NCBI GenBank assembly: GCA_021787665.1
Contig: JAJYLN010000019.1
Span: 1-44,821, forward strand
DNA: 44,821 bases
Source: a bacterium
Lineage (GTDB): Bacteria > JAMCPX01
Direction of reading: 5' to 3'
The notes beneath the pieces were generated by a model. The model was not told the origin of the DNA. It saw only the letters and a list, made by a program, of their open reading frames with translations, and searched no databases. A program made the translations under genes and the position numbers. Below, one piece after another: positions 1 through 44,821 of the stretch. Numbering within the stretch: the stretch's first letter is position 1; the number at the start of each line of letters is the position of its first letter.

Positions 1-125
1 GATGTACCTTGATATCGTATTTCGTGTGCGTCCCTGTACGATATTGTCGCATGCAACCACATTAGCACATTCTTCTCTTCGCCTAAAGGCGAGGGATTTC
101 AACCATCCCCGAAGAGGACATTAAA
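1..125. repeat. Left copy of 125-bp terminal inverted repeat
   Basis: These 125 bp are the exact reverse complement of positions 44696-44820. The repeat contains a small perfect hairpin (TCGCC-TAAA-GGCGA, about 79-92) and ends in ATTAAA. Its inner edge supplies the TAA stop of gatA (121-123 on the minus strand). The hairpin with a four-base loop next to an AT-rich target resembles ends of IS200/IS605-type elements, but no transposase can be read in 125 bp, so identity is inference. Because the contig stops inside both copies, this is probably a dispersed element at which assembly broke, not the end of a 44.8-kb transposon. Confidence 0.9.
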
Positions 126-1575
126 TCGCCGGCGTACGCGTGTGCCACGTGGTCGCCTGCTCATACATGTCCGCAAAACTCAGGATGGTCTTCTCATCGA
201 ACTGCCTGCCTATAATCTGCATGCCCATGGGGAGGCCCTCTTTCGTGAACCCGCACGGTATCGATACGCCGGGCAGGCCAGCGAGATTGAGGGGTATCGT
301 AAAGATGTCCGAGAGGTACATCTTCAGCGGGTCGTCGAGCTTCGCACCGAGCTTGAACGCCGGGCTCGGGCTCGTGGGCGCAAGTATGACGTCGCATTGC
401 CCGAACGCAGTGTCGAAGTCCTGCTGTATGAGCCTCCGCGCTCTCTGGGCCTTGCCGTAAAACGCCGCGTAGTAGCCGGCTGAAAGCGCAAAGGTGCCGA
501 GCATGATTCTCCTCCTGACCTCCCTGCCGAAGCCCTTCGCGCGCGTGTCCTTGTACATGTTGTTAAGGTCCTGGGCCGGACCAGACCGGGAGCCGTACTT
601 TACGCCGTCGTACCGCGCAAGGTTCGAGCTCGCCTCGGAAGATGCCAGAATGTAATAGACCGCTACGGCGTATCTGGTGTGGGGGAGGCTGATGTCGACA
701 ATGCGTGCGCCGAGCTCCTTCACGGTCTCTATCGCTCCTTGTATGGAAGCCTGGACGTCCGCATCCATACCCTCGACAAAGTATTCCCGGGGCACCCCCA
801 CCCGTAACTCCCTGGGCCGGGCAAGCAGTTGAGAATACGGCTCCACCGGCATGTCTGCGGACGTCGAGTCGAGGGGATCGAAACCGGCGATCGCCTCAAG
901 CAGTAGAGCAGAGTCGTACACCGACCTGGTCATCGTCCCGCCTTGGTCCAGGGACGACGCGAACGCGATCATGCCGTACCTGCTTACCCTGCCGTACGTC
1001 GGCTTCAGCCCCACGATACCACACAGCGCTGCCGGCTGCCGTATGGAGCCGCCGGTATCGGTACCGAGCGCACCGGGCACCATGCATGCGGCGACCGCGC
1101 TCGCAGAGCCACCACTCGAGCCGCCCGGTACTGCGTCAGGCTTCCAAGGGTTACGTGTAGGGCCGAAGGCAGAAGTCTCCGTGGACGAGCCCATCGCAAA
1201 TTCGTCCATGTTGGTTTTGCCGAGAATGATCGCGCCCGCAGCCTTCAGCTTCCGGACGATCGTGGCGTCGTATGGCGGTACAAAGTTCTCGAGTATCTTC
1301 GAAGCGCAGGTCGTGCGCATGCCGATCGTCGTAAAAATATCCTTTATAGCTATGGGTATGCCGCACAGGACAGGCGCGTCTGGCCTGCCGAGAGCCTGCT
1401 CTGCCTGCCGTACCTGCTCATAGACCGCATCGTGGTCAACGGTTATGAAGGCATGCAAGCGGGGATTGAGCTTGTCTATCTTCCGGAGGAGCTCATCGAC
1501 GACCTGGCCCGGTGTGGCCTCCCTCTTTTTATAAAGCTCCCTGAGCTCCCTGATGCCCGCCTCGGAGAGTCCCAT
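121..1575 (-). CDS. gatA: Glutamyl-tRNA(Gln)/aspartyl-tRNA(Asn) amidotransferase subunit A
   Basis: GatA is the glutaminase subunit of the GatCAB complex. It releases ammonia from glutamine to amidate mischarged Glu-tRNA(Gln) or Asp-tRNA(Asn) in the cytoplasm. The 484-residue length is normal. The amidase-signature catalytic triad is visible: K78 in GIPIAIKD, S153/S154 in GGSSGGS, and S177 in TDTGGSIRQP. The ATG overlaps the gatC stop by one base (TAATG), so the two are translationally coupled. The C-terminus (TTWHTRTPAI) looks natural, but its TAA stop lies in the last bases of the left terminal repeat, so the repeat abuts the gene exactly at its end. gatB is not in the window. Confidence 0.97.
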   Translation of the reverse strand: MGLSEAGIRELRELYKKREATPGQVVDELLRKIDKLNPRLHAFITVDHDAVYEQVRQAEQALGRPDAPVLCGIPIAIKDIFTTIGMRTTCASKILENFVPPYDATIVRKLKAAGAIILGKTNMDEFAMGSSTETSAFGPTRNPWKPDAVPGGSSGGSASAVAACMVPGALGTDTGGSIRQPAALCGIVGLKPTYGRVSRYGMIAFASSLDQGGTMTRSVYDSALLLEAIAGFDPLDSTSADMPVEPYSQLLARPRELRVGVPREYFVEGMDADVQASIQGAIETVKELGARIVDISLPHTRYAVAVYYILASSEASSNLARYDGVKYGSRSGPAQDLNNMYKDTRAKGFGREVRRRIMLGTFALSAGYYAAFYGKAQRARRLIQQDFDTAFGQCDVILAPTSPSPAFKLGAKLDDPLKMYLSDIFTIPLNLAGLPGVSIPCGFTKEGLPMGMQIIGRQFDEKTILSFADMYEQATTWHTRTPAI

Positions 1576-1880
1576 TATTCAATCACCCTTGGGACCACGA
1601 AAAACCCGTTCCTGGACTCCGGCGCGTTTGCCACGGCCGCTTCCCTGGTAAGGCCCCGGCACCCCTTGCCGGTCTCCGGGTTGTCCGGCCTCAGCCTCTG
1701 GGGCCCGGGCAGGGGGCTGGACATGGGCTCGACGTCGTCGAGCTTGAGCTCGTCTATCTGGCTTATGTACTCGAGTATGGCCTGGAACTGCGCGCTGAAC
1801 ACCGAGAGCTCTTCGTCCGTAAACTCGAGCCTCGCAAGCTCCGCTACCCGCTTCACATCTACAATTATTTTGTTACTCAT
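1575..1880 (-). CDS. gatC: Glutamyl-tRNA(Gln) amidotransferase subunit C
   Basis: GatC is the small stabilising subunit of GatCAB. I chose the ATG at 1880, giving MSNKIIVDVKRVAELARLEF and 101 residues, the usual family length. The reading frame stays open upstream to 1991, but that extension would translate a perfect hairpin and matches nothing expected of GatC. The family pattern is visible: a helix with the VAELARLEFTDEEL motif, then a C-terminal region ending NGFFVVPRVIE. No clear Shine-Dalgarno sequence precedes the ATG; instead a 13-bp hairpin ends 7 bases upstream. It is followed by gatA with a one-base overlap. Confidence 0.93.
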   Translation of the reverse strand: MSNKIIVDVKRVAELARLEFTDEELSVFSAQFQAILEYISQIDELKLDDVEPMSSPLPGPQRLRPDNPETGKGCRGLTREAAVANAPESRNGFFVVPRVIE

Positions 1881-1887
1881 ATTCGCA

Positions 1888-1917
1888 CGAAGGGGCACGC
1901 GGCAGCGTGCCCCTTCG
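1888..1917 (-). promoter_or_regulatory. Perfect 13-bp hairpin in the gatC leader
   Basis: CGAAGGGGCACGC and GCGTGCCCCTTCG form a 13-bp perfect stem with loop GGCA, 7 bases before the gatC ATG on the minus strand. No U-run follows, so it is not an intrinsic terminator for gatCA. It could restrict ribosome access, stabilise the mRNA, or be a REP-like insertion. A sigma70-like promoter lies upstream (see the entry at 1963-1991). Confidence 0.7.
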
Positions 1918-1962
1918 CCCATGGTCAAATTCCTTTTTCCCTGTATCAAAAACTTATTTTGT

Positions 1963-1991
1963 TGTATAGCATAGAAGTCGGAGATATGCAA
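1963..1991 (-). promoter_or_regulatory. Putative sigma70 promoter of gatCA
   Basis: On the minus strand TTGCAT (1986-1991), a 17-base spacer and TATACA (1963-1968) form a plausible sigma70-type promoter. It would give an RNA leader of about 75 bases containing the 1888-1917 hairpin. Assigned by eye only. Confidence 0.4.
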
Positions 1992-2015
1992 ACCTCGGTG
2001 CGGGCACCAATGATG

Positions 2016-2043
2016 TTGACTTTATCGCTATGATAGCTACAAA
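2016..2043 (+). promoter_or_regulatory. Putative promoter of ribF, nearly leaderless
   Basis: TTGACT (2016-2021), a 16-base spacer and TACAAA (2038-2043) place the expected transcription start at about 2050, the first base of the ribF ATG. No ribosome binding site precedes that ATG, which agrees with a leaderless transcript. Confidence 0.4.
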
Positions 2044-2049
2044 TAAACC

Positions 2050-3021
2050 ATGATTGTATCGGATACGGCAGGCGCTTCTTCTAAAAAACTCGACGGCTGT
2101 GTGCTTACGATAGGGAATTTCGACGGCGTGCACCTCGGTCACAGGTACATCCTCGATCAAACATTGGCAAAGGCGAGGATCCTCGGTGCGACGCCGGTCG
2201 TCATGACGTTCGAGCCGCACCCGTTCAAGTTCTTCAACCCTCACGAGGTACACTATCTGCTGCTGCCCTTCGAAGAGAAGTATGATCTCATCCGAAAGGC
2301 CGGCATCGAGACGATCGTCGTCACAGAGTTTACACGGGACTTCGCGAAGATGTCGCCCCACGAGTACGCGCGGAGGATCCTGAAAGAGCTCATCAATCCT
2401 TCCACGGTCGTCGTAGGGAACAACTTTACCTTCGGCAGGATGGCGAGCGGGGACGTTTCGCTGCTGAAGTCTTTCGGCAAAGAATATGGATACAACGTCG
2501 TCGTCGCGGATCCCCTCGTTATCGAGGGGAAGGTGGTGTCGAGCTCCAGGATCAGGCAGCACCTGCGATATGGTCAGGTCCGCGAGGCAGCGGGCTTCCT
2601 GGGGTACTTCCCCTATATCAGAGGCGTGGTCGTTACCGGGACTCACCGCGGGACAAATGTCCTCGGCATACCGACGGCAAACATAGAAACAGGATGGGAG
2701 CTGCTCCCGCAGAATGGCGTCTACGCCGTCAGGGCGTCCCTCGACGAAGAGGACGACCGGGAACAGCACAACGGCGTCGCGGACATAGGACTCAACCCTA
2801 CCTTCGGCGGCCATGAGCTCAAGATAGAGGTACACCTGCTCGACTTTAACCGGGACATCGTCGGCAAGCGGATCAAGGTTTCGTTTATAGAAAAGATTCG
2901 CGACGAGATACGGTTCTTCACTGCGGACGAGCTCAAGCAACAAATACTCGGAGACATCAACGTCGCACGGCATATACTCGCGGAGCGCGTCGGGGTTACC
3001 GGCAGGGGGGTGGAGGTATGA
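2050..3021 (+). CDS. ribF: Bifunctional riboflavin kinase/FAD synthetase
   Basis: RibF phosphorylates riboflavin to FMN and adenylylates FMN to FAD. The N-terminal nucleotidyltransferase domain shows GNFDGVHLGH at residues 22-31. A segment containing SSSRIRQ follows near residue 170, then the riboflavin kinase domain with GTHRGTNVLGIPTANIE. The length of 323 residues is normal. The ATG at 2050 leaves the usual short lead before GNFDG but has no Shine-Dalgarno sequence, and a promoter -10 lies only about 6 bases upstream. The stop overlaps the aroE start by four bases (ATGA), so ribF and aroE form a two-gene operon. Confidence 0.96.
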   Translation: MIVSDTAGASSKKLDGCVLTIGNFDGVHLGHRYILDQTLAKARILGATPVVMTFEPHPFKFFNPHEVHYLLLPFEEKYDLIRKAGIETIVVTEFTRDFAKMSPHEYARRILKELINPSTVVVGNNFTFGRMASGDVSLLKSFGKEYGYNVVVADPLVIEGKVVSSSRIRQHLRYGQVREAAGFLGYFPYIRGVVVTGTHRGTNVLGIPTANIETGWELLPQNGVYAVRASLDEEDDREQHNGVADIGLNPTFGGHELKIEVHLLDFNRDIVGKRIKVSFIEKIRDEIRFFTADELKQQILGDINVARHILAERVGVTGRGVEV

Positions 3022-3899
3022 CCTCCCTTCTCGGTGTTGTCGGCCACCCGCTTGGCCATAGTCTGTCGGTACCGATGCACATGGCATCAATCTTCACGCT
3101 CGGCATCGACTATGTGTACCTGAGTTTCGACATCCTACCGGAGGATCTCTCTGCGGCGGTTGCCGGATTCAGGATAGAAGGAGTAAAAGGGATCAACGTT
3201 ACCATACCATACAAAGAAGCCATCATGCCTTATCTGGATAGCATCGATGAGCATGCCCGCATTATCGGAGCCGTTAATACGGTAAACAATGACAACGGAA
3301 AGCTGAAAGGCTACAACACGGATGGCATCGGCTATATCATGTCCTTAAAGGAACAGACCGGATTCTCTCCCCTGGGCAAGTGCGTATTGATACTGGGCGC
3401 AGGAGGAGCGGCACGGGCTGTAGCGTTCTCTTTGCTCGAGGCTGGCATAGGCAAGCTTATCATTGCGAACCGAAGCGTTGAGCTGAACATGGCCGAAAAG
3501 CTCGCCAGCCATATCAAGCCACATTTCCCCGGTGTGCATGTTCAGGCAATGCCGGTCGAGCATCTCCCCTCCCTCCCGTTTCAGGAGCTTGATCTCATCG
3601 TCAATGCAACCCCGGTCGGGATGAAGCACACCAAGCAGCAGGAGATTAAAGAATTATCAGGCCTGCTACAGCCGGGTCATCTGCTGTTAAGGAGCGACAC
3701 GGTCATATCGGACGTTATTTACAACCCCGCGGAAACGCCCCTCCTGAAGACGGCAAGGCTTGCGGGCCTGAAGACACATAACGGCGTTACTATGCTCGTC
3801 TACCAGGGTGCGGAAAGTTTCAAACTCTGGACAGGCATCGAACCGCCGATCGAGGTAATGAGACGGGCCGTGTTGCACGCACTGGAGGAAGTACACTGA
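3018..3899 (+). CDS. aroE: Shikimate dehydrogenase
   Basis: AroE reduces 3-dehydroshikimate to shikimate with NADPH in the chorismate pathway. The substrate-binding N-terminal domain shows GHPLGHSLSVPMH, then NVTIPYKE with catalytic K66, GAVNTV, and D102 in NTDG. The NADP-binding fold begins with LGAGGAARA around residues 126-133 and NRS. The length of 293 residues is typical. The gene is translationally coupled to ribF by an ATGA overlap. It converges on mnmE with only 7 bases between the stops and no visible terminator hairpin. Confidence 0.95.
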   Translation: MTSLLGVVGHPLGHSLSVPMHMASIFTLGIDYVYLSFDILPEDLSAAVAGFRIEGVKGINVTIPYKEAIMPYLDSIDEHARIIGAVNTVNNDNGKLKGYNTDGIGYIMSLKEQTGFSPLGKCVLILGAGGAARAVAFSLLEAGIGKLIIANRSVELNMAEKLASHIKPHFPGVHVQAMPVEHLPSLPFQELDLIVNATPVGMKHTKQQEIKELSGLLQPGHLLLRSDTVISDVIYNPAETPLLKTARLAGLKTHNGVTMLVYQGAESFKLWTGIEPPIEVMRRAVLHALEEVH

Positions 3900-3906
3900 G
3901 GGAATC

Positions 3907-5283
3907 CTATTTTCCGATGCAAAACTCTGCAAAGATCTTTTCAAGCACATCGTCTGTCGTTACTTCGCCGGTCAGTTCCCCGAGGGCAAGGAGTGCGCTG
4001 TCGACCTCTTCGGCAAGTATCTCGGGAAACGCCTGCTGATCTATCAGGTTCATTGCCGCGTTAATGGCGAGCTCCGTGTGCTCAAGCGCCTGTTTGTGTC
4101 TTTGCCTGTTTATTGCCGGTGCGTTTTCCACGGACAGGGACCGCTCGGACGAAACAATGCCCTGCTTCAATGATTCAACGCCATCGCCTGTTTTGGCCGA
4201 CACGGGAAATACGCGGTAAGTGCTGAATACCTCTTTCATACGTTGTACTTTTCCTGCGTGCGCGACGTCCATTTTATTTATCACGACGACAACCTCGCCT
4301 TTCTGTTCCTTTGCAGCCGAAACCTCGTCTTCATAGCTGCCGTCCCCGGTTGGATCCATGATAAGTGCCGTGATGTCTGTCTTCCCTAAAACGGACTTCG
4401 TCATCTCTATCCCCATCTTTTCCACAGGTTCTTCGCTGTATCGCAATCCTGCCGTGTCTATAAGGACAAACTTTTGTCCGCCATAACTCACTGATTCTTC
4501 AATATAATCCCTTGTCGTGCCCGGATTCGGCATCACGATCGCCCTGTTTTCCCCAAGCATGGCGTTAAAAAGGCTCGACTTTCCTACATTCGGCTTTCCT
4601 ATCAAGGCAACGCGTATTCCCTGCCGTATTATTCTGGCCTGATCATAGTTTTTCAGGACATGCATGATTTCATCGTGCGCGGACTGCAGCATGAGCTTCA
4701 GATCGAATACCTGCTTTTGATCGACGTCGTCTTCAGAAAAGTCTATGAGGACTTCCAGGCTTGCCTTTACCTGCATGAGCTTTTCTTTTATATCCAGAAC
4801 AAACTTTGACAGCATGCCGGTCATCTGGTTTAACGCCTGCTTTCTTGCAGCGTCATTGTCCGCCCTGATAAGGTCCACGACCGCCTCTGCCTGCAGGAGA
4901 TCCATCTTACCGTTCAAGAAGGCCCTTCTCGTGAATTCCCCTCTCTGGGCAAGCCGGGCCCCGGCGTCGATGACGCTTTGCAGGGTTGCATGAACTACGT
5001 TCGAGCCGCCGTGAGTGTAGATCTCTATCATGTCCTCGCCCGTGTATGTTCTGTCAGCCTTCATAAAGGCGACCATGACCCGATCGACAATTCTGCCTGA
5101 TACGTCACGCACGGTGCCATAGTACATTCTGTGGCTTGCATACCTTTTGCCGGGCTTAAATATCTTGTTCAAAATCCGCGAGGACTTCTCGCCACTGATC
5201 CTGACTATGCCGATAGCACCCTCGCCCGACGGCGTGGCTATCGCAACAATCGTGTCGTTCGCTACTATTTTCGCTTTCTTCAT
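3907..5283 (-). CDS. mnmE: tRNA uridine-5-carboxymethylaminomethyl modification GTPase
   Basis: MnmE works with MnmG to install the cmnm5/nm5 group on U34 of tRNAs. I placed the start at 5283 (MKKAKIVANDTIVAIATPSG), giving the usual 458 residues. The frame is open to 5412, but the 43 extra residues are unlike MnmE. The protein shows the N-terminal tetrahydrofolate-binding domain, a helical domain, an inserted G domain with GKPNVGKSS (residues 229-237), the DTAG and NKMD motifs, and the invariant C-terminal CIGK. It lies next to the putative replication origin and is transcribed away from dnaA, a common arrangement. Confidence 0.96.
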   Translation of the reverse strand: MKKAKIVANDTIVAIATPSGEGAIGIVRISGEKSSRILNKIFKPGKRYASHRMYYGTVRDVSGRIVDRVMVAFMKADRTYTGEDMIEIYTHGGSNVVHATLQSVIDAGARLAQRGEFTRRAFLNGKMDLLQAEAVVDLIRADNDAARKQALNQMTGMLSKFVLDIKEKLMQVKASLEVLIDFSEDDVDQKQVFDLKLMLQSAHDEIMHVLKNYDQARIIRQGIRVALIGKPNVGKSSLFNAMLGENRAIVMPNPGTTRDYIEESVSYGGQKFVLIDTAGLRYSEEPVEKMGIEMTKSVLGKTDITALIMDPTGDGSYEDEVSAAKEQKGEVVVVINKMDVAHAGKVQRMKEVFSTYRVFPVSAKTGDGVESLKQGIVSSERSLSVENAPAINRQRHKQALEHTELAINAAMNLIDQQAFPEILAEEVDSALLALGELTGEVTTDDVLEKIFAEFCIGK

Positions 5284-5710
5284 ACCCACACTATTATCCG
5301 ACGCGATAAAAATTGCAATGGATCTTCTCGCCGTGACAGAAGAAATTACTTCATTCATAGTGCCGCCCGCAAGCAAGATAAACAAATGCTTGACAAGGAT
5401 AAATTTAGGCATAATATGAGGCCATGAAAAACGAAAAAAAGTTCTTATTTTTCAATAAGATAGATGGTATCAATAAATTGTGGTTGGCTTTTTTTTACAT
5501 ACTATATGTTGGTTATAAAAAAAGGCCATTCCTTGTATCAAAAACGTATTCAAAAGTATAAAAAATAAAGCGTAACATGTTACTTTATAATCATTTTTCA
5601 TGTTTTCCACAGGTGTTGAAAAAGTTGTGTGTTTCTTGGATTGGTTTAGCTTTTGATCTCAACAAGTTATATATACGAATGATATGTTCCTGATAGGGGG
5701 ATTGAACGCT
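5284..5710. other. Putative oriC region between mnmE and dnaA
   Basis: This 430-base intergenic stretch contains no convincing gene and is very AT-rich from about 5400 onward. It holds a one-mismatch DnaA box, TTTTCCACA at 5603-5611 (consensus TTATCCACA), and long A/T runs that could unwind. A second AT-rich stretch follows dnaA at 7031-7224, so the origin may be bipartite around dnaA. Assignment rests on position next to dnaA and composition; a cluster of perfect boxes is not seen. Confidence 0.45.
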
Positions 5711-7030
5711 ATGGAAGTTTGGGAAAAAATAAAAAAAGAACTCTCCGCAATTTACAGCGATACCAATAACGATCCCTGGCTAACTATTATTAATCCAGTA
5801 AGTTTCAGTGATAATCATATGGTGCTTGGCGTGCCTGATGATTTCTCGTTAGAGTGGATCAGGAACCACTATCACTCGGAAATAACGAAGATAGCGAAAA
5901 GTACCGTCGGGGATACCGTAGAAGTAGAGCTCATCATCGATCATAGAGAGGACCTCTATACCGACATAGTTCCCGCAACGGACAAAAAGGTATTCCCGGA
6001 TCTGGAGACCACTTCGATAGGCTTGTTGAAAAACTATATCTTTGATAACTACATCGTTGGCGAGTCGAACAAGTTTGCGAGCGCGGCATCCCTCGCCGTA
6101 GCTCAGAATCCGGGGAAGGCTTATAACCCCTTGTTTATATATGGAGGGGTCGGCCTCGGAAAGACACATATCCTGAATGCGATAGGTAATTACATAGCGG
6201 GGACAAAGGCAGGGATCAATATCATCTACCTGACGACAGAGACATTCGTCAACGACCTTATAAACCACCTGAGGGACAAAAAAATGGATCAGTTCAGGGA
6301 GGTCTACAGGAATTGTGATGTGTTGTTAATAGACGATATCCAGTTCATAGCCAATAAGGAGAGAAGTCAGGAGGAAATGTTTCATACTTTCAATACCCTC
6401 TATCAGGAGAAGAAGCAGATCGTCTTTGCGTCGGACAGGCTACCCAAGGAAATCCCGAATATCGAGGAGCGGCTGAAGAGCAGGTTCGAGATGGGCCTTA
6501 TCGCGGACATCCAGGTCCCGGACATTGAGACCAAGGTCGCCATCATTAAAAAGAAGGCCGAAGGAGACTCCATTCAGATAGATGATGAGATCGCTTTCTA
6601 TCTGGCCTACAATACACAGTCGAACATACGCGAGCTGGAAGGCTACCTCACAAGGTTGTCAGCCTATGCGGTATTGACAAAGATCAAGTTGAACATTACC
6701 GTGGTGAAAGAGGTCTTGTCGAGCCTGATACGAAGGAAGGATAAATGGCTGACGATAGAAGATATTCAGAAGGCGGTTGCGGCTCACTTTAAGATTAAGG
6801 TCTCCGATCTGCTCTCGGACAAAAGGATGAAATACATTTCCTACCCAAGACAGATAGCGATGTTCTTATCGAGAACAATGACAAATGCCTCTTTTCCTGA
6901 AATAGGTGTTCAGTTTGGAAACAAGGACCACTCAACAGTAATTCATTCCGTAAAAAAAATAACCGATATGATAAAAAATGATCACTCTGTGAAAGAGGTT
7001 GTTGAAAAGATAAAAAAAGGCATAGGATAA
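5711..7030 (+). CDS. dnaA: Chromosomal replication initiator protein DnaA
   Basis: DnaA binds oriC boxes, oligomerises with ATP and unwinds the origin. I chose the ATG at 5711 (MEVWEKIKKELSAIY) because it matches the family N-terminus and has AGGGGG about 10 bases upstream; an ATG nine codons earlier (5684) is less likely. The protein has 439 residues. The AAA+ core shows Walker A GGVGLGKTH at about 145-153 and Walker B LLIDDIQF near 205-212. The C-terminal DNA-binding domain carries the DnaA signature DHSTVIHSVKKI. It is followed by dnaN after an AT-rich gap that contains a separate promoter. Confidence 0.98.
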   Translation: MEVWEKIKKELSAIYSDTNNDPWLTIINPVSFSDNHMVLGVPDDFSLEWIRNHYHSEITKIAKSTVGDTVEVELIIDHREDLYTDIVPATDKKVFPDLETTSIGLLKNYIFDNYIVGESNKFASAASLAVAQNPGKAYNPLFIYGGVGLGKTHILNAIGNYIAGTKAGINIIYLTTETFVNDLINHLRDKKMDQFREVYRNCDVLLIDDIQFIANKERSQEEMFHTFNTLYQEKKQIVFASDRLPKEIPNIEERLKSRFEMGLIADIQVPDIETKVAIIKKKAEGDSIQIDDEIAFYLAYNTQSNIRELEGYLTRLSAYAVLTKIKLNITVVKEVLSSLIRRKDKWLTIEDIQKAVAAHFKIKVSDLLSDKRMKYISYPRQIAMFLSRTMTNASFPEIGVQFGNKDHSTVIHSVKKITDMIKNDHSVKEVVEKIKKGIG

Positions 7031-7224
7031 TGGATGAAAAAAATGTTGATACTTTTTTCTTTATTTTCTATTATTATTATCAACAAAAAAGTAACCATTG
7101 AATTCACCTTGTAATTACGATATAATGTGTAGATATATTACAGATTTAATTTTATTTTATTTTTTTACACAGCGCTTACTACGATTAAAGTTACACTACA
7201 ATACTATAGTAATAGGAGAACGAA
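7031..7224. other. AT-rich dnaA-dnaN intergenic region, possible second origin segment
   Basis: This gap is extremely AT-rich. It contains TTATCAACA (7077-7085), one mismatch from the DnaA-box consensus. An inverted partner TGTTGATA (7044-7051) pairs with TATCAACA (7078-7085) across a T-rich stretch. TTTTACACA at 7163-7171 is a weaker box. It may be a DNA unwinding element or the second half of a bipartite oriC; it also carries the dnaN promoter. Confidence 0.4.
7098..7126 (+). promoter_or_regulatory. Putative dnaN promoter
   Basis: TTGAAT (7098-7103), a 17-base spacer and a perfect TATAAT (7121-7126) form a good sigma70-type promoter. The dnaN leader would be about 90 bases, so dnaN can be expressed independently of dnaA. 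Confidence 0.6.
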
Positions 7225-8319
7225 ATGGAAATCACTATTGATAAAAGAAACCTGTTGATAGAAATAAGCAAGGCTATCGGCGCCACCGAAAGAAAAGCGA
7301 CCATGCCCATTCTGTCGAACGTGCTTTTAAAGGCGAAAAACGGCGTATTAACCATCATTGCTACAGATTTGGAGGTCACTATAATAACGAACATTACCTG
7401 CACTACGGTACAAGAAGGTCAGGCAGCAGTACCGGCAAAGAAGTTTTATGATTATATACGGGAACTTCCCGAAAGCACTATAACCATAAAGAAAGAAGAT
7501 GGTTTTTTGGAAATACGGGTCGGTAAAATAGCCGGGCGATTAAAGGTGCTGCAGGCAGAAGACTTTCCGAAAGTAGAAGAATATAAAAACGGCTTTACTA
7601 AAATTCAGTATTATCAGTTTTTGAAGATGATAGATAAGACGATATATGCGACGTCCATCGATGAAGTGAAATACAGTCTGAACGGGGTATATGTGGAGAA
7701 GTCGACCGATTGTCTGAGATGCGTTGCTACGGATAGTCACCGGTTATCGCTCTATGACTATGAAGGAATAACGACGATTGAAGGAATGAATAAAGGGGTG
7801 ATAATACCAAGGAAGGGCCTCCTTGAGATAAAGAAAATCGGCGGAGAGAGCGAATTGGAGATTGCTATAGAAAAAAATAAGAACTTCATCGTGAAGAATG
7901 GTAACACGACCGTCCAGATACGACTGCTCGACTACGATTTCCCGGACTACAAATCCGTGATCCCGGCGGAGACAAAAATAAACATAAAAATTAAAAAGGA
8001 CCTTCTTATGTCTGCCGTAAAGAGAGCGCAATCGATATACCAGGAAAAGATATCGAGAGTAGTCTTCAATATAGAAAAAGATCTGCTGACGGTAGAGAGC
8101 AACGAACCGGATATCGGAGAAGTACGAGAGGAACTCGAGATAGAGTACAGCGGGACGCCTATAAAAATAGGCTTTAACGGTAGGTACCTCATCGAGAGCC
8201 TCGGAGCGATGGAGGGTGAATTTGTATCGATAGGACTTAATAATGAACAAAGTGCGAGTACCTTTTATGTAGACGACAATAAGAAGCACTTCAATCTAAT
8301 CATGCCGATGAGGATGTAA
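7225..8319 (+). CDS. dnaN: DNA polymerase III beta sliding clamp
   Basis: DnaN forms the dimeric ring that tethers DNA polymerase III to DNA. The 364-residue length and three-domain repetition are normal. The N-terminus MEITIDKRNLLIEISKAIGA with ATMPILSNVLL is diagnostic, as is the C-terminal HFNLIMPMRM of the peptide-binding pocket. The start is supported by AGGAG 6 bases upstream. It lies directly after dnaA, but recF and gyrB do not follow; rubrerythrin does. Confidence 0.97.
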   Translation: MEITIDKRNLLIEISKAIGATERKATMPILSNVLLKAKNGVLTIIATDLEVTIITNITCTTVQEGQAAVPAKKFYDYIRELPESTITIKKEDGFLEIRVGKIAGRLKVLQAEDFPKVEEYKNGFTKIQYYQFLKMIDKTIYATSIDEVKYSLNGVYVEKSTDCLRCVATDSHRLSLYDYEGITTIEGMNKGVIIPRKGLLEIKKIGGESELEIAIEKNKNFIVKNGNTTVQIRLLDYDFPDYKSVIPAETKINIKIKKDLLMSAVKRAQSIYQEKISRVVFNIEKDLLTVESNEPDIGEVREELEIEYSGTPIKIGFNGRYLIESLGAMEGEFVSIGLNNEQSASTFYVDDNKKHFNLIMPMRM

Positions 8320-8345
8320 CACGCCGACCGGCGGGGAGAATAATC

Positions 8346-8849
8346 ATGAGAAAAATGACCGAACAAAACCTGCGAGCTGCATTTGCCGGCGAATCACAGG
8401 CCCACATGAGATATCTTATCTTCTCAGAGAGGGCAGAACGGGAAAAAAAGCCGAACCTCGCAAGACTGTTCCAGGCGATATCGTTTGCGGAGCAGGTGCA
8501 CGCCACCAATCATTACCGGGCACTCGGAGAGGTAAGGGATTCATCCAAGAACCTGCAGGTTGCGATAGACGGCGAGACGTACGAGGTAGAGGACATGTAC
8601 CCGGCCTACAAGGCAGTGGCTGAACTGCAAAACGAGCAGCCTGCTGTACGGTCAACAAACTTCGCCCTTGAGGCAGAAAAGGTACACGAAGAAATGTATA
8701 AAAATGCCAAACAGATCATAGACCAAAAAGAAGACGTACAACTCGGAGACCTCTATATCTGCGACGTCTGCGGCTACACCGTTGAGGGACAGGCGCCGTA
8801 CATCTGCCCGATCTGCGGAGCCAAGATAGACAGGTTCAGGAAGTTTTAG
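8346..8849 (+). CDS. rbr: Rubrerythrin
   Basis: Rubrerythrin is a non-haem diiron peroxidase of anaerobes that reduces hydrogen peroxide using electrons from rubredoxin. The N-terminal ferritin-like domain carries the ExxH diiron motifs (E49/H52, E111/H114) and E16. The C-terminal rubredoxin-like domain binds iron through C139/C142 and C154/C157. The length of 167 residues fits the short two-domain form. GGGGAG lies about 8 bases before the ATG. It follows dnaN by 26 bases and is probably cotranscribed. Its presence supports an anaerobic or microaerophilic host. Confidence 0.95.
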   Translation: MRKMTEQNLRAAFAGESQAHMRYLIFSERAEREKKPNLARLFQAISFAEQVHATNHYRALGEVRDSSKNLQVAIDGETYEVEDMYPAYKAVAELQNEQPAVRSTNFALEAEKVHEEMYKNAKQIIDQKEDVQLGDLYICDVCGYTVEGQAPYICPICGAKIDRFRKF

Positions 8850-8878
8850 ATCCCGTCTTTCCGATACAGCGAACAGAC

Positions 8879-9109
8879 CTATGCTGGCGTGTCCTTTTCC
8901 TCCTTTTTTTCGGCCTTTGCATCGGGCACAGTTGAAATGCCGAGAGCGCTGTAAAGCGGACACCAGTTTAGACTACCGGTAAGCAGGGGGACAAATCCGA
9001 TAAGGCCGATCCATCTCCACGATCCGTTGACCCAGAATATCATGGACAGGAGAAACAGCCCCACGATCCACCGTATAACCCTATCAAGAGAGCCAACATT
9101 TTTTTTCAT
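8879..9109 (-). CDS. DUF2892 (YgaP-type) small membrane protein
   Basis: A 76-residue protein with the DUF2892 pattern: an N-terminal MKKNVGSLDRVIRWIVG segment, two short hydrophobic helices (about residues 14-28 and 33-46), and the family ending NWCPLYSALGIST. The tail is charged and rich in Lys/Glu. Relatives form the membrane part of YgaP-like rhodanese proteins; free-standing versions have no defined function. The start is supported by AAAGGAGG just upstream. It is convergent with rbr (29 bases between stops) and divergent from mtnP. Confidence 0.88.
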   Translation of the reverse strand: MKKNVGSLDRVIRWIVGLFLLSMIFWVNGSWRWIGLIGFVPLLTGSLNWCPLYSALGISTVPDAKAEKKEEKDTPA

Positions 9110-9231
9110 AGCCGCCTCCTTTCCTTATAGTATATAGCATATATAAAAAAATACAAGAAATCGGGATGGTCTTTTTCCCGGAAACAAAGAGTTGCAACGA
9201 AAAGAGATTAGAGGTACATCTGATCAAATCG

Positions 9232-9257
9232 GAGGCTGCGCGTTTACGCGCAGCCTC
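9232..9257 (+). promoter_or_regulatory. 11-bp hairpin in the mtnP leader
   Basis: GAGGCTGCGCG and CGCGCAGCCTC form a perfect stem with loop TTTA. There is no U-run, so it is not a terminator. Its 3' arm (AGCCTC, 9252-9257) is also complementary to GAGGCT at 9305-9310, which covers the mtnP Shine-Dalgarno sequence. Alternative pairings are therefore possible. Confidence 0.6.
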
Positions 9258-9296
9258 GCTGATAACTCTGAGATTGAAGCACCATAACAAGGGCAC

Positions 9297-9312
9297 AGAG
9301 CCCGGAGGCTCT
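9297..9312 (+). promoter_or_regulatory. Hairpin sequestering the mtnP ribosome binding site
   Basis: AGAGCC (9297-9302), loop CGGA and GGCTCT (9307-9312) form a 6-bp stem ending right at the ATG (9313). The GGAGG Shine-Dalgarno sequence at 9304-9308 lies in its loop and 3' arm. Translation of mtnP may depend on opening this stem. Confidence 0.45.
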
Positions 9313-10188
9313 ATGAACAAAAGAAATAGCAAAAATACGATAGGCGTTATCGGGGGCAGTGGCCTGTACTCGATAGAGGGGCTGAAGAACATACGGGAGA
9401 AAAAAGTGCGGACGCCTTTCGGGGATCCTTCGAACACGTATGTGACAGGAGACCTTGGTGCGACGTCAGTGGTATTCCTGCCGCGGCACGGCAAGGGGCA
9501 CCGTATATCGCCTTCCGAGATAAACTTCCGCGCCAATATATATGGTATGAAGGTGCTCGGCGTCGAGAGGATCATTTCTGTCAGTGCTGTCGGGAGCATG
9601 AAGGAGCACATAAAACCGGGCGACATCGTCGTTCCGGACCAGTTCATAGACCTTACAAGACGCAGGGACCAGACCTTTTTCGAAGGAGGGATCGTTGCGC
9701 ATATATCCATGGCTGACCCGGTGTGCCCTGTCCTGTCGGAGAGCTTATACGAGGCCGGCAAGGAAAAGGGTATCACCATGCACAGGGGAGGCACCTACGT
9801 ATGCATAGAAGGACCGCAGTTTTCCTCGAGGGCCGAATCGCGGCTCTACAGGCAGTGGGGCGTAGACATCATAGGTATGACCAATATGCCCGAGGCAAAG
9901 CTCGCGCGGGAAGCGGAGCTATGCTACGCAACGCTGGCTCTGGCAACGGACTATGACTGCTGGTATGAAGGCATGAAGGACGTCGATGCCGGGGACGTGG
10001 TCACCATAATGGAGAGAAACGTGATGAACGCCAAGGCCATCATTGGCTCAGTCGTCCGCGGGATCGGGGAGCGGAGGGAGTGTGTCTGTGCACATGCCCT
10101 GCGTAACAGCATACTGACCACGCCGGCAACGATCACGAGGAGAACGAAAGACACCTTAAAACCTATACTGGGGAGGTATGTGCGATGA
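9313..10188 (+). CDS. mtnP: S-methyl-5'-thioadenosine phosphorylase (MTAP family)
   Basis: MtnP cleaves methylthioadenosine to adenine and 5-methylthioribose-1-phosphate in methionine salvage and polyamine metabolism. I chose the ATG at 9313, preceded by GGAGG, giving 291 residues and the family N-terminus NTIGVIGGSGLY. Further signatures are PRHGKGHRISPSEINFRANI, SAVGSMKEHIKPGDIVVPDQF, GGTYVCIEGPQFSSRAES and GMTNMPEAKLAREAELCY, which favour MTA phosphorylase over general purine nucleoside phosphorylase. Its stop overlaps the next gene by four bases (ATGA), starting an operon that runs into lipid A synthesis. Confidence 0.94.
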   Translation: MNKRNSKNTIGVIGGSGLYSIEGLKNIREKKVRTPFGDPSNTYVTGDLGATSVVFLPRHGKGHRISPSEINFRANIYGMKVLGVERIISVSAVGSMKEHIKPGDIVVPDQFIDLTRRRDQTFFEGGIVAHISMADPVCPVLSESLYEAGKEKGITMHRGGTYVCIEGPQFSSRAESRLYRQWGVDIIGMTNMPEAKLAREAELCYATLALATDYDCWYEGMKDVDAGDVVTIMERNVMNAKAIIGSVVRGIGERRECVCAHALRNSILTTPATITRRTKDTLKPILGRYVR

Positions 10189-10625
10189 AGAGGTTCATGT
10201 TATGGATAGGGATAGCACTGCTGGTCGTATCGTGTGCGGCAGGGAACAACACCATTGGAAACAGCGAAGCAATGAATGAGCGATACGCTTCGATCAAGAA
10301 ACTGCAAGAGACATTTACCATAAATCTGATCCCGCCGGAAGGGGGGAAGTCTCTCTGGGAAAGCAGGGAGCTGGAGCGTCCGTATAGCGTACAGGTCGTC
10401 CAGGGGAAGACCTATGACGTGGAGATTGACCTGCAGAACGGCACCGTCTATCGGGGGACTGTACAGGTCCTGAACAAGGGAGGGGCCGTCGGCAGGTATA
10501 CCGGCTACGACGTGAAACTATCGCACGATATATTGAACATACTGAAGTATAATAAACAGGTATCTTTTTATATCACTTCGACCCATGGGCGGCAGATCCT
10601 GCTTGTAACGTTCTATGCCCAGTAA
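10185..10625 (+). CDS. Predicted lipoprotein, unknown function
   Basis: A 146-residue protein with a clear lipoprotein signal: MKRFMLWIGIALLVVSC, with the lipidated cysteine at residue 17 and no Asp at +2. The mature part looks mostly beta-structured and has no motif I recognise. It overlaps mtnP by four bases and lpxK by one base (TAATG), so all three are coupled. The setting between methionine salvage and lipid A genes gives no clear function; an outer-membrane location is inferred. Confidence 0.85.
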   Translation: MKRFMLWIGIALLVVSCAAGNNTIGNSEAMNERYASIKKLQETFTINLIPPEGGKSLWESRELERPYSVQVVQGKTYDVEIDLQNGTVYRGTVQVLNKGGAVGRYTGYDVKLSHDILNILKYNKQVSFYITSTHGRQILLVTFYAQ

Positions 10626-11665
10626 TGCGGATCTTCTACAGGAAAAGCCTCTGGATCGACATGGTGCTGGCCCCGTTGGTTCTGGTGTCGCTCCTTGTCG
10701 CGATCGCGGTCACTCTCAGGAGGCTCCTCTATAGGAAGGGCGCTCTCCGGTCACAGAGAGCGGGCTGCCGGGTGCTGTCCGTGGGGAACCTTACCCTCGG
10801 AGGTACCGGGAAGACCCCCTTGGTCATATACCTGTGCGGTGTTCTTGGCACCCGGAGGCTTGCGGTGGTCTCGCGGGGCTATGCCTCACGGGGCAGAGGG
10901 ATACGGTTGGTATCGGATGGAAAAAACATACTGTCAGGGCCGGAGCTATGCGGGGACGAGCCGTACCTGATAGCGAAGGCAACGAAGGGAGTAATTGTCG
11001 CCGTAGGTAAGGACAGGGAAGAGGTGATGGAATTTGTTGAAAGGCGGTACGCCCCTGAGATCATAGTGATCGACGACGGCTTTTCTCGCCTCGGGGTTGA
11101 GAGGGACATGGACATCGTGCTGATCGACGGGGAAAACGGGTTCGGGAACGGACATCTGCTGCCGGCAGGGCCCCTCAGAGAGCCTGTCCGGGCGATACGG
11201 TACGCGGACGCCATAGGGATAAAGGGGGATGGTTCAGCGGTAGACGAGCAGATGGAGCGGCTCGGCCTGCTGGACAGGGTCTTTCATTTCCGCTACGGCC
11301 TCGACGGCATCAAGACGATAGACGGAGACGAAGCGGCCGATACGGCGGATATCAGGAACAGCAGGGTCGTCTGTATTGCCGGCATCGCATTCCCGGACAG
11401 CTTCTTCGGGCTGATACGTTCCCTCGGCGCACGGCCTGTCGCGTGTCTTGCACGGCCGGACCACCAGAACTATAGCAGGGAAGAGATTGAAAGGATCATC
11501 TCGGCGTATAAGCCGGACGCCGTGATAGTGACCGCAAAGGATGCCGTGAAAATAGCGCGGATCGAGCGGGAGCCCGGGGTGCTGTGGCTATACGCATCCG
11601 TGTCCGTCCAGGAGCAGGGGGACGTCTTGCGGCAGGTGCTCCGGGAAAGGGGCTTCCTGCAATGA
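10625..11665 (+). CDS. lpxK: Tetraacyldisaccharide 4'-kinase
   Basis: LpxK phosphorylates the 4' position of the lipid A disaccharide at the inner-membrane surface. The 346-residue protein has an N-terminal membrane segment (about residues 12-30), the P-loop SVGNLTLGGTGKTPLV at 52-67, and the family motif VIDDGFSRLGVERD followed by LLPAGPLREP. Most homologues have DDGFQHRRL, so the residues after DDGF differ somewhat. The start overlaps the preceding stop by one base and the stop overlaps the acyltransferase start by four bases. The gene shows that the host makes lipid A. Confidence 0.94.
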   Translation: MRIFYRKSLWIDMVLAPLVLVSLLVAIAVTLRRLLYRKGALRSQRAGCRVLSVGNLTLGGTGKTPLVIYLCGVLGTRRLAVVSRGYASRGRGIRLVSDGKNILSGPELCGDEPYLIAKATKGVIVAVGKDREEVMEFVERRYAPEIIVIDDGFSRLGVERDMDIVLIDGENGFGNGHLLPAGPLREPVRAIRYADAIGIKGDGSAVDEQMERLGLLDRVFHFRYGLDGIKTIDGDEAADTADIRNSRVVCIAGIAFPDSFFGLIRSLGARPVACLARPDHQNYSREEIERIISAYKPDAVIVTAKDAVKIARIEREPGVLWLYASVSVQEQGDVLRQVLRERGFLQ

Positions 11666-12600
11666 CAAAGCGAGCGAGGTACTTTCTCGAATATCTTTTC
11701 CTGCGTGCCTTCATCTTCTGCCTGAATATGCTCTCCGAAGCTTCCATAAAGCACATCGCATCATTTGCAGGGTTCTTGTGGTACTGGTTGGATGCGAAGC
11801 GCAGGCGAATTGCGCGGAGGAACATCGACTATGCGTTCCCGGAAATGGGCGACGATGACAAGACGGACATACTGAAGGATAGCTACAAGAACATCATAGA
11901 AACTTTCATAGTTTTTCCGAGGATATCCAGATTCGATATGGAAAACATAAAAGACCTGTTCGAGTTCCAGTGCGAGGAGTATTACGAGGAGGCTCACAGG
12001 CGAGGGAAGGGCGTGTTTCTGCTGACCGGTCACCATGGTAATTGGGAATTTGCTGCCGCGGCCCACAGCATAAAGCACGGCGGCATGGTGGCCGTGGCAA
12101 AGGACATTCACAACCCTTACATAAACGCCTACATTCAGGCGTTGCGCAGGGGCGCGGGCATGGAAGTCGTGAGGCCGAGGAACGCCGTGTTCAGACTGAT
12201 GCGCTCTCTGAAACAGGGCAGAACGGTGGCGATGCTGCTGGACCAGAATACGCTCAGGCACGAGGCGGTATTCGTGAAATTTTTCGGGAGGCTGGCGGCT
12301 ACACAGTACGCAATGGCGTTGATGGCTTTGAAAACGGGCGCAGCCGTGGTGCCCGGGTATATACTGAGGAAGCAGGGTGGGAAGGGCTATATCATCCGGT
12401 ACGAGAAGCCCATCCTTGTGAAGGACGAGGGCGATAAAGAGAAGGCGGTCGTGGCATGGACACAGCAATTTACTGCGGTTCTCGAAGCCCATATACGGAT
12501 GGCGCCTGCACAATGGTTCTGGGTGCATGATAGGTTCAAGACAAGGCCGGGGCCGGACGAGGGGGCCTGGCGTTTCCCACGGCAGGAAAGCAGCGTATAG
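11662..12600 (+). CDS. Lipid A biosynthesis (Kdo2-lipid IVA) acyltransferase, LpxL/HtrB-like
   Basis: This lysophospholipid-acyltransferase-fold protein transfers a secondary acyl chain to lipid A at the inner membrane. I chose the ATG at 11662, which overlaps the lpxK stop (ATGA) and gives 312 residues, the family norm. The HX4(D/E) motif is visible as HHGNWE at residues 124-129. An N-terminal hydrophobic segment (about 8-25) and basic AKRRRIARRNIDYAFPE precede it. The late-acyltransferase region contains LDQNTLRHEAVFVKFFGR. Which acyl position it modifies cannot be decided from sequence. Confidence 0.92.
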   Translation: MTKRARYFLEYLFLRAFIFCLNMLSEASIKHIASFAGFLWYWLDAKRRRIARRNIDYAFPEMGDDDKTDILKDSYKNIIETFIVFPRISRFDMENIKDLFEFQCEEYYEEAHRRGKGVFLLTGHHGNWEFAAAAHSIKHGGMVAVAKDIHNPYINAYIQALRRGAGMEVVRPRNAVFRLMRSLKQGRTVAMLLDQNTLRHEAVFVKFFGRLAATQYAMALMALKTGAAVVPGYILRKQGGKGYIIRYEKPILVKDEGDKEKAVVAWTQQFTAVLEAHIRMAPAQWFWVHDRFKTRPGPDEGAWRFPRQESSV

Positions 12601-12647
12601 ACTGAGGACCACGTGGTAACGGTAGCTCAGGTGTCCACCCAATACAG

Positions 12648-14894
12648 ATGAGAAAGAAAGCCAGGAAACGACTCTACCTTTTCCTTTCTATCGCAGCCGG
12701 CATGCTTACTCTTGCCGCTTCGGTATATCTCTATTCCCTGTATATAAGGATAACGGATGTGTTTGTCTCGCGCGGCCTTCCATCCCCTTCCATCGTGTAC
12801 GCTGCGCCCTCCTCTATCAGAGAGGGCATGGGCATCTCCATGCCGGCACTCATCGATAAGCTCAAGGCGCTCGATTACCACGAGACGGAAGGCTTCCCGG
12901 TAAAGCAGGGATACTTTTCCCGGGGCACAGCGGACATTGCCCTTTACACAAAGAAGTTCGAGATGCCGTCGTACACGATACGACCGGTACAGGCGGACGT
13001 ACGTTTCAGCGGCGACAAGGTGTCCGGGATCTCCACCCCCGGCGGACAGGACCTGGGCAGTGTGGAGCTCGGTCCGGAGCAGCTTGCGGTATTTTTCGGC
13101 GACGACTTCAAGCTGAGGACACCGGTAGATCTCACGTCCATGCCGGACGCACTGATCGATGCGGTCCTGGTCACCGAGGATGTACGGTTCTTTGAGCATG
13201 GAGCGATAGATATCAACGGTGTCGGAAGGGCGTTGGTAGCCGATGTCGCCTCTCTGAGTATCCGGCAGGGAGGCAGCACGATTACGCAGCAGCTTGTGAA
13301 GATACTCTTCCTGAGCAACGAGCGTTCATTCAGGAGGAAGATCATAGAGGCGATCATGGCCATTATGATATTCCACAAGTTTTCCAGGGCACAGATACTC
13401 AATGCATACCTCAACGATGTGTACCTGGGCCAGGATGGTCATGTCAGCGTCATCGGCATGGGGGCCGCTGCGTCGTACTATTTTTCGAAGCCGCTTGAAC
13501 GGCTTTCGCTTGCACAGTGTGCGATGCTGGCCGGCATGATCGCTTCCCCGAACAGATACTCTCCGATCTATCATCATACCGATGCGCTGGAAAGAAGGAA
13601 CTATGTGCTTTCGCGGCTGTTACAGTACAAGGTGATATCGGACGACGAGTATCGCGCCGCGATCACGGAGCCGCTATCCGTACAGGTGTCGCGGGTGCAT
13701 GTAAAGGTCGCACCCTATTTTGTGGATTATATAGCGGACCAGCTCACGTCGAGCTTTTCGAAACAGGCACTGACTGCAAACGGGCTGAGGATCTTTACGA
13801 CCCTCGATACGGACGTCCAGCATATGGCTGAGGTCGCGATGGCCAATGCCGATGCAGCGCCGGAAGGCGCCATGGTCGTTATGCAGCCGCAGACCGGGTA
13901 TGTGCTTGCGCTGGTCGGAGGAAGGGACTACGACAAAAGCCAGTTTGACAGGGCCGTCATGTCGAAGAGGCAGATCGGTTCGTGCGTAAAGCCGTTCGTC
14001 TATATGGCTGCGTTCGAGGACCTTGCGCATAAGGGCTTTTCCCAGATCACCATGATAGACGATGCGAAGCTCAACGTGAGCACGGGTGCCAGCGTTTGGC
14101 AGCCCCAGAACTACGACAAACGGTTTCGGGGGCGAATCACGGTCCGTTATGCACTCCAGCACTCGATCAATATACCCGCCGTAAAAGTCGCGATGGACGT
14201 GGGGTTGAAGGGCCTTTCTGTGCTGCTCGAGCAGCTTGGGCTCGATAGCGATGTACCTGCATTCCCCTCCATTGCCCTTGGAAGCGTGTCCACGTCCCCG
14301 ATCGATCTGTGCAGGGCTTATACGATATTCTCCAACAACGGTTACGAGCCCGTAGTGCCGGTAAGCATAACGGCCATCACGGACTTGCACAGCAACACGA
14401 TCTACAGTGCCCCGCTTGGGTTCAAGCCCATGGCCAGTGAACAGGCCTGCTACGTCGTGAGCAATGTGCTCTCCGGCCCGGAAACAGAGGGTACCGGGAG
14501 GGGGCTACGGGTGTTCAGGATACAGGGTGAGTACGCCGGCAAGACCGGGACGACGAACGATTTCAGGGATGCATGGTTCGCTGGATACACGCCTGATGTT
14601 ACCGCGGTCGACTGGTTCGGATATGACAACGAGGCGAGGATAGGTCTCCCGGCCGCGCAGATAGCGCTACCCGTTATCGGGCGGTTCCTCGAGATGTACA
14701 CGGGCATGTACGGAGGGAGCAGATTTGCTGTGCCGCCTGGCATACAGTTCGCCTGTGTCAACCGGTACACGGGTGTTGCCGGAAAGGGGGTTACGGACTG
14801 CGTACAGGGCGCCTTTATAGCAGGGACCCAGCCGAGGACCGGCGCAGTAAACAGCATTATAGACTGGTTCAGACACCTGTTCTCCGGACACTGA
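12648..14894 (+). CDS. Class A penicillin-binding protein, PBP1b-like
   Basis: A bifunctional peptidoglycan glycosyltransferase and transpeptidase of 748 residues. It has an N-terminal anchor (about 10-30), a UB2H-like segment (about 50-150), and a GT51 domain with VTEDVRFFEHGAIDINGVGR (catalytic E177) and QGGSTITQQLVK. In the transpeptidase domain the nucleophile motif is S445-C-V-K448, the second is S506-I-N508, and KTG lies at 632-634. GSCVK replaces the common GSSFK, but SxxK is kept, so the enzyme should be active. No good Shine-Dalgarno sequence is visible. A 10-bp palindrome, ACCACGTGGT, lies at 12608-12617. Confidence 0.94.
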   Translation: MRKKARKRLYLFLSIAAGMLTLAASVYLYSLYIRITDVFVSRGLPSPSIVYAAPSSIREGMGISMPALIDKLKALDYHETEGFPVKQGYFSRGTADIALYTKKFEMPSYTIRPVQADVRFSGDKVSGISTPGGQDLGSVELGPEQLAVFFGDDFKLRTPVDLTSMPDALIDAVLVTEDVRFFEHGAIDINGVGRALVADVASLSIRQGGSTITQQLVKILFLSNERSFRRKIIEAIMAIMIFHKFSRAQILNAYLNDVYLGQDGHVSVIGMGAAASYYFSKPLERLSLAQCAMLAGMIASPNRYSPIYHHTDALERRNYVLSRLLQYKVISDDEYRAAITEPLSVQVSRVHVKVAPYFVDYIADQLTSSFSKQALTANGLRIFTTLDTDVQHMAEVAMANADAAPEGAMVVMQPQTGYVLALVGGRDYDKSQFDRAVMSKRQIGSCVKPFVYMAAFEDLAHKGFSQITMIDDAKLNVSTGASVWQPQNYDKRFRGRITVRYALQHSINIPAVKVAMDVGLKGLSVLLEQLGLDSDVPAFPSIALGSVSTSPIDLCRAYTIFSNNGYEPVVPVSITAITDLHSNTIYSAPLGFKPMASEQACYVVSNVLSGPETEGTGRGLRVFRIQGEYAGKTGTTNDFRDAWFAGYTPDVTAVDWFGYDNEARIGLPAAQIALPVIGRFLEMYTGMYGGSRFAVPPGIQFACVNRYTGVAGKGVTDCVQGAFIAGTQPRTGAVNSIIDWFRHLFSGH

Positions 14895-14973
14895 CCTATT
14901 CCCTCCGCGGTTTTACCATGCCTGCCATAAGGCAATAGTTACGGATGTATTGTTCACGCAAGCCGAAATTTAC

Positions 14974-15663
14974 ATGGTTGGAAATGCATGTAAATATGTG
15001 ATGGTTTTTTTATTCGTCATGACCTTTACATCATGTCCCGGCCCCCAATATTCCTGTAATCCCTCTTTTCAGTGGAAAGTAGCTAGTAACCATCTAAGTT
15101 ATAGCTTCCCTCCCTGGTGGACGGACAAGACGGGCGTGTATCTTATAGATTACCATAGACTATACCATACTACCGACGGTGCCACATGGACCTATTCTGT
15201 GCTTCCAGTAAAAAATACCTGTACGAGTATCGGGAGTTTCCCATGGAATGTTTTTGGATGGGGGGAAAGCCCGGATGATAATTATATCGGTTATAAGAAC
15301 TCGATCATGCACTTCGACGGGATAACATGGACAACTTCACTCACCTTACCATCGGATGAGGTAATCTACGCAGGTATAGCAGGTAACAATTCATTGGATA
15401 TATATGCAATGGCAGCAACGATTAGTAGTGCTACCTCCACCTTCACACCTTCTATGACTTCAGGTGCAACATTTCTGACGGGATTGGTATTATACCATGT
15501 TACTGGTTCTTCGTGGACACCTGTTACGACGCTTAACGTAGGACACGTGTCACTCATAAACGTATTTGGCCCAAATGTTTATATCGCTGTAAATTCAGGG
15601 GCGGGGGCATTATTATATCGCTATGATGGGGTCAGGTGGAGCAGTGAATCCGAAAACAAATGA
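14974..15663 (+). CDS. Predicted lipoprotein with beta-propeller-like repeats
   Basis: A predicted lipoprotein with signal MVGNACKYVMVFLFVMTFTSC and mature sequence beginning CPGPQYSC. The rest is rich in aromatic and Thr residues with recurring 'DGxTWT' motifs (DGATWTYS, DGITWTTS, GSSWTPV, DGVRWSS), as in sialidase or Kelch-type propeller proteins. At about 230 residues it is short for a full propeller. Start choice is uncertain: ATG at 14974 keeps a basic residue before the hydrophobic core, while 14950 (TTG) and 15001 (ATG) are alternatives and none has a good ribosome binding site. GC content is lower than that of the flanking PBP gene. Function unknown. Confidence 0.7.
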   Translation: MVGNACKYVMVFLFVMTFTSCPGPQYSCNPSFQWKVASNHLSYSFPPWWTDKTGVYLIDYHRLYHTTDGATWTYSVLPVKNTCTSIGSFPWNVFGWGESPDDNYIGYKNSIMHFDGITWTTSLTLPSDEVIYAGIAGNNSLDIYAMAATISSATSTFTPSMTSGATFLTGLVLYHVTGSSWTPVTTLNVGHVSLINVFGPNVYIAVNSGAGALLYRYDGVRWSSESENK

Positions 15664-15713
15664 GTCGGAGCGCAGGTTCACTATAGATGTAGTTATACTG
15701 TGGAGAAAGGTGA

Positions 15714-16109
15714 ATGAACAGTCCTAAAATAGAGTTAGTATTCCTATTGTTTAGCTTACTCTTATTTGAAGGCTGTCCACCTCCCAAAGAGGTATCCCTG
15801 TCACCTCTCCTCTGGAGTATCTGGCTCGACTCGGCGTCGAACCAGCTTTACGTGGGGAATGGTGGTAGTATATATGTATTTAATGACGCAAGCACGGCAA
15901 ACGGGAATGTATCACCCGCCCGTGTTATTTCCTCCCCTCTCATTGCAGCGGGAGCTCCTCCTCTTAGCTTATGGCTCGATTCTGTATCAGATCAACTCTC
16001 TATAGCTTGTAACTCAGTTGCCTATAAAGGGAAGCCCTCCATTCTCGTATTTGACCATGCAAGCACAATCGAGGGCGATGTTCCACCGTCGAGAATAATA
16101 TATCCATGA
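15714..16109 (+). CDS. Short lipoprotein with two propeller repeats, probably truncated
   Basis: A 131-residue lipoprotein (signal ending LLLFEGC) with two repeats of an NHL/lactonase-like propeller unit: LWLDSASNQLYVGN..IYVFNDASTANGNVSPARVIS and a second copy containing ILVFDHASTIEGDVPPSRII. Complete proteins with this unit normally carry more blades, so this one looks C-terminally truncated. GGAGAAAGG precedes the ATG, so it may still be expressed. Its stop overlaps the next lipoprotein start by four bases (ATGA), perhaps the result of a deletion joining two genes. Confidence 0.65.
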   Translation: MNSPKIELVFLLFSLLLFEGCPPPKEVSLSPLLWSIWLDSASNQLYVGNGGSIYVFNDASTANGNVSPARVISSPLIAAGAPPLSLWLDSVSDQLSIACNSVAYKGKPSILVFDHASTIEGDVPPSRIIYP

Positions 16110-16389
16110 GGCTGTATTGCAAAACATATAAGCATAGCAACGGTATGATTCTGTTATTGAGCTTGTTAGGAGTAACCGGCTGTTCATCCAATCACTCGAC
16201 CAACAGTTCACAAGTCATAAGGACCTTCGGTGTTGGCAGCATGCCCCTGAATATTGTCGCTGATTCTTCCGGCAATGTCTGGGTAATCAATATCGTCGAT
16301 AACACGGTCACGGAGTTCGTCGGATTGGCCAGGGGCCCCAATATTTCCCCTATCGAGGACCGCAATGGCGAGGGTGCGGAAACTGGTGA
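16106..16389 (+). pseudogene. Frameshifted small NHL-type lipoprotein
   Basis: The frame starts MRLYCKTYKHSNGMILLLSLLGVTGCSSN, a lipoprotein signal, and continues with one NHL-like unit (IVADSSGNVWVINIVDNTVTEF). After LARGP at 16339 the frame leaves the family sequence. Shifting the frame there by -1 restores GPQYFPYRGPQW and GNW followed by TGA at 16387-16389. The same C-terminal motif, GPQYFPYTGPQ, occurs intact at 40.86 kb. One C missing from the run at 16336-16339 explains the shift. As read, the frame instead continues to 16468 with unrelated residues. It is either a true pseudogene or a consensus error. Confidence 0.7.
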
Positions 16390-16523
16390 GCGTCGCCGTA
16401 TCTTGATAAGTATGAGTGCAAGAATGATGATCTACAAGGTAAAATCCAAACGATTAAACAAGGCATGAAATAGCATAGCCAAAATATTTTTTATACGATA
16501 CGTTATTTCTCAAGGAAAAAGCT

Positions 16524-16598
16524 ATGAGACAGGATCTTTTACACCGATGTCATCCGTGGGGCGTAGTATACGTGGTAAAGATAAATCTGAGGAGGTAG
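16524..16598 (+). CDS. Possible 24-codon leader peptide upstream of a lipoprotein gene
   Basis: A short frame (MRQDLLHRCHPWGVVYVVKI plus NLRR) with AAGGA about 7 bases upstream. Its last codons AGG AGG TAG contain the Shine-Dalgarno sequence of the next gene, whose ATG is at 16603. Such an arrangement would couple translation of the two, but the peptide matches nothing I know and could be chance. Confidence 0.25.
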   Translation: MRQDLLHRCHPWGVVYVVKINLRR

Positions 16599-16602
16599 TG
16601 CT

Positions 16603-17874
16603 ATGAAGAGATATACTTTTAGGATCTACGCTATACTTGTAATGACCACGCTGGTTATCACCGGCTGTCCGTCCAGTCCGCCTCATTCAACTGCGAGCGG
16701 CAGTATCGTCCTTCAGGGGTTCCAGAAGGCCGGAGATATAGTCGGCAACCTTGTCATGACGTCAGGAGACAGGCTTTACCTCGGATGGTCCGGGTTCGAC
16801 AGCGGGAATTTTATTACAGGCACAAGCGCTTATGTTTATGTTACAGCATGGGACGGAAAGACGCTGGATCCGCTCGGCAATGTTGTCGGGACAATTCCGA
16901 GGTATAGTGCAGCGCCTGTAGGAAACGTCCCTTTGATAAGTATCGGCATGTTCCACAATGAGCCTGTAATAGCCATGGCCGGCGTCTCCGGCGATGTTAT
17001 GGTCAAGGGATGGAACAAGAACACGTGGGGCGTCATCGGCGATCTTAAGCTTGCCGATATCAGCGATATCGTTACCGCTCTCGACATCACGACGACAGTG
17101 AACAGGCTTTATCTCGCCTATGGAGAAGAGCTCACGGTAGGTTCCACCATAATCAAGGTGGCAAGTTATGACGGCTCTGCATGGCAATCGCTACCAGCCC
17201 CGGAGATTGTTCCCGGCGGCAGCTTCCTTATGTCTCTGGATATGGCAGTAATGAACGGTAACCCGGTGATTGTGTGGATGGAGGGGAACGATAGTACCGG
17301 CAAGCTTACCATCCCGGTCAGTGAGTGGATCGGCACGCAATGGACCAGTCTAACAGACAACATGAAGGTATATAATTCCCCCTGGCTTATGGCGATGGGA
17401 GCGCCTTCATGCAGTATAACGGATACCCCGGATGGAATTGCCGTGATGCGGAACGAGGGCAAGCCTGTCACAGACCCTTCGATGGGACTTTTGTACCTGC
17501 CAACCGGCATGGTATCTACCTACGACGGCACGCAGTGGACACAGCTCGATGATGACGTAAACTGCGACTATCCCGGCATTGCGACCGACGATAGAGACGC
17601 GGAGCAACTTCGGGGACTCTGGATAAACAATAGGCTTTACGTGACATTCACCGAAATGGCTCAGGTATTCCTTGCCTATTATAACGGCACGGGGTTCAGT
17701 TACAGAGGGAATACGCTCAACGCGCACCCATGGTTTTCGGGCGGCTATTGGGCCTATGATCCGTATCTTGTTTCATGGAATGGTGCTATGTACCTGAGCT
17801 TTGTTGAATATGCTATGGACCAGAATACCGGTGCCGTGTCTTCGAATCCTGTGGTCAGGCAAATAGCGCCCTGA
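16603..17874 (+). CDS. Predicted lipoprotein, beta-propeller-like, unknown function
   Basis: A 423-residue lipoprotein with signal MKRYTFRIYAILVMTTLVIT and the lipidated cysteine at 22 (GCPSSPP). The mature part repeats a motif of the kind 'YDGSAWQSL', 'WIGTQWTSL', 'YDGTQWTQL', 'WNKNTWGVI' interleaved with 'NRLYLAY' and 'NNRLYVTF' strands, as in propeller-type surface proteins. GAGGAGGT lies about 7 bases before the ATG. It is the only intact-looking long member of the 15-18 kb lipoprotein cluster. An outer-membrane or surface location is inferred; no catalytic motif is visible. Confidence 0.8.
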   Translation: MKRYTFRIYAILVMTTLVITGCPSSPPHSTASGSIVLQGFQKAGDIVGNLVMTSGDRLYLGWSGFDSGNFITGTSAYVYVTAWDGKTLDPLGNVVGTIPRYSAAPVGNVPLISIGMFHNEPVIAMAGVSGDVMVKGWNKNTWGVIGDLKLADISDIVTALDITTTVNRLYLAYGEELTVGSTIIKVASYDGSAWQSLPAPEIVPGGSFLMSLDMAVMNGNPVIVWMEGNDSTGKLTIPVSEWIGTQWTSLTDNMKVYNSPWLMAMGAPSCSITDTPDGIAVMRNEGKPVTDPSMGLLYLPTGMVSTYDGTQWTQLDDDVNCDYPGIATDDRDAEQLRGLWINNRLYVTFTEMAQVFLAYYNGTGFSYRGNTLNAHPWFSGGYWAYDPYLVSWNGAMYLSFVEYAMDQNTGAVSSNPVVRQIAP

Positions 17875-17984
17875 GTTCGTAAGGAAACAACGAGGGTTTC
17901 CCTTGACAGGGTACCTCTGCAATACCCCCTTTGATTGCATTTTTATCTGCGGGATGTCTATACCGATACCCGGGAGGCTTAATC

Positions 17985-18758
17985 ATGGGCAGGGCGACAG
18001 ACAGATTCAGACTTGACGGCAGGGTCGCGCTGGTAACGGGCGCGAGCAGGGGCATCGGCGAAGCGATCGCGCGGGCGTTTGCGGACGCCGGGGCAAAGGT
18101 CGTTCTGTCGAGCAGAAAGCAGGAAGACCTCGAGCGGGTCGCGGCCGGGATAAAGGCCTCCGGCGGCGACGCGTACGCGTGCGCAGCGCATGCAGGAAAG
18201 GCCGAGGACCTCAGGGCGCTTGTGGCGAAGGCAGTGGAGCAGTACGGCCGCATAGACGTCCTCGTGAACAACGCGGGTACGAACCCGGTGTTCGGTCCCA
18301 TCATCAGCGTGGACGAGCGGGCGTGGGACAAGATCTTCGAGGTAAACCTCCGTGGCTTTTTCTTCCTGAGCAAGGAGGTCGCCCAGGTTATGTCGGACAA
18401 GGGAGGGGGCACGATCATCAACATGGCCTCCGTCGCAGGGATCAAGCCAGGCGTCGGTCTCGGCGCTTATAGCATAAGCAAGGCAGGCGTCATCATGCTG
18501 ACCAGGGTGCTTGCACAGGAATGGACCGGCCTGAATATCAGGGTGAACGCCCTTGCGCCGGGTGTCATAAAGACCAAGTTCGCCGAGGCGCTCTACAGCA
18601 GCCCGGAGCTCGAAGAGGAGATTCTGCGCGGCATATCGATAAAGCGGCTCGGTGAACCCGACGATATTGTGGGCGCAGCGTTGTTTCTCGCGTCCGATGC
18701 ATCGGCCTACGTGACCGGCCAGACCCTGGTCGTAGACGGCGGCGGGGTAATGCATTGA
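17985..18758 (+). CDS. SDR-family NAD(P)-dependent oxidoreductase, FabG-like
   Basis: A classical short-chain dehydrogenase of 257 residues. The start at 17985 is supported by CGGGAGG about 8 bases upstream. It shows TGASRGIG at 18-25, NNAG at 95-98, and the catalytic S149, Y162 and K166 (AYSISKAG). The C-terminus has the usual GEPDDIVGAALFLASDASAYVTGQTLVVDGG. The substrate is not determinable. Next to a CoA-ligase/acyl-CoA dehydrogenase cluster, a 3-hydroxyacyl-CoA or similar alcohol dehydrogenase role is plausible, but a 3-oxoacyl-ACP reductase role cannot be excluded. It is convergent with the ligase gene. Confidence 0.9.
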   Translation: MGRATDRFRLDGRVALVTGASRGIGEAIARAFADAGAKVVLSSRKQEDLERVAAGIKASGGDAYACAAHAGKAEDLRALVAKAVEQYGRIDVLVNNAGTNPVFGPIISVDERAWDKIFEVNLRGFFFLSKEVAQVMSDKGGGTIINMASVAGIKPGVGLGAYSISKAGVIMLTRVLAQEWTGLNIRVNALAPGVIKTKFAEALYSSPELEEEILRGISIKRLGEPDDIVGAALFLASDASAYVTGQTLVVDGGGVMH

Positions 18759-18774
18759 CGCCGCCGCTGCCGGA

Positions 18775-20319
18775 CTAATGCTCCTGTCTTTTGTCAATCA
18801 CGTATTCCGCCTTGATGCCCGTTTTGGCGAATAGCTCGGTCTCGATTGACTTCTCGTCCTTCTCGAAGATGATCTCGTCCGGCGTAAGCTCTATGAACGC
18901 CTTTATCCGGTGACCGAGCGACTCACGAAGCGCTTCTTCGTTGACGGCTTTGTCCGCTACGATTCTGATCTTGATGACGTCCATCGAGAACGGATCATCC
19001 GGGACCTTTTTGTCTATGATGATCTGGAAGCTCAACACGCCCTTCGTGTCCCTGACCGCGGTGACGAGGTCCGGAATCAGCACCTTCGTGCCTTTGATCT
19101 TCGTGAAGTCCTTGTCGTACCGTACGACCGGTGCGTACAGCCTGGGCATCGTAAACCCGCACCGCGGACATCGGTCGAAGGACAGCCCTCCCTTGATGAG
19201 GTCGCCGGTCCAATACCGGACGAACACCGTGCCCCTCCATCCGATGTGGCTGAACACGAGGATGCCGGGGTCCCCCTGTTTGACCGGCTTCCTGGTCTCC
19301 GGATCCAGCAGTTCCCAGAAGTAGAACCGGGGGTCGAGGTGGATACCGCAGTCGTAGTCCGGCTCTATGAACGCCCACTTGAGCTCCGTGGAACCGTAGG
19401 AGGCGATGACCCTGAATTTGGGGTGTGCGCCGATCTTCTTGGTGAGCGAAAGCAGATACGCCTTCAGCTCCGGCGTTACGCCCTCTGCACCGAGCAAGGC
19501 ACCCTCGAAGAACGGCATGTCGCCTATCTCCCCCTTCTCATGCATCTCGACGGCCTTCCTTAGCCAGTACACGAAGTACGAAGGCACGGACGTTATGGCG
19601 TTGAACTTTCCGGAAGCGAAGATCCTAATTTGCTGGTCTGTGGGGATGACCTTCCCTCCGAAGGAATCGAAGCTCGACGCGCCGACGAACAACTTCGTCA
19701 GAACGGCCTGGAAGAACGCGAGGTGCGGCGCACCCGGAAAGGTGTTGAAATTTATCTTGTTGAACGCGGCACGCGGGGAGTCTTCCGGGACGTCCTTGGG
19801 CTCGATCCATACGATGTTTGCCATCTCCGGCAGCACACGCTTGATGTCCCGATAGGTGTATACGGCCGGTGTGGGGTCCCCGGTAGAGCCGGCGCTTGCA
19901 TGAAAGTGTATCGGGAACCACTCGTGTACGATCCTCCTGGTGACCTTCTCCTTGAAATCCATGTTCTTGAATCCATTGACCTTGTCCCTCGGTATGTTCA
20001 GGCCGGCCTGCACGGCGTATTTCAGGAGCTTCCTTTTGCTGATCATAGCCGTGTCATACGGTATCATGGACTCCTGCGTTGGGAACTTGGGCTGCAGGAT
20101 GAATGCCCTCGGGTCCTTCCGATATTCTTTCTTCGTGATGAGCGGCAGCTTCTGGAAGTCCTCGTAGGTCCGCATCTTTCCCACATCGATGCCGAGCTCC
20201 TTGTATGCCCCTCTGAGGTACGGGTGGTACGGGTAGACGTAGTCCTGTATATACTTGATCAGCCGACTGAGACTTTCCTCTCTCTGTTTGTCCGGAGACA
20301 GCTTAAAATATCGGTTCAT
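18775..20319 (-). CDS. Phenylacetate-CoA ligase / coenzyme F390 synthetase-like AMP-forming ligase
   Basis: A 514-residue adenylate-forming enzyme of the PaaK/F390 synthetase group. It would activate a carboxylic acid to an acyl-adenylate and then the CoA thioester. The P-loop-like ASAGSTGDPTP lies at 141-151, the adenine-binding YGSTE at 308-312, the ribose-binding YWTGD at 369-373, and a Cys pair CPRC at 384-387. It is longer than PaaK (about 430). AAAGGAGG precedes the ATG at 20319. It is divergent from the acyl-CoA dehydrogenase operon and shares a palindromic promoter region with it, so it probably supplies that pathway with its CoA substrate. The natural acid is unknown. Confidence 0.85.
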   Translation of the reverse strand: MNRYFKLSPDKQREESLSRLIKYIQDYVYPYHPYLRGAYKELGIDVGKMRTYEDFQKLPLITKKEYRKDPRAFILQPKFPTQESMIPYDTAMISKRKLLKYAVQAGLNIPRDKVNGFKNMDFKEKVTRRIVHEWFPIHFHASAGSTGDPTPAVYTYRDIKRVLPEMANIVWIEPKDVPEDSPRAAFNKINFNTFPGAPHLAFFQAVLTKLFVGASSFDSFGGKVIPTDQQIRIFASGKFNAITSVPSYFVYWLRKAVEMHEKGEIGDMPFFEGALLGAEGVTPELKAYLLSLTKKIGAHPKFRVIASYGSTELKWAFIEPDYDCGIHLDPRFYFWELLDPETRKPVKQGDPGILVFSHIGWRGTVFVRYWTGDLIKGGLSFDRCPRCGFTMPRLYAPVVRYDKDFTKIKGTKVLIPDLVTAVRDTKGVLSFQIIIDKKVPDDPFSMDVIKIRIVADKAVNEEALRESLGHRIKAFIELTPDEIIFEKDEKSIETELFAKTGIKAEYVIDKRQEH

Positions 20320-20347
20320 GCCCCCTCCTTTTCATTGGGTGGAAGAT

Positions 20348-20390
20348 TTTATATAAAATAGTTGACATTTTTGTCAAGTACATTTAATAT
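20348..20390. promoter_or_regulatory. Overlapping divergent promoters on a shared palindrome
   Basis: The palindrome TTGACATTTTTGTCAA (20362-20377) provides a perfect TTGACA -35 box on each strand. Plus strand: TTGACA, 17 bases, TAATAT (20385-20390). Minus strand: TTGACA, 18 bases, TATAAA (20348-20353). A dimeric repressor bound to the palindrome would block both promoters. The plus-strand start would fall near 20397, about 3 bases from the ATG at 20400, so that mRNA would be almost leaderless. The minus-strand leader is about 20 bases and contains a strong Shine-Dalgarno sequence. Confidence 0.7.
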
Positions 20391-20399
20391 CTCCCCATT

Positions 20400-21623
20400 A
20401 TGATGGAAAATTTATTTGATGAACAGTACAGGGTCGTAGCGGAGAATGCACGCAGGTTTGCTCAAAAGAACATCAGGCCTGTGGCAGCACAATTGGACAG
20501 AGAAGAGCTCAAGCCCTTCGACATAGCCAAAAGGGCCGTACGGGAGCTGTTCGGCGGAGATAGTATCAAGGGTGTCAAGGAGCTCGAAGAGATCGAAAAC
20601 CAGAGGGACATCCTGAACGCAAGCCTGATCACTATCGAGCTCGCAAAGGCGGCGCCTGCCATCGTGATGGCCATCGGCGCGAGCCTCGAGCTGTGCGGAG
20701 CGACGATCCTCTCGAAGGGGACCGAGGAGCAGAAGGTGAAGTACGCCCTGCCGCTCTTCAGGGGCGAGAAGGTCGGCTGCTTCGGGCTTACCGAGCCCGA
20801 GGCAGGCAGCGACGTGATGGGGCTGAAGACAAAGGCGGTGAAGGATGGCGACCACTATCTCCTCAGCGGTACAAAGACCTTTATAACGAATGCGCCGGAC
20901 GCTGATATATTCATCGTGTACGCCCGTTCTAACCCCCAGGCGCAGGGACACAAGGGCATAACCTCCTTCGTGCTCGAGCGGGGCATGCCAGGTCTCGAGA
21001 CGAGCAAGCCCCTGAATAAGATGGGGCTGCGGGGCTCGCCGACCGGCGAGATATACATGGACGAGGTGAAGGTTCCCCTGAAGAACATCGTGGGGACCGA
21101 GCACAAGGCGTTCTATGAGCTCATGTCCACGCTGAGAATAGAGAGGACCACGCTTCCCTCGATGGCCATCGCCATTATGGAGCGCGTGCTGGAGGACTCC
21201 ATAAAGTACGCGAAGCAGCGCGTGCAGTTCGGCCAGAACATCATTTTCTTCGAAGGCATCCAGTTCAAACTGGCGAGGATGCACATCGCGCTTCAGCAAA
21301 GCTACGCCATACTCCTGCTGCTCGCACAGATGTACAAGGCCGGCAAGGACATAACGACACTGGCGAGCGCGGCAAAGGTGTATACCTCGGAGGAGGCCGT
21401 CAGGGTGTGCCTCGACGCGATCCAGATACATGGTGGCTACGGGTATATGAAGGAGTACGAGGTGGAGAGGTTCATGCGTGACGCGAAGCTCCTCGAGATA
21501 GGGGCGGGCACGACAGAGGTCCAGCTCCTGATCATCGCACGGGCGCTCATGACGGAGGGCCAGTTCTATTTCAACCCCATGTTTACGCCTGACGATAAGC
21601 CGGAGGGGTCGAGGATACTATGA
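20400..21623 (+). CDS. Acyl-CoA dehydrogenase, isovaleryl-CoA-dehydrogenase-like active site
   Basis: A 407-residue FAD enzyme forming the 2,3-double bond of an acyl-CoA. The FAD/substrate region CFGLTEPEAGSDVMGLKTKA is typical. The usual C-terminal base motif YEGT is GAGT here (EIGAGTTEVQ), as in isovaleryl-CoA dehydrogenase. A Glu (E248 in LRIERTT) sits where isovaleryl-CoA and long-chain enzymes keep their base, so a branched or long substrate is suggested. The start is ATGATG at 20400 with no ribosome binding site and a -10 box just upstream. Its stop overlaps the thiolase start by four bases. First gene of the plus-strand operon. Confidence 0.93.
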   Translation: MMENLFDEQYRVVAENARRFAQKNIRPVAAQLDREELKPFDIAKRAVRELFGGDSIKGVKELEEIENQRDILNASLITIELAKAAPAIVMAIGASLELCGATILSKGTEEQKVKYALPLFRGEKVGCFGLTEPEAGSDVMGLKTKAVKDGDHYLLSGTKTFITNAPDADIFIVYARSNPQAQGHKGITSFVLERGMPGLETSKPLNKMGLRGSPTGEIYMDEVKVPLKNIVGTEHKAFYELMSTLRIERTTLPSMAIAIMERVLEDSIKYAKQRVQFGQNIIFFEGIQFKLARMHIALQQSYAILLLLAQMYKAGKDITTLASAAKVYTSEEAVRVCLDAIQIHGGYGYMKEYEVERFMRDAKLLEIGAGTTEVQLLIIARALMTEGQFYFNPMFTPDDKPEGSRIL

Positions 21624-22789
21624 AGGTAAACGTCCTCGGGGCAGCGGTCACGCCGGTACAGCCCTCCCTGAAAACGACGGTCAAGGAGATGATCCTCGAC
21701 GTCTTTATCAGGGCAGTGGCGGACGCCGGCATCGAGCCGGGGGACGTCGAGGGGCTCTTCATAACGCCCCAGGGCTTTGCGGGCATGTCGTCAGCGATGC
21801 TTGCATGCAACCTTGCAGACTACCTTGGTCTGAGCCTCAAGAGCCTGTCCATGGAGGAGTGCGGCGGCACCTCGTCCACGGTCGCGTTCCATTACGCTAT
21901 GGATGAGATTCTCACGTGCCGCAACAGCATCAACGTCGTGATCGGGCTCGATGTGAAGTTCGAGCCGTTCGAGGACTTCGAGTTTGGCCTGCCGGAGTCG
22001 ATCTTTACCCAGCATTCTTTGTACGGTATACACTTCGCTCGGTACGGCATCGGGACGCCGGTGCCCTTTTATGCCCTGAGCTCGCAGCGCTACATGCACG
22101 AGTACGGCGTTACCCCGGAGGATGCTGCGGAGCTTGCGGTGCTTCTGAGGGAGAACGCATGTAAAAACCCCAACGCCCAGTTCAGAAAGCCCATTACGAA
22201 GGAGGACGTACTGACATCGAGGATGATCTCTCCGCCGCTACGGCTGCTTGACTGTACGACCTTTTCGACCGGCGCTGCGGCGTGCGTGCTCGCGGCGGAG
22301 AACATCAGGGGAAAAAAGCCCCACGTGGATATCCGGGGTTTCGGCGAGTTCCACCACGCCTCGAACTTCATCCCTCCGCAGGCCTCGATAACGACATTCG
22401 AGAGCGTCAGGAGGGCGTCGGCCGAGGCATACGGTGCCGCGGGCATAAAGCCGGGCGATATCGACGTGGCCGAGGTGTATGACGTGTTCACCTACACAGA
22501 GCTGATGGTATACGAAGACCTGGGATTTTTCGAGAAGGGTACGGCCGCGCGTCATGTCAGGGACGGGGAGACGAGGATAGACGGCAGGTTACCGATTAAT
22601 CCGAGCGGTGGCAGGCTGTCCATGGGACACCCTGCCGGCGCTACGCCCATGCTCGAGTTTGCGGAGGTCCTGTGGCAGCTCCGCGGTGAAGCCGGGGACA
22701 GGCAGGTGAAGGCGCCTGGTCTCGGCCTTGTGCACGCTGAGCACGGCATGCTCAACGGGGGCATCGTAATAATCATGGAGAGGCATTGA
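21620..22789 (+). CDS. SCP-2/lipid-transfer-type thiolase or retro-aldolase
   Basis: A 389-residue thiolase-fold protein of the SCP-x/Ltp branch. C81 (MEECGGTSS) lies at the nucleophile position but lacks the usual C-A-S-G context, and GHPAGATP near residue 336 supplies the His. The second thiolase cysteine (C-x-G near the C-terminus) is absent: the region reads HGMLNGGIVII. YDVFTYTELMVYEDLGFFEKG and RLPINPSGGRLSMGHP are characteristic of the group. The neighbouring DUF35 protein is the usual partner. Such pairs act either as thiolases or, as Ltp2 with a DUF35 partner in steroid side-chain degradation, as retro-aldolases. Which applies here is open. Confidence 0.88.
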   Translation: MKVNVLGAAVTPVQPSLKTTVKEMILDVFIRAVADAGIEPGDVEGLFITPQGFAGMSSAMLACNLADYLGLSLKSLSMEECGGTSSTVAFHYAMDEILTCRNSINVVIGLDVKFEPFEDFEFGLPESIFTQHSLYGIHFARYGIGTPVPFYALSSQRYMHEYGVTPEDAAELAVLLRENACKNPNAQFRKPITKEDVLTSRMISPPLRLLDCTTFSTGAAACVLAAENIRGKKPHVDIRGFGEFHHASNFIPPQASITTFESVRRASAEAYGAAGIKPGDIDVAEVYDVFTYTELMVYEDLGFFEKGTAARHVRDGETRIDGRLPINPSGGRLSMGHPAGATPMLEFAEVLWQLRGEAGDRQVKAPGLGLVHAEHGMLNGGIVIIMERH

Positions 22790-22791
22790 GT

Positions 22792-23220
22792 ATGGAGTTA
22801 CAGGAAGCTATACGGTCATACACCCAAAAGGCCCTGTCCTACTATGGGGACGCGCAGAACGAGGAGTTCTTCAGGCGTCTGAAACAGAAAGAGTTCGTCA
22901 CGCTCCGGTGCACCCGGTGCGGGAAGATTATGTTCCCGCCCAGGCCTGTTTGCCCGGCGTGTCATTCAGACAAGCTCGCGTGGGTGGCCCTGCCACGCAC
23001 CGGAACGCTGTACGCCTTTACCCAACAGCAGAAAGCGTTCAGGTTCTCTGCGCCGGATGTTATCGGACTCGTCGAGCTGGAGGGCGTGGGAAGGATCATG
23101 ACGAAGATAAACGGCAGCTTCGAAGACCTCAGGATAGGCATGGAGGTCGAACTGGAGTTCCTGGTGCTCGATGACGGGGGCGTTGTCCACCAGTTCAGGC
23201 CGACCGGGCGGAATGGATAG
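22792..23220 (+). CDS. Zn-ribbon/OB-fold (DUF35) protein, thiolase partner
   Basis: A 142-residue protein with a rubredoxin-like Zn ribbon (C40, C43, C54, C57 in CTRCG..CPACH) and a C-terminal OB fold (about 65-140). DUF35 proteins bind SCP-2-type thiolases or aldolases and help hold acyl-CoA. I chose the ATG at 22792, two bases after the thiolase stop; a TTG at 22786 would overlap that stop. Its position directly after the thiolase gene supports a complex. In actinobacterial steroid degradation the equivalent DUF35 is fused to a MaoC protein; here it is separate but adjacent to two MaoC genes. Confidence 0.9.
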   Translation: MELQEAIRSYTQKALSYYGDAQNEEFFRRLKQKEFVTLRCTRCGKIMFPPRPVCPACHSDKLAWVALPRTGTLYAFTQQQKAFRFSAPDVIGLVELEGVGRIMTKINGSFEDLRIGMEVELEFLVLDDGGVVHQFRPTGRNG

Positions 23221-23272
23221 ACAGCGGGGAAAGAAAAGACTACGTAGTCAAAAAACAGGAAAGGAGGAAGAT

Positions 23273-23713
23273 ATGGCGGTAGATAAAAAGTTTATTGGCA
23301 GGAAATATCCTCCGGTGGAGTACGAGGTGTGCAAGGAGAAGATAAAGGAGTACGCCACCGCAGTGGGAGACCTTAATCCGCTCTACATAGACGAGCAGAA
23401 GGCGAAACAGAGCGCCTACAAGGGGATTATCGCCCCGCCCCTGTTTGCGGTCGTTTATGCAAAGGACGCCATGGCCGCGCCCATGTTTGATCGGGATCTT
23501 GCGTTGAACCTTGCCATGCTCGTTCATGGAGAACAGGAGTACGAGTTCGTGGACGTGGTCAGGCCCGGAGATACGATCGTTACGGAGGCGTTCATAGCGA
23601 ACATAGAGGAGAAGAGCAACAAAGACTTCGTCACGGTCGGCGCCACATCAAGGAGAAAATCGGACGGTCGCGTCGTGACAAACGGCAAATACACATTCGT
23701 AATCAGAAGATAA
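23273..23713 (+). CDS. MaoC-like (FAS1-type) dehydratase subunit, probably non-catalytic
   Basis: A 146-residue hot-dog-fold protein resembling the N-terminal MaoC dehydratase domain (HadA type). AAAGGAGGAAG precedes the ATG at 23273. The hydratase motif reads GDLNPLYID (33-40): the Asp is kept but the catalytic His is Tyr (Y38). The next gene has the complete motif, so the two probably form a heterodimer with one active site, as in HadAB or ChsH1-ChsH2. The complex would hydrate the enoyl-CoA made by the acyl-CoA dehydrogenase. Confidence 0.87.
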   Translation: MAVDKKFIGRKYPPVEYEVCKEKIKEYATAVGDLNPLYIDEQKAKQSAYKGIIAPPLFAVVYAKDAMAAPMFDRDLALNLAMLVHGEQEYEFVDVVRPGDTIVTEAFIANIEEKSNKDFVTVGATSRRKSDGRVVTNGKYTFVIRR

Positions 23714-23729
23714 TACGGAGGAGATTACC

Positions 23730-24125
23730 ATGGCTTTACAGGTGAAAGTCGGCGACACATTTAAGTTACAGAAAGAAGTCGATAAGTACAGGCCCATTTT
23801 CTATGCGGGGGCCTCGGGTGACTTCAACCCCATACATATAGACGGAGAGTTCGGCAAGATGGTCGGGCTCGGGGGGGCCATACTGCAGGGGTTGTGTACG
23901 ATGGCATTTGTCATGCAGACCGTGTCCGATTGGGCGCAGGACCCGTACAGAATAAAGAGGATCAAGGTCCGGTTTGCAAAGCCCGTATTGCCTGACGACT
24001 CAGTCATCATAACCGGCAATGTGACGAAAGTGGAGAATAACGTCGCATCCTGTACACTCATTGCAAAGAACCAGAAAGACGAAGAGGTTATCAACAACGC
24101 ATTTGCCGAGGTCAAGGTAGGGTAG
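23730..24125 (+). CDS. MaoC-like enoyl-CoA hydratase subunit, catalytic
   Basis: A 131-residue single hot-dog protein with the complete hydratase-2 motif GASGDFNPIHID (catalytic D31 and H36) and the following GGAILQGL segment. It lies 16 bases after the other MaoC gene with its own ribosome binding site (ACGGAGGAG). The length is typical of the catalytic partner in a heterodimeric MaoC hydratase. It probably adds water to a 2-enoyl-CoA to give the 3-hydroxyacyl-CoA, which is the substrate for either a dehydrogenase or a retro-aldolase. Confidence 0.9.
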   Translation: MALQVKVGDTFKLQKEVDKYRPIFYAGASGDFNPIHIDGEFGKMVGLGGAILQGLCTMAFVMQTVSDWAQDPYRIKRIKVRFAKPVLPDDSVIITGNVTKVENNVASCTLIAKNQKDEEVINNAFAEVKVG

Positions 24126-24143
24126 GACCCAGGGGAGGGTAGG

Positions 24144-25739
24144 ATGAGTTTGAAAGGAACAGTAACAAAGTCCGATGGACGATACTTTGTGTCGATAAAC
24201 CCCGCGAACCTGAAGCCCATAGGGGAGGTCAGGATCATGGAGGAAGCGGAGATAAAGCAAAGGGTCGATTTGGCGGAGAAGGCCTTCCCGGCGTGGTCCG
24301 GCCTGTCCCTCGAGCGCCGCTGCGAGTACCTCAACGGCGTGAAGGATCAGCTCATAAAGGACTATGACGATATAGCCGGGATCATATCGCAGGAGATGGG
24401 CAAGCCGCGCATCGAGGCTTCGCTGGCCGAGCTTATGCTCGTCGTCGATCTTATAGACTATTTTGTGAAGAAGGCAGAAAAGATGCTTGCAGACGAGCCC
24501 ATCCCGCTGCACCTCGCCAAGGGCAAATCGAGCAAGCTCAACTACAGGCCGTACGGCGTCATTTCCATCATATCGCCGTGGAACTACCCCTTTGCAATCC
24601 CCATGAGCGAGATCGTGCTTGCACTGCTTGCAGGGAATACCGTTGTGTTCAAGCCGGCATCTGACGTGATGCTCATAGGCAAAAAGATAGAGGAGCTCTT
24701 CCAGGCAGTCGATCTCCCGGTGGGCGTGTTCAACTTTATAGCTGCACCGGGCAGCGCCGTGGCGAAGAGCATGATAGGTCCGAAGATCCGGAAGGTCATC
24801 TTTACGGGCAGCGTGTCCGTGGGCAAGCAGGTTATGGAGGCCGCATCACGGTATCTCATCCCGGTCGTCCTCGAGCTGGGCGGTAAGGACCCCATGATCG
24901 TATGCAAGGACGCAAATATCGAGCTCGCAGCACGGGGAGCCGTATGGGGCGCCTTTACGAACGCGGGGCAGGTATGCGCCTCCATAGAGCGCGTGTACGT
25001 CATGAAGGAGGTTGCGGACGAGTTCATCGAGAAGGTCGTGGCGAAGACGAAAAAGATACGGGTCGGTCAGGATACCGATTTCAACGTCGACATGGGCCCC
25101 ATGGTCAACGAGGGACAGCTCAAGATCATCGAGGAGCATGTGGCGGACGCGCGGCAGAAGGGAGCGAACATACTCACCGGCGGCGAGCGGCTGAAGGAGT
25201 TGAAGGGCTTTTTCTATCCGCCGACCGTACTTACCAACGTCAACCATTCGATGAAATGCGTATCGGAAGAGACCTTCGGTCCGCTCCTGCCCATCATGGC
25301 AGTCAGCAGCGAGGAGGAGGCCATCAGGCTCGCCAACGACACCGTGTATGGCCTCACGGCTTCCGTCTGGACCAAGGACAGGGAACGGGGCGAGGAGATT
25401 GCGAAACAGATTGATGCAGGCTCCGTCGCCATCAACGAGCACGCCTATACCTACGGGCTGCCGGAGACCCCCTGGGGAGGCATCAAGGACAGCGGCATGG
25501 GCAGGACGCACTCGAAGCTCGGCCTGATGGAGATGGTGGTGCCCTACCATATCAATATCGACCACTGGCCCGACTCCATGACGTGGAGGCCGTGGTTCTA
25601 CCCATACTCGAAGGAGAAGTACGAGCTACTCAAGACCCTGACGTCCGTGTTTGGCACCGGCGCCTACGCAAAGATAAAAAACCTTGCAACTTCCACAAAA
25701 ATGCTGTTAAGTTCTAACACCCGAAAAAAAATATTTTAG
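24144..25739 (+). CDS. NAD(P)-dependent aldehyde dehydrogenase
   Basis: A 531-residue ALDH-superfamily enzyme. It shows SPWNYP with N147, FTGSVSVGK of the cofactor site (220-228), the general base E244 in LELGGKDP, and the nucleophile C278 in NAGQVCAS. All catalytic residues are present. The C-terminal extension after about residue 470 is longer than in short ALDHs and ends with a basic stretch. It lies 18 bases after the MaoC gene in the same operon. An aldehyde product of the pathway is therefore likely, which fits a retro-aldol step better than plain thiolysis. Confidence 0.93.
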   Translation: MSLKGTVTKSDGRYFVSINPANLKPIGEVRIMEEAEIKQRVDLAEKAFPAWSGLSLERRCEYLNGVKDQLIKDYDDIAGIISQEMGKPRIEASLAELMLVVDLIDYFVKKAEKMLADEPIPLHLAKGKSSKLNYRPYGVISIISPWNYPFAIPMSEIVLALLAGNTVVFKPASDVMLIGKKIEELFQAVDLPVGVFNFIAAPGSAVAKSMIGPKIRKVIFTGSVSVGKQVMEAASRYLIPVVLELGGKDPMIVCKDANIELAARGAVWGAFTNAGQVCASIERVYVMKEVADEFIEKVVAKTKKIRVGQDTDFNVDMGPMVNEGQLKIIEEHVADARQKGANILTGGERLKELKGFFYPPTVLTNVNHSMKCVSEETFGPLLPIMAVSSEEEAIRLANDTVYGLTASVWTKDRERGEEIAKQIDAGSVAINEHAYTYGLPETPWGGIKDSGMGRTHSKLGLMEMVVPYHINIDHWPDSMTWRPWFYPYSKEKYELLKTLTSVFGTGAYAKIKNLATSTKMLLSSNTRKKIF

Positions 25740-25748
25740 GAGGTTAGC

Positions 25749-26321
25749 ATGCTGATAGCAGCGACTGGGCTCAGGACCGGGATGATCATCGAGTTCAACA
25801 AGGAGCTTTACAGGGTCCTGAGCGTCAATCATGTGACGCCCGGAAACTGGCGTGGCATGGTCCAGACGAAACTGAAGAACATCAAAACCAACTCCAACAT
25901 GGAGAACAGGTTCAGGCCGGAGGACAAGGTCGAGAAGGTTACGTTCGATGAGAAGGAGATGGAGTACCTCTACAAGGAGGATGTCCACTATGTGTTCATG
26001 GACACGGAGACCTACGAGCAGTTCATTATCGGAGAGGACATCGTCGGAGACGAGATCCAGTACATCGTACCGAATGCGAAGATATCCATATCGTTCTACG
26101 AGGGGAAGCCGATAAGTGTCGAGCTGCCGCTCACGGTCGAGCTGGAGGTCGTCGAGACAGAACCGAACCTGAAGACCGCAACGATCACCAATTCGACGAA
26201 GCCCGCGAAGCTGGAGACCGGTCTTGTCGTACAGGTTCCGCAGTTTGTCGACGTCGGAACGCGGATCAAGGTCGATACGTCCGAGGGTAAGTACATCGAG
26301 CGGGTGCAGACAAAAAAGTAA
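25749..26321 (+). CDS. efp: Elongation factor P
   Basis: EF-P relieves ribosome stalling at polyproline stretches. The 190-residue, three-domain form is standard. The loop that reaches the peptidyl-transferase centre reads TPGNWRGMVQTKLKN, in place of the PGKG type with a modifiable Lys at position 34. N33, W34 and R35 occupy the tip, so beta-lysylation as in E. coli is not expected; Arg rhamnosylation would need R35 to sit at the tip. It starts 9 bases after the ALDH stop with AGGAGG upstream, so it may be cotranscribed with the catabolic operon. Confidence 0.95.
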   Translation: MLIAATGLRTGMIIEFNKELYRVLSVNHVTPGNWRGMVQTKLKNIKTNSNMENRFRPEDKVEKVTFDEKEMEYLYKEDVHYVFMDTETYEQFIIGEDIVGDEIQYIVPNAKISISFYEGKPISVELPLTVELEVVETEPNLKTATITNSTKPAKLETGLVVQVPQFVDVGTRIKVDTSEGKYIERVQTKK

Positions 26322-26362
26322 GTCGCCATGGCTTCCTCCCTTCCGCGACAGGAGGATGGGAA

Positions 26363-26464
26363 ATGAACGAGATACGAGGCACGGGTTTCCGGGGTAACAA
26401 AAAGACCGTAATCGGTGCCGACTATCTGTACGGTGCTCTCGTTACCGTCTATCCTGTGCCTTGA
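26363..26464 (+). CDS. Possible 33-residue small protein
   Basis: A short frame (MNEIRGTGFRGNKKTVIGAD and 13 more residues ending YPVP) with a good GGAGG 7 bases before the ATG, located just after efp. It overlaps the 3' end of the convergent SDR gene by 23 bases. I recognise no homologue; the ribosome binding site is the only support. Confidence 0.3.
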   Translation: MNEIRGTGFRGNKKTVIGADYLYGALVTVYPVP

Positions 26465-27269
26465 GCCTTTTTTCGAGGTTCTTTGCGCCAGATTTCTTCA
26501 GGGTGGGCCAGAGCAGGGGCATGACCCATGGCCACATCAGGGCGAGGCGTGCAATAATGCCCTGGGAGTGCGGCACATAGACCTCTACCTTGTTTTTGAG
26601 TATGGCTTTTTTTACAGCCTGCGCCACGGCTTCTGCTGTCTGGGGCTTGTCCAGGAAGGACATCGGCGATCCCCCGTGGGTCGCCTCGTAGTGCAACTGC
26701 GGCGTATCAACGGAGTCCGGGAGGAGCGTCGAGATACCGACCCCGGTATCGATGAGCTCGAGCCTTACGGCGAGGTCGAACCCCCGGATAGCGAACTTCG
26801 TCGCCGAGTAAATCGCTGAGCCGGGCTCGGGCACAACGCCAGCCAGGGACGCCGTGTTGACAATATGCCCGAAGCCCTGTTTCTTCATGAGGGGGACCAC
26901 TTCTTTTGTCCCGTAGATAATACCGTACAGGTTGATGTGTATCTGTCTGTCCACGTCTTTATAGTCGATCACATCGATGTCGTTCGGGAGGATGATGCCC
27001 GCGTTGTTGTGCAGCACATCTATCCTGCCGTGCTTTTGCACGGCCTTCGCAATAAGATCCTTCACTGCTTCGAGCTTCGTGACGTCCGTCGGCACCGCCG
27101 TGGCATCGACACCCTTTGCTCTGAGTTCTTTCTCAAAGCTCATAATGCCCTGTTCATTGATGTCCGCAAGGACGACCTTTGCGCCTTCGCTCACGAACAT
27201 CTGAACAACGGCCTTACCTATACCACTCGCAGCACCGGTAACCACCGCGACCTTGTCTTTGAATTGCAT
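26442..27269 (-). CDS. SDR-family oxidoreductase
   Basis: A 275-residue classical SDR. GGGAGGAG precedes the ATG at 27269; the frame extends further upstream without a better start. It has TGAASGIG at 11-18, NNAG at 88-91, and catalytic S141, Y154 and K158 (YSATK). A hydrophobic C-terminal stretch (LMWPWVMPLLWPTL, about 250-263) suggests membrane association, as in other SDRs acting on lipids or retinol-like substrates. The substrate is unknown. It is transcribed opposite to the neighbouring efp and amidase genes. Confidence 0.88.
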   Translation of the reverse strand: MQFKDKVAVVTGAASGIGKAVVQMFVSEGAKVVLADINEQGIMSFEKELRAKGVDATAVPTDVTKLEAVKDLIAKAVQKHGRIDVLHNNAGIILPNDIDVIDYKDVDRQIHINLYGIIYGTKEVVPLMKKQGFGHIVNTASLAGVVPEPGSAIYSATKFAIRGFDLAVRLELIDTGVGISTLLPDSVDTPQLHYEATHGGSPMSFLDKPQTAEAVAQAVKKAILKNKVEVYVPHSQGIIARLALMWPWVMPLLWPTLKKSGAKNLEKRLKAQDRR

Positions 27270-27413
27270 GGTATCTCCTCCCGGGAAATTTTTCGGAACT
27301 ATAGCATGGCGCGGTTGCGGGGTCAACGCGTACCTCACGGCCCGGCACGACAACTATCGCTTTATAAATCGCAAGAAATGGTATATAGAAGAAGGAGAAG
27401 ATAGTCATTTACC

Positions 27414-29135
27414 ATGATCAGTACAGTACTTGTATACCTTGCCGTTGCAGCACCGCAGAGGGTGCGCACCGACCCGCTGTCTGTGTACACCAAAGCGGTG
27501 AAGAGCTACTATGCGATCAACGCGAGTCCACGGAGGCAGCAGTACAGGAGCAATTGGCTCGACGTCATCGATCAGTTCACGTTGATCTATAAAAAATATC
27601 CATCCTCGAAATATGCCCCGGAGGCGCTGTTCAACATAGGGAACCTGTACAACAAGCTCTACACGCTGTCGTTCCTGCCCTCGGATCTGGACCACTCTAT
27701 ACAGGCGTTCGATCTGCTCCGGCAGCACTATGAGAAGAGCAAGCTGGCGGACGACGCCCTTTTCAAGATCGCCGAGATCTACAGGACAGAGAAGGGCGAT
27801 GTAAAGACGGCTATCGCCTACTATGAGCGCGTATTGAAGGACTATCCATCCAGCGACTCTGCACCGATGGCAAAAGTATGGGTCACTAAACTGGGAGGAA
27901 CAATCGCCGTGAAGAAGATACCGGTGACACCGGCGACGTGTGCCTTCCAGGGTATCAGGGTATGGTCTGCTGGCGATTATACCCGCATCGTGATAAGCGT
28001 ATCGAACGACGTCGTCTATTCGGGTCATTTGTTGAAGCAGGAAGTGGGCGATAGGGCCGGGAAGCGGGTCTATGTTGATCTCGATGGCACTGAGCTTACC
28101 TGCAATACCCCGCCGGTTATGGTAAAGGACGGGATCGTCGAGGAGGTCAGGACCGGGCAGTTCAACAGCGATACGGTACGGGTCGTCATGGATGTCGGCA
28201 ATATAGACGATTATTCCATCTTTAATCTGGAGGACCCTTTCAGGATCATCGTCGATGTCAAGGGTAAATCAGCCCACGGGCAGGCCGGGGCCGGTTCCCA
28301 CGGCGGACAGGAGGGACAAGCGATTACCGGTACCCGGGGCCTTGCCGGGCCCGAGCCGGCCGGACTCACCATAGCGAAGATAATACAGAATTACGAAGGT
28401 ATCAATCAGCAGGCGCCGTCTCTGCCCATACCGATACACCGTGTCCGTGGGTTGTCCATAAGAAAGGTTGTCATAGACCCGGGGCACGGGGGCAAGGACC
28501 CCGGTGCGATAGGCCCGAACGGTGTGATGGAAAAGAACATCACGCTCCGTATCGGCAGGATGCTCGCGGAGAAGCTCAGGGCGATGGGCCTGCAGGTCAT
28601 CATGACGAGGGATAGCGATACCTTTATACCCCTCGAGGAGCGGACTGCCATCGCAAATATGAGCAACGCAGATCTCTTCATCTCTATCCACGCAAACGCG
28701 AGCAGGAGCAGAAAGACGAAGGGCATAACGACGTACTATCTCAGTCCGACGAGGGACAGGGCATCGATGCTCGTTGCTGCGAGAGAGAATGCCACCTCGG
28801 CAAAGAAGCTGAGCGATCTCCAGCTCATACTCGAAGATCTCATGAAGACGGCGAAGATAAACGAGTCTGCGACATTCGCCGCCGACATCCAGAACAGCAT
28901 GGTCTACGACCTGAGAGCGGACCGTTATGGGACACCGGATCTCGGTGTAAGGAGCGCGCCGTTTTTTGTGCTGATGCACGCAAACATGCCGAGCATACTC
29001 GTTGAGACCTCGTTCATAACCAATCCGCACGAGCAGAAGCTGCTCCTGGAAAAGAATTACGATCGTGCTATCGTGGACGGTATCGTGAAGGGCATCGTTC
29101 GGTACGGCTCGAACGTGAGGATGGCCGAGCAGTAG
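27414..29135 (+). CDS. N-acetylmuramoyl-L-alanine amidase, TPR-AMIN-Amidase_3
   Basis: A 573-residue cell-wall hydrolase of the AmiC type. Domains in order are a short hydrophobic N-terminus, TPR/Tol-Pal-like repeats (about 45-155, with YPSSKYAPEALFNIGNLY and DYPSSDSAPMA), an AMIN domain (about 175-285), a low-complexity Gly/Ala linker (285-320), and the zinc amidase domain. Zinc ligands are visible as H358 (DPGHGG), E373 (VMEKN) and H426 (SIHAN), with catalytic E531 (VETSFITN). The AMIN domain targets it to septal peptidoglycan. TPR repeats fused before AMIN are less common than plain AmiC. The signal peptide is weak. Confidence 0.93.
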   Translation: MISTVLVYLAVAAPQRVRTDPLSVYTKAVKSYYAINASPRRQQYRSNWLDVIDQFTLIYKKYPSSKYAPEALFNIGNLYNKLYTLSFLPSDLDHSIQAFDLLRQHYEKSKLADDALFKIAEIYRTEKGDVKTAIAYYERVLKDYPSSDSAPMAKVWVTKLGGTIAVKKIPVTPATCAFQGIRVWSAGDYTRIVISVSNDVVYSGHLLKQEVGDRAGKRVYVDLDGTELTCNTPPVMVKDGIVEEVRTGQFNSDTVRVVMDVGNIDDYSIFNLEDPFRIIVDVKGKSAHGQAGAGSHGGQEGQAITGTRGLAGPEPAGLTIAKIIQNYEGINQQAPSLPIPIHRVRGLSIRKVVIDPGHGGKDPGAIGPNGVMEKNITLRIGRMLAEKLRAMGLQVIMTRDSDTFIPLEERTAIANMSNADLFISIHANASRSRKTKGITTYYLSPTRDRASMLVAARENATSAKKLSDLQLILEDLMKTAKINESATFAADIQNSMVYDLRADRYGTPDLGVRSAPFFVLMHANMPSILVETSFITNPHEQKLLLEKNYDRAIVDGIVKGIVRYGSNVRMAEQ

Positions 29136-29146
29136 GGTGGGCCTGC

Positions 29147-30265
29147 CTACGTTTTCTTCGGTGCCACGTTGAACCTGAAATGGACCACGTCGCCTTCCTG
29201 GACAACGTAGTCCTTGCCCTCTATACGCAGGAGCCCCTGGTCCCGTGCAGCAGCCTCGGAGCCTGCCCGTATATAGTCGTCGTAGGAGATGATCTCTGCC
29301 TTGATGAAGCCCTGCTCGAAATCGGAATGGATCCTGCCAGCTGCCTGGGGCGCCTTTGTCCCCTTGACCACGGTCCAGGCGTGCGCCTCCTTTGGCCCGG
29401 AAGTAAAAAAGGTCAGGAGGTCGAGCAGCCGGTAGCCCTTCTCTATCATCTTGTCGAGCCCGGAGCGCTCTATCCCGAGCTCTTTCAAGTACTCCGCGCG
29501 CTCCTTTGCATCGAGTTCAGCGAGTTCTGCCTCCAGCTTTCCGGATATCACCACGATGCCTGCACCCTCCTTCGAGGCCTCTGCCCCGACTTGCTCCAGG
29601 TAGGCCGCTTCCTTTCCGGTTTCTGCGGGCTTCTCCTCGCTCATGTTGGCTACATACATGGTAGGTTTCGAAGTCAGCAGGTTTAACTCCCTGAGTACGA
29701 GGTCCTCTTCCGGACCCCTGCGGATGCTGATAGCCTTTTCTCCGCCGGACAGATGCAGGGACAGCCTCTTCAGGAAGTCAGCCTCTTCCATGAGCTTTTT
29801 GCTGCCCCCCTTCGCTGCCTTCGCTGTCCGGTCCAGTCTCTTCTCGACGACCTCCAGGTCCGCAAGTAAGAGCTCTGTGTTTATGATACCGATGTCCCTC
29901 GCCGGATCGGTGTCGCCCTCGACGTGCACGACGTCCCGGTTCACGAAGCACCGGACAACGCAGGCTATCGCATCGACCTCCCGTATATGGCTCAGGAACT
30001 TGTTCCCGAGCCCCTCTCCCTTCGATGCACCCCTGACCAGCCCGGCGATGTCGACGAACCTGAGAGTGGTGTAGATCTCCTTCTCTGACTTGTCCATGCC
30101 TGCAAGTGTCCGGATACGCTTGTCCGGCACGTCTACGATGCCGACGTTGGGCTCAATCGTTGTAAACGGGTAATTCTCAGCCGACACCTTCGATGCAGTA
30201 AGAGCGTTGAATATGGTCGACTTTCCAACGTTGGGCAGTCCTACGATGCCGCAGCTAAATCCCAT
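29147..30265 (-). CDS. ychF: Redox-regulated ATPase YchF (OBG family)
   Basis: YchF is a ribosome-associated ATPase of the OBG family. The 372-residue length is typical. G1 is GLPNVGKST at 9-17, G3 is DIAGLVRGASKGEGLGNKFL, and the G4 position has NMSEE instead of NKxD, the feature that gives YchF its ATP preference. The C-terminal TGS domain ends KDYVVQEGDVVHFRFNV. It is convergent with the amidase gene, with 11 bases between the stops. Confidence 0.96.
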   Translation of the reverse strand: MGFSCGIVGLPNVGKSTIFNALTASKVSAENYPFTTIEPNVGIVDVPDKRIRTLAGMDKSEKEIYTTLRFVDIAGLVRGASKGEGLGNKFLSHIREVDAIACVVRCFVNRDVVHVEGDTDPARDIGIINTELLLADLEVVEKRLDRTAKAAKGGSKKLMEEADFLKRLSLHLSGGEKAISIRRGPEEDLVLRELNLLTSKPTMYVANMSEEKPAETGKEAAYLEQVGAEASKEGAGIVVISGKLEAELAELDAKERAEYLKELGIERSGLDKMIEKGYRLLDLLTFFTSGPKEAHAWTVVKGTKAPQAAGRIHSDFEQGFIKAEIISYDDYIRAGSEAAARDQGLLRIEGKDYVVQEGDVVHFRFNVAPKKT

Positions 30266-30322
30266 GGCCTACCTTTCGTAGATTAACCAAACACATTTGT
30301 CAAACGTGTAGGCCCCCCGGGG

Positions 30323-33082
30323 CTAGGGCAGAGGCCCTTCGGTTACTTCAACCAGCGCACGCAGTCGGAGCCACGTAGCGAATGCCTCCCTAATTTCTTT
30401 CCGAGAGAGCTTCAGGTACACATGAGCTGCCCGAATCGGCTCATCCAGGGGGATGCCTTCGATGGACCGTGCGAGCAGCCCGTCCGCAATACTGTCCTCG
30501 CTCGATTCCGAAAGCGGGATCGAGCGCATCTCCTGTGCCTTCGCCTGTTTCAATTCGGCTGCCGTCACTTCCGAATCTTTCATCTGTTTCAGATCGCGTA
30601 AAAGTATAGTACGAGCCAGCGCGACCTTGTCCGGGTCACAGCCGTAGGTGACCTCGTACGTCCCCCGCGTCTTCGAGAACGTGAAGCTTGAGCCGATGTA
30701 ATAGACTATCCCGTTGTTTTCCCTGAGGTCTCGGTATAATCTCGTTGCATAGAATGCACCGCCAAGGATATGGTTGCCCAGTTCCAGCGGGTAATGGTCC
30801 GGGTTCAGCCGGGTGAGACCCAGGGTTTCTGCAAGAATGACCCGGTCCTGTACCCTGCTCGTGTCCGGTACGGTAGCAATTGAGGGCTTATTCGGCGGCA
30901 CGGGAGGCAGGTTGGTGACGGGCTTTGCGCCAGTCGCTTTCCATCCTCCGAAATAACGTCCAATCACCGCCTTCGCCGCTTCCGGTGAGACGTTGCCGAT
31001 CACGACGATTGTGGTCATGTCCGGTCGGAAAACGTCATGGTAATACCGTTTGACATCCTGAAGGGTAATGGAATCCACGGTCCGTGGTGTCGCTTGCCGC
31101 AACACAGGATCGTCTTTCGGATACAGGGCAGCTTGAAGGGTGCGCGTCGTCAGATAATCCGGGCTCTCGATCTCGCCTGCGACCGCGCCTGCGGTCTGCC
31201 TGCGTATTATCGCAAAGGCCTTGGCCGGGAGCGCAGGGTGGAGCTCGTTGTCCGCAAGAAGCCGTACACCCGTGTCGAAATTACCCGAAAGAACCCGTAG
31301 CGAAAAAACTGTGCCTGCAGATTCCCTTGCTCCGATGTCGTCAAGAGCCATCAGAAACTCGACACGGTTCAGGGTCGTCGTGCCAAACTGAAACAACTGA
31401 TTGAGGATCCGGTCGATGCCGTCTTTGCCTTTCGGCTGTTCGAGCAGAGGATTATTTATTATGCCGCCGAGGACAGTGACCGTATTGCTCACGGGCTCCG
31501 GTTGAACGATCAACCGCAGGCCGTTCGGCAGTACCGATACGAACGGCTTGATGGTGGAGCGTGGGACAAGGAGCCGTTCTACAGCGCTCCGTGCCCACCG
31601 GGGCACGGCGACCTGCCTGGTTTTCTTCGGTGCAAATGACTCTGCGCCGCCGAAGCCACGGGAGGCAATAGGCTTCCCGGAGGATGCCGGGGTCAGTATC
31701 CCGACGACGGCATCCTCCGGGCGCAGATAACTTTTCGCTACACGGTCGACGTCCGCAGCAGTCACCTTTTCTATCATCCGTAGGTCATCGTTGGGAGAGT
31801 TCCTCCTCTCGACGGCAACCGCCTGTGACCACGCCTGCGCGAGGCCGGCGACAGAATTTCCTTCAAACTGCTGGTCGGTGATCTCATGCTTTTTCGCGGC
31901 CTCAACAAGGTCTGCAGGGATGCCGGCCTTGATCTCCCCGTTCAGTATGTTCCTGAGCTCGCCGGCAAGCTTCTCCGGAGCGTTTCCCCGGGGAAATGCA
32001 GCGAATGCAAAACCGAGTCCGGACCTTGGCAAAGGATCGTACTCGAATCCTGTAAACAACGCTTTCCCTTTCACGACCAGCGCGTACAAGTTCCCGCGCT
32101 CGTTGTTCAGCGCGTCCGATAGTATCTGTGAAGCGGCATAGTCGAGACTGTCGGTACCCGGCATTCTGTGGGCAATCATAACAAGGCCATACGGAAGGTC
32201 CGTTGCCATCCGGATGGTCCCCGGCTTTACGTTTTTGAAATCGAATAGCGGGCGCGGGGGTAGTCTCCCCGCAGGGATATCTCCGAATAATCTTCTGACC
32301 TCTCCGAGGGCTATCCGCGGCTCGATGTCCCCGACTATGACGAGGATAGCGTTATTGGGCACGTACCATGTCTTATGAAAATTACGGAGCATCTTCGCCG
32401 GGGTAGCATTGAATGAAGGCCGGGTGCCCAGGGCATCGTGTGCGTAGGGGGTGCCGGCAAACAGCACCGAAAGGAGCGTTTTGTAAAAGACGTATTCCGG
32501 ACTTGAGAGGTCCTGTGCCACTTCCTGCTCTATTGCACCGCGCTCTTTGCCCCAGAGGCCTTTTGTGCAGCGTATCGCCTTCATCCGGATCGACTCTATA
32601 TGCAGTGCGACGTTCAGATCGCCTGCGGGAATGGTGAAAAAAAACTGGGTGACCATCTGTTGCGTGTCCGCATTGAAGTTGCCGCCCATCGCAGCCACGA
32701 TGTCTGCAAGCTGATCCGCGGACAACTCCGGGCTTCCGCGGAACATCATGTGCTCAAGGGCGTGTGCCGTACCGGGAAACCCCTGTGGTGCTTCGTCTGA
32801 TCCGACCAGATAGTTCAGCTCGGTGGTCACGACGGGGGCGAGAGGGTCCTTGACTATGACCACCCTGAGCCCGTTCCGCAGCTGCGCGCGCAGCACCGGC
32901 ATGCGGTACGATGCCGGCTTCTGCCGGCTGCTGGGATAAGCCGGCCCGCATAGCGCCACGATTACAGCCATGAGGATGGCCGAGAAGAATAGGGATCGAA
33001 TAGCGTAGCGGGCAGCCCTTTCCCCCCTGCAGCGGTAAAGCGCCGTCTTACCCCTGCCCCGCGGTTGTTCTTTTATTGTCAT
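30323..33082 (-). CDS. M16-family zinc metallopeptidase, two tandem domains
   Basis: A 919-residue protein with two M16 (pitrilysin-type) halves. The start at 33082 follows GGACAGGAGG; the frame is open 25 codons further. A basic N-terminus and a hydrophobic segment (about 30-48) suggest export to the periplasm. The first half has the inverted zinc motif H107-A-L-E110-H111 and the downstream Glu in ERGAIEQE near 185. The second half lacks HxxEH but keeps the RLYRDLRENNGIVYYIGSSF segment that completes the active site. One active and one inactive half is the normal arrangement. It probably degrades peptides in the periplasm or acts in protein quality control. Confidence 0.93.
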   Translation of the reverse strand: MTIKEQPRGRGKTALYRCRGERAARYAIRSLFFSAILMAVIVALCGPAYPSSRQKPASYRMPVLRAQLRNGLRVVIVKDPLAPVVTTELNYLVGSDEAPQGFPGTAHALEHMMFRGSPELSADQLADIVAAMGGNFNADTQQMVTQFFFTIPAGDLNVALHIESIRMKAIRCTKGLWGKERGAIEQEVAQDLSSPEYVFYKTLLSVLFAGTPYAHDALGTRPSFNATPAKMLRNFHKTWYVPNNAILVIVGDIEPRIALGEVRRLFGDIPAGRLPPRPLFDFKNVKPGTIRMATDLPYGLVMIAHRMPGTDSLDYAASQILSDALNNERGNLYALVVKGKALFTGFEYDPLPRSGLGFAFAAFPRGNAPEKLAGELRNILNGEIKAGIPADLVEAAKKHEITDQQFEGNSVAGLAQAWSQAVAVERRNSPNDDLRMIEKVTAADVDRVAKSYLRPEDAVVGILTPASSGKPIASRGFGGAESFAPKKTRQVAVPRWARSAVERLLVPRSTIKPFVSVLPNGLRLIVQPEPVSNTVTVLGGIINNPLLEQPKGKDGIDRILNQLFQFGTTTLNRVEFLMALDDIGARESAGTVFSLRVLSGNFDTGVRLLADNELHPALPAKAFAIIRRQTAGAVAGEIESPDYLTTRTLQAALYPKDDPVLRQATPRTVDSITLQDVKRYYHDVFRPDMTTIVVIGNVSPEAAKAVIGRYFGGWKATGAKPVTNLPPVPPNKPSIATVPDTSRVQDRVILAETLGLTRLNPDHYPLELGNHILGGAFYATRLYRDLRENNGIVYYIGSSFTFSKTRGTYEVTYGCDPDKVALARTILLRDLKQMKDSEVTAAELKQAKAQEMRSIPLSESSEDSIADGLLARSIEGIPLDEPIRAAHVYLKLSRKEIREAFATWLRLRALVEVTEGPLP

Positions 33083-33249
33083 GTTTCCTCCTGTCCCCTT
33101 ATGCCTGTAGTAAACATGAGACTTATGAAAAGATAATAAGGATGCCGGGGAGATCAAGATGACTTACCTTGGTGCCGGCCCCTATTCGGCCGCAAAATCA
33201 CCCGTCCTGACCCTGCCTTAGGGAGGAGGAAACGGAGTGCCCAAACAAT

Positions 33250-34395
33250 TTATCTTATCCGCTTCTTGTAGTGCTTGCTCGCCACGCTCGTGAACAGCGC
33301 GGATATGCCGGCCGCCGTGAGGATGAGCAGGTACGGCAGCGCCATGAGCCTGTGGCCGGTACCTGCCGCCGGACCTTCGGACACGGTCACGATATACAGC
33401 ATGAAGAGCAACAGCACTGCAAGTTCGCGCAGAAAGCCCTCCCCTGCCACGACGATGATGCCTATGACAGCGAGGGTAACTATGAAGACCGTAAAGACAT
33501 CGTGATACAGGATCACGTCCCGTATGACGGACGGCCCGGCCAGGGGCCTCCGACCCCCGTTCTGCACGCTACGGCCCTGCAATACAGGCCTTGCCGGTCC
33601 CGGCCGCACGCCCACAAGGCGTGACAGGTCGCGGTGCAGGGGACTGGACAGCAGACCTGTGGTACCACGCAGCGTGACGACAGGGGCCTGACTGAATCCC
33701 TTGTACCCGGAGACGGCATAGTTCCGTACGGCCCAGGGTACGAGTGTGAGGCCGGCTATAACAATGGTGCCTACGGTGTAGGTCAGCCTGTTCCAGGGCC
33801 GGAGCCGTGAGGCGGCAAGGTAAGCGACCGCGGAGACGAGGGGGCAGTAGAGCATCGAGGACAACAGATAGGCGGCTGCTCCGGCCGTTATGGCCGCTAT
33901 GAAGAAGGCGGTGGAGTCTTTCCTTTTCATCGATACGATGAGGAAATAGGTGCACATCAGGAGGAGCAGGGCGCCGAGGGTCCAGGGGAGTAACGTGCTA
34001 TCGTATACCAGGCTGAGAGGCTCGAATACCGAGAGCACGGACGCGATCCTGGCGATCCTCTTCGAGAAGAGGATCTCGGCATCGAGGTACAGGAACACGG
34101 GGATGAGGCCGGAAAGCGCAATCTGGAAGAACAGGGCGATGGCCGGCTTCACGCCGAAGGCTCTGTATATCAGGGAAAGGAAAAAAGGGTATCCCGGCGG
34201 TACTGCAGGCACCTTGCCCGGCTGGCCCCGGACGTAGGAGCTGTGCTGGGCGAGGTTTGCCCCGATCTCGTTGTACGCAGAAGAGCCCGGGAGGAAGAAC
34301 CGGGCCGGACTGTCGAAAACGAAAAAGAACGGGACAAGCCTTATGCCCGCGTACAGCACGAACAGGATGAAAAGGAGGCCCGCCTTCTTACCCAT
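33250..34395 (-). CDS. Polytopic membrane glycosyltransferase, GT39/ArnT-like
   Basis: A 381-residue protein with about ten hydrophobic segments. After the first helix comes a periplasmic loop containing DSPARFFLPGSSAYNEIG and then PAVPPGYPFFLSLIY. That pattern, an acidic residue followed by PPGYPxFL, is typical of the GT39/ArnT/PMT type that uses lipid-linked sugar donors. A hydrophilic Arg/Pro/Gly-rich stretch at about 255-290 is unusual and could reflect a local frame problem. It lies 21 bases downstream of the subtilase gene on the same strand and may modify that or another exported protein; this link is inference. Confidence 0.75.
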   Translation of the reverse strand: MGKKAGLLFILFVLYAGIRLVPFFFVFDSPARFFLPGSSAYNEIGANLAQHSSYVRGQPGKVPAVPPGYPFFLSLIYRAFGVKPAIALFFQIALSGLIPVFLYLDAEILFSKRIARIASVLSVFEPLSLVYDSTLLPWTLGALLLLMCTYFLIVSMKRKDSTAFFIAAITAGAAAYLLSSMLYCPLVSAVAYLAASRLRPWNRLTYTVGTIVIAGLTLVPWAVRNYAVSGYKGFSQAPVVTLRGTTGLLSSPLHRDLSRLVGVRPGPARPVLQGRSVQNGGRRPLAGPSVIRDVILYHDVFTVFIVTLAVIGIIVVAGEGFLRELAVLLLFMLYIVTVSEGPAAGTGHRLMALPYLLILTAAGISALFTSVASKHYKKRIR

Positions 34396-34416
34396 AATCC
34401 CGTCTCACCTGATGTG

Positions 34417-37400
34417 CTACGGGGACACCGCTTTTTTCATGAGCGCTATGAACACGAGAGGCACGGCGCAGATCAGAAATGCGAGCAGCAGGTCCATGCC
34501 AGAGGTAGTGCCAGAGGTAGTGCAGGCGCAGCCACTGCTGCCGGACGCTGCCGGACCCGGCGCCTTCCACAGGTACAGGTACCCATCTCTGGTCGATGCT
34601 GCGATGGCCAGCCGTCCGTTACGTACCGGTAGGGGGGTCGTATAGTTGCCTGTGTTCCACAGGTCGTGGCGAAACTTTGCCCATTGTATAGCGTTTTGTC
34701 CCGATGGGTTGCTCCTTGTATCGACGTTGCCCACGGCCGCGGTCGCGAGCACCCAACCCCCGGTAAACTTGGGCCAGCCTGTAGGCACCTCGCCTGCGGC
34801 GTTCCATGCCCACACTTGATAGCCAGCGCTGCCCTCTATCACATCCGGCATGCCGCTCCCGGTTATATCTGCTATGACCGGCGAGTTCAGCATCTGCCAG
34901 TCCTCTATGATCTCAGGGAACGGGGGCACGTAGCTCTTGGTGTTGATGTCCCACACCGAGACCAGGTGGTCGAATGGCTCCCTGAGTCCCCCGAACGCCT
35001 CCATATTGAGGATGCCGAACCCGGTGGAGCCGTACGCAAGCTCTGTCGAGCCGTCCCCGAGGATCGAGCCTACTGCCATGTTCGAAATCAGGGTGAGTTC
35101 CTCGGTCTCCTTTGCCGTTGACGTCGGTATGTCCTGCAAGAACGAGCCGCCGGTCTGTTGGTATACCGAACCGTCCGGGTTGTAGACGACCGGGTCGCCG
35201 GAGATATCGTTGAAGGCGACCTTCATGCCCTGTCCCTTCGCCAGGTTGAACAGGACAGGCGAGGTCGGGATACCCACGCCGACATAAGGAAGGATCGCCG
35301 AGTCAGGTGCGTACATTGACTGCGGCCAGCCCGGAGCGTACGAGCCATCCATGTTCAGCACATACGCCTTTGATGCGCCGTTGTAGTTCTCGTTCGTGCC
35401 GAGGGCGATCTGGACCTTGCCATTGCCGAGGATGTCGCCGATCGCCGGGGTGGAAAGTATCCTTGTGTACTGCCGGTAATGAGACGTGCTTCTGTCGTAG
35501 ACCGCGAAATCCGTTATCAGTGCACCGGTGCCGTCCCAGATGTAGACGTGCTGATCCTCGGCTGCAACGATGATGTCCAGCCCCTTCCCGGACAGTGGAT
35601 ACAGAACCGGAGACGCGAAGATGGCATGGTCCGGTATGTCGTTCTTGGGGTTGGGCTGACATTTCGGGTCCGTGTTCGTATTGCACGTGAACGAGTCTAT
35701 GATCGCCGTCCTCAGGGTAGCGTTCGTTGCGAGGTCCGAGTATTGATAGTCGATATGGACCGGGAACCCGGGCAGGAGGTTACCCTGATTGTCCCATGCG
35801 TAGACGTGGCCGTCCATCGTTGCTGCGACGATGTCCGTCACGCCGTTGCCGAGCAGGTCGCCCACCGCGATGGTTGAGAGTACGGACGCCGATGCGGGCG
35901 TGATCGTCCCGCCCGCGTATGCCGGGGACCTGAGATGGTTTACCACGTTCGCAGGTTTCGAGGCGTCGAACACGTCGAGAACGTCCGTGGTCAGAGGGAA
36001 GCCGGGCAGGGGGTTACCGTTGCGATCGAACCCGTAGACCTTGCCGTCGGACCCTCCTATCAGGAGTTCATCTTTGCCGGTACCGTACAGGTCTGCAAGC
36101 ACCGGAGAGGACTCGAGGGACGTGCCAAGGTAGATCGGGAAGTTCGGGTAGAGGTCTGGGTCGTGGTGGATGAATATCTCCCGGCGGTCCTCGCCGTAGA
36201 GCCGCGTGTCGCCGTTCAAGTCCGAGGTCTGCTCGTAGAGGTTCTGGTGGGAATTGTCGAACACCCGCACGCGTATCGTCAGGGCGTAGTTGTTGGCCCC
36301 GCCCTCGGTCCATGTCTCCGCGCTCGTTATGGGTGCTTCCGGTATCGGGATGGACGCTACGTCGATCGAGCATAGCTTACCGGAGACCGGTGCGGTCAAC
36401 CCATTTTGCTGACATCCGGGAACAGTTGTGAATGTTGACGGTGTTACACCAATACCATATTGTACCTCATAATCGTAAGAGCTGGCCCATCGCGCGTTGA
36501 CGTAGCCGTCGATATCGATAGTGGGCGTCTTGACCGGGTCTATGGTCTGGAACCAGTTGGGCGCGACTATGTCCGCTTCCGGGGGGATCGCGGTCGTGGT
36601 GACAGACAGGACAGCGTGCAGGAGGTTCGCCCTGCCGTAGCCGAAGTACTGGTCCCACCCCGGCAGGGACTCGTAGAGTGTGGGGTCATAGCCGGAGGAG
36701 CCGGGCACGGAGTTCGGGATGTCGATGTCGTCCGCGGTTAAGGTGAGTATCTGCTTGACCTCGTTCGCGGTAAGGTTGATCCCCTGCGTAAACGCCATGG
36801 ACTCCACGATGCCGGCCATGCCGGATGTCTTGCCGGTCGCGCCGGACGAGCAGCTCGTCGAGGGTGTGGAGAGTACGAGGTGCGCGCCGTAGTTCGTGCA
36901 GTTGTTGAACGCGAGGAAAGTCGTTATCGGGTTCTTGGACGCAGCGCCGAGCGTGTTCGTGGCGATAGCGTGCACCATGACGACGTGGTTGCCGTTCGAT
37001 GGGTAATTGTGGTGCATGCTGTCTTCGTCCGCGGCGGAGGCTATGATGACCACGTTATGGTCGTACGCGTAGTCTATCGCCTGCTGTGCGAAGTGCGTCA
37101 TGTTGATCGTGCCGAGGGCCTCCTGGATGACGCGTGCCCCGCTGTCTGTCGCGAACAGCACGCCCTCTGCGAAGGCGTTCGAGTCCGCTACAAAGCTGTC
37201 GCCGACCCTCACCGGCATGAACATGCACTTGGGGCACACGCCTGCCGAGCCCACATTCGGGTCGTTCGCGGGGGCAGAAGAGTCCTCGGCCTCACCGGTG
37301 CCGTGACCGAACCTGTTGATGTCCCAGGGATCGTTATTGTTGTCGCGGAAGTTCCAGCCGGCGATGTCGCGGGCATAGCCGTTGCCGTCCGCATCCACGC

Positions 37401-38145
37401 CGTCCTGTCCGAAAAGCAGGATCAGGTCCTCCGGGTCGATAAAGCCGTTACCGTTCATATCGATGACCTGCTGCGGAGAGCCGTTATACAGGGCATACCC
37501 GGCCCCGCCCTGTGATGCATCGTAGTCAGCGATATTGAAGACGTGGTCCCCGTTCCAGTCATAGCACGAGAGGTTGTAATAGCCGCCGCCCGCGACACAG
37601 GCGGTCGTCGCGGGAACGTCGCCAGTCGCCGTGTGGCACGTGCAGCCTGTGACAAAGCCGCCGGCTACCAGCGAGGTATTGTATGGTGGCGGCAGCTCCC
37701 GGTAGTTCAGGTGTATCTTGTCCGCGAGCTCGTGGTCGTCCCACTTTATGCCACAGTCGAGTACCGCAATGAGCACGTGCGGGTCACCGGTGGTGTACTG
37801 CCATGCCTTGTCCGCGCTGATCCCGCTCACCCCATAGAGCTGTTCTGGCGTGTTCAGCGCCGCTGAGCCCTCCAAGAGATGGGGCTCGAAGCCCAGCAGG
37901 TTCCACTGCTCGTCGAGCACGCCGGCGCTGGGGTCGTAATAGCTGCCGGACGGCCCGAACCCCGGCTCGGCCTTGGCAAAGCCCGGGTCCCAGGGCAGAT
38001 ACGGTACCCAGTCCGAGCTCTTGATGGAGTCCTGCGGCGGTGTCCCCGGGGTACCGGGCCATGCAGGGTTGCCGGCACTCGCTGCCCAGGCAACGACGCT
38101 CAAAACCGCGATCAAAAAGACCGTAATGCCGATTACTCTTTTCAT
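34417..38145 (-). CDS. S8-family (subtilisin-like) exported protease with FG-GAP-like repeats and C-terminal sorting signal
   Basis: A 1242-residue secreted protein. The signal peptide spans about 1-23. The S8 domain shows D130 (VLDCGIKW), H281 (FGHGTGEAED) and S441 (GKTSGMAG). At the oxyanion position the usual Asn is Asp (SAADED, D373). Between D and H is an insert with two Ca-binding, dockerin-like loops (DWNGDHVFNIAD, DMNGNGFIDPED) and DADGNGYARD. The rest has FG-GAP-like repeats (GTGKDELLIGGSDGKVYGFD, GNGVTDIVAATMDGHVYAWD). The C-terminus has GCAC, a hydrophobic helix and MKK, like MYXO- or Synergist-CTERM signals for surface anchoring. AGGAGAGG lies just before the ATG. Confidence 0.9.
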   Translation of the reverse strand: MKRVIGITVFLIAVLSVVAWAASAGNPAWPGTPGTPPQDSIKSSDWVPYLPWDPGFAKAEPGFGPSGSYYDPSAGVLDEQWNLLGFEPHLLEGSAALNTPEQLYGVSGISADKAWQYTTGDPHVLIAVLDCGIKWDDHELADKIHLNYRELPPPYNTSLVAGGFVTGCTCHTATGDVPATTACVAGGGYYNLSCYDWNGDHVFNIADYDASQGGAGYALYNGSPQQVIDMNGNGFIDPEDLILLFGQDGVDADGNGYARDIAGWNFRDNNNDPWDINRFGHGTGEAEDSSAPANDPNVGSAGVCPKCMFMPVRVGDSFVADSNAFAEGVLFATDSGARVIQEALGTINMTHFAQQAIDYAYDHNVVIIASAADEDSMHHNYPSNGNHVVMVHAIATNTLGAASKNPITTFLAFNNCTNYGAHLVLSTPSTSCSSGATGKTSGMAGIVESMAFTQGINLTANEVKQILTLTADDIDIPNSVPGSSGYDPTLYESLPGWDQYFGYGRANLLHAVLSVTTTAIPPEADIVAPNWFQTIDPVKTPTIDIDGYVNARWASSYDYEVQYGIGVTPSTFTTVPGCQQNGLTAPVSGKLCSIDVASIPIPEAPITSAETWTEGGANNYALTIRVRVFDNSHQNLYEQTSDLNGDTRLYGEDRREIFIHHDPDLYPNFPIYLGTSLESSPVLADLYGTGKDELLIGGSDGKVYGFDRNGNPLPGFPLTTDVLDVFDASKPANVVNHLRSPAYAGGTITPASASVLSTIAVGDLLGNGVTDIVAATMDGHVYAWDNQGNLLPGFPVHIDYQYSDLATNATLRTAIIDSFTCNTNTDPKCQPNPKNDIPDHAIFASPVLYPLSGKGLDIIVAAEDQHVYIWDGTGALITDFAVYDRSTSHYRQYTRILSTPAIGDILGNGKVQIALGTNENYNGASKAYVLNMDGSYAPGWPQSMYAPDSAILPYVGVGIPTSPVLFNLAKGQGMKVAFNDISGDPVVYNPDGSVYQQTGGSFLQDIPTSTAKETEELTLISNMAVGSILGDGSTELAYGSTGFGILNMEAFGGLREPFDHLVSVWDINTKSYVPPFPEIIEDWQMLNSPVIADITGSGMPDVIEGSAGYQVWAWNAAGEVPTGWPKFTGGWVLATAAVGNVDTRSNPSGQNAIQWAKFRHDLWNTGNYTTPLPVRNGRLAIAASTRDGYLYLWKAPGPAASGSSGCACTTSGTTSGMDLLLAFLICAVPLVFIALMKKAVSP

Positions 38146-38164
38146 AAACCTACCTCTCCTTTAA

Positions 38165-38236
38165 ATCTCCCCTTGCCCCTCTTTTTCAAAGAGGGGGATG
38201 ATTTTGCATCCCCTTTGAAAAAGGGGAAACAGGGGG
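38165..38236. repeat. Double-hairpin REP/BIME-like palindromic element
   Basis: Two hairpins in inverted relation: CCCCTCTTT-TTC-AAAGAGGGG (38176-38196) and CCCCTTT-GAA-AAAGGGG (38210-38226). It fills the gap between the fadH-like stop and the subtilase start. Related 'CCCCTTTGAAAAAGGGG' sequences are, as I recall, widely dispersed in bacterial genomes. It may end or attenuate transcription of the upstream gene. Confidence 0.65.
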
Positions 38237-38239
38237 TTT

Positions 38240-40258
38240 TTATAGCATGATTCCCAGCTCGAATCCCTGCCGTATGGCATCGAGCGCCTTTGCCGGGGCG
38301 AGCGCGTCCCCGATAACATGGATGCGCCGGTCCTTCGCCTTCGAGAACGGGTTGTAGGAAGCCACGCCCGCCGCAAGGACGATCATCCCGGCGTCGAACC
38401 TCTGCTCCTGCCCGTTGTTCTCAGCGTAGACCACGCCCTCCTCTATCCTGGTGACCTTCGTGTTCGTGTACATCTTTACGCCCCGCCGCTTGAGCTGCAG
38501 CATGATGGGCCATCTGGTGGACTTGCCTATGTCCTTGCCGGTCTTGTCGAGCATCTCGAGGATCGTGACCTTCCTCGTGGACTGTTTCAGGAGCTGCTGC
38601 ACGAGCAGCGGGTCCTCGGCGTCGTACTCGAGCAGGAAGCGCGCGGTCTTTTCGTCCATGGTCCCGCCCTGAGAGAGGTACAGGGCCACGTCGCAGCCCA
38701 CCGCGCCGCCGCCGATAATGACGATGGGCTGCGAGCTGCCGTTGAAATCATCAGACAGGACCTCCCACGCGGGCCTGACGTATCCCTCGTCCATCCCCTC
38801 TTCCAGTCCCTGTATGCCGGGGATGATCGGCGAGGCGCCGGTCGCTACGATGATCTCGTCCGCTCTCAACTTCGAAAGGGCCGCACTGTTTATGGACTTG
38901 CCGAGATGGAGCTTCACGCCGTGGTGCTCGAGCTGGTGCGCGTAATGGAGCAGGAGGTCGTAGAACCCTTCCTTGTCGGGGACCGCGCTCGCGAGGTTGA
39001 ATTGCCCGCCGATCCATTTCTCCTTCTCGTACAGGCTCACCGTGTGCCCCCGCTGGGCGAGCGTCACCGCGGCCTCGAGTCCGGCCGGGCCGGCGCCAAT
39101 GACCGCTATACGCTTCGGCTTTCTTGTTTTCGCCACCCTTATCTCATGCTCTCTCCCGACGATGGGATTTATAAGACAGGTTGCCGGAAGTCCGTTGAAG
39201 ATATTGTCGAAACACCCCTGGTTGCAGGCTATGCAGTAGTTTATCTCGTGGAGCTCGCCCTTCATCGCCTTTGCCGGGAACCGGGGATCGGCTATCAGCG
39301 CCCGTCCCATCACGACCATGTCCGCCCAGCCGTCGTTGATGAGCCGCTCCGCAATGGTGGGGTCGTTTATCCTGTTCGATGCGATGACCGGCACGTGCAC
39401 GGCCTGTCGTACCTTCATCGCAAGGTACGAGAATGCGCCTTCCGGCACGGAGAAGGTGAGCTGGGGCACGTGGGTCTCGTGCCAGCCCCCGGTCACGTTG
39501 AACCCGTCGATGCCGGCCTGGTCGAGCGCCTTCGCGAACTCGACGGTCTCATTGATCGTGTTGCTGCCGCGCACGAAGTCGCTGCCGGACAGCCGCATGA
39601 TGACCGCGCAGTCGTTGCCGACGGCCTGCCGTACCTTCTGGTATACCTCGATGCCGAAGCGCATCCTGTTTCCGGGCGACCCGCCGTACTCGTCGGTCCT
39701 CTGGTTCGTGAGCGGGGACAGGAACTGGCATATGAGGTACCCGGCGGACGCGAGGACCTCGATGCCGTCCATGCCCGCACGCTTCGCTCTGAGCGCGGCG
39801 TCCGCATAGGCCTGCTGGATCTGCCGTATCTCGTCGACCGTGAGGGCCCGCGGGGTCTCGTTGGTGAGCCTCGAAGGCACGGCCGATGCGGAGACCGGCG
39901 TCTCCCCCTCGATCATCCACGAGGGCACGTACCTGCCGGCGTGGTAGAGCTGGGCGAACACCTTGGTGCCGTGTGCGTGCAGGGCCTTCGTCAGGCCGGC
40001 CATGCCGGGGACGAAGTCGTCCGTGTCGAGCCTGATCATGAAATGGCCCCCGCCGACCTTGTCTACGGTGCACCCGCCCACGATGATCAGGCCCGCGCCG
40101 CCCCGCGCCCTGCTCTCGTAGAACGCGGTCATCTGGTCCGTGACGTGGCCGTCCGGCGTGTAGTTGAGGTGCATGGCAGGGAAGACGATCCTGTTCTTTA
40201 TCTCGAGGCTGTTTATACGTACCGGGCTGAACAACGATGTAAAATATTTGCCGTCCAT
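38240..40258 (-). CDS. 2,4-dienoyl-CoA reductase-like (FadH-type) flavin/Fe-S oxidoreductase
   Basis: A 672-residue enzyme of the old-yellow-enzyme/FadH group. The start at 40258 is supported by GGAGG six bases upstream; the frame remains open 34 codons further. The N-terminal TIM barrel binds FMN and carries the FadH-like catalytic Tyr (ASAGYLICQFLSP) and His (GGWHETHVPQ). The [4Fe-4S] motif is C342, C345, C349, C361. The C-terminal FAD/NAD(P) domains start with IAVIGAGPAGLEA and contain VIIGGGAVGCDVA. The active-site residues favour dienoyl-CoA reduction over general enoate reduction. It may process unsaturated acyl-CoAs for the operon at 20-26 kb. Confidence 0.9.
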   Translation of the reverse strand: MDGKYFTSLFSPVRINSLEIKNRIVFPAMHLNYTPDGHVTDQMTAFYESRARGGAGLIIVGGCTVDKVGGGHFMIRLDTDDFVPGMAGLTKALHAHGTKVFAQLYHAGRYVPSWMIEGETPVSASAVPSRLTNETPRALTVDEIRQIQQAYADAALRAKRAGMDGIEVLASAGYLICQFLSPLTNQRTDEYGGSPGNRMRFGIEVYQKVRQAVGNDCAVIMRLSGSDFVRGSNTINETVEFAKALDQAGIDGFNVTGGWHETHVPQLTFSVPEGAFSYLAMKVRQAVHVPVIASNRINDPTIAERLINDGWADMVVMGRALIADPRFPAKAMKGELHEINYCIACNQGCFDNIFNGLPATCLINPIVGREHEIRVAKTRKPKRIAVIGAGPAGLEAAVTLAQRGHTVSLYEKEKWIGGQFNLASAVPDKEGFYDLLLHYAHQLEHHGVKLHLGKSINSAALSKLRADEIIVATGASPIIPGIQGLEEGMDEGYVRPAWEVLSDDFNGSSQPIVIIGGGAVGCDVALYLSQGGTMDEKTARFLLEYDAEDPLLVQQLLKQSTRKVTILEMLDKTGKDIGKSTRWPIMLQLKRRGVKMYTNTKVTRIEEGVVYAENNGQEQRFDAGMIVLAAGVASYNPFSKAKDRRIHVIGDALAPAKALDAIRQGFELGIML

Positions 40259-40365
40259 TATGGACCTCCAGTCTTTTAGCCTATACATGATAACGCGCCC
40301 CTTGTCCACAACTCCGTTGTTGAGTGCTGAATCATAGCTGATACTTTTCATATAATCCAATAAAT

Positions 40366-40608
40366 GGGGTCAGGTCTACACATTTGACAGAATGATTCAG
40401 GCAGTGGAATCTATGGACAGATATCCCTTTTCTTGCCCCATAGTTCTCCTTAGGTAGATTGTATTTCCAACGGAGTTTGCTAAAACATGTTATAGGCAAT
40501 CAGCTCATACATGGGTTTCTGTACCTCATTTTCCCCAAGTGCTGCAAAATCAAGATTAAAGACTTGACTCCTATTCTGTTCACTTGTCAAATGTGTAGGC
40601 TTGACCCC
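40366..40608. mobile_element. Remnant of a small insertion element bounded by 24-bp inverted repeats
   Basis: GGGGTCAGGTCTACACATTTG at the left (arm 40366-40389) and its near-complement at the right (40585-40608) match at 22 of 24 positions. The roughly 195 bases between contain no convincing gene. Ends of the type 'GGGGTCA..CTACACATTTGACA' are, as I recall, common around Y1-type (RAYT/IS200-like) transposase genes, so this is probably a non-autonomous or decayed copy. Confidence 0.55.
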
Positions 40609-40658
40609 TATATTTTCGTCGGTGAGCAAGGCCGCCGATAGTTTGGAAAGGCAACTGC

Positions 40659-40919
40659 ATGAAGACAAAAGATTACGCAAGGAGATCGATGGTATCATTT
40701 CACATTTCAAGGGCTGACCCTGTTGTTTTGGGCATACCAGTAACAACGACGGTGATGAGTGGTTTAAATGGGCCACAAGGAATAGCAATAGACAAATCCG
40801 GCGATCTCTGGATAACGAATAATGGCGGCAATACCGTAACCGAACTGGCTGGTATTACTACCGGTCCCCAGTACTTTCCATATACCGGCCCCCAGTTCCC
40901 GGGTGGAGGGAATTACTGA
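40659..40919 (+). pseudogene. C-terminal fragment of an NHL/Vgb-type protein
   Basis: From about 40716 the frame encodes one propeller unit, GPQGIAIDKSGDLWITNNGG..NTVTELAG, and the ending GPQYFPYTGPQFPGGGNY. The codons before it (from an ATG at 40659) do not look like a signal peptide. The same unit and C-terminal motif occur in the frameshifted lipoprotein at 16.1-16.4 kb, so both derive from one family. It directly follows the insertion-element remnant, which probably replaced the upstream part. A strong terminator follows. Confidence 0.7.
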
Positions 40920-40962
40920 ACAGAGCAGTAACGGGATAATGGATCAGTAAGTTTAAACATAA

Positions 40963-40987
40963 GGGCGGGCTTTTGCCCGCCCTTTTT
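40963..40987 (+). terminator. Rho-independent terminator
   Basis: GGGCGGGC, loop TTTT, GCCCGCCC and then TTTTT form a classic intrinsic terminator 44 bases after the NHL-type fragment. It shows that this fragment is the real 3' end of a former gene. Confidence 0.92.
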
Positions 40988-41271
40988 AAATGTACTCAGT
41001 AGAAGCTATACTTCGGCGGTGCAAATTCGCTATGGGTTTAACGCTCCCTCCTATCGTAGAGTACACTGAATGCATGAGTTTACATAAAGTTTTTTTGGGA
41101 AGCTGGAAAGGTGGTTGATTTTCAATTCATTCCGATAGAATGCTCAACGCTGAAGAAGTTTAACCCAAAAGTTAGGGTTCTTGAGAATCCCAGCGGCTGG
41201 CGTTCGGGGAAAAAACGATTGTTTGTCAGGGGCGGCAGGCATTGATAAGCTTTGGTATCAAACGAATATGA
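40988..41271. other. Intergenic region without recognised features
   Basis: About 280 bases upstream of the Ig/PQQ lipoprotein promoter. I see no open frame with a ribosome binding site, no tRNA and no strong hairpin here. Confidence 0.5.
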
Positions 41272-41300
41272 TTGACTTCATATTTAGTACCTTGTATACA
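41272..41300 (+). promoter_or_regulatory. Putative promoter of the Ig/PQQ lipoprotein gene
   Basis: TTGACT (41272-41277), a 17-base spacer and TATACA (41295-41300) lie 35 bases before the ATG at 41335. The expected leader is about 28 bases and contains AAAGGAGGT. Confidence 0.6.
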
Positions 41301-41334
41301 GATACGAACATACGAACATACAAAGGAGGTTCCT

Positions 41335-43863
41335 ATGCGTGCAAAAACCATTTTTACATTTATAACGATTGGTATGCTTGCCATGGTGGTTATGACAGGA
41401 TGTTCAGGAAGTAAAACCACAACTGTCGTACAACAAGTTGTCCAGGGATCGTCCCCTGTGATTCAGAGCCTTTCTGTACAGGGACTACCATCTTCTGCCG
41501 GCGGCACGATCACGGCAAGCGTTGTCGCGGTGAGTGAGCAGGGGCTTGGGCTGACCTATACATGGACAGCATACAATGGCTGGTCTGTCAGCAGCGGAGC
41601 AAGTATGTCAATTGCAACCATCAAGGCCCCGGATACCTATGCAGCAAGCGGCACGGTCACAGTCCAGGTATCGGACACAAACGGCAGGTATGCGCTGGTC
41701 CCAATACCCGTCAGCACCGTAGGAGACAACGCTCCTGTTATTACCAACCTGAGTGCTTCGTTGAACCCTGCGCCCCGTGATGGAATTATAGTGGTAGCAG
41801 TCAATGCAACCGATCCCCTGGGTAACGCACTGAAGTATGCGTGGACGGGATCAGCGGGCTGGCCGGTTACGGGCTACGGGGTTACCGCGACCGTTACTGC
41901 TCCGAATGCCTATAACGCAGGGGGGTATATTACCGTAACGGTAAGCGATAATTATGGAATGGCCGTGACGGCTTCAATAGCAGTCAGCACCATCGTTGAC
42001 AATCCGCCCGTTATCAGCGGCTTCAATGTATCACCCAATCCTGTGATCAAAGGCGGTACCACAGCGATATCCGTAACCGCAACGGATCCGTACAATAATA
42101 CGCTTTTATATTCGTGGCAGGCGTCGAGCGGTTGGACAGTTGCGACAGGGAAGGGCACGAGTGCCATCACGGTTACGGCACCGACCCAATATGGGGTTTC
42201 TGGCACGGTGACTGTTACTGTCGATGACGGCTACGGAGGTACAGCGAGCCTTCTCATACCCGTTAGCACTATCGGAAACAGCGCGCCGGTTATTAATGGT
42301 TTCAGCACATCACCCAATCCTGTAGTACAGGGCGGTTTGATGGCGATAGCAGTAACAGCGGCGGACCCTGACGGCGATACACTGTCCTATGCATGGCAGG
42401 CATCCAATGGATGGACGATCTCGACAGGGAAGGGCACGAGCGGGGTCACGGTAACGGCACCAGCCCAATACGGTGTTTCTGGAACAGTCACGGTTACCGT
42501 GGATGACGGCCAAGGTGACACGGCAAGCCTGTCGATCCCGGTCAGCACGTATTTCGAATTCTTTCCAACAATCACCATCTCTCCAAACCCTGTCATTACA
42601 TCCACAACCTTTACCTGTAACGGGTATACCCCAATCAATGACAGCCTTATCTTTAACTGGAATGTCGACGGTATCCCCCTTACGACGGCGACGGGCAACA
42701 ATGCATTCTGGTCTTCACCGGGCATCCCCGGCTCTTACACGGTGAATGTTGCAGTGAGTGACGGCAATGGCAGCAGCGTGGCCACAGGGACGAGTTTGAT
42801 GAGCGTAGTAAGCAACTCGCCATGGCCGGAGTTCGGGGAGGGTATGCAATCAACCAGATTGAGTGCTGCTCTCAGTGCAACACCGACAACCGGTGCGTTG
42901 GAGTGGTCATATACAACGGGTAATAAAGTGATTAGCAGCGCGGCGATCGGGGCAGACGGCACGATCTATATCGGGTCTGTTGATCATAATCTGTATGCCC
43001 TTACACCAACCGGTGCGTTGGAGTGGTCATACACAACGGGTGGAGTGGTGAACTCCTCACCCGCAATCGGAGCAGACGGCACGGTCTATGTCGGGTCATA
43101 TGATAATAAGCTTTATGCAATCAACCCCAATGGCAAACTCAAATGGAGCTATACGACGGGAAGCATGATATACTCCTCCCCGGCGATCGGCGCAGACGGC
43201 ACGGTCTATGTCGGGTCTGTTGATGATAATCTGTATGCCCTTACACCAACCGGTGCGTTGGAGTGGTCATACACAACGGGTGGAGCGGTGAACTCCTCAC
43301 CTGCAATCGGAGCAGACGGGACCATCTTTGTTGGGTCTGCGAATTATCTGTATGCCCTTACACCAACCGGGGCATTGAAATGGACATATCAAACGGGTGG
43401 TACGAATGACGCCCCCGCGATCGGGGCAGACGGAACGATCTATATCACGAATGGGAGTAGTACTATTTATGCCATCAACCCGGATGGCTCGTTGAAATGG
43501 TCATACTTGGTATTCGGTGTCGGTGGTGTCTTAAATGACGCCCTTGCGATCGGGACAAACGGCACGATCTATGCCGGGTCTTCCGGCGCTGGCGTAAATG
43601 GTCTTTATGCCATCAACCCGGACGGCTCGTTGGACTGGTCATACACAACTGTTGGTGGGGTGCAGGACTCTCCTGCGATCGGCGCAGACGGCACGATCTA
43701 TATCGCGGATATGTATAATGTTTATGCCATCACCCCAACCGACTTACGGGAATGGGAATACCCAGTACCAAATCCTGGTCCTACTGTGCCTTCCTGCCCG
43801 GCGATCGGGGCAGATGGCACGATCTATGTCGGCGTATTGAACAGTCTTTATGCGTTACACTGA
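41335..43863 (+). CDS. Large lipoprotein with Ig-like repeats and a PQQ-type beta-propeller
   Basis: An 842-residue lipoprotein with signal MRAKTIFTFITIGMLAMVVM and lipidated C23. Four or five Ig/cadherin-like domains of about 92 residues follow (PVISGFNVSPNPV, DP..LLYSWQASSGW, SGTVTVTVDDG). From about residue 515 come seven or eight PQQ-like blades of about 40 residues (ALEWSYTTG..SSPAIGADGTVYVGS). Neighbouring repeats are nearly identical at the DNA level. The start is well supported by AAAGGAGGT. It is probably surface-exposed and used for binding or adhesion; the PQQ-type blades need not bind PQQ. Confidence 0.88.
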   Translation: MRAKTIFTFITIGMLAMVVMTGCSGSKTTTVVQQVVQGSSPVIQSLSVQGLPSSAGGTITASVVAVSEQGLGLTYTWTAYNGWSVSSGASMSIATIKAPDTYAASGTVTVQVSDTNGRYALVPIPVSTVGDNAPVITNLSASLNPAPRDGIIVVAVNATDPLGNALKYAWTGSAGWPVTGYGVTATVTAPNAYNAGGYITVTVSDNYGMAVTASIAVSTIVDNPPVISGFNVSPNPVIKGGTTAISVTATDPYNNTLLYSWQASSGWTVATGKGTSAITVTAPTQYGVSGTVTVTVDDGYGGTASLLIPVSTIGNSAPVINGFSTSPNPVVQGGLMAIAVTAADPDGDTLSYAWQASNGWTISTGKGTSGVTVTAPAQYGVSGTVTVTVDDGQGDTASLSIPVSTYFEFFPTITISPNPVITSTTFTCNGYTPINDSLIFNWNVDGIPLTTATGNNAFWSSPGIPGSYTVNVAVSDGNGSSVATGTSLMSVVSNSPWPEFGEGMQSTRLSAALSATPTTGALEWSYTTGNKVISSAAIGADGTIYIGSVDHNLYALTPTGALEWSYTTGGVVNSSPAIGADGTVYVGSYDNKLYAINPNGKLKWSYTTGSMIYSSPAIGADGTVYVGSVDDNLYALTPTGALEWSYTTGGAVNSSPAIGADGTIFVGSANYLYALTPTGALKWTYQTGGTNDAPAIGADGTIYITNGSSTIYAINPDGSLKWSYLVFGVGGVLNDALAIGTNGTIYAGSSGAGVNGLYAINPDGSLDWSYTTVGGVQDSPAIGADGTIYIADMYNVYAITPTDLREWEYPVPNPGPTVPSCPAIGADGTIYVGVLNSLYALH

Positions 43864-43906
43864 GATTGAGTCAGAGGATTAAAGAAGTTGAGAGTTGAAG
43901 TATCGA

Positions 43907-43933
43907 GGGCGGGTTGAATTCCCGCCCCTTTCA
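43907..43933 (+). terminator. Probable terminator after the Ig/PQQ lipoprotein
   Basis: GGGCGGG, loop TTGAATT and CCCGCCC are followed by CTTTCA. The T-run is short, so termination may be partial. Confidence 0.6.
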
Positions 43934-44031
43934 CTTGTACACCATATAAATATACGGTTAGAATAGTTTACATATCATTCTTATGGGAATCTGTAAATAT
44001 TGTTAATTATCAATCTCTTATCATCATAAAA

Positions 44032-44122
44032 TGTACCCACTGATCCTTAGTTTACGATATTTTCCGTTTCGTGAGCTGGAGTCTTAGCGTACGATTTTTT
44101 CCGAATTCTGCGGGGGACCAGC
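44032..44122. repeat. Possible solo end of an insertion element (IS21-like?)
   Basis: The stretch begins TGTACCCACTGATCC and contains two similar copies of a 20-base unit, TTAGTTTACGATATTTTCCG (44048-44067) and TTAGCGTACGATTTTTTCCG (44084-44103). GAGCTGG (44073-44079) and CCAGCTC (44118-44124) form a short inverted repeat. Tandem repeats next to a TGT terminus resemble IS21-family ends, but no transposase is present. Assignment is tentative. Confidence 0.35.
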
Positions 44123-44386
44123 TCAGAATTTGTCAATTAGCTTATGAGTACCGACAAAATAAAGCCTGTAAATATCGCCCGCTCTTTTAAACACACATCT
44201 GTACCCTACGTCTACATAAAATTCCCAAAAATCTGTCCCTTCAAGCTTATGAATTTGTAACGATCTGTGTTTTGGATTTTCTTTAAGAAAGCTTAATTGC
44301 TTCTTAAATTTCTTTTTAATCTCTTTGGGCAACTCATCATATTGTGAGAAAAAACCAGGCTCAACATCTATTATAGTATTACTCAT
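44123..44386 (-). CDS. RelE/ParE-family toxin
   Basis: An 87-residue protein of the RelE/HigB/YafQ fold. It shows FFSQYDELPKEIKKKFKKQL, the central HRSLQIHKLEG..DFWEFYVDVGYRCVFKR and the C-terminal YRLYFVGTHKLIDKF, which fit an mRNA interferase cutting ribosome-bound mRNA. It overlaps the antitoxin gene by 8 bases, with the antitoxin first, the normal toxin-antitoxin order. Base composition is much more AT-rich than the chromosome backbone, consistent with horizontal acquisition. Confidence 0.85.
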   Translation of the reverse strand: MSNTIIDVEPGFFSQYDELPKEIKKKFKKQLSFLKENPKHRSLQIHKLEGTDFWEFYVDVGYRCVFKRAGDIYRLYFVGTHKLIDKF

Positions 44387-44654
44387 CTTTTAGGTTTTTA
44401 ATCAGCATATCTACGTTCTTATACCTCTTGAATTTACCCGCCTTGTAATTCTCATCAGCTTTTTTTATCTTCTGCTGAATTTCCTTTTTCCAAAACCATG
44501 CCTCACTGCGGGGTATACCTATAATAGGTTCGAGCAGAATCTTACCGTCTTTTATTTTAAAGATAAGTTTGTCTCCTTGTTTTATCTGCAATAATGTTCT
44601 CGCTGTTTTTGGTATGGCTATTTGCCCTTTAGATGATATTGATACTGTTTTCAT
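44379..44654 (-). CDS. AbrB/SpoVT-type antitoxin
   Basis: A 91-residue protein with an N-terminal swapped-hairpin AbrB DNA-binding domain (MKTVSISSKGQIAIPKTART..QGDKLIFKI, about 1-48). A Lys-rich helical tail (50-91) probably wraps the toxin. It precedes and overlaps the RelE-type toxin gene. No Shine-Dalgarno sequence precedes the ATG. The upstream region carries a promoter and a palindrome suited to autorepression. AbrB-fold antitoxins are best known with MazF or VapC toxins; pairing with a RelE/ParE toxin also occurs. Confidence 0.87.
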   Translation of the reverse strand: MKTVSISSKGQIAIPKTARTLLQIKQGDKLIFKIKDGKILLEPIIGIPRSEAWFWKKEIQQKIKKADENYKAGKFKRYKNVDMLIKNLKDE

Positions 44655-44660
44655 AGTAAT

Positions 44661-44689
44661 AATGTAAGATTGTCTTACTTTAATGTCAA
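44661..44689 (-). promoter_or_regulatory. Toxin-antitoxin promoter with palindromic operator
   Basis: On the minus strand TTGACA (44684-44689), 17 bases and TACATT (44661-44666) form a promoter. GTAAGA-TTG-TCTTAC (44664-44678) is a perfect 6-bp inverted repeat in its spacer and -10 region, ideal for autorepression by the AbrB protein. The start would fall at about 44654, the first base of the antitoxin ATG, so the mRNA is predicted to be leaderless. Confidence 0.6.
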
Positions 44690-44695
44690 GTGAAC

Positions 44696-44820
44696 TTTAA
44701 TGTCCTCTTCGGGGATGGTTGAAATCCCTCGCCTTTAGGCGAAGAGAAGAATGTGCTAATGTGGTTGCATGCGACAATATCGTACAGGGACGCACACGAA
44801 ATACGATATCAAGGTACATC
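44696..44820. repeat. Right copy of 125-bp terminal inverted repeat
   Basis: Exact reverse complement of positions 1-125, with the same small hairpin (TCGCC-TTTA-GGCGA). Its inner edge TTTAA lies 6 bases upstream of the -35 box of the toxin-antitoxin operon. One base (T, 44821) follows. Both contig ends fall in the same repeat, consistent with an unresolved multi-copy element. Confidence 0.9.
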
Positions 44821-44821
44821 T

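Follow-up and report, generated by a model that had tools for sequence, protein, structure and literature searches.

The window analyzed here is the whole 44,821-nucleotide stretch of contig JAJYLN010000019.1. Six genes lie on one strand between positions 20400 and 25739 in the order acyl-CoA dehydrogenase (ACAD), thiolase-like protein (THL), DUF35, MaoC1, MaoC2, and aldehyde dehydrogenase (ALDH), with a CoA ligase divergent from them, confirming the order given by the first-pass annotation. The features, with functions assigned from sequence, are as follows.

18775-20319, minus strand: AMP-dependent acyl-CoA ligase (LIG), PaaK/FlxY-like, with a weak PF00501 match and sub-cut-off PaaK/FlxY matches
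20362-20390, plus strand: palindrome and promoter, a likely operator/promoter
20400-21623, plus strand: ACAD, with Pfam ACAD domains and a base position of the isovaleryl-CoA dehydrogenase type
21620-22789, plus strand: thiolase-superfamily protein without the nucleophilic Cys, a predicted acyl-CoA retro-aldolase
22786-23220, plus strand: DUF35 protein (PF12172 and PF01796), presumed partner of the thiolase-like protein
23273-23713, plus strand: MaoC1, HadA-like, with the catalytic His changed to Tyr (DLNPLY), a predicted inert partner
23730-24125, plus strand: MaoC2, HadB-like, with Asp and His intact (DFNPIH), the predicted catalytic enoyl-CoA hydratase subunit
24144-25739, plus strand: NAD(P)-dependent ALDH of the non-acylating superfamily (PF00171, 493.6 bits), with E244 and C278 present
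25749-26321, plus strand: efp, elongation factor P, named from sequence and probably co-transcribed

The ACAD and thiolase-like genes overlap by 4 bp (junction check), and the gaps that follow are about 2 bp to DUF35, for which the start is probably the ATG at 22792, 52 bp to MaoC1, with its start refined to 23273, 16 bp to MaoC2, about 18 bp to ALDH, and 9 bp to efp. The only plus-strand promoter-like site within 20250-26500 is placed upstream of ACAD, where a perfect 16-bp palindrome (TTGACAttttTGTCAA, 20362-20377) overlaps the -35 element of a sigma70-like promoter (TTGACA-17-TAATAT). The operon contains no 3-hydroxyacyl-CoA dehydrogenase, as had been noted earlier, and none is present in any of the three operon loci compared below; elsewhere the same genome encodes FadA-FadB and a HAD-crotonase-ACAD operon.

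The ACAD base is E248 in the sequence RIERTT, and an alanine replaces the usual glutamate of EGTSE (here GAGTTE) in the alignment with 1ivh and 5ol2. E248 occupies the helix G position of E254 in isovaleryl-CoA dehydrogenase (IVD) and is conserved in all three operon genomes. The DUF35 protein is composed of a C4 zinc ribbon (Cys42, 45, 56, and 59, spaced C-x2-C-x10-C-x2-C) and an OB fold, and its best PDB sequence match is the ChsH2 DUF35 of Ltp2 (6ok1_B). The His-to-Tyr change of MaoC1 is also that of the inert ChsH2 subunit (PMC11321319). Since all nine genomes of the phylum compared contain FabZ-type dehydratases (PF07977), the MaoC pair is less likely to serve as the dehydratase of fatty acid synthesis. 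The ALDH has a succinic-semialdehyde-dehydrogenase-like match in NCBIfam that falls below the cut-off.

The thiolase-like protein contains the motifs G82-G83, Y287-D-V289-F290, G336-H337-P338-A339, and E374-H375-G376. The position of the nucleophilic Cys of thiolases is taken by G83, which is invariant in the 12-member clade described below and counts for a retro-aldol reading because the Gly of CtSal at that position rules out thiolysis. Cys81 was considered as a shifted nucleophile and rejected, as it is Asn in 7 of the 12 clade members. The thiolase HD[CA]F motif is missing, with YDVF in its place, and the His of GHP is retained. In the alignment Y287 falls at the position of Tyr302 in Sal, where it is essential, and of Tyr294 in Ltp2, the tyrosine base of these retro-aldolases. 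Their acid/oxyanion positions correspond to Val289 and His337, and as Val289 replaces both the Cys acid needed by Sal and the His of Ltp2, any acid assigned to the thiolase-like protein is conjectural. In its predicted fold the protein resembles Cys-thiolases no less closely than aldolases, and with strong matches to both the fold comparison is uninformative for telling one from the other.

In the tree the thiolase-like protein is placed in its own 12-member clade (100% support) with the signature Y-x-V-F, G-H-P-A, and E-H-G; Y287, V289, F290, H337, E374, and H375 are invariant over the 12 sequences, which share 43-87% identity with the query. This clade joins the Sal/Ltp2/YDSF assemblage (99% SH-aLRT branch support), apart from the Cys-thiolases, and is apparently uncharacterized and distinct from Sal and Ltp2, with the operon protein proposed as its type sequence. 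Members are found in several phyla. Outside the source phylum, 4 of 8 clade loci have an ALDH gene within 8 kb, whereas none of 65 loci of other thiolase-superfamily members does (p about 6e-5, rising to 6e-4 when two close relatives are merged). A conserved linkage to 3-hydroxyacyl-CoA dehydrogenase, named by the first-pass annotation as evidence against retro-aldol cleavage, was not found; none of the clade loci tested has a HAD or FadB gene within 8 kb.

The Gly at the nucleophile position, the Tyr base, the grouping with Sal and Ltp2, the ALDH linkage, and the MaoC pair together make retro-aldol cleavage with aldehyde release the best reading of the thiolase-like protein. It is probable that the ligase, ACAD, and thiolase-like/DUF35 proteins run an aldehyde-releasing variant of β-oxidation in which the MaoC pair and ALDH also take part. 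A carboxylic acid would be activated to its CoA ester, which the ACAD, with its base placed as in isovaleryl-CoA dehydrogenase, would convert to a 2-enoyl-CoA for hydration by MaoC1/MaoC2 to the (3R)-3-hydroxyacyl-CoA. In the thiolase-like/DUF35 complex Tyr287 would deprotonate the 3-hydroxyl and the C2-C3 bond would be broken, with His337 (possibly Glu374/His375) as the acid donating a proton to the enolate of acetyl-CoA. Oxidation of the released aldehyde by the ALDH would yield an acid two carbons shorter, open to reactivation.

Comparison of the nine genomes of the phylum shows the arrangement ligase / ACAD-THL-DUF35-MaoC1-MaoC2-ALDH-EFP in three (GC 38-57%). The search for the same gene order in relatives, suggested earlier, thus locates it in two further genomes (thiolase-like identity 87% and 71%, GC 0.57 and 0.38), a recurrence indicating that the order is not due to chance. 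The palindrome is conserved at the equivalent site in both. The ligase ortholog is confined to the three genomes with the thiolase-like gene, and only ligase, ACAD, thiolase, and DUF35 come or go as one block across the phylum. The other six genomes lack the thiolase-like gene and retain the palindrome directly before MaoC1-MaoC2, followed by EFP in five and by a contig end in the sixth; efp is part of a phylum-wide MaoC1-MaoC2-(ALDH)-EFP block where contigs reach that far. As the palindrome-MaoC1-MaoC2 arrangement exists without the thiolase-like gene, the MaoC hydratases are not dedicated to that protein, and as an ALDH also adjoins the MaoC pair in two of these genomes (G001 and G006), MaoC and ALDH have other uses. 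The idea that all six genes constitute a single dedicated unit is not supported.

The persistence of ALDH and MaoC in G001 and G006 also favors an unlikely alternative in which a tertiary 3-hydroxy-3-alkyl-acyl-CoA, derived from a 3-methyl-branched acid, would be cleaved to a ketone as Ltp2 does with its 17-hydroxy steroid, leaving the ALDH to another pathway. An ACAD base in the isovaleryl-CoA dehydrogenase position would suit 3-methyl acyl-CoAs too, their retro-aldol product would be a ketone needing no ALDH, and a tertiary alcohol is not oxidizable by HAD, so that an aldolase would be needed. Release of an aldehyde is favored over this alternative by the ALDH, which each of the three genomes carrying the thiolase-like gene keeps beside it and for which the linkage is specific to the clade among the superfamily loci tested.

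Ordinary (R)-specific β-oxidation is improbable. In that scheme MaoC hydration would be followed by oxidation through a nearby SDR, and the thiolase/DUF35 pair would act thiolytically, like archaeal thiolases or the benzoylsuccinyl-CoA thiolase BbsAB. An SDR gene (17979-18758) is located beside the ligase in this genus, two of nine cousin loci place an SDR next to the thiolase-like gene, and the predicted fold is that of DUF35-partnered thiolases. However, all 12 clade members have Gly in place of the nucleophilic Cys, and the HD[CA]F motif retained by BbsB and the archaeal enzymes is replaced by Y-x-V-F throughout the clade. The SDR is found in eight of the nine phylum genomes, with or without the operon, and is unlinked in G007, whereas the ligase tracks the thiolase-like gene (three of three). 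With the SDR phylum-wide and unlinked in G007 and the Cys absent, thiolysis with the neighboring SDR, the alternative offered by the first-pass annotation, is rejected as the main reading. A different C-C reaction on the same scaffold, either a biosynthetic aldol-type condensation or decarboxylation of a malonyl-CoA-like ester, has little probability, for although V289, H337, and E374-H375 match none of the characterized enzymes compared and the trypanosome SCP2-thiolase-like protein TbSLP slowly decarboxylates malonyl-CoA as a weak side activity (PMC12329534), the gene set (ligase, ACAD, hydratase, ALDH) looks like that of a degradative pathway and CtSal has no malonyl-CoA decarboxylase activity (PMC12329534).

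Among known systems, Sal-Shy(DUF35) functions with the ALDH Sad in the cholate C5 side-chain route of Comamonas testosteroni (PDB code 9myr). It shares with the thiolase-like protein a thiolase fold that lacks the Cys and has Gly in the nucleophile position, the Tyr base, a DUF35 partner, and preceding MaoC hydration, and the Sal aldehyde is then oxidized by Sad, an ALDH also being present in this operon. Differences occur in the catalytic Cys of YDCY and Gln352 of Sal, which are Val289 and His337 here, and in Shy, which has one MaoC fused to DUF35 and a C3H1 zinc site, whereas in this operon DUF35 is a stand-alone protein with a C4 zinc site and MaoC is split into two polypeptides; the two thiolase-fold proteins also fall in separate clades. 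Ltp2-ChsH1-ChsH2(DUF35), the actinobacterial C3 steroid side-chain aldolase (PDB code 6ok1), is likewise Cys-less with a Tyr base and the DUF35 partner that gives the best PDB match, and its MaoC is heteromeric, one subunit being inert and carrying the His-to-Tyr change, an arrangement that, with the DUF35, is predicted here from the genes. The His of YDHF and the second catalytic Tyr344 of Ltp2 (PMC12329534) are absent (Val289 and His337 here), DUF35 is not fused to MaoC, and the thiolase-like protein belongs to a separate clade. The earlier proposal of retro-aldol cleavage rather than thiolysis is thus supported by the Cys-to-Gly change, the retained Tyr, the Sal/Ltp2 grouping, the inert MaoC1, the ALDH linkage of the clade, and the unlinked SDR, but its assignment to the Ltp2 type fails on two catalytic residues and on tree placement.

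The closest solved relative by sequence (about 31% identity) is a putative thiolase from Sphaerobacter thermophilus (PDB code 4u4e) of the YDSF group, which is Cys-less with Tyr at the base position and the His in THP, but has YDSF in place of YxVF and is annotated only as a putative thiolase. The archaeal acetoacetyl-CoA thiolase (6esq) and BbsAB (7pxp) resemble the thiolase-like protein in fold, DUF35 partner, and the GH motif, but contain the nucleophilic Cys and HD[CA]F, both of which it lacks. Membership of the BbsAB family was rejected, as BbsB has the Cys and HDAF.

Sal and Ltp2 are the two characterized Cys-less DUF35-partnered retro-aldolases in the literature searched, and both are steroid enzymes. 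The sterol substrate raised in the first-pass annotation is unsupported, as nothing in the gene neighborhoods and protein comparisons covered points to one, and the ALDH-linked clade contexts have so far shown no steroid connection. The chance stands slightly short of even that the clade marked by Y-x-V-F, G-H-P-A, and E-H-G makes up a third thiolase-fold family of acyl-CoA retro-aldolases, in addition to Sal and Ltp2, and relies on catalytic residues of its own (Tyr287 as base and His337, perhaps Glu374-His375, as acid). Such a family would not be tied to steroids and would be coupled to ALDH well outside the source phylum, giving an aldehyde-releasing β-oxidation variant in little-studied lineages. 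Retro-aldol chain shortening would then be a wider alternative to thiolysis, the mechanism could be tested by a few point mutations owing to the different catalytic residues, and the label "acetyl-CoA acetyltransferase" on such genes would be wrong.

The source phylum is tiny and little-studied. The description of the host as apparently anaerobic gains indirect support from dsrA in seven of the nine phylum genomes, but no dsrA above the cut-off was found in the source genome itself. An in-frame TAG apparent in some of the dsrA matches was considered and proved to be the natural stop.

The gene order proposed in the first-pass annotation, with an acyl-CoA dehydrogenase (ACAD), thiolase-like protein, DUF35, two MaoC proteins and an aldehyde dehydrogenase (ALDH) transcribed away from a ligase, is present in the window as follows.

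18775-20319, divergent from the operon, PaaK/FlxY-like ligase
20400-21623, + strand, ACAD
21620-22789, + strand, thiolase-superfamily protein
up to 23220, + strand, DUF35
23273-23713, + strand, MaoC1
23730-24125, + strand, MaoC2
24144-25739, + strand, ALDH

The operon junctions are tight, with efp (elongation factor P, EFP; 25749-26321) starting 9 bp past ALDH, and a scan of 20250-26500 gave a single + strand promoter-like site, ahead of ACAD. Its -35 is contained in the perfect palindrome TTGACAttttTGTCAA at 20362-20377 (0.02 expected in the window). Every one of the nine phylum genomes has the perfect palindrome TTGACAnnnnTGTCAA, which precedes MaoC1 or, if ligase and ACAD are there, lies in the interval separating them (window 20362-20377; fetched loci L019:8764-8779, L020:6743-6758, L178:6660, L183:6054, L204:6182, L205:6181, L206:6720 and L207:7013), and is a predicted conserved operator. 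The palindrome is also found elsewhere in several of these genomes, for example immediately ahead of an AMP-ligase-like gene in L177, and the reversed pattern, used as a control, has no match.

In the steroid side-chain retro-aldolase Sal a Gly replaces the nucleophilic Cys, so that no thiolysis is possible, and the catalytic residues are Tyr302 (base) and Cys304 of YDCY, with Tyr294 of YDHF and Tyr344 serving in Ltp2 (Rolfe et al. 2025, PMC12329534). The nucleophile position of the window protein is G83, its motif is Y287-D-V289-F290, and the position of Ltp2 Tyr344/Sal Gln352 is occupied by H337 of GHPA. Judged by sequence, the protein retains the base, lacks the nucleophile, and has acid/oxyanion residues unlike those of Sal or Ltp2. 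Membership of the Ltp2 type is not supported: H337 stands at the Tyr344 position, the motif is YDVF instead of YDHF, and the protein falls in a separate clade of the tree. The system would work like Sal-Shy-Sad and Ltp2-ChsH1-ChsH2 but belongs to neither, because both the defining catalytic residues and the tree placement were tested and differ.

Relatives with 43-52% identity are encoded by nine genomes outside the phylum (386 searched) and form with the three orthologs a clade of 12 (100% SH-aLRT support), which joins the Sal, Ltp2 and YDSF/YDAF assemblage at 99% support, apart from all 18 Cys-thiolases, in a tree built by a quick method with SH-aLRT support and no bootstrap. Residues E80, G82, G83, Y287, V289, F290, R332, G336-H337-P338-A339, E374, H375, G376 and N379 are invariant across the 12. 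Cys81 is ruled out as a substitute nucleophile because Asn occupies this position in most of the clade. The clade motif is in no PDB chain among the matches read, the closest being 4u4e, a putative thiolase, and no description of the clade was found in one collection of open papers. The AlphaFold2 model is a confident thiolase fold (pLDDT 90.5, pTM 0.92) that resembles thiolases and aldolases equally and so does not decide function. Seven DUF35 loci occur in the window's own genome, G000, on contigs C5, C1 and C6 (L009-L015, L150-L154), and most of the thiolase-like proteins paired with them also have no nucleophilic Cys: L009, L010 and L014 have Gly with HDAF, L012/L013 is a tandem divergent pair, and Cys is kept only at L011, beside an apparent HMG-CoA synthase with a DUF35 tail.

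A C4 zinc ribbon is present in the window DUF35, whose top PDB sequence match is that of ChsH2, the partner of Ltp2. MaoC2 retains Asp/His (DFNPIH). In MaoC1 a Tyr takes the place of the His (DLNPLY), as it does in the inert ChsH2 domain (PMC11321319). All nine phylum genomes carry FabZ, and the MaoC pair is therefore not needed as a fatty-acid-synthesis dehydratase. In ACAD the Glu occupies the isovaleryl-CoA-dehydrogenase position (E248) and is missing at EGTSE, an arrangement kept in 3/3 genomes, and ALDH has both Glu and Cys.

The operon most likely encodes an aldehyde-releasing acyl-CoA shortening pathway, from ligase through ALDH. From the observed gene set and residues we infer the reactions, stereochemistry and substrate: the ligase would convert an acid to acyl-CoA, ACAD would form 2-enoyl-CoA, and the MaoC pair would yield (3R)-3-hydroxyacyl-CoA, which the thiolase-like/DUF35 pair would cleave to acetyl-CoA and an aldehyde, with Tyr287 as base and His337 or Glu374/His375 as acid, leaving ALDH to convert the aldehyde to an acid. 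MaoC hydratases yield the R isomer, which L-specific 3-hydroxyacyl-CoA dehydrogenase (HAD) or FadB would not use. Conserved linkage to HAD in relatives, which the first-pass annotation named as counting against this chemistry, was looked for, and neither HAD nor FadB lies within 8 kb of any clade locus tested. The main rival keeping retro-aldol chemistry is a substrate with a 3-methyl group, whose cleavage would release a ketone and leave ALDH incidental. A window-like ALDH lies no more than 8 kb from the thiolase-like gene at 4/8 clade loci outside the phylum, and at 0/41 other Tyr-type, 0/20 Cys-thiolase and 0/4 other loci (p about 6e-5, or 6e-4 with the close relatives L143 and L145 counted once); window proteins served as queries on loci fetched by similarity, a bias to close relatives that is equal across groups. 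An SDR adjoins the thiolase-like gene in 2/9 loci outside the phylum (L139, L140), and the SDR beside the window ligase is in 8/9 phylum genomes and is located elsewhere in G007. Related loci in other genomes (L140, L143, L145 and L146) combine the thiolase-like gene with varying sets of ACAD pairs, PcaD-like hydrolase, luciferase-like monooxygenase, zinc alcohol dehydrogenase and ALDH, perhaps indicating a cyclic substrate there.

Within the phylum (nine genomes in the collection), thiolase orthologs (E <= 1e-60) occur in G000, G008 and G007 with identities of 100, 87 and 71% and GC of 0.54, 0.57 and 0.38, and the proposed order recurs identically in these three, in each of which the palindrome separates ligase from ACAD. 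The ligase is restricted to the same genomes. The six thiolase-less genomes have the palindrome immediately 5' of MaoC1-MaoC2. ALDH-EFP comes next in G001 and G006, EFP (plus a further ACAD) in G002, G003 and G004, and the G005 contig stops inside MaoC2 or immediately beyond it. The earlier six-gene operon logic needs correcting because the MaoC genes exist without the thiolase: ligase-ACAD-thiolase-DUF35 is a unit present or absent as a single block, palindrome-MaoC1-MaoC2 with EFP is phylum-wide, and ALDH adjoins it in 5/9 genomes, its absence being confined to genomes also without thiolase. A single branch of the MaoC1+MaoC2+EFP tree splits genomes with and without the four-gene block (82% of bootstraps). 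The G007 identities of thiolase (71%) and ligase (74%) resemble those of ALDH (77%) and SDR (75%), a pattern that may point to vertical descent and loss of the block more than to recent transfer.

EFP lies directly 3' of the MaoC/ALDH genes in every genome of the phylum whose contig extends that far, a gene-order link between translation and an acyl-CoA hydratase pair. The dsrA gene is above the family cut-off in 7/9 phylum genomes and in neither G000 nor G007, splitting the window's genus, as G008 has dsrA and G000 has none above the cut-off. Positions 14950-17874 of the window hold a series of short lipoprotein-like genes whose signal ends in GC ('FEGCPP...LWSIWLDS'); a close paralog lies on contig C17 (L155:1952-2959), and the family is apparently expanded.
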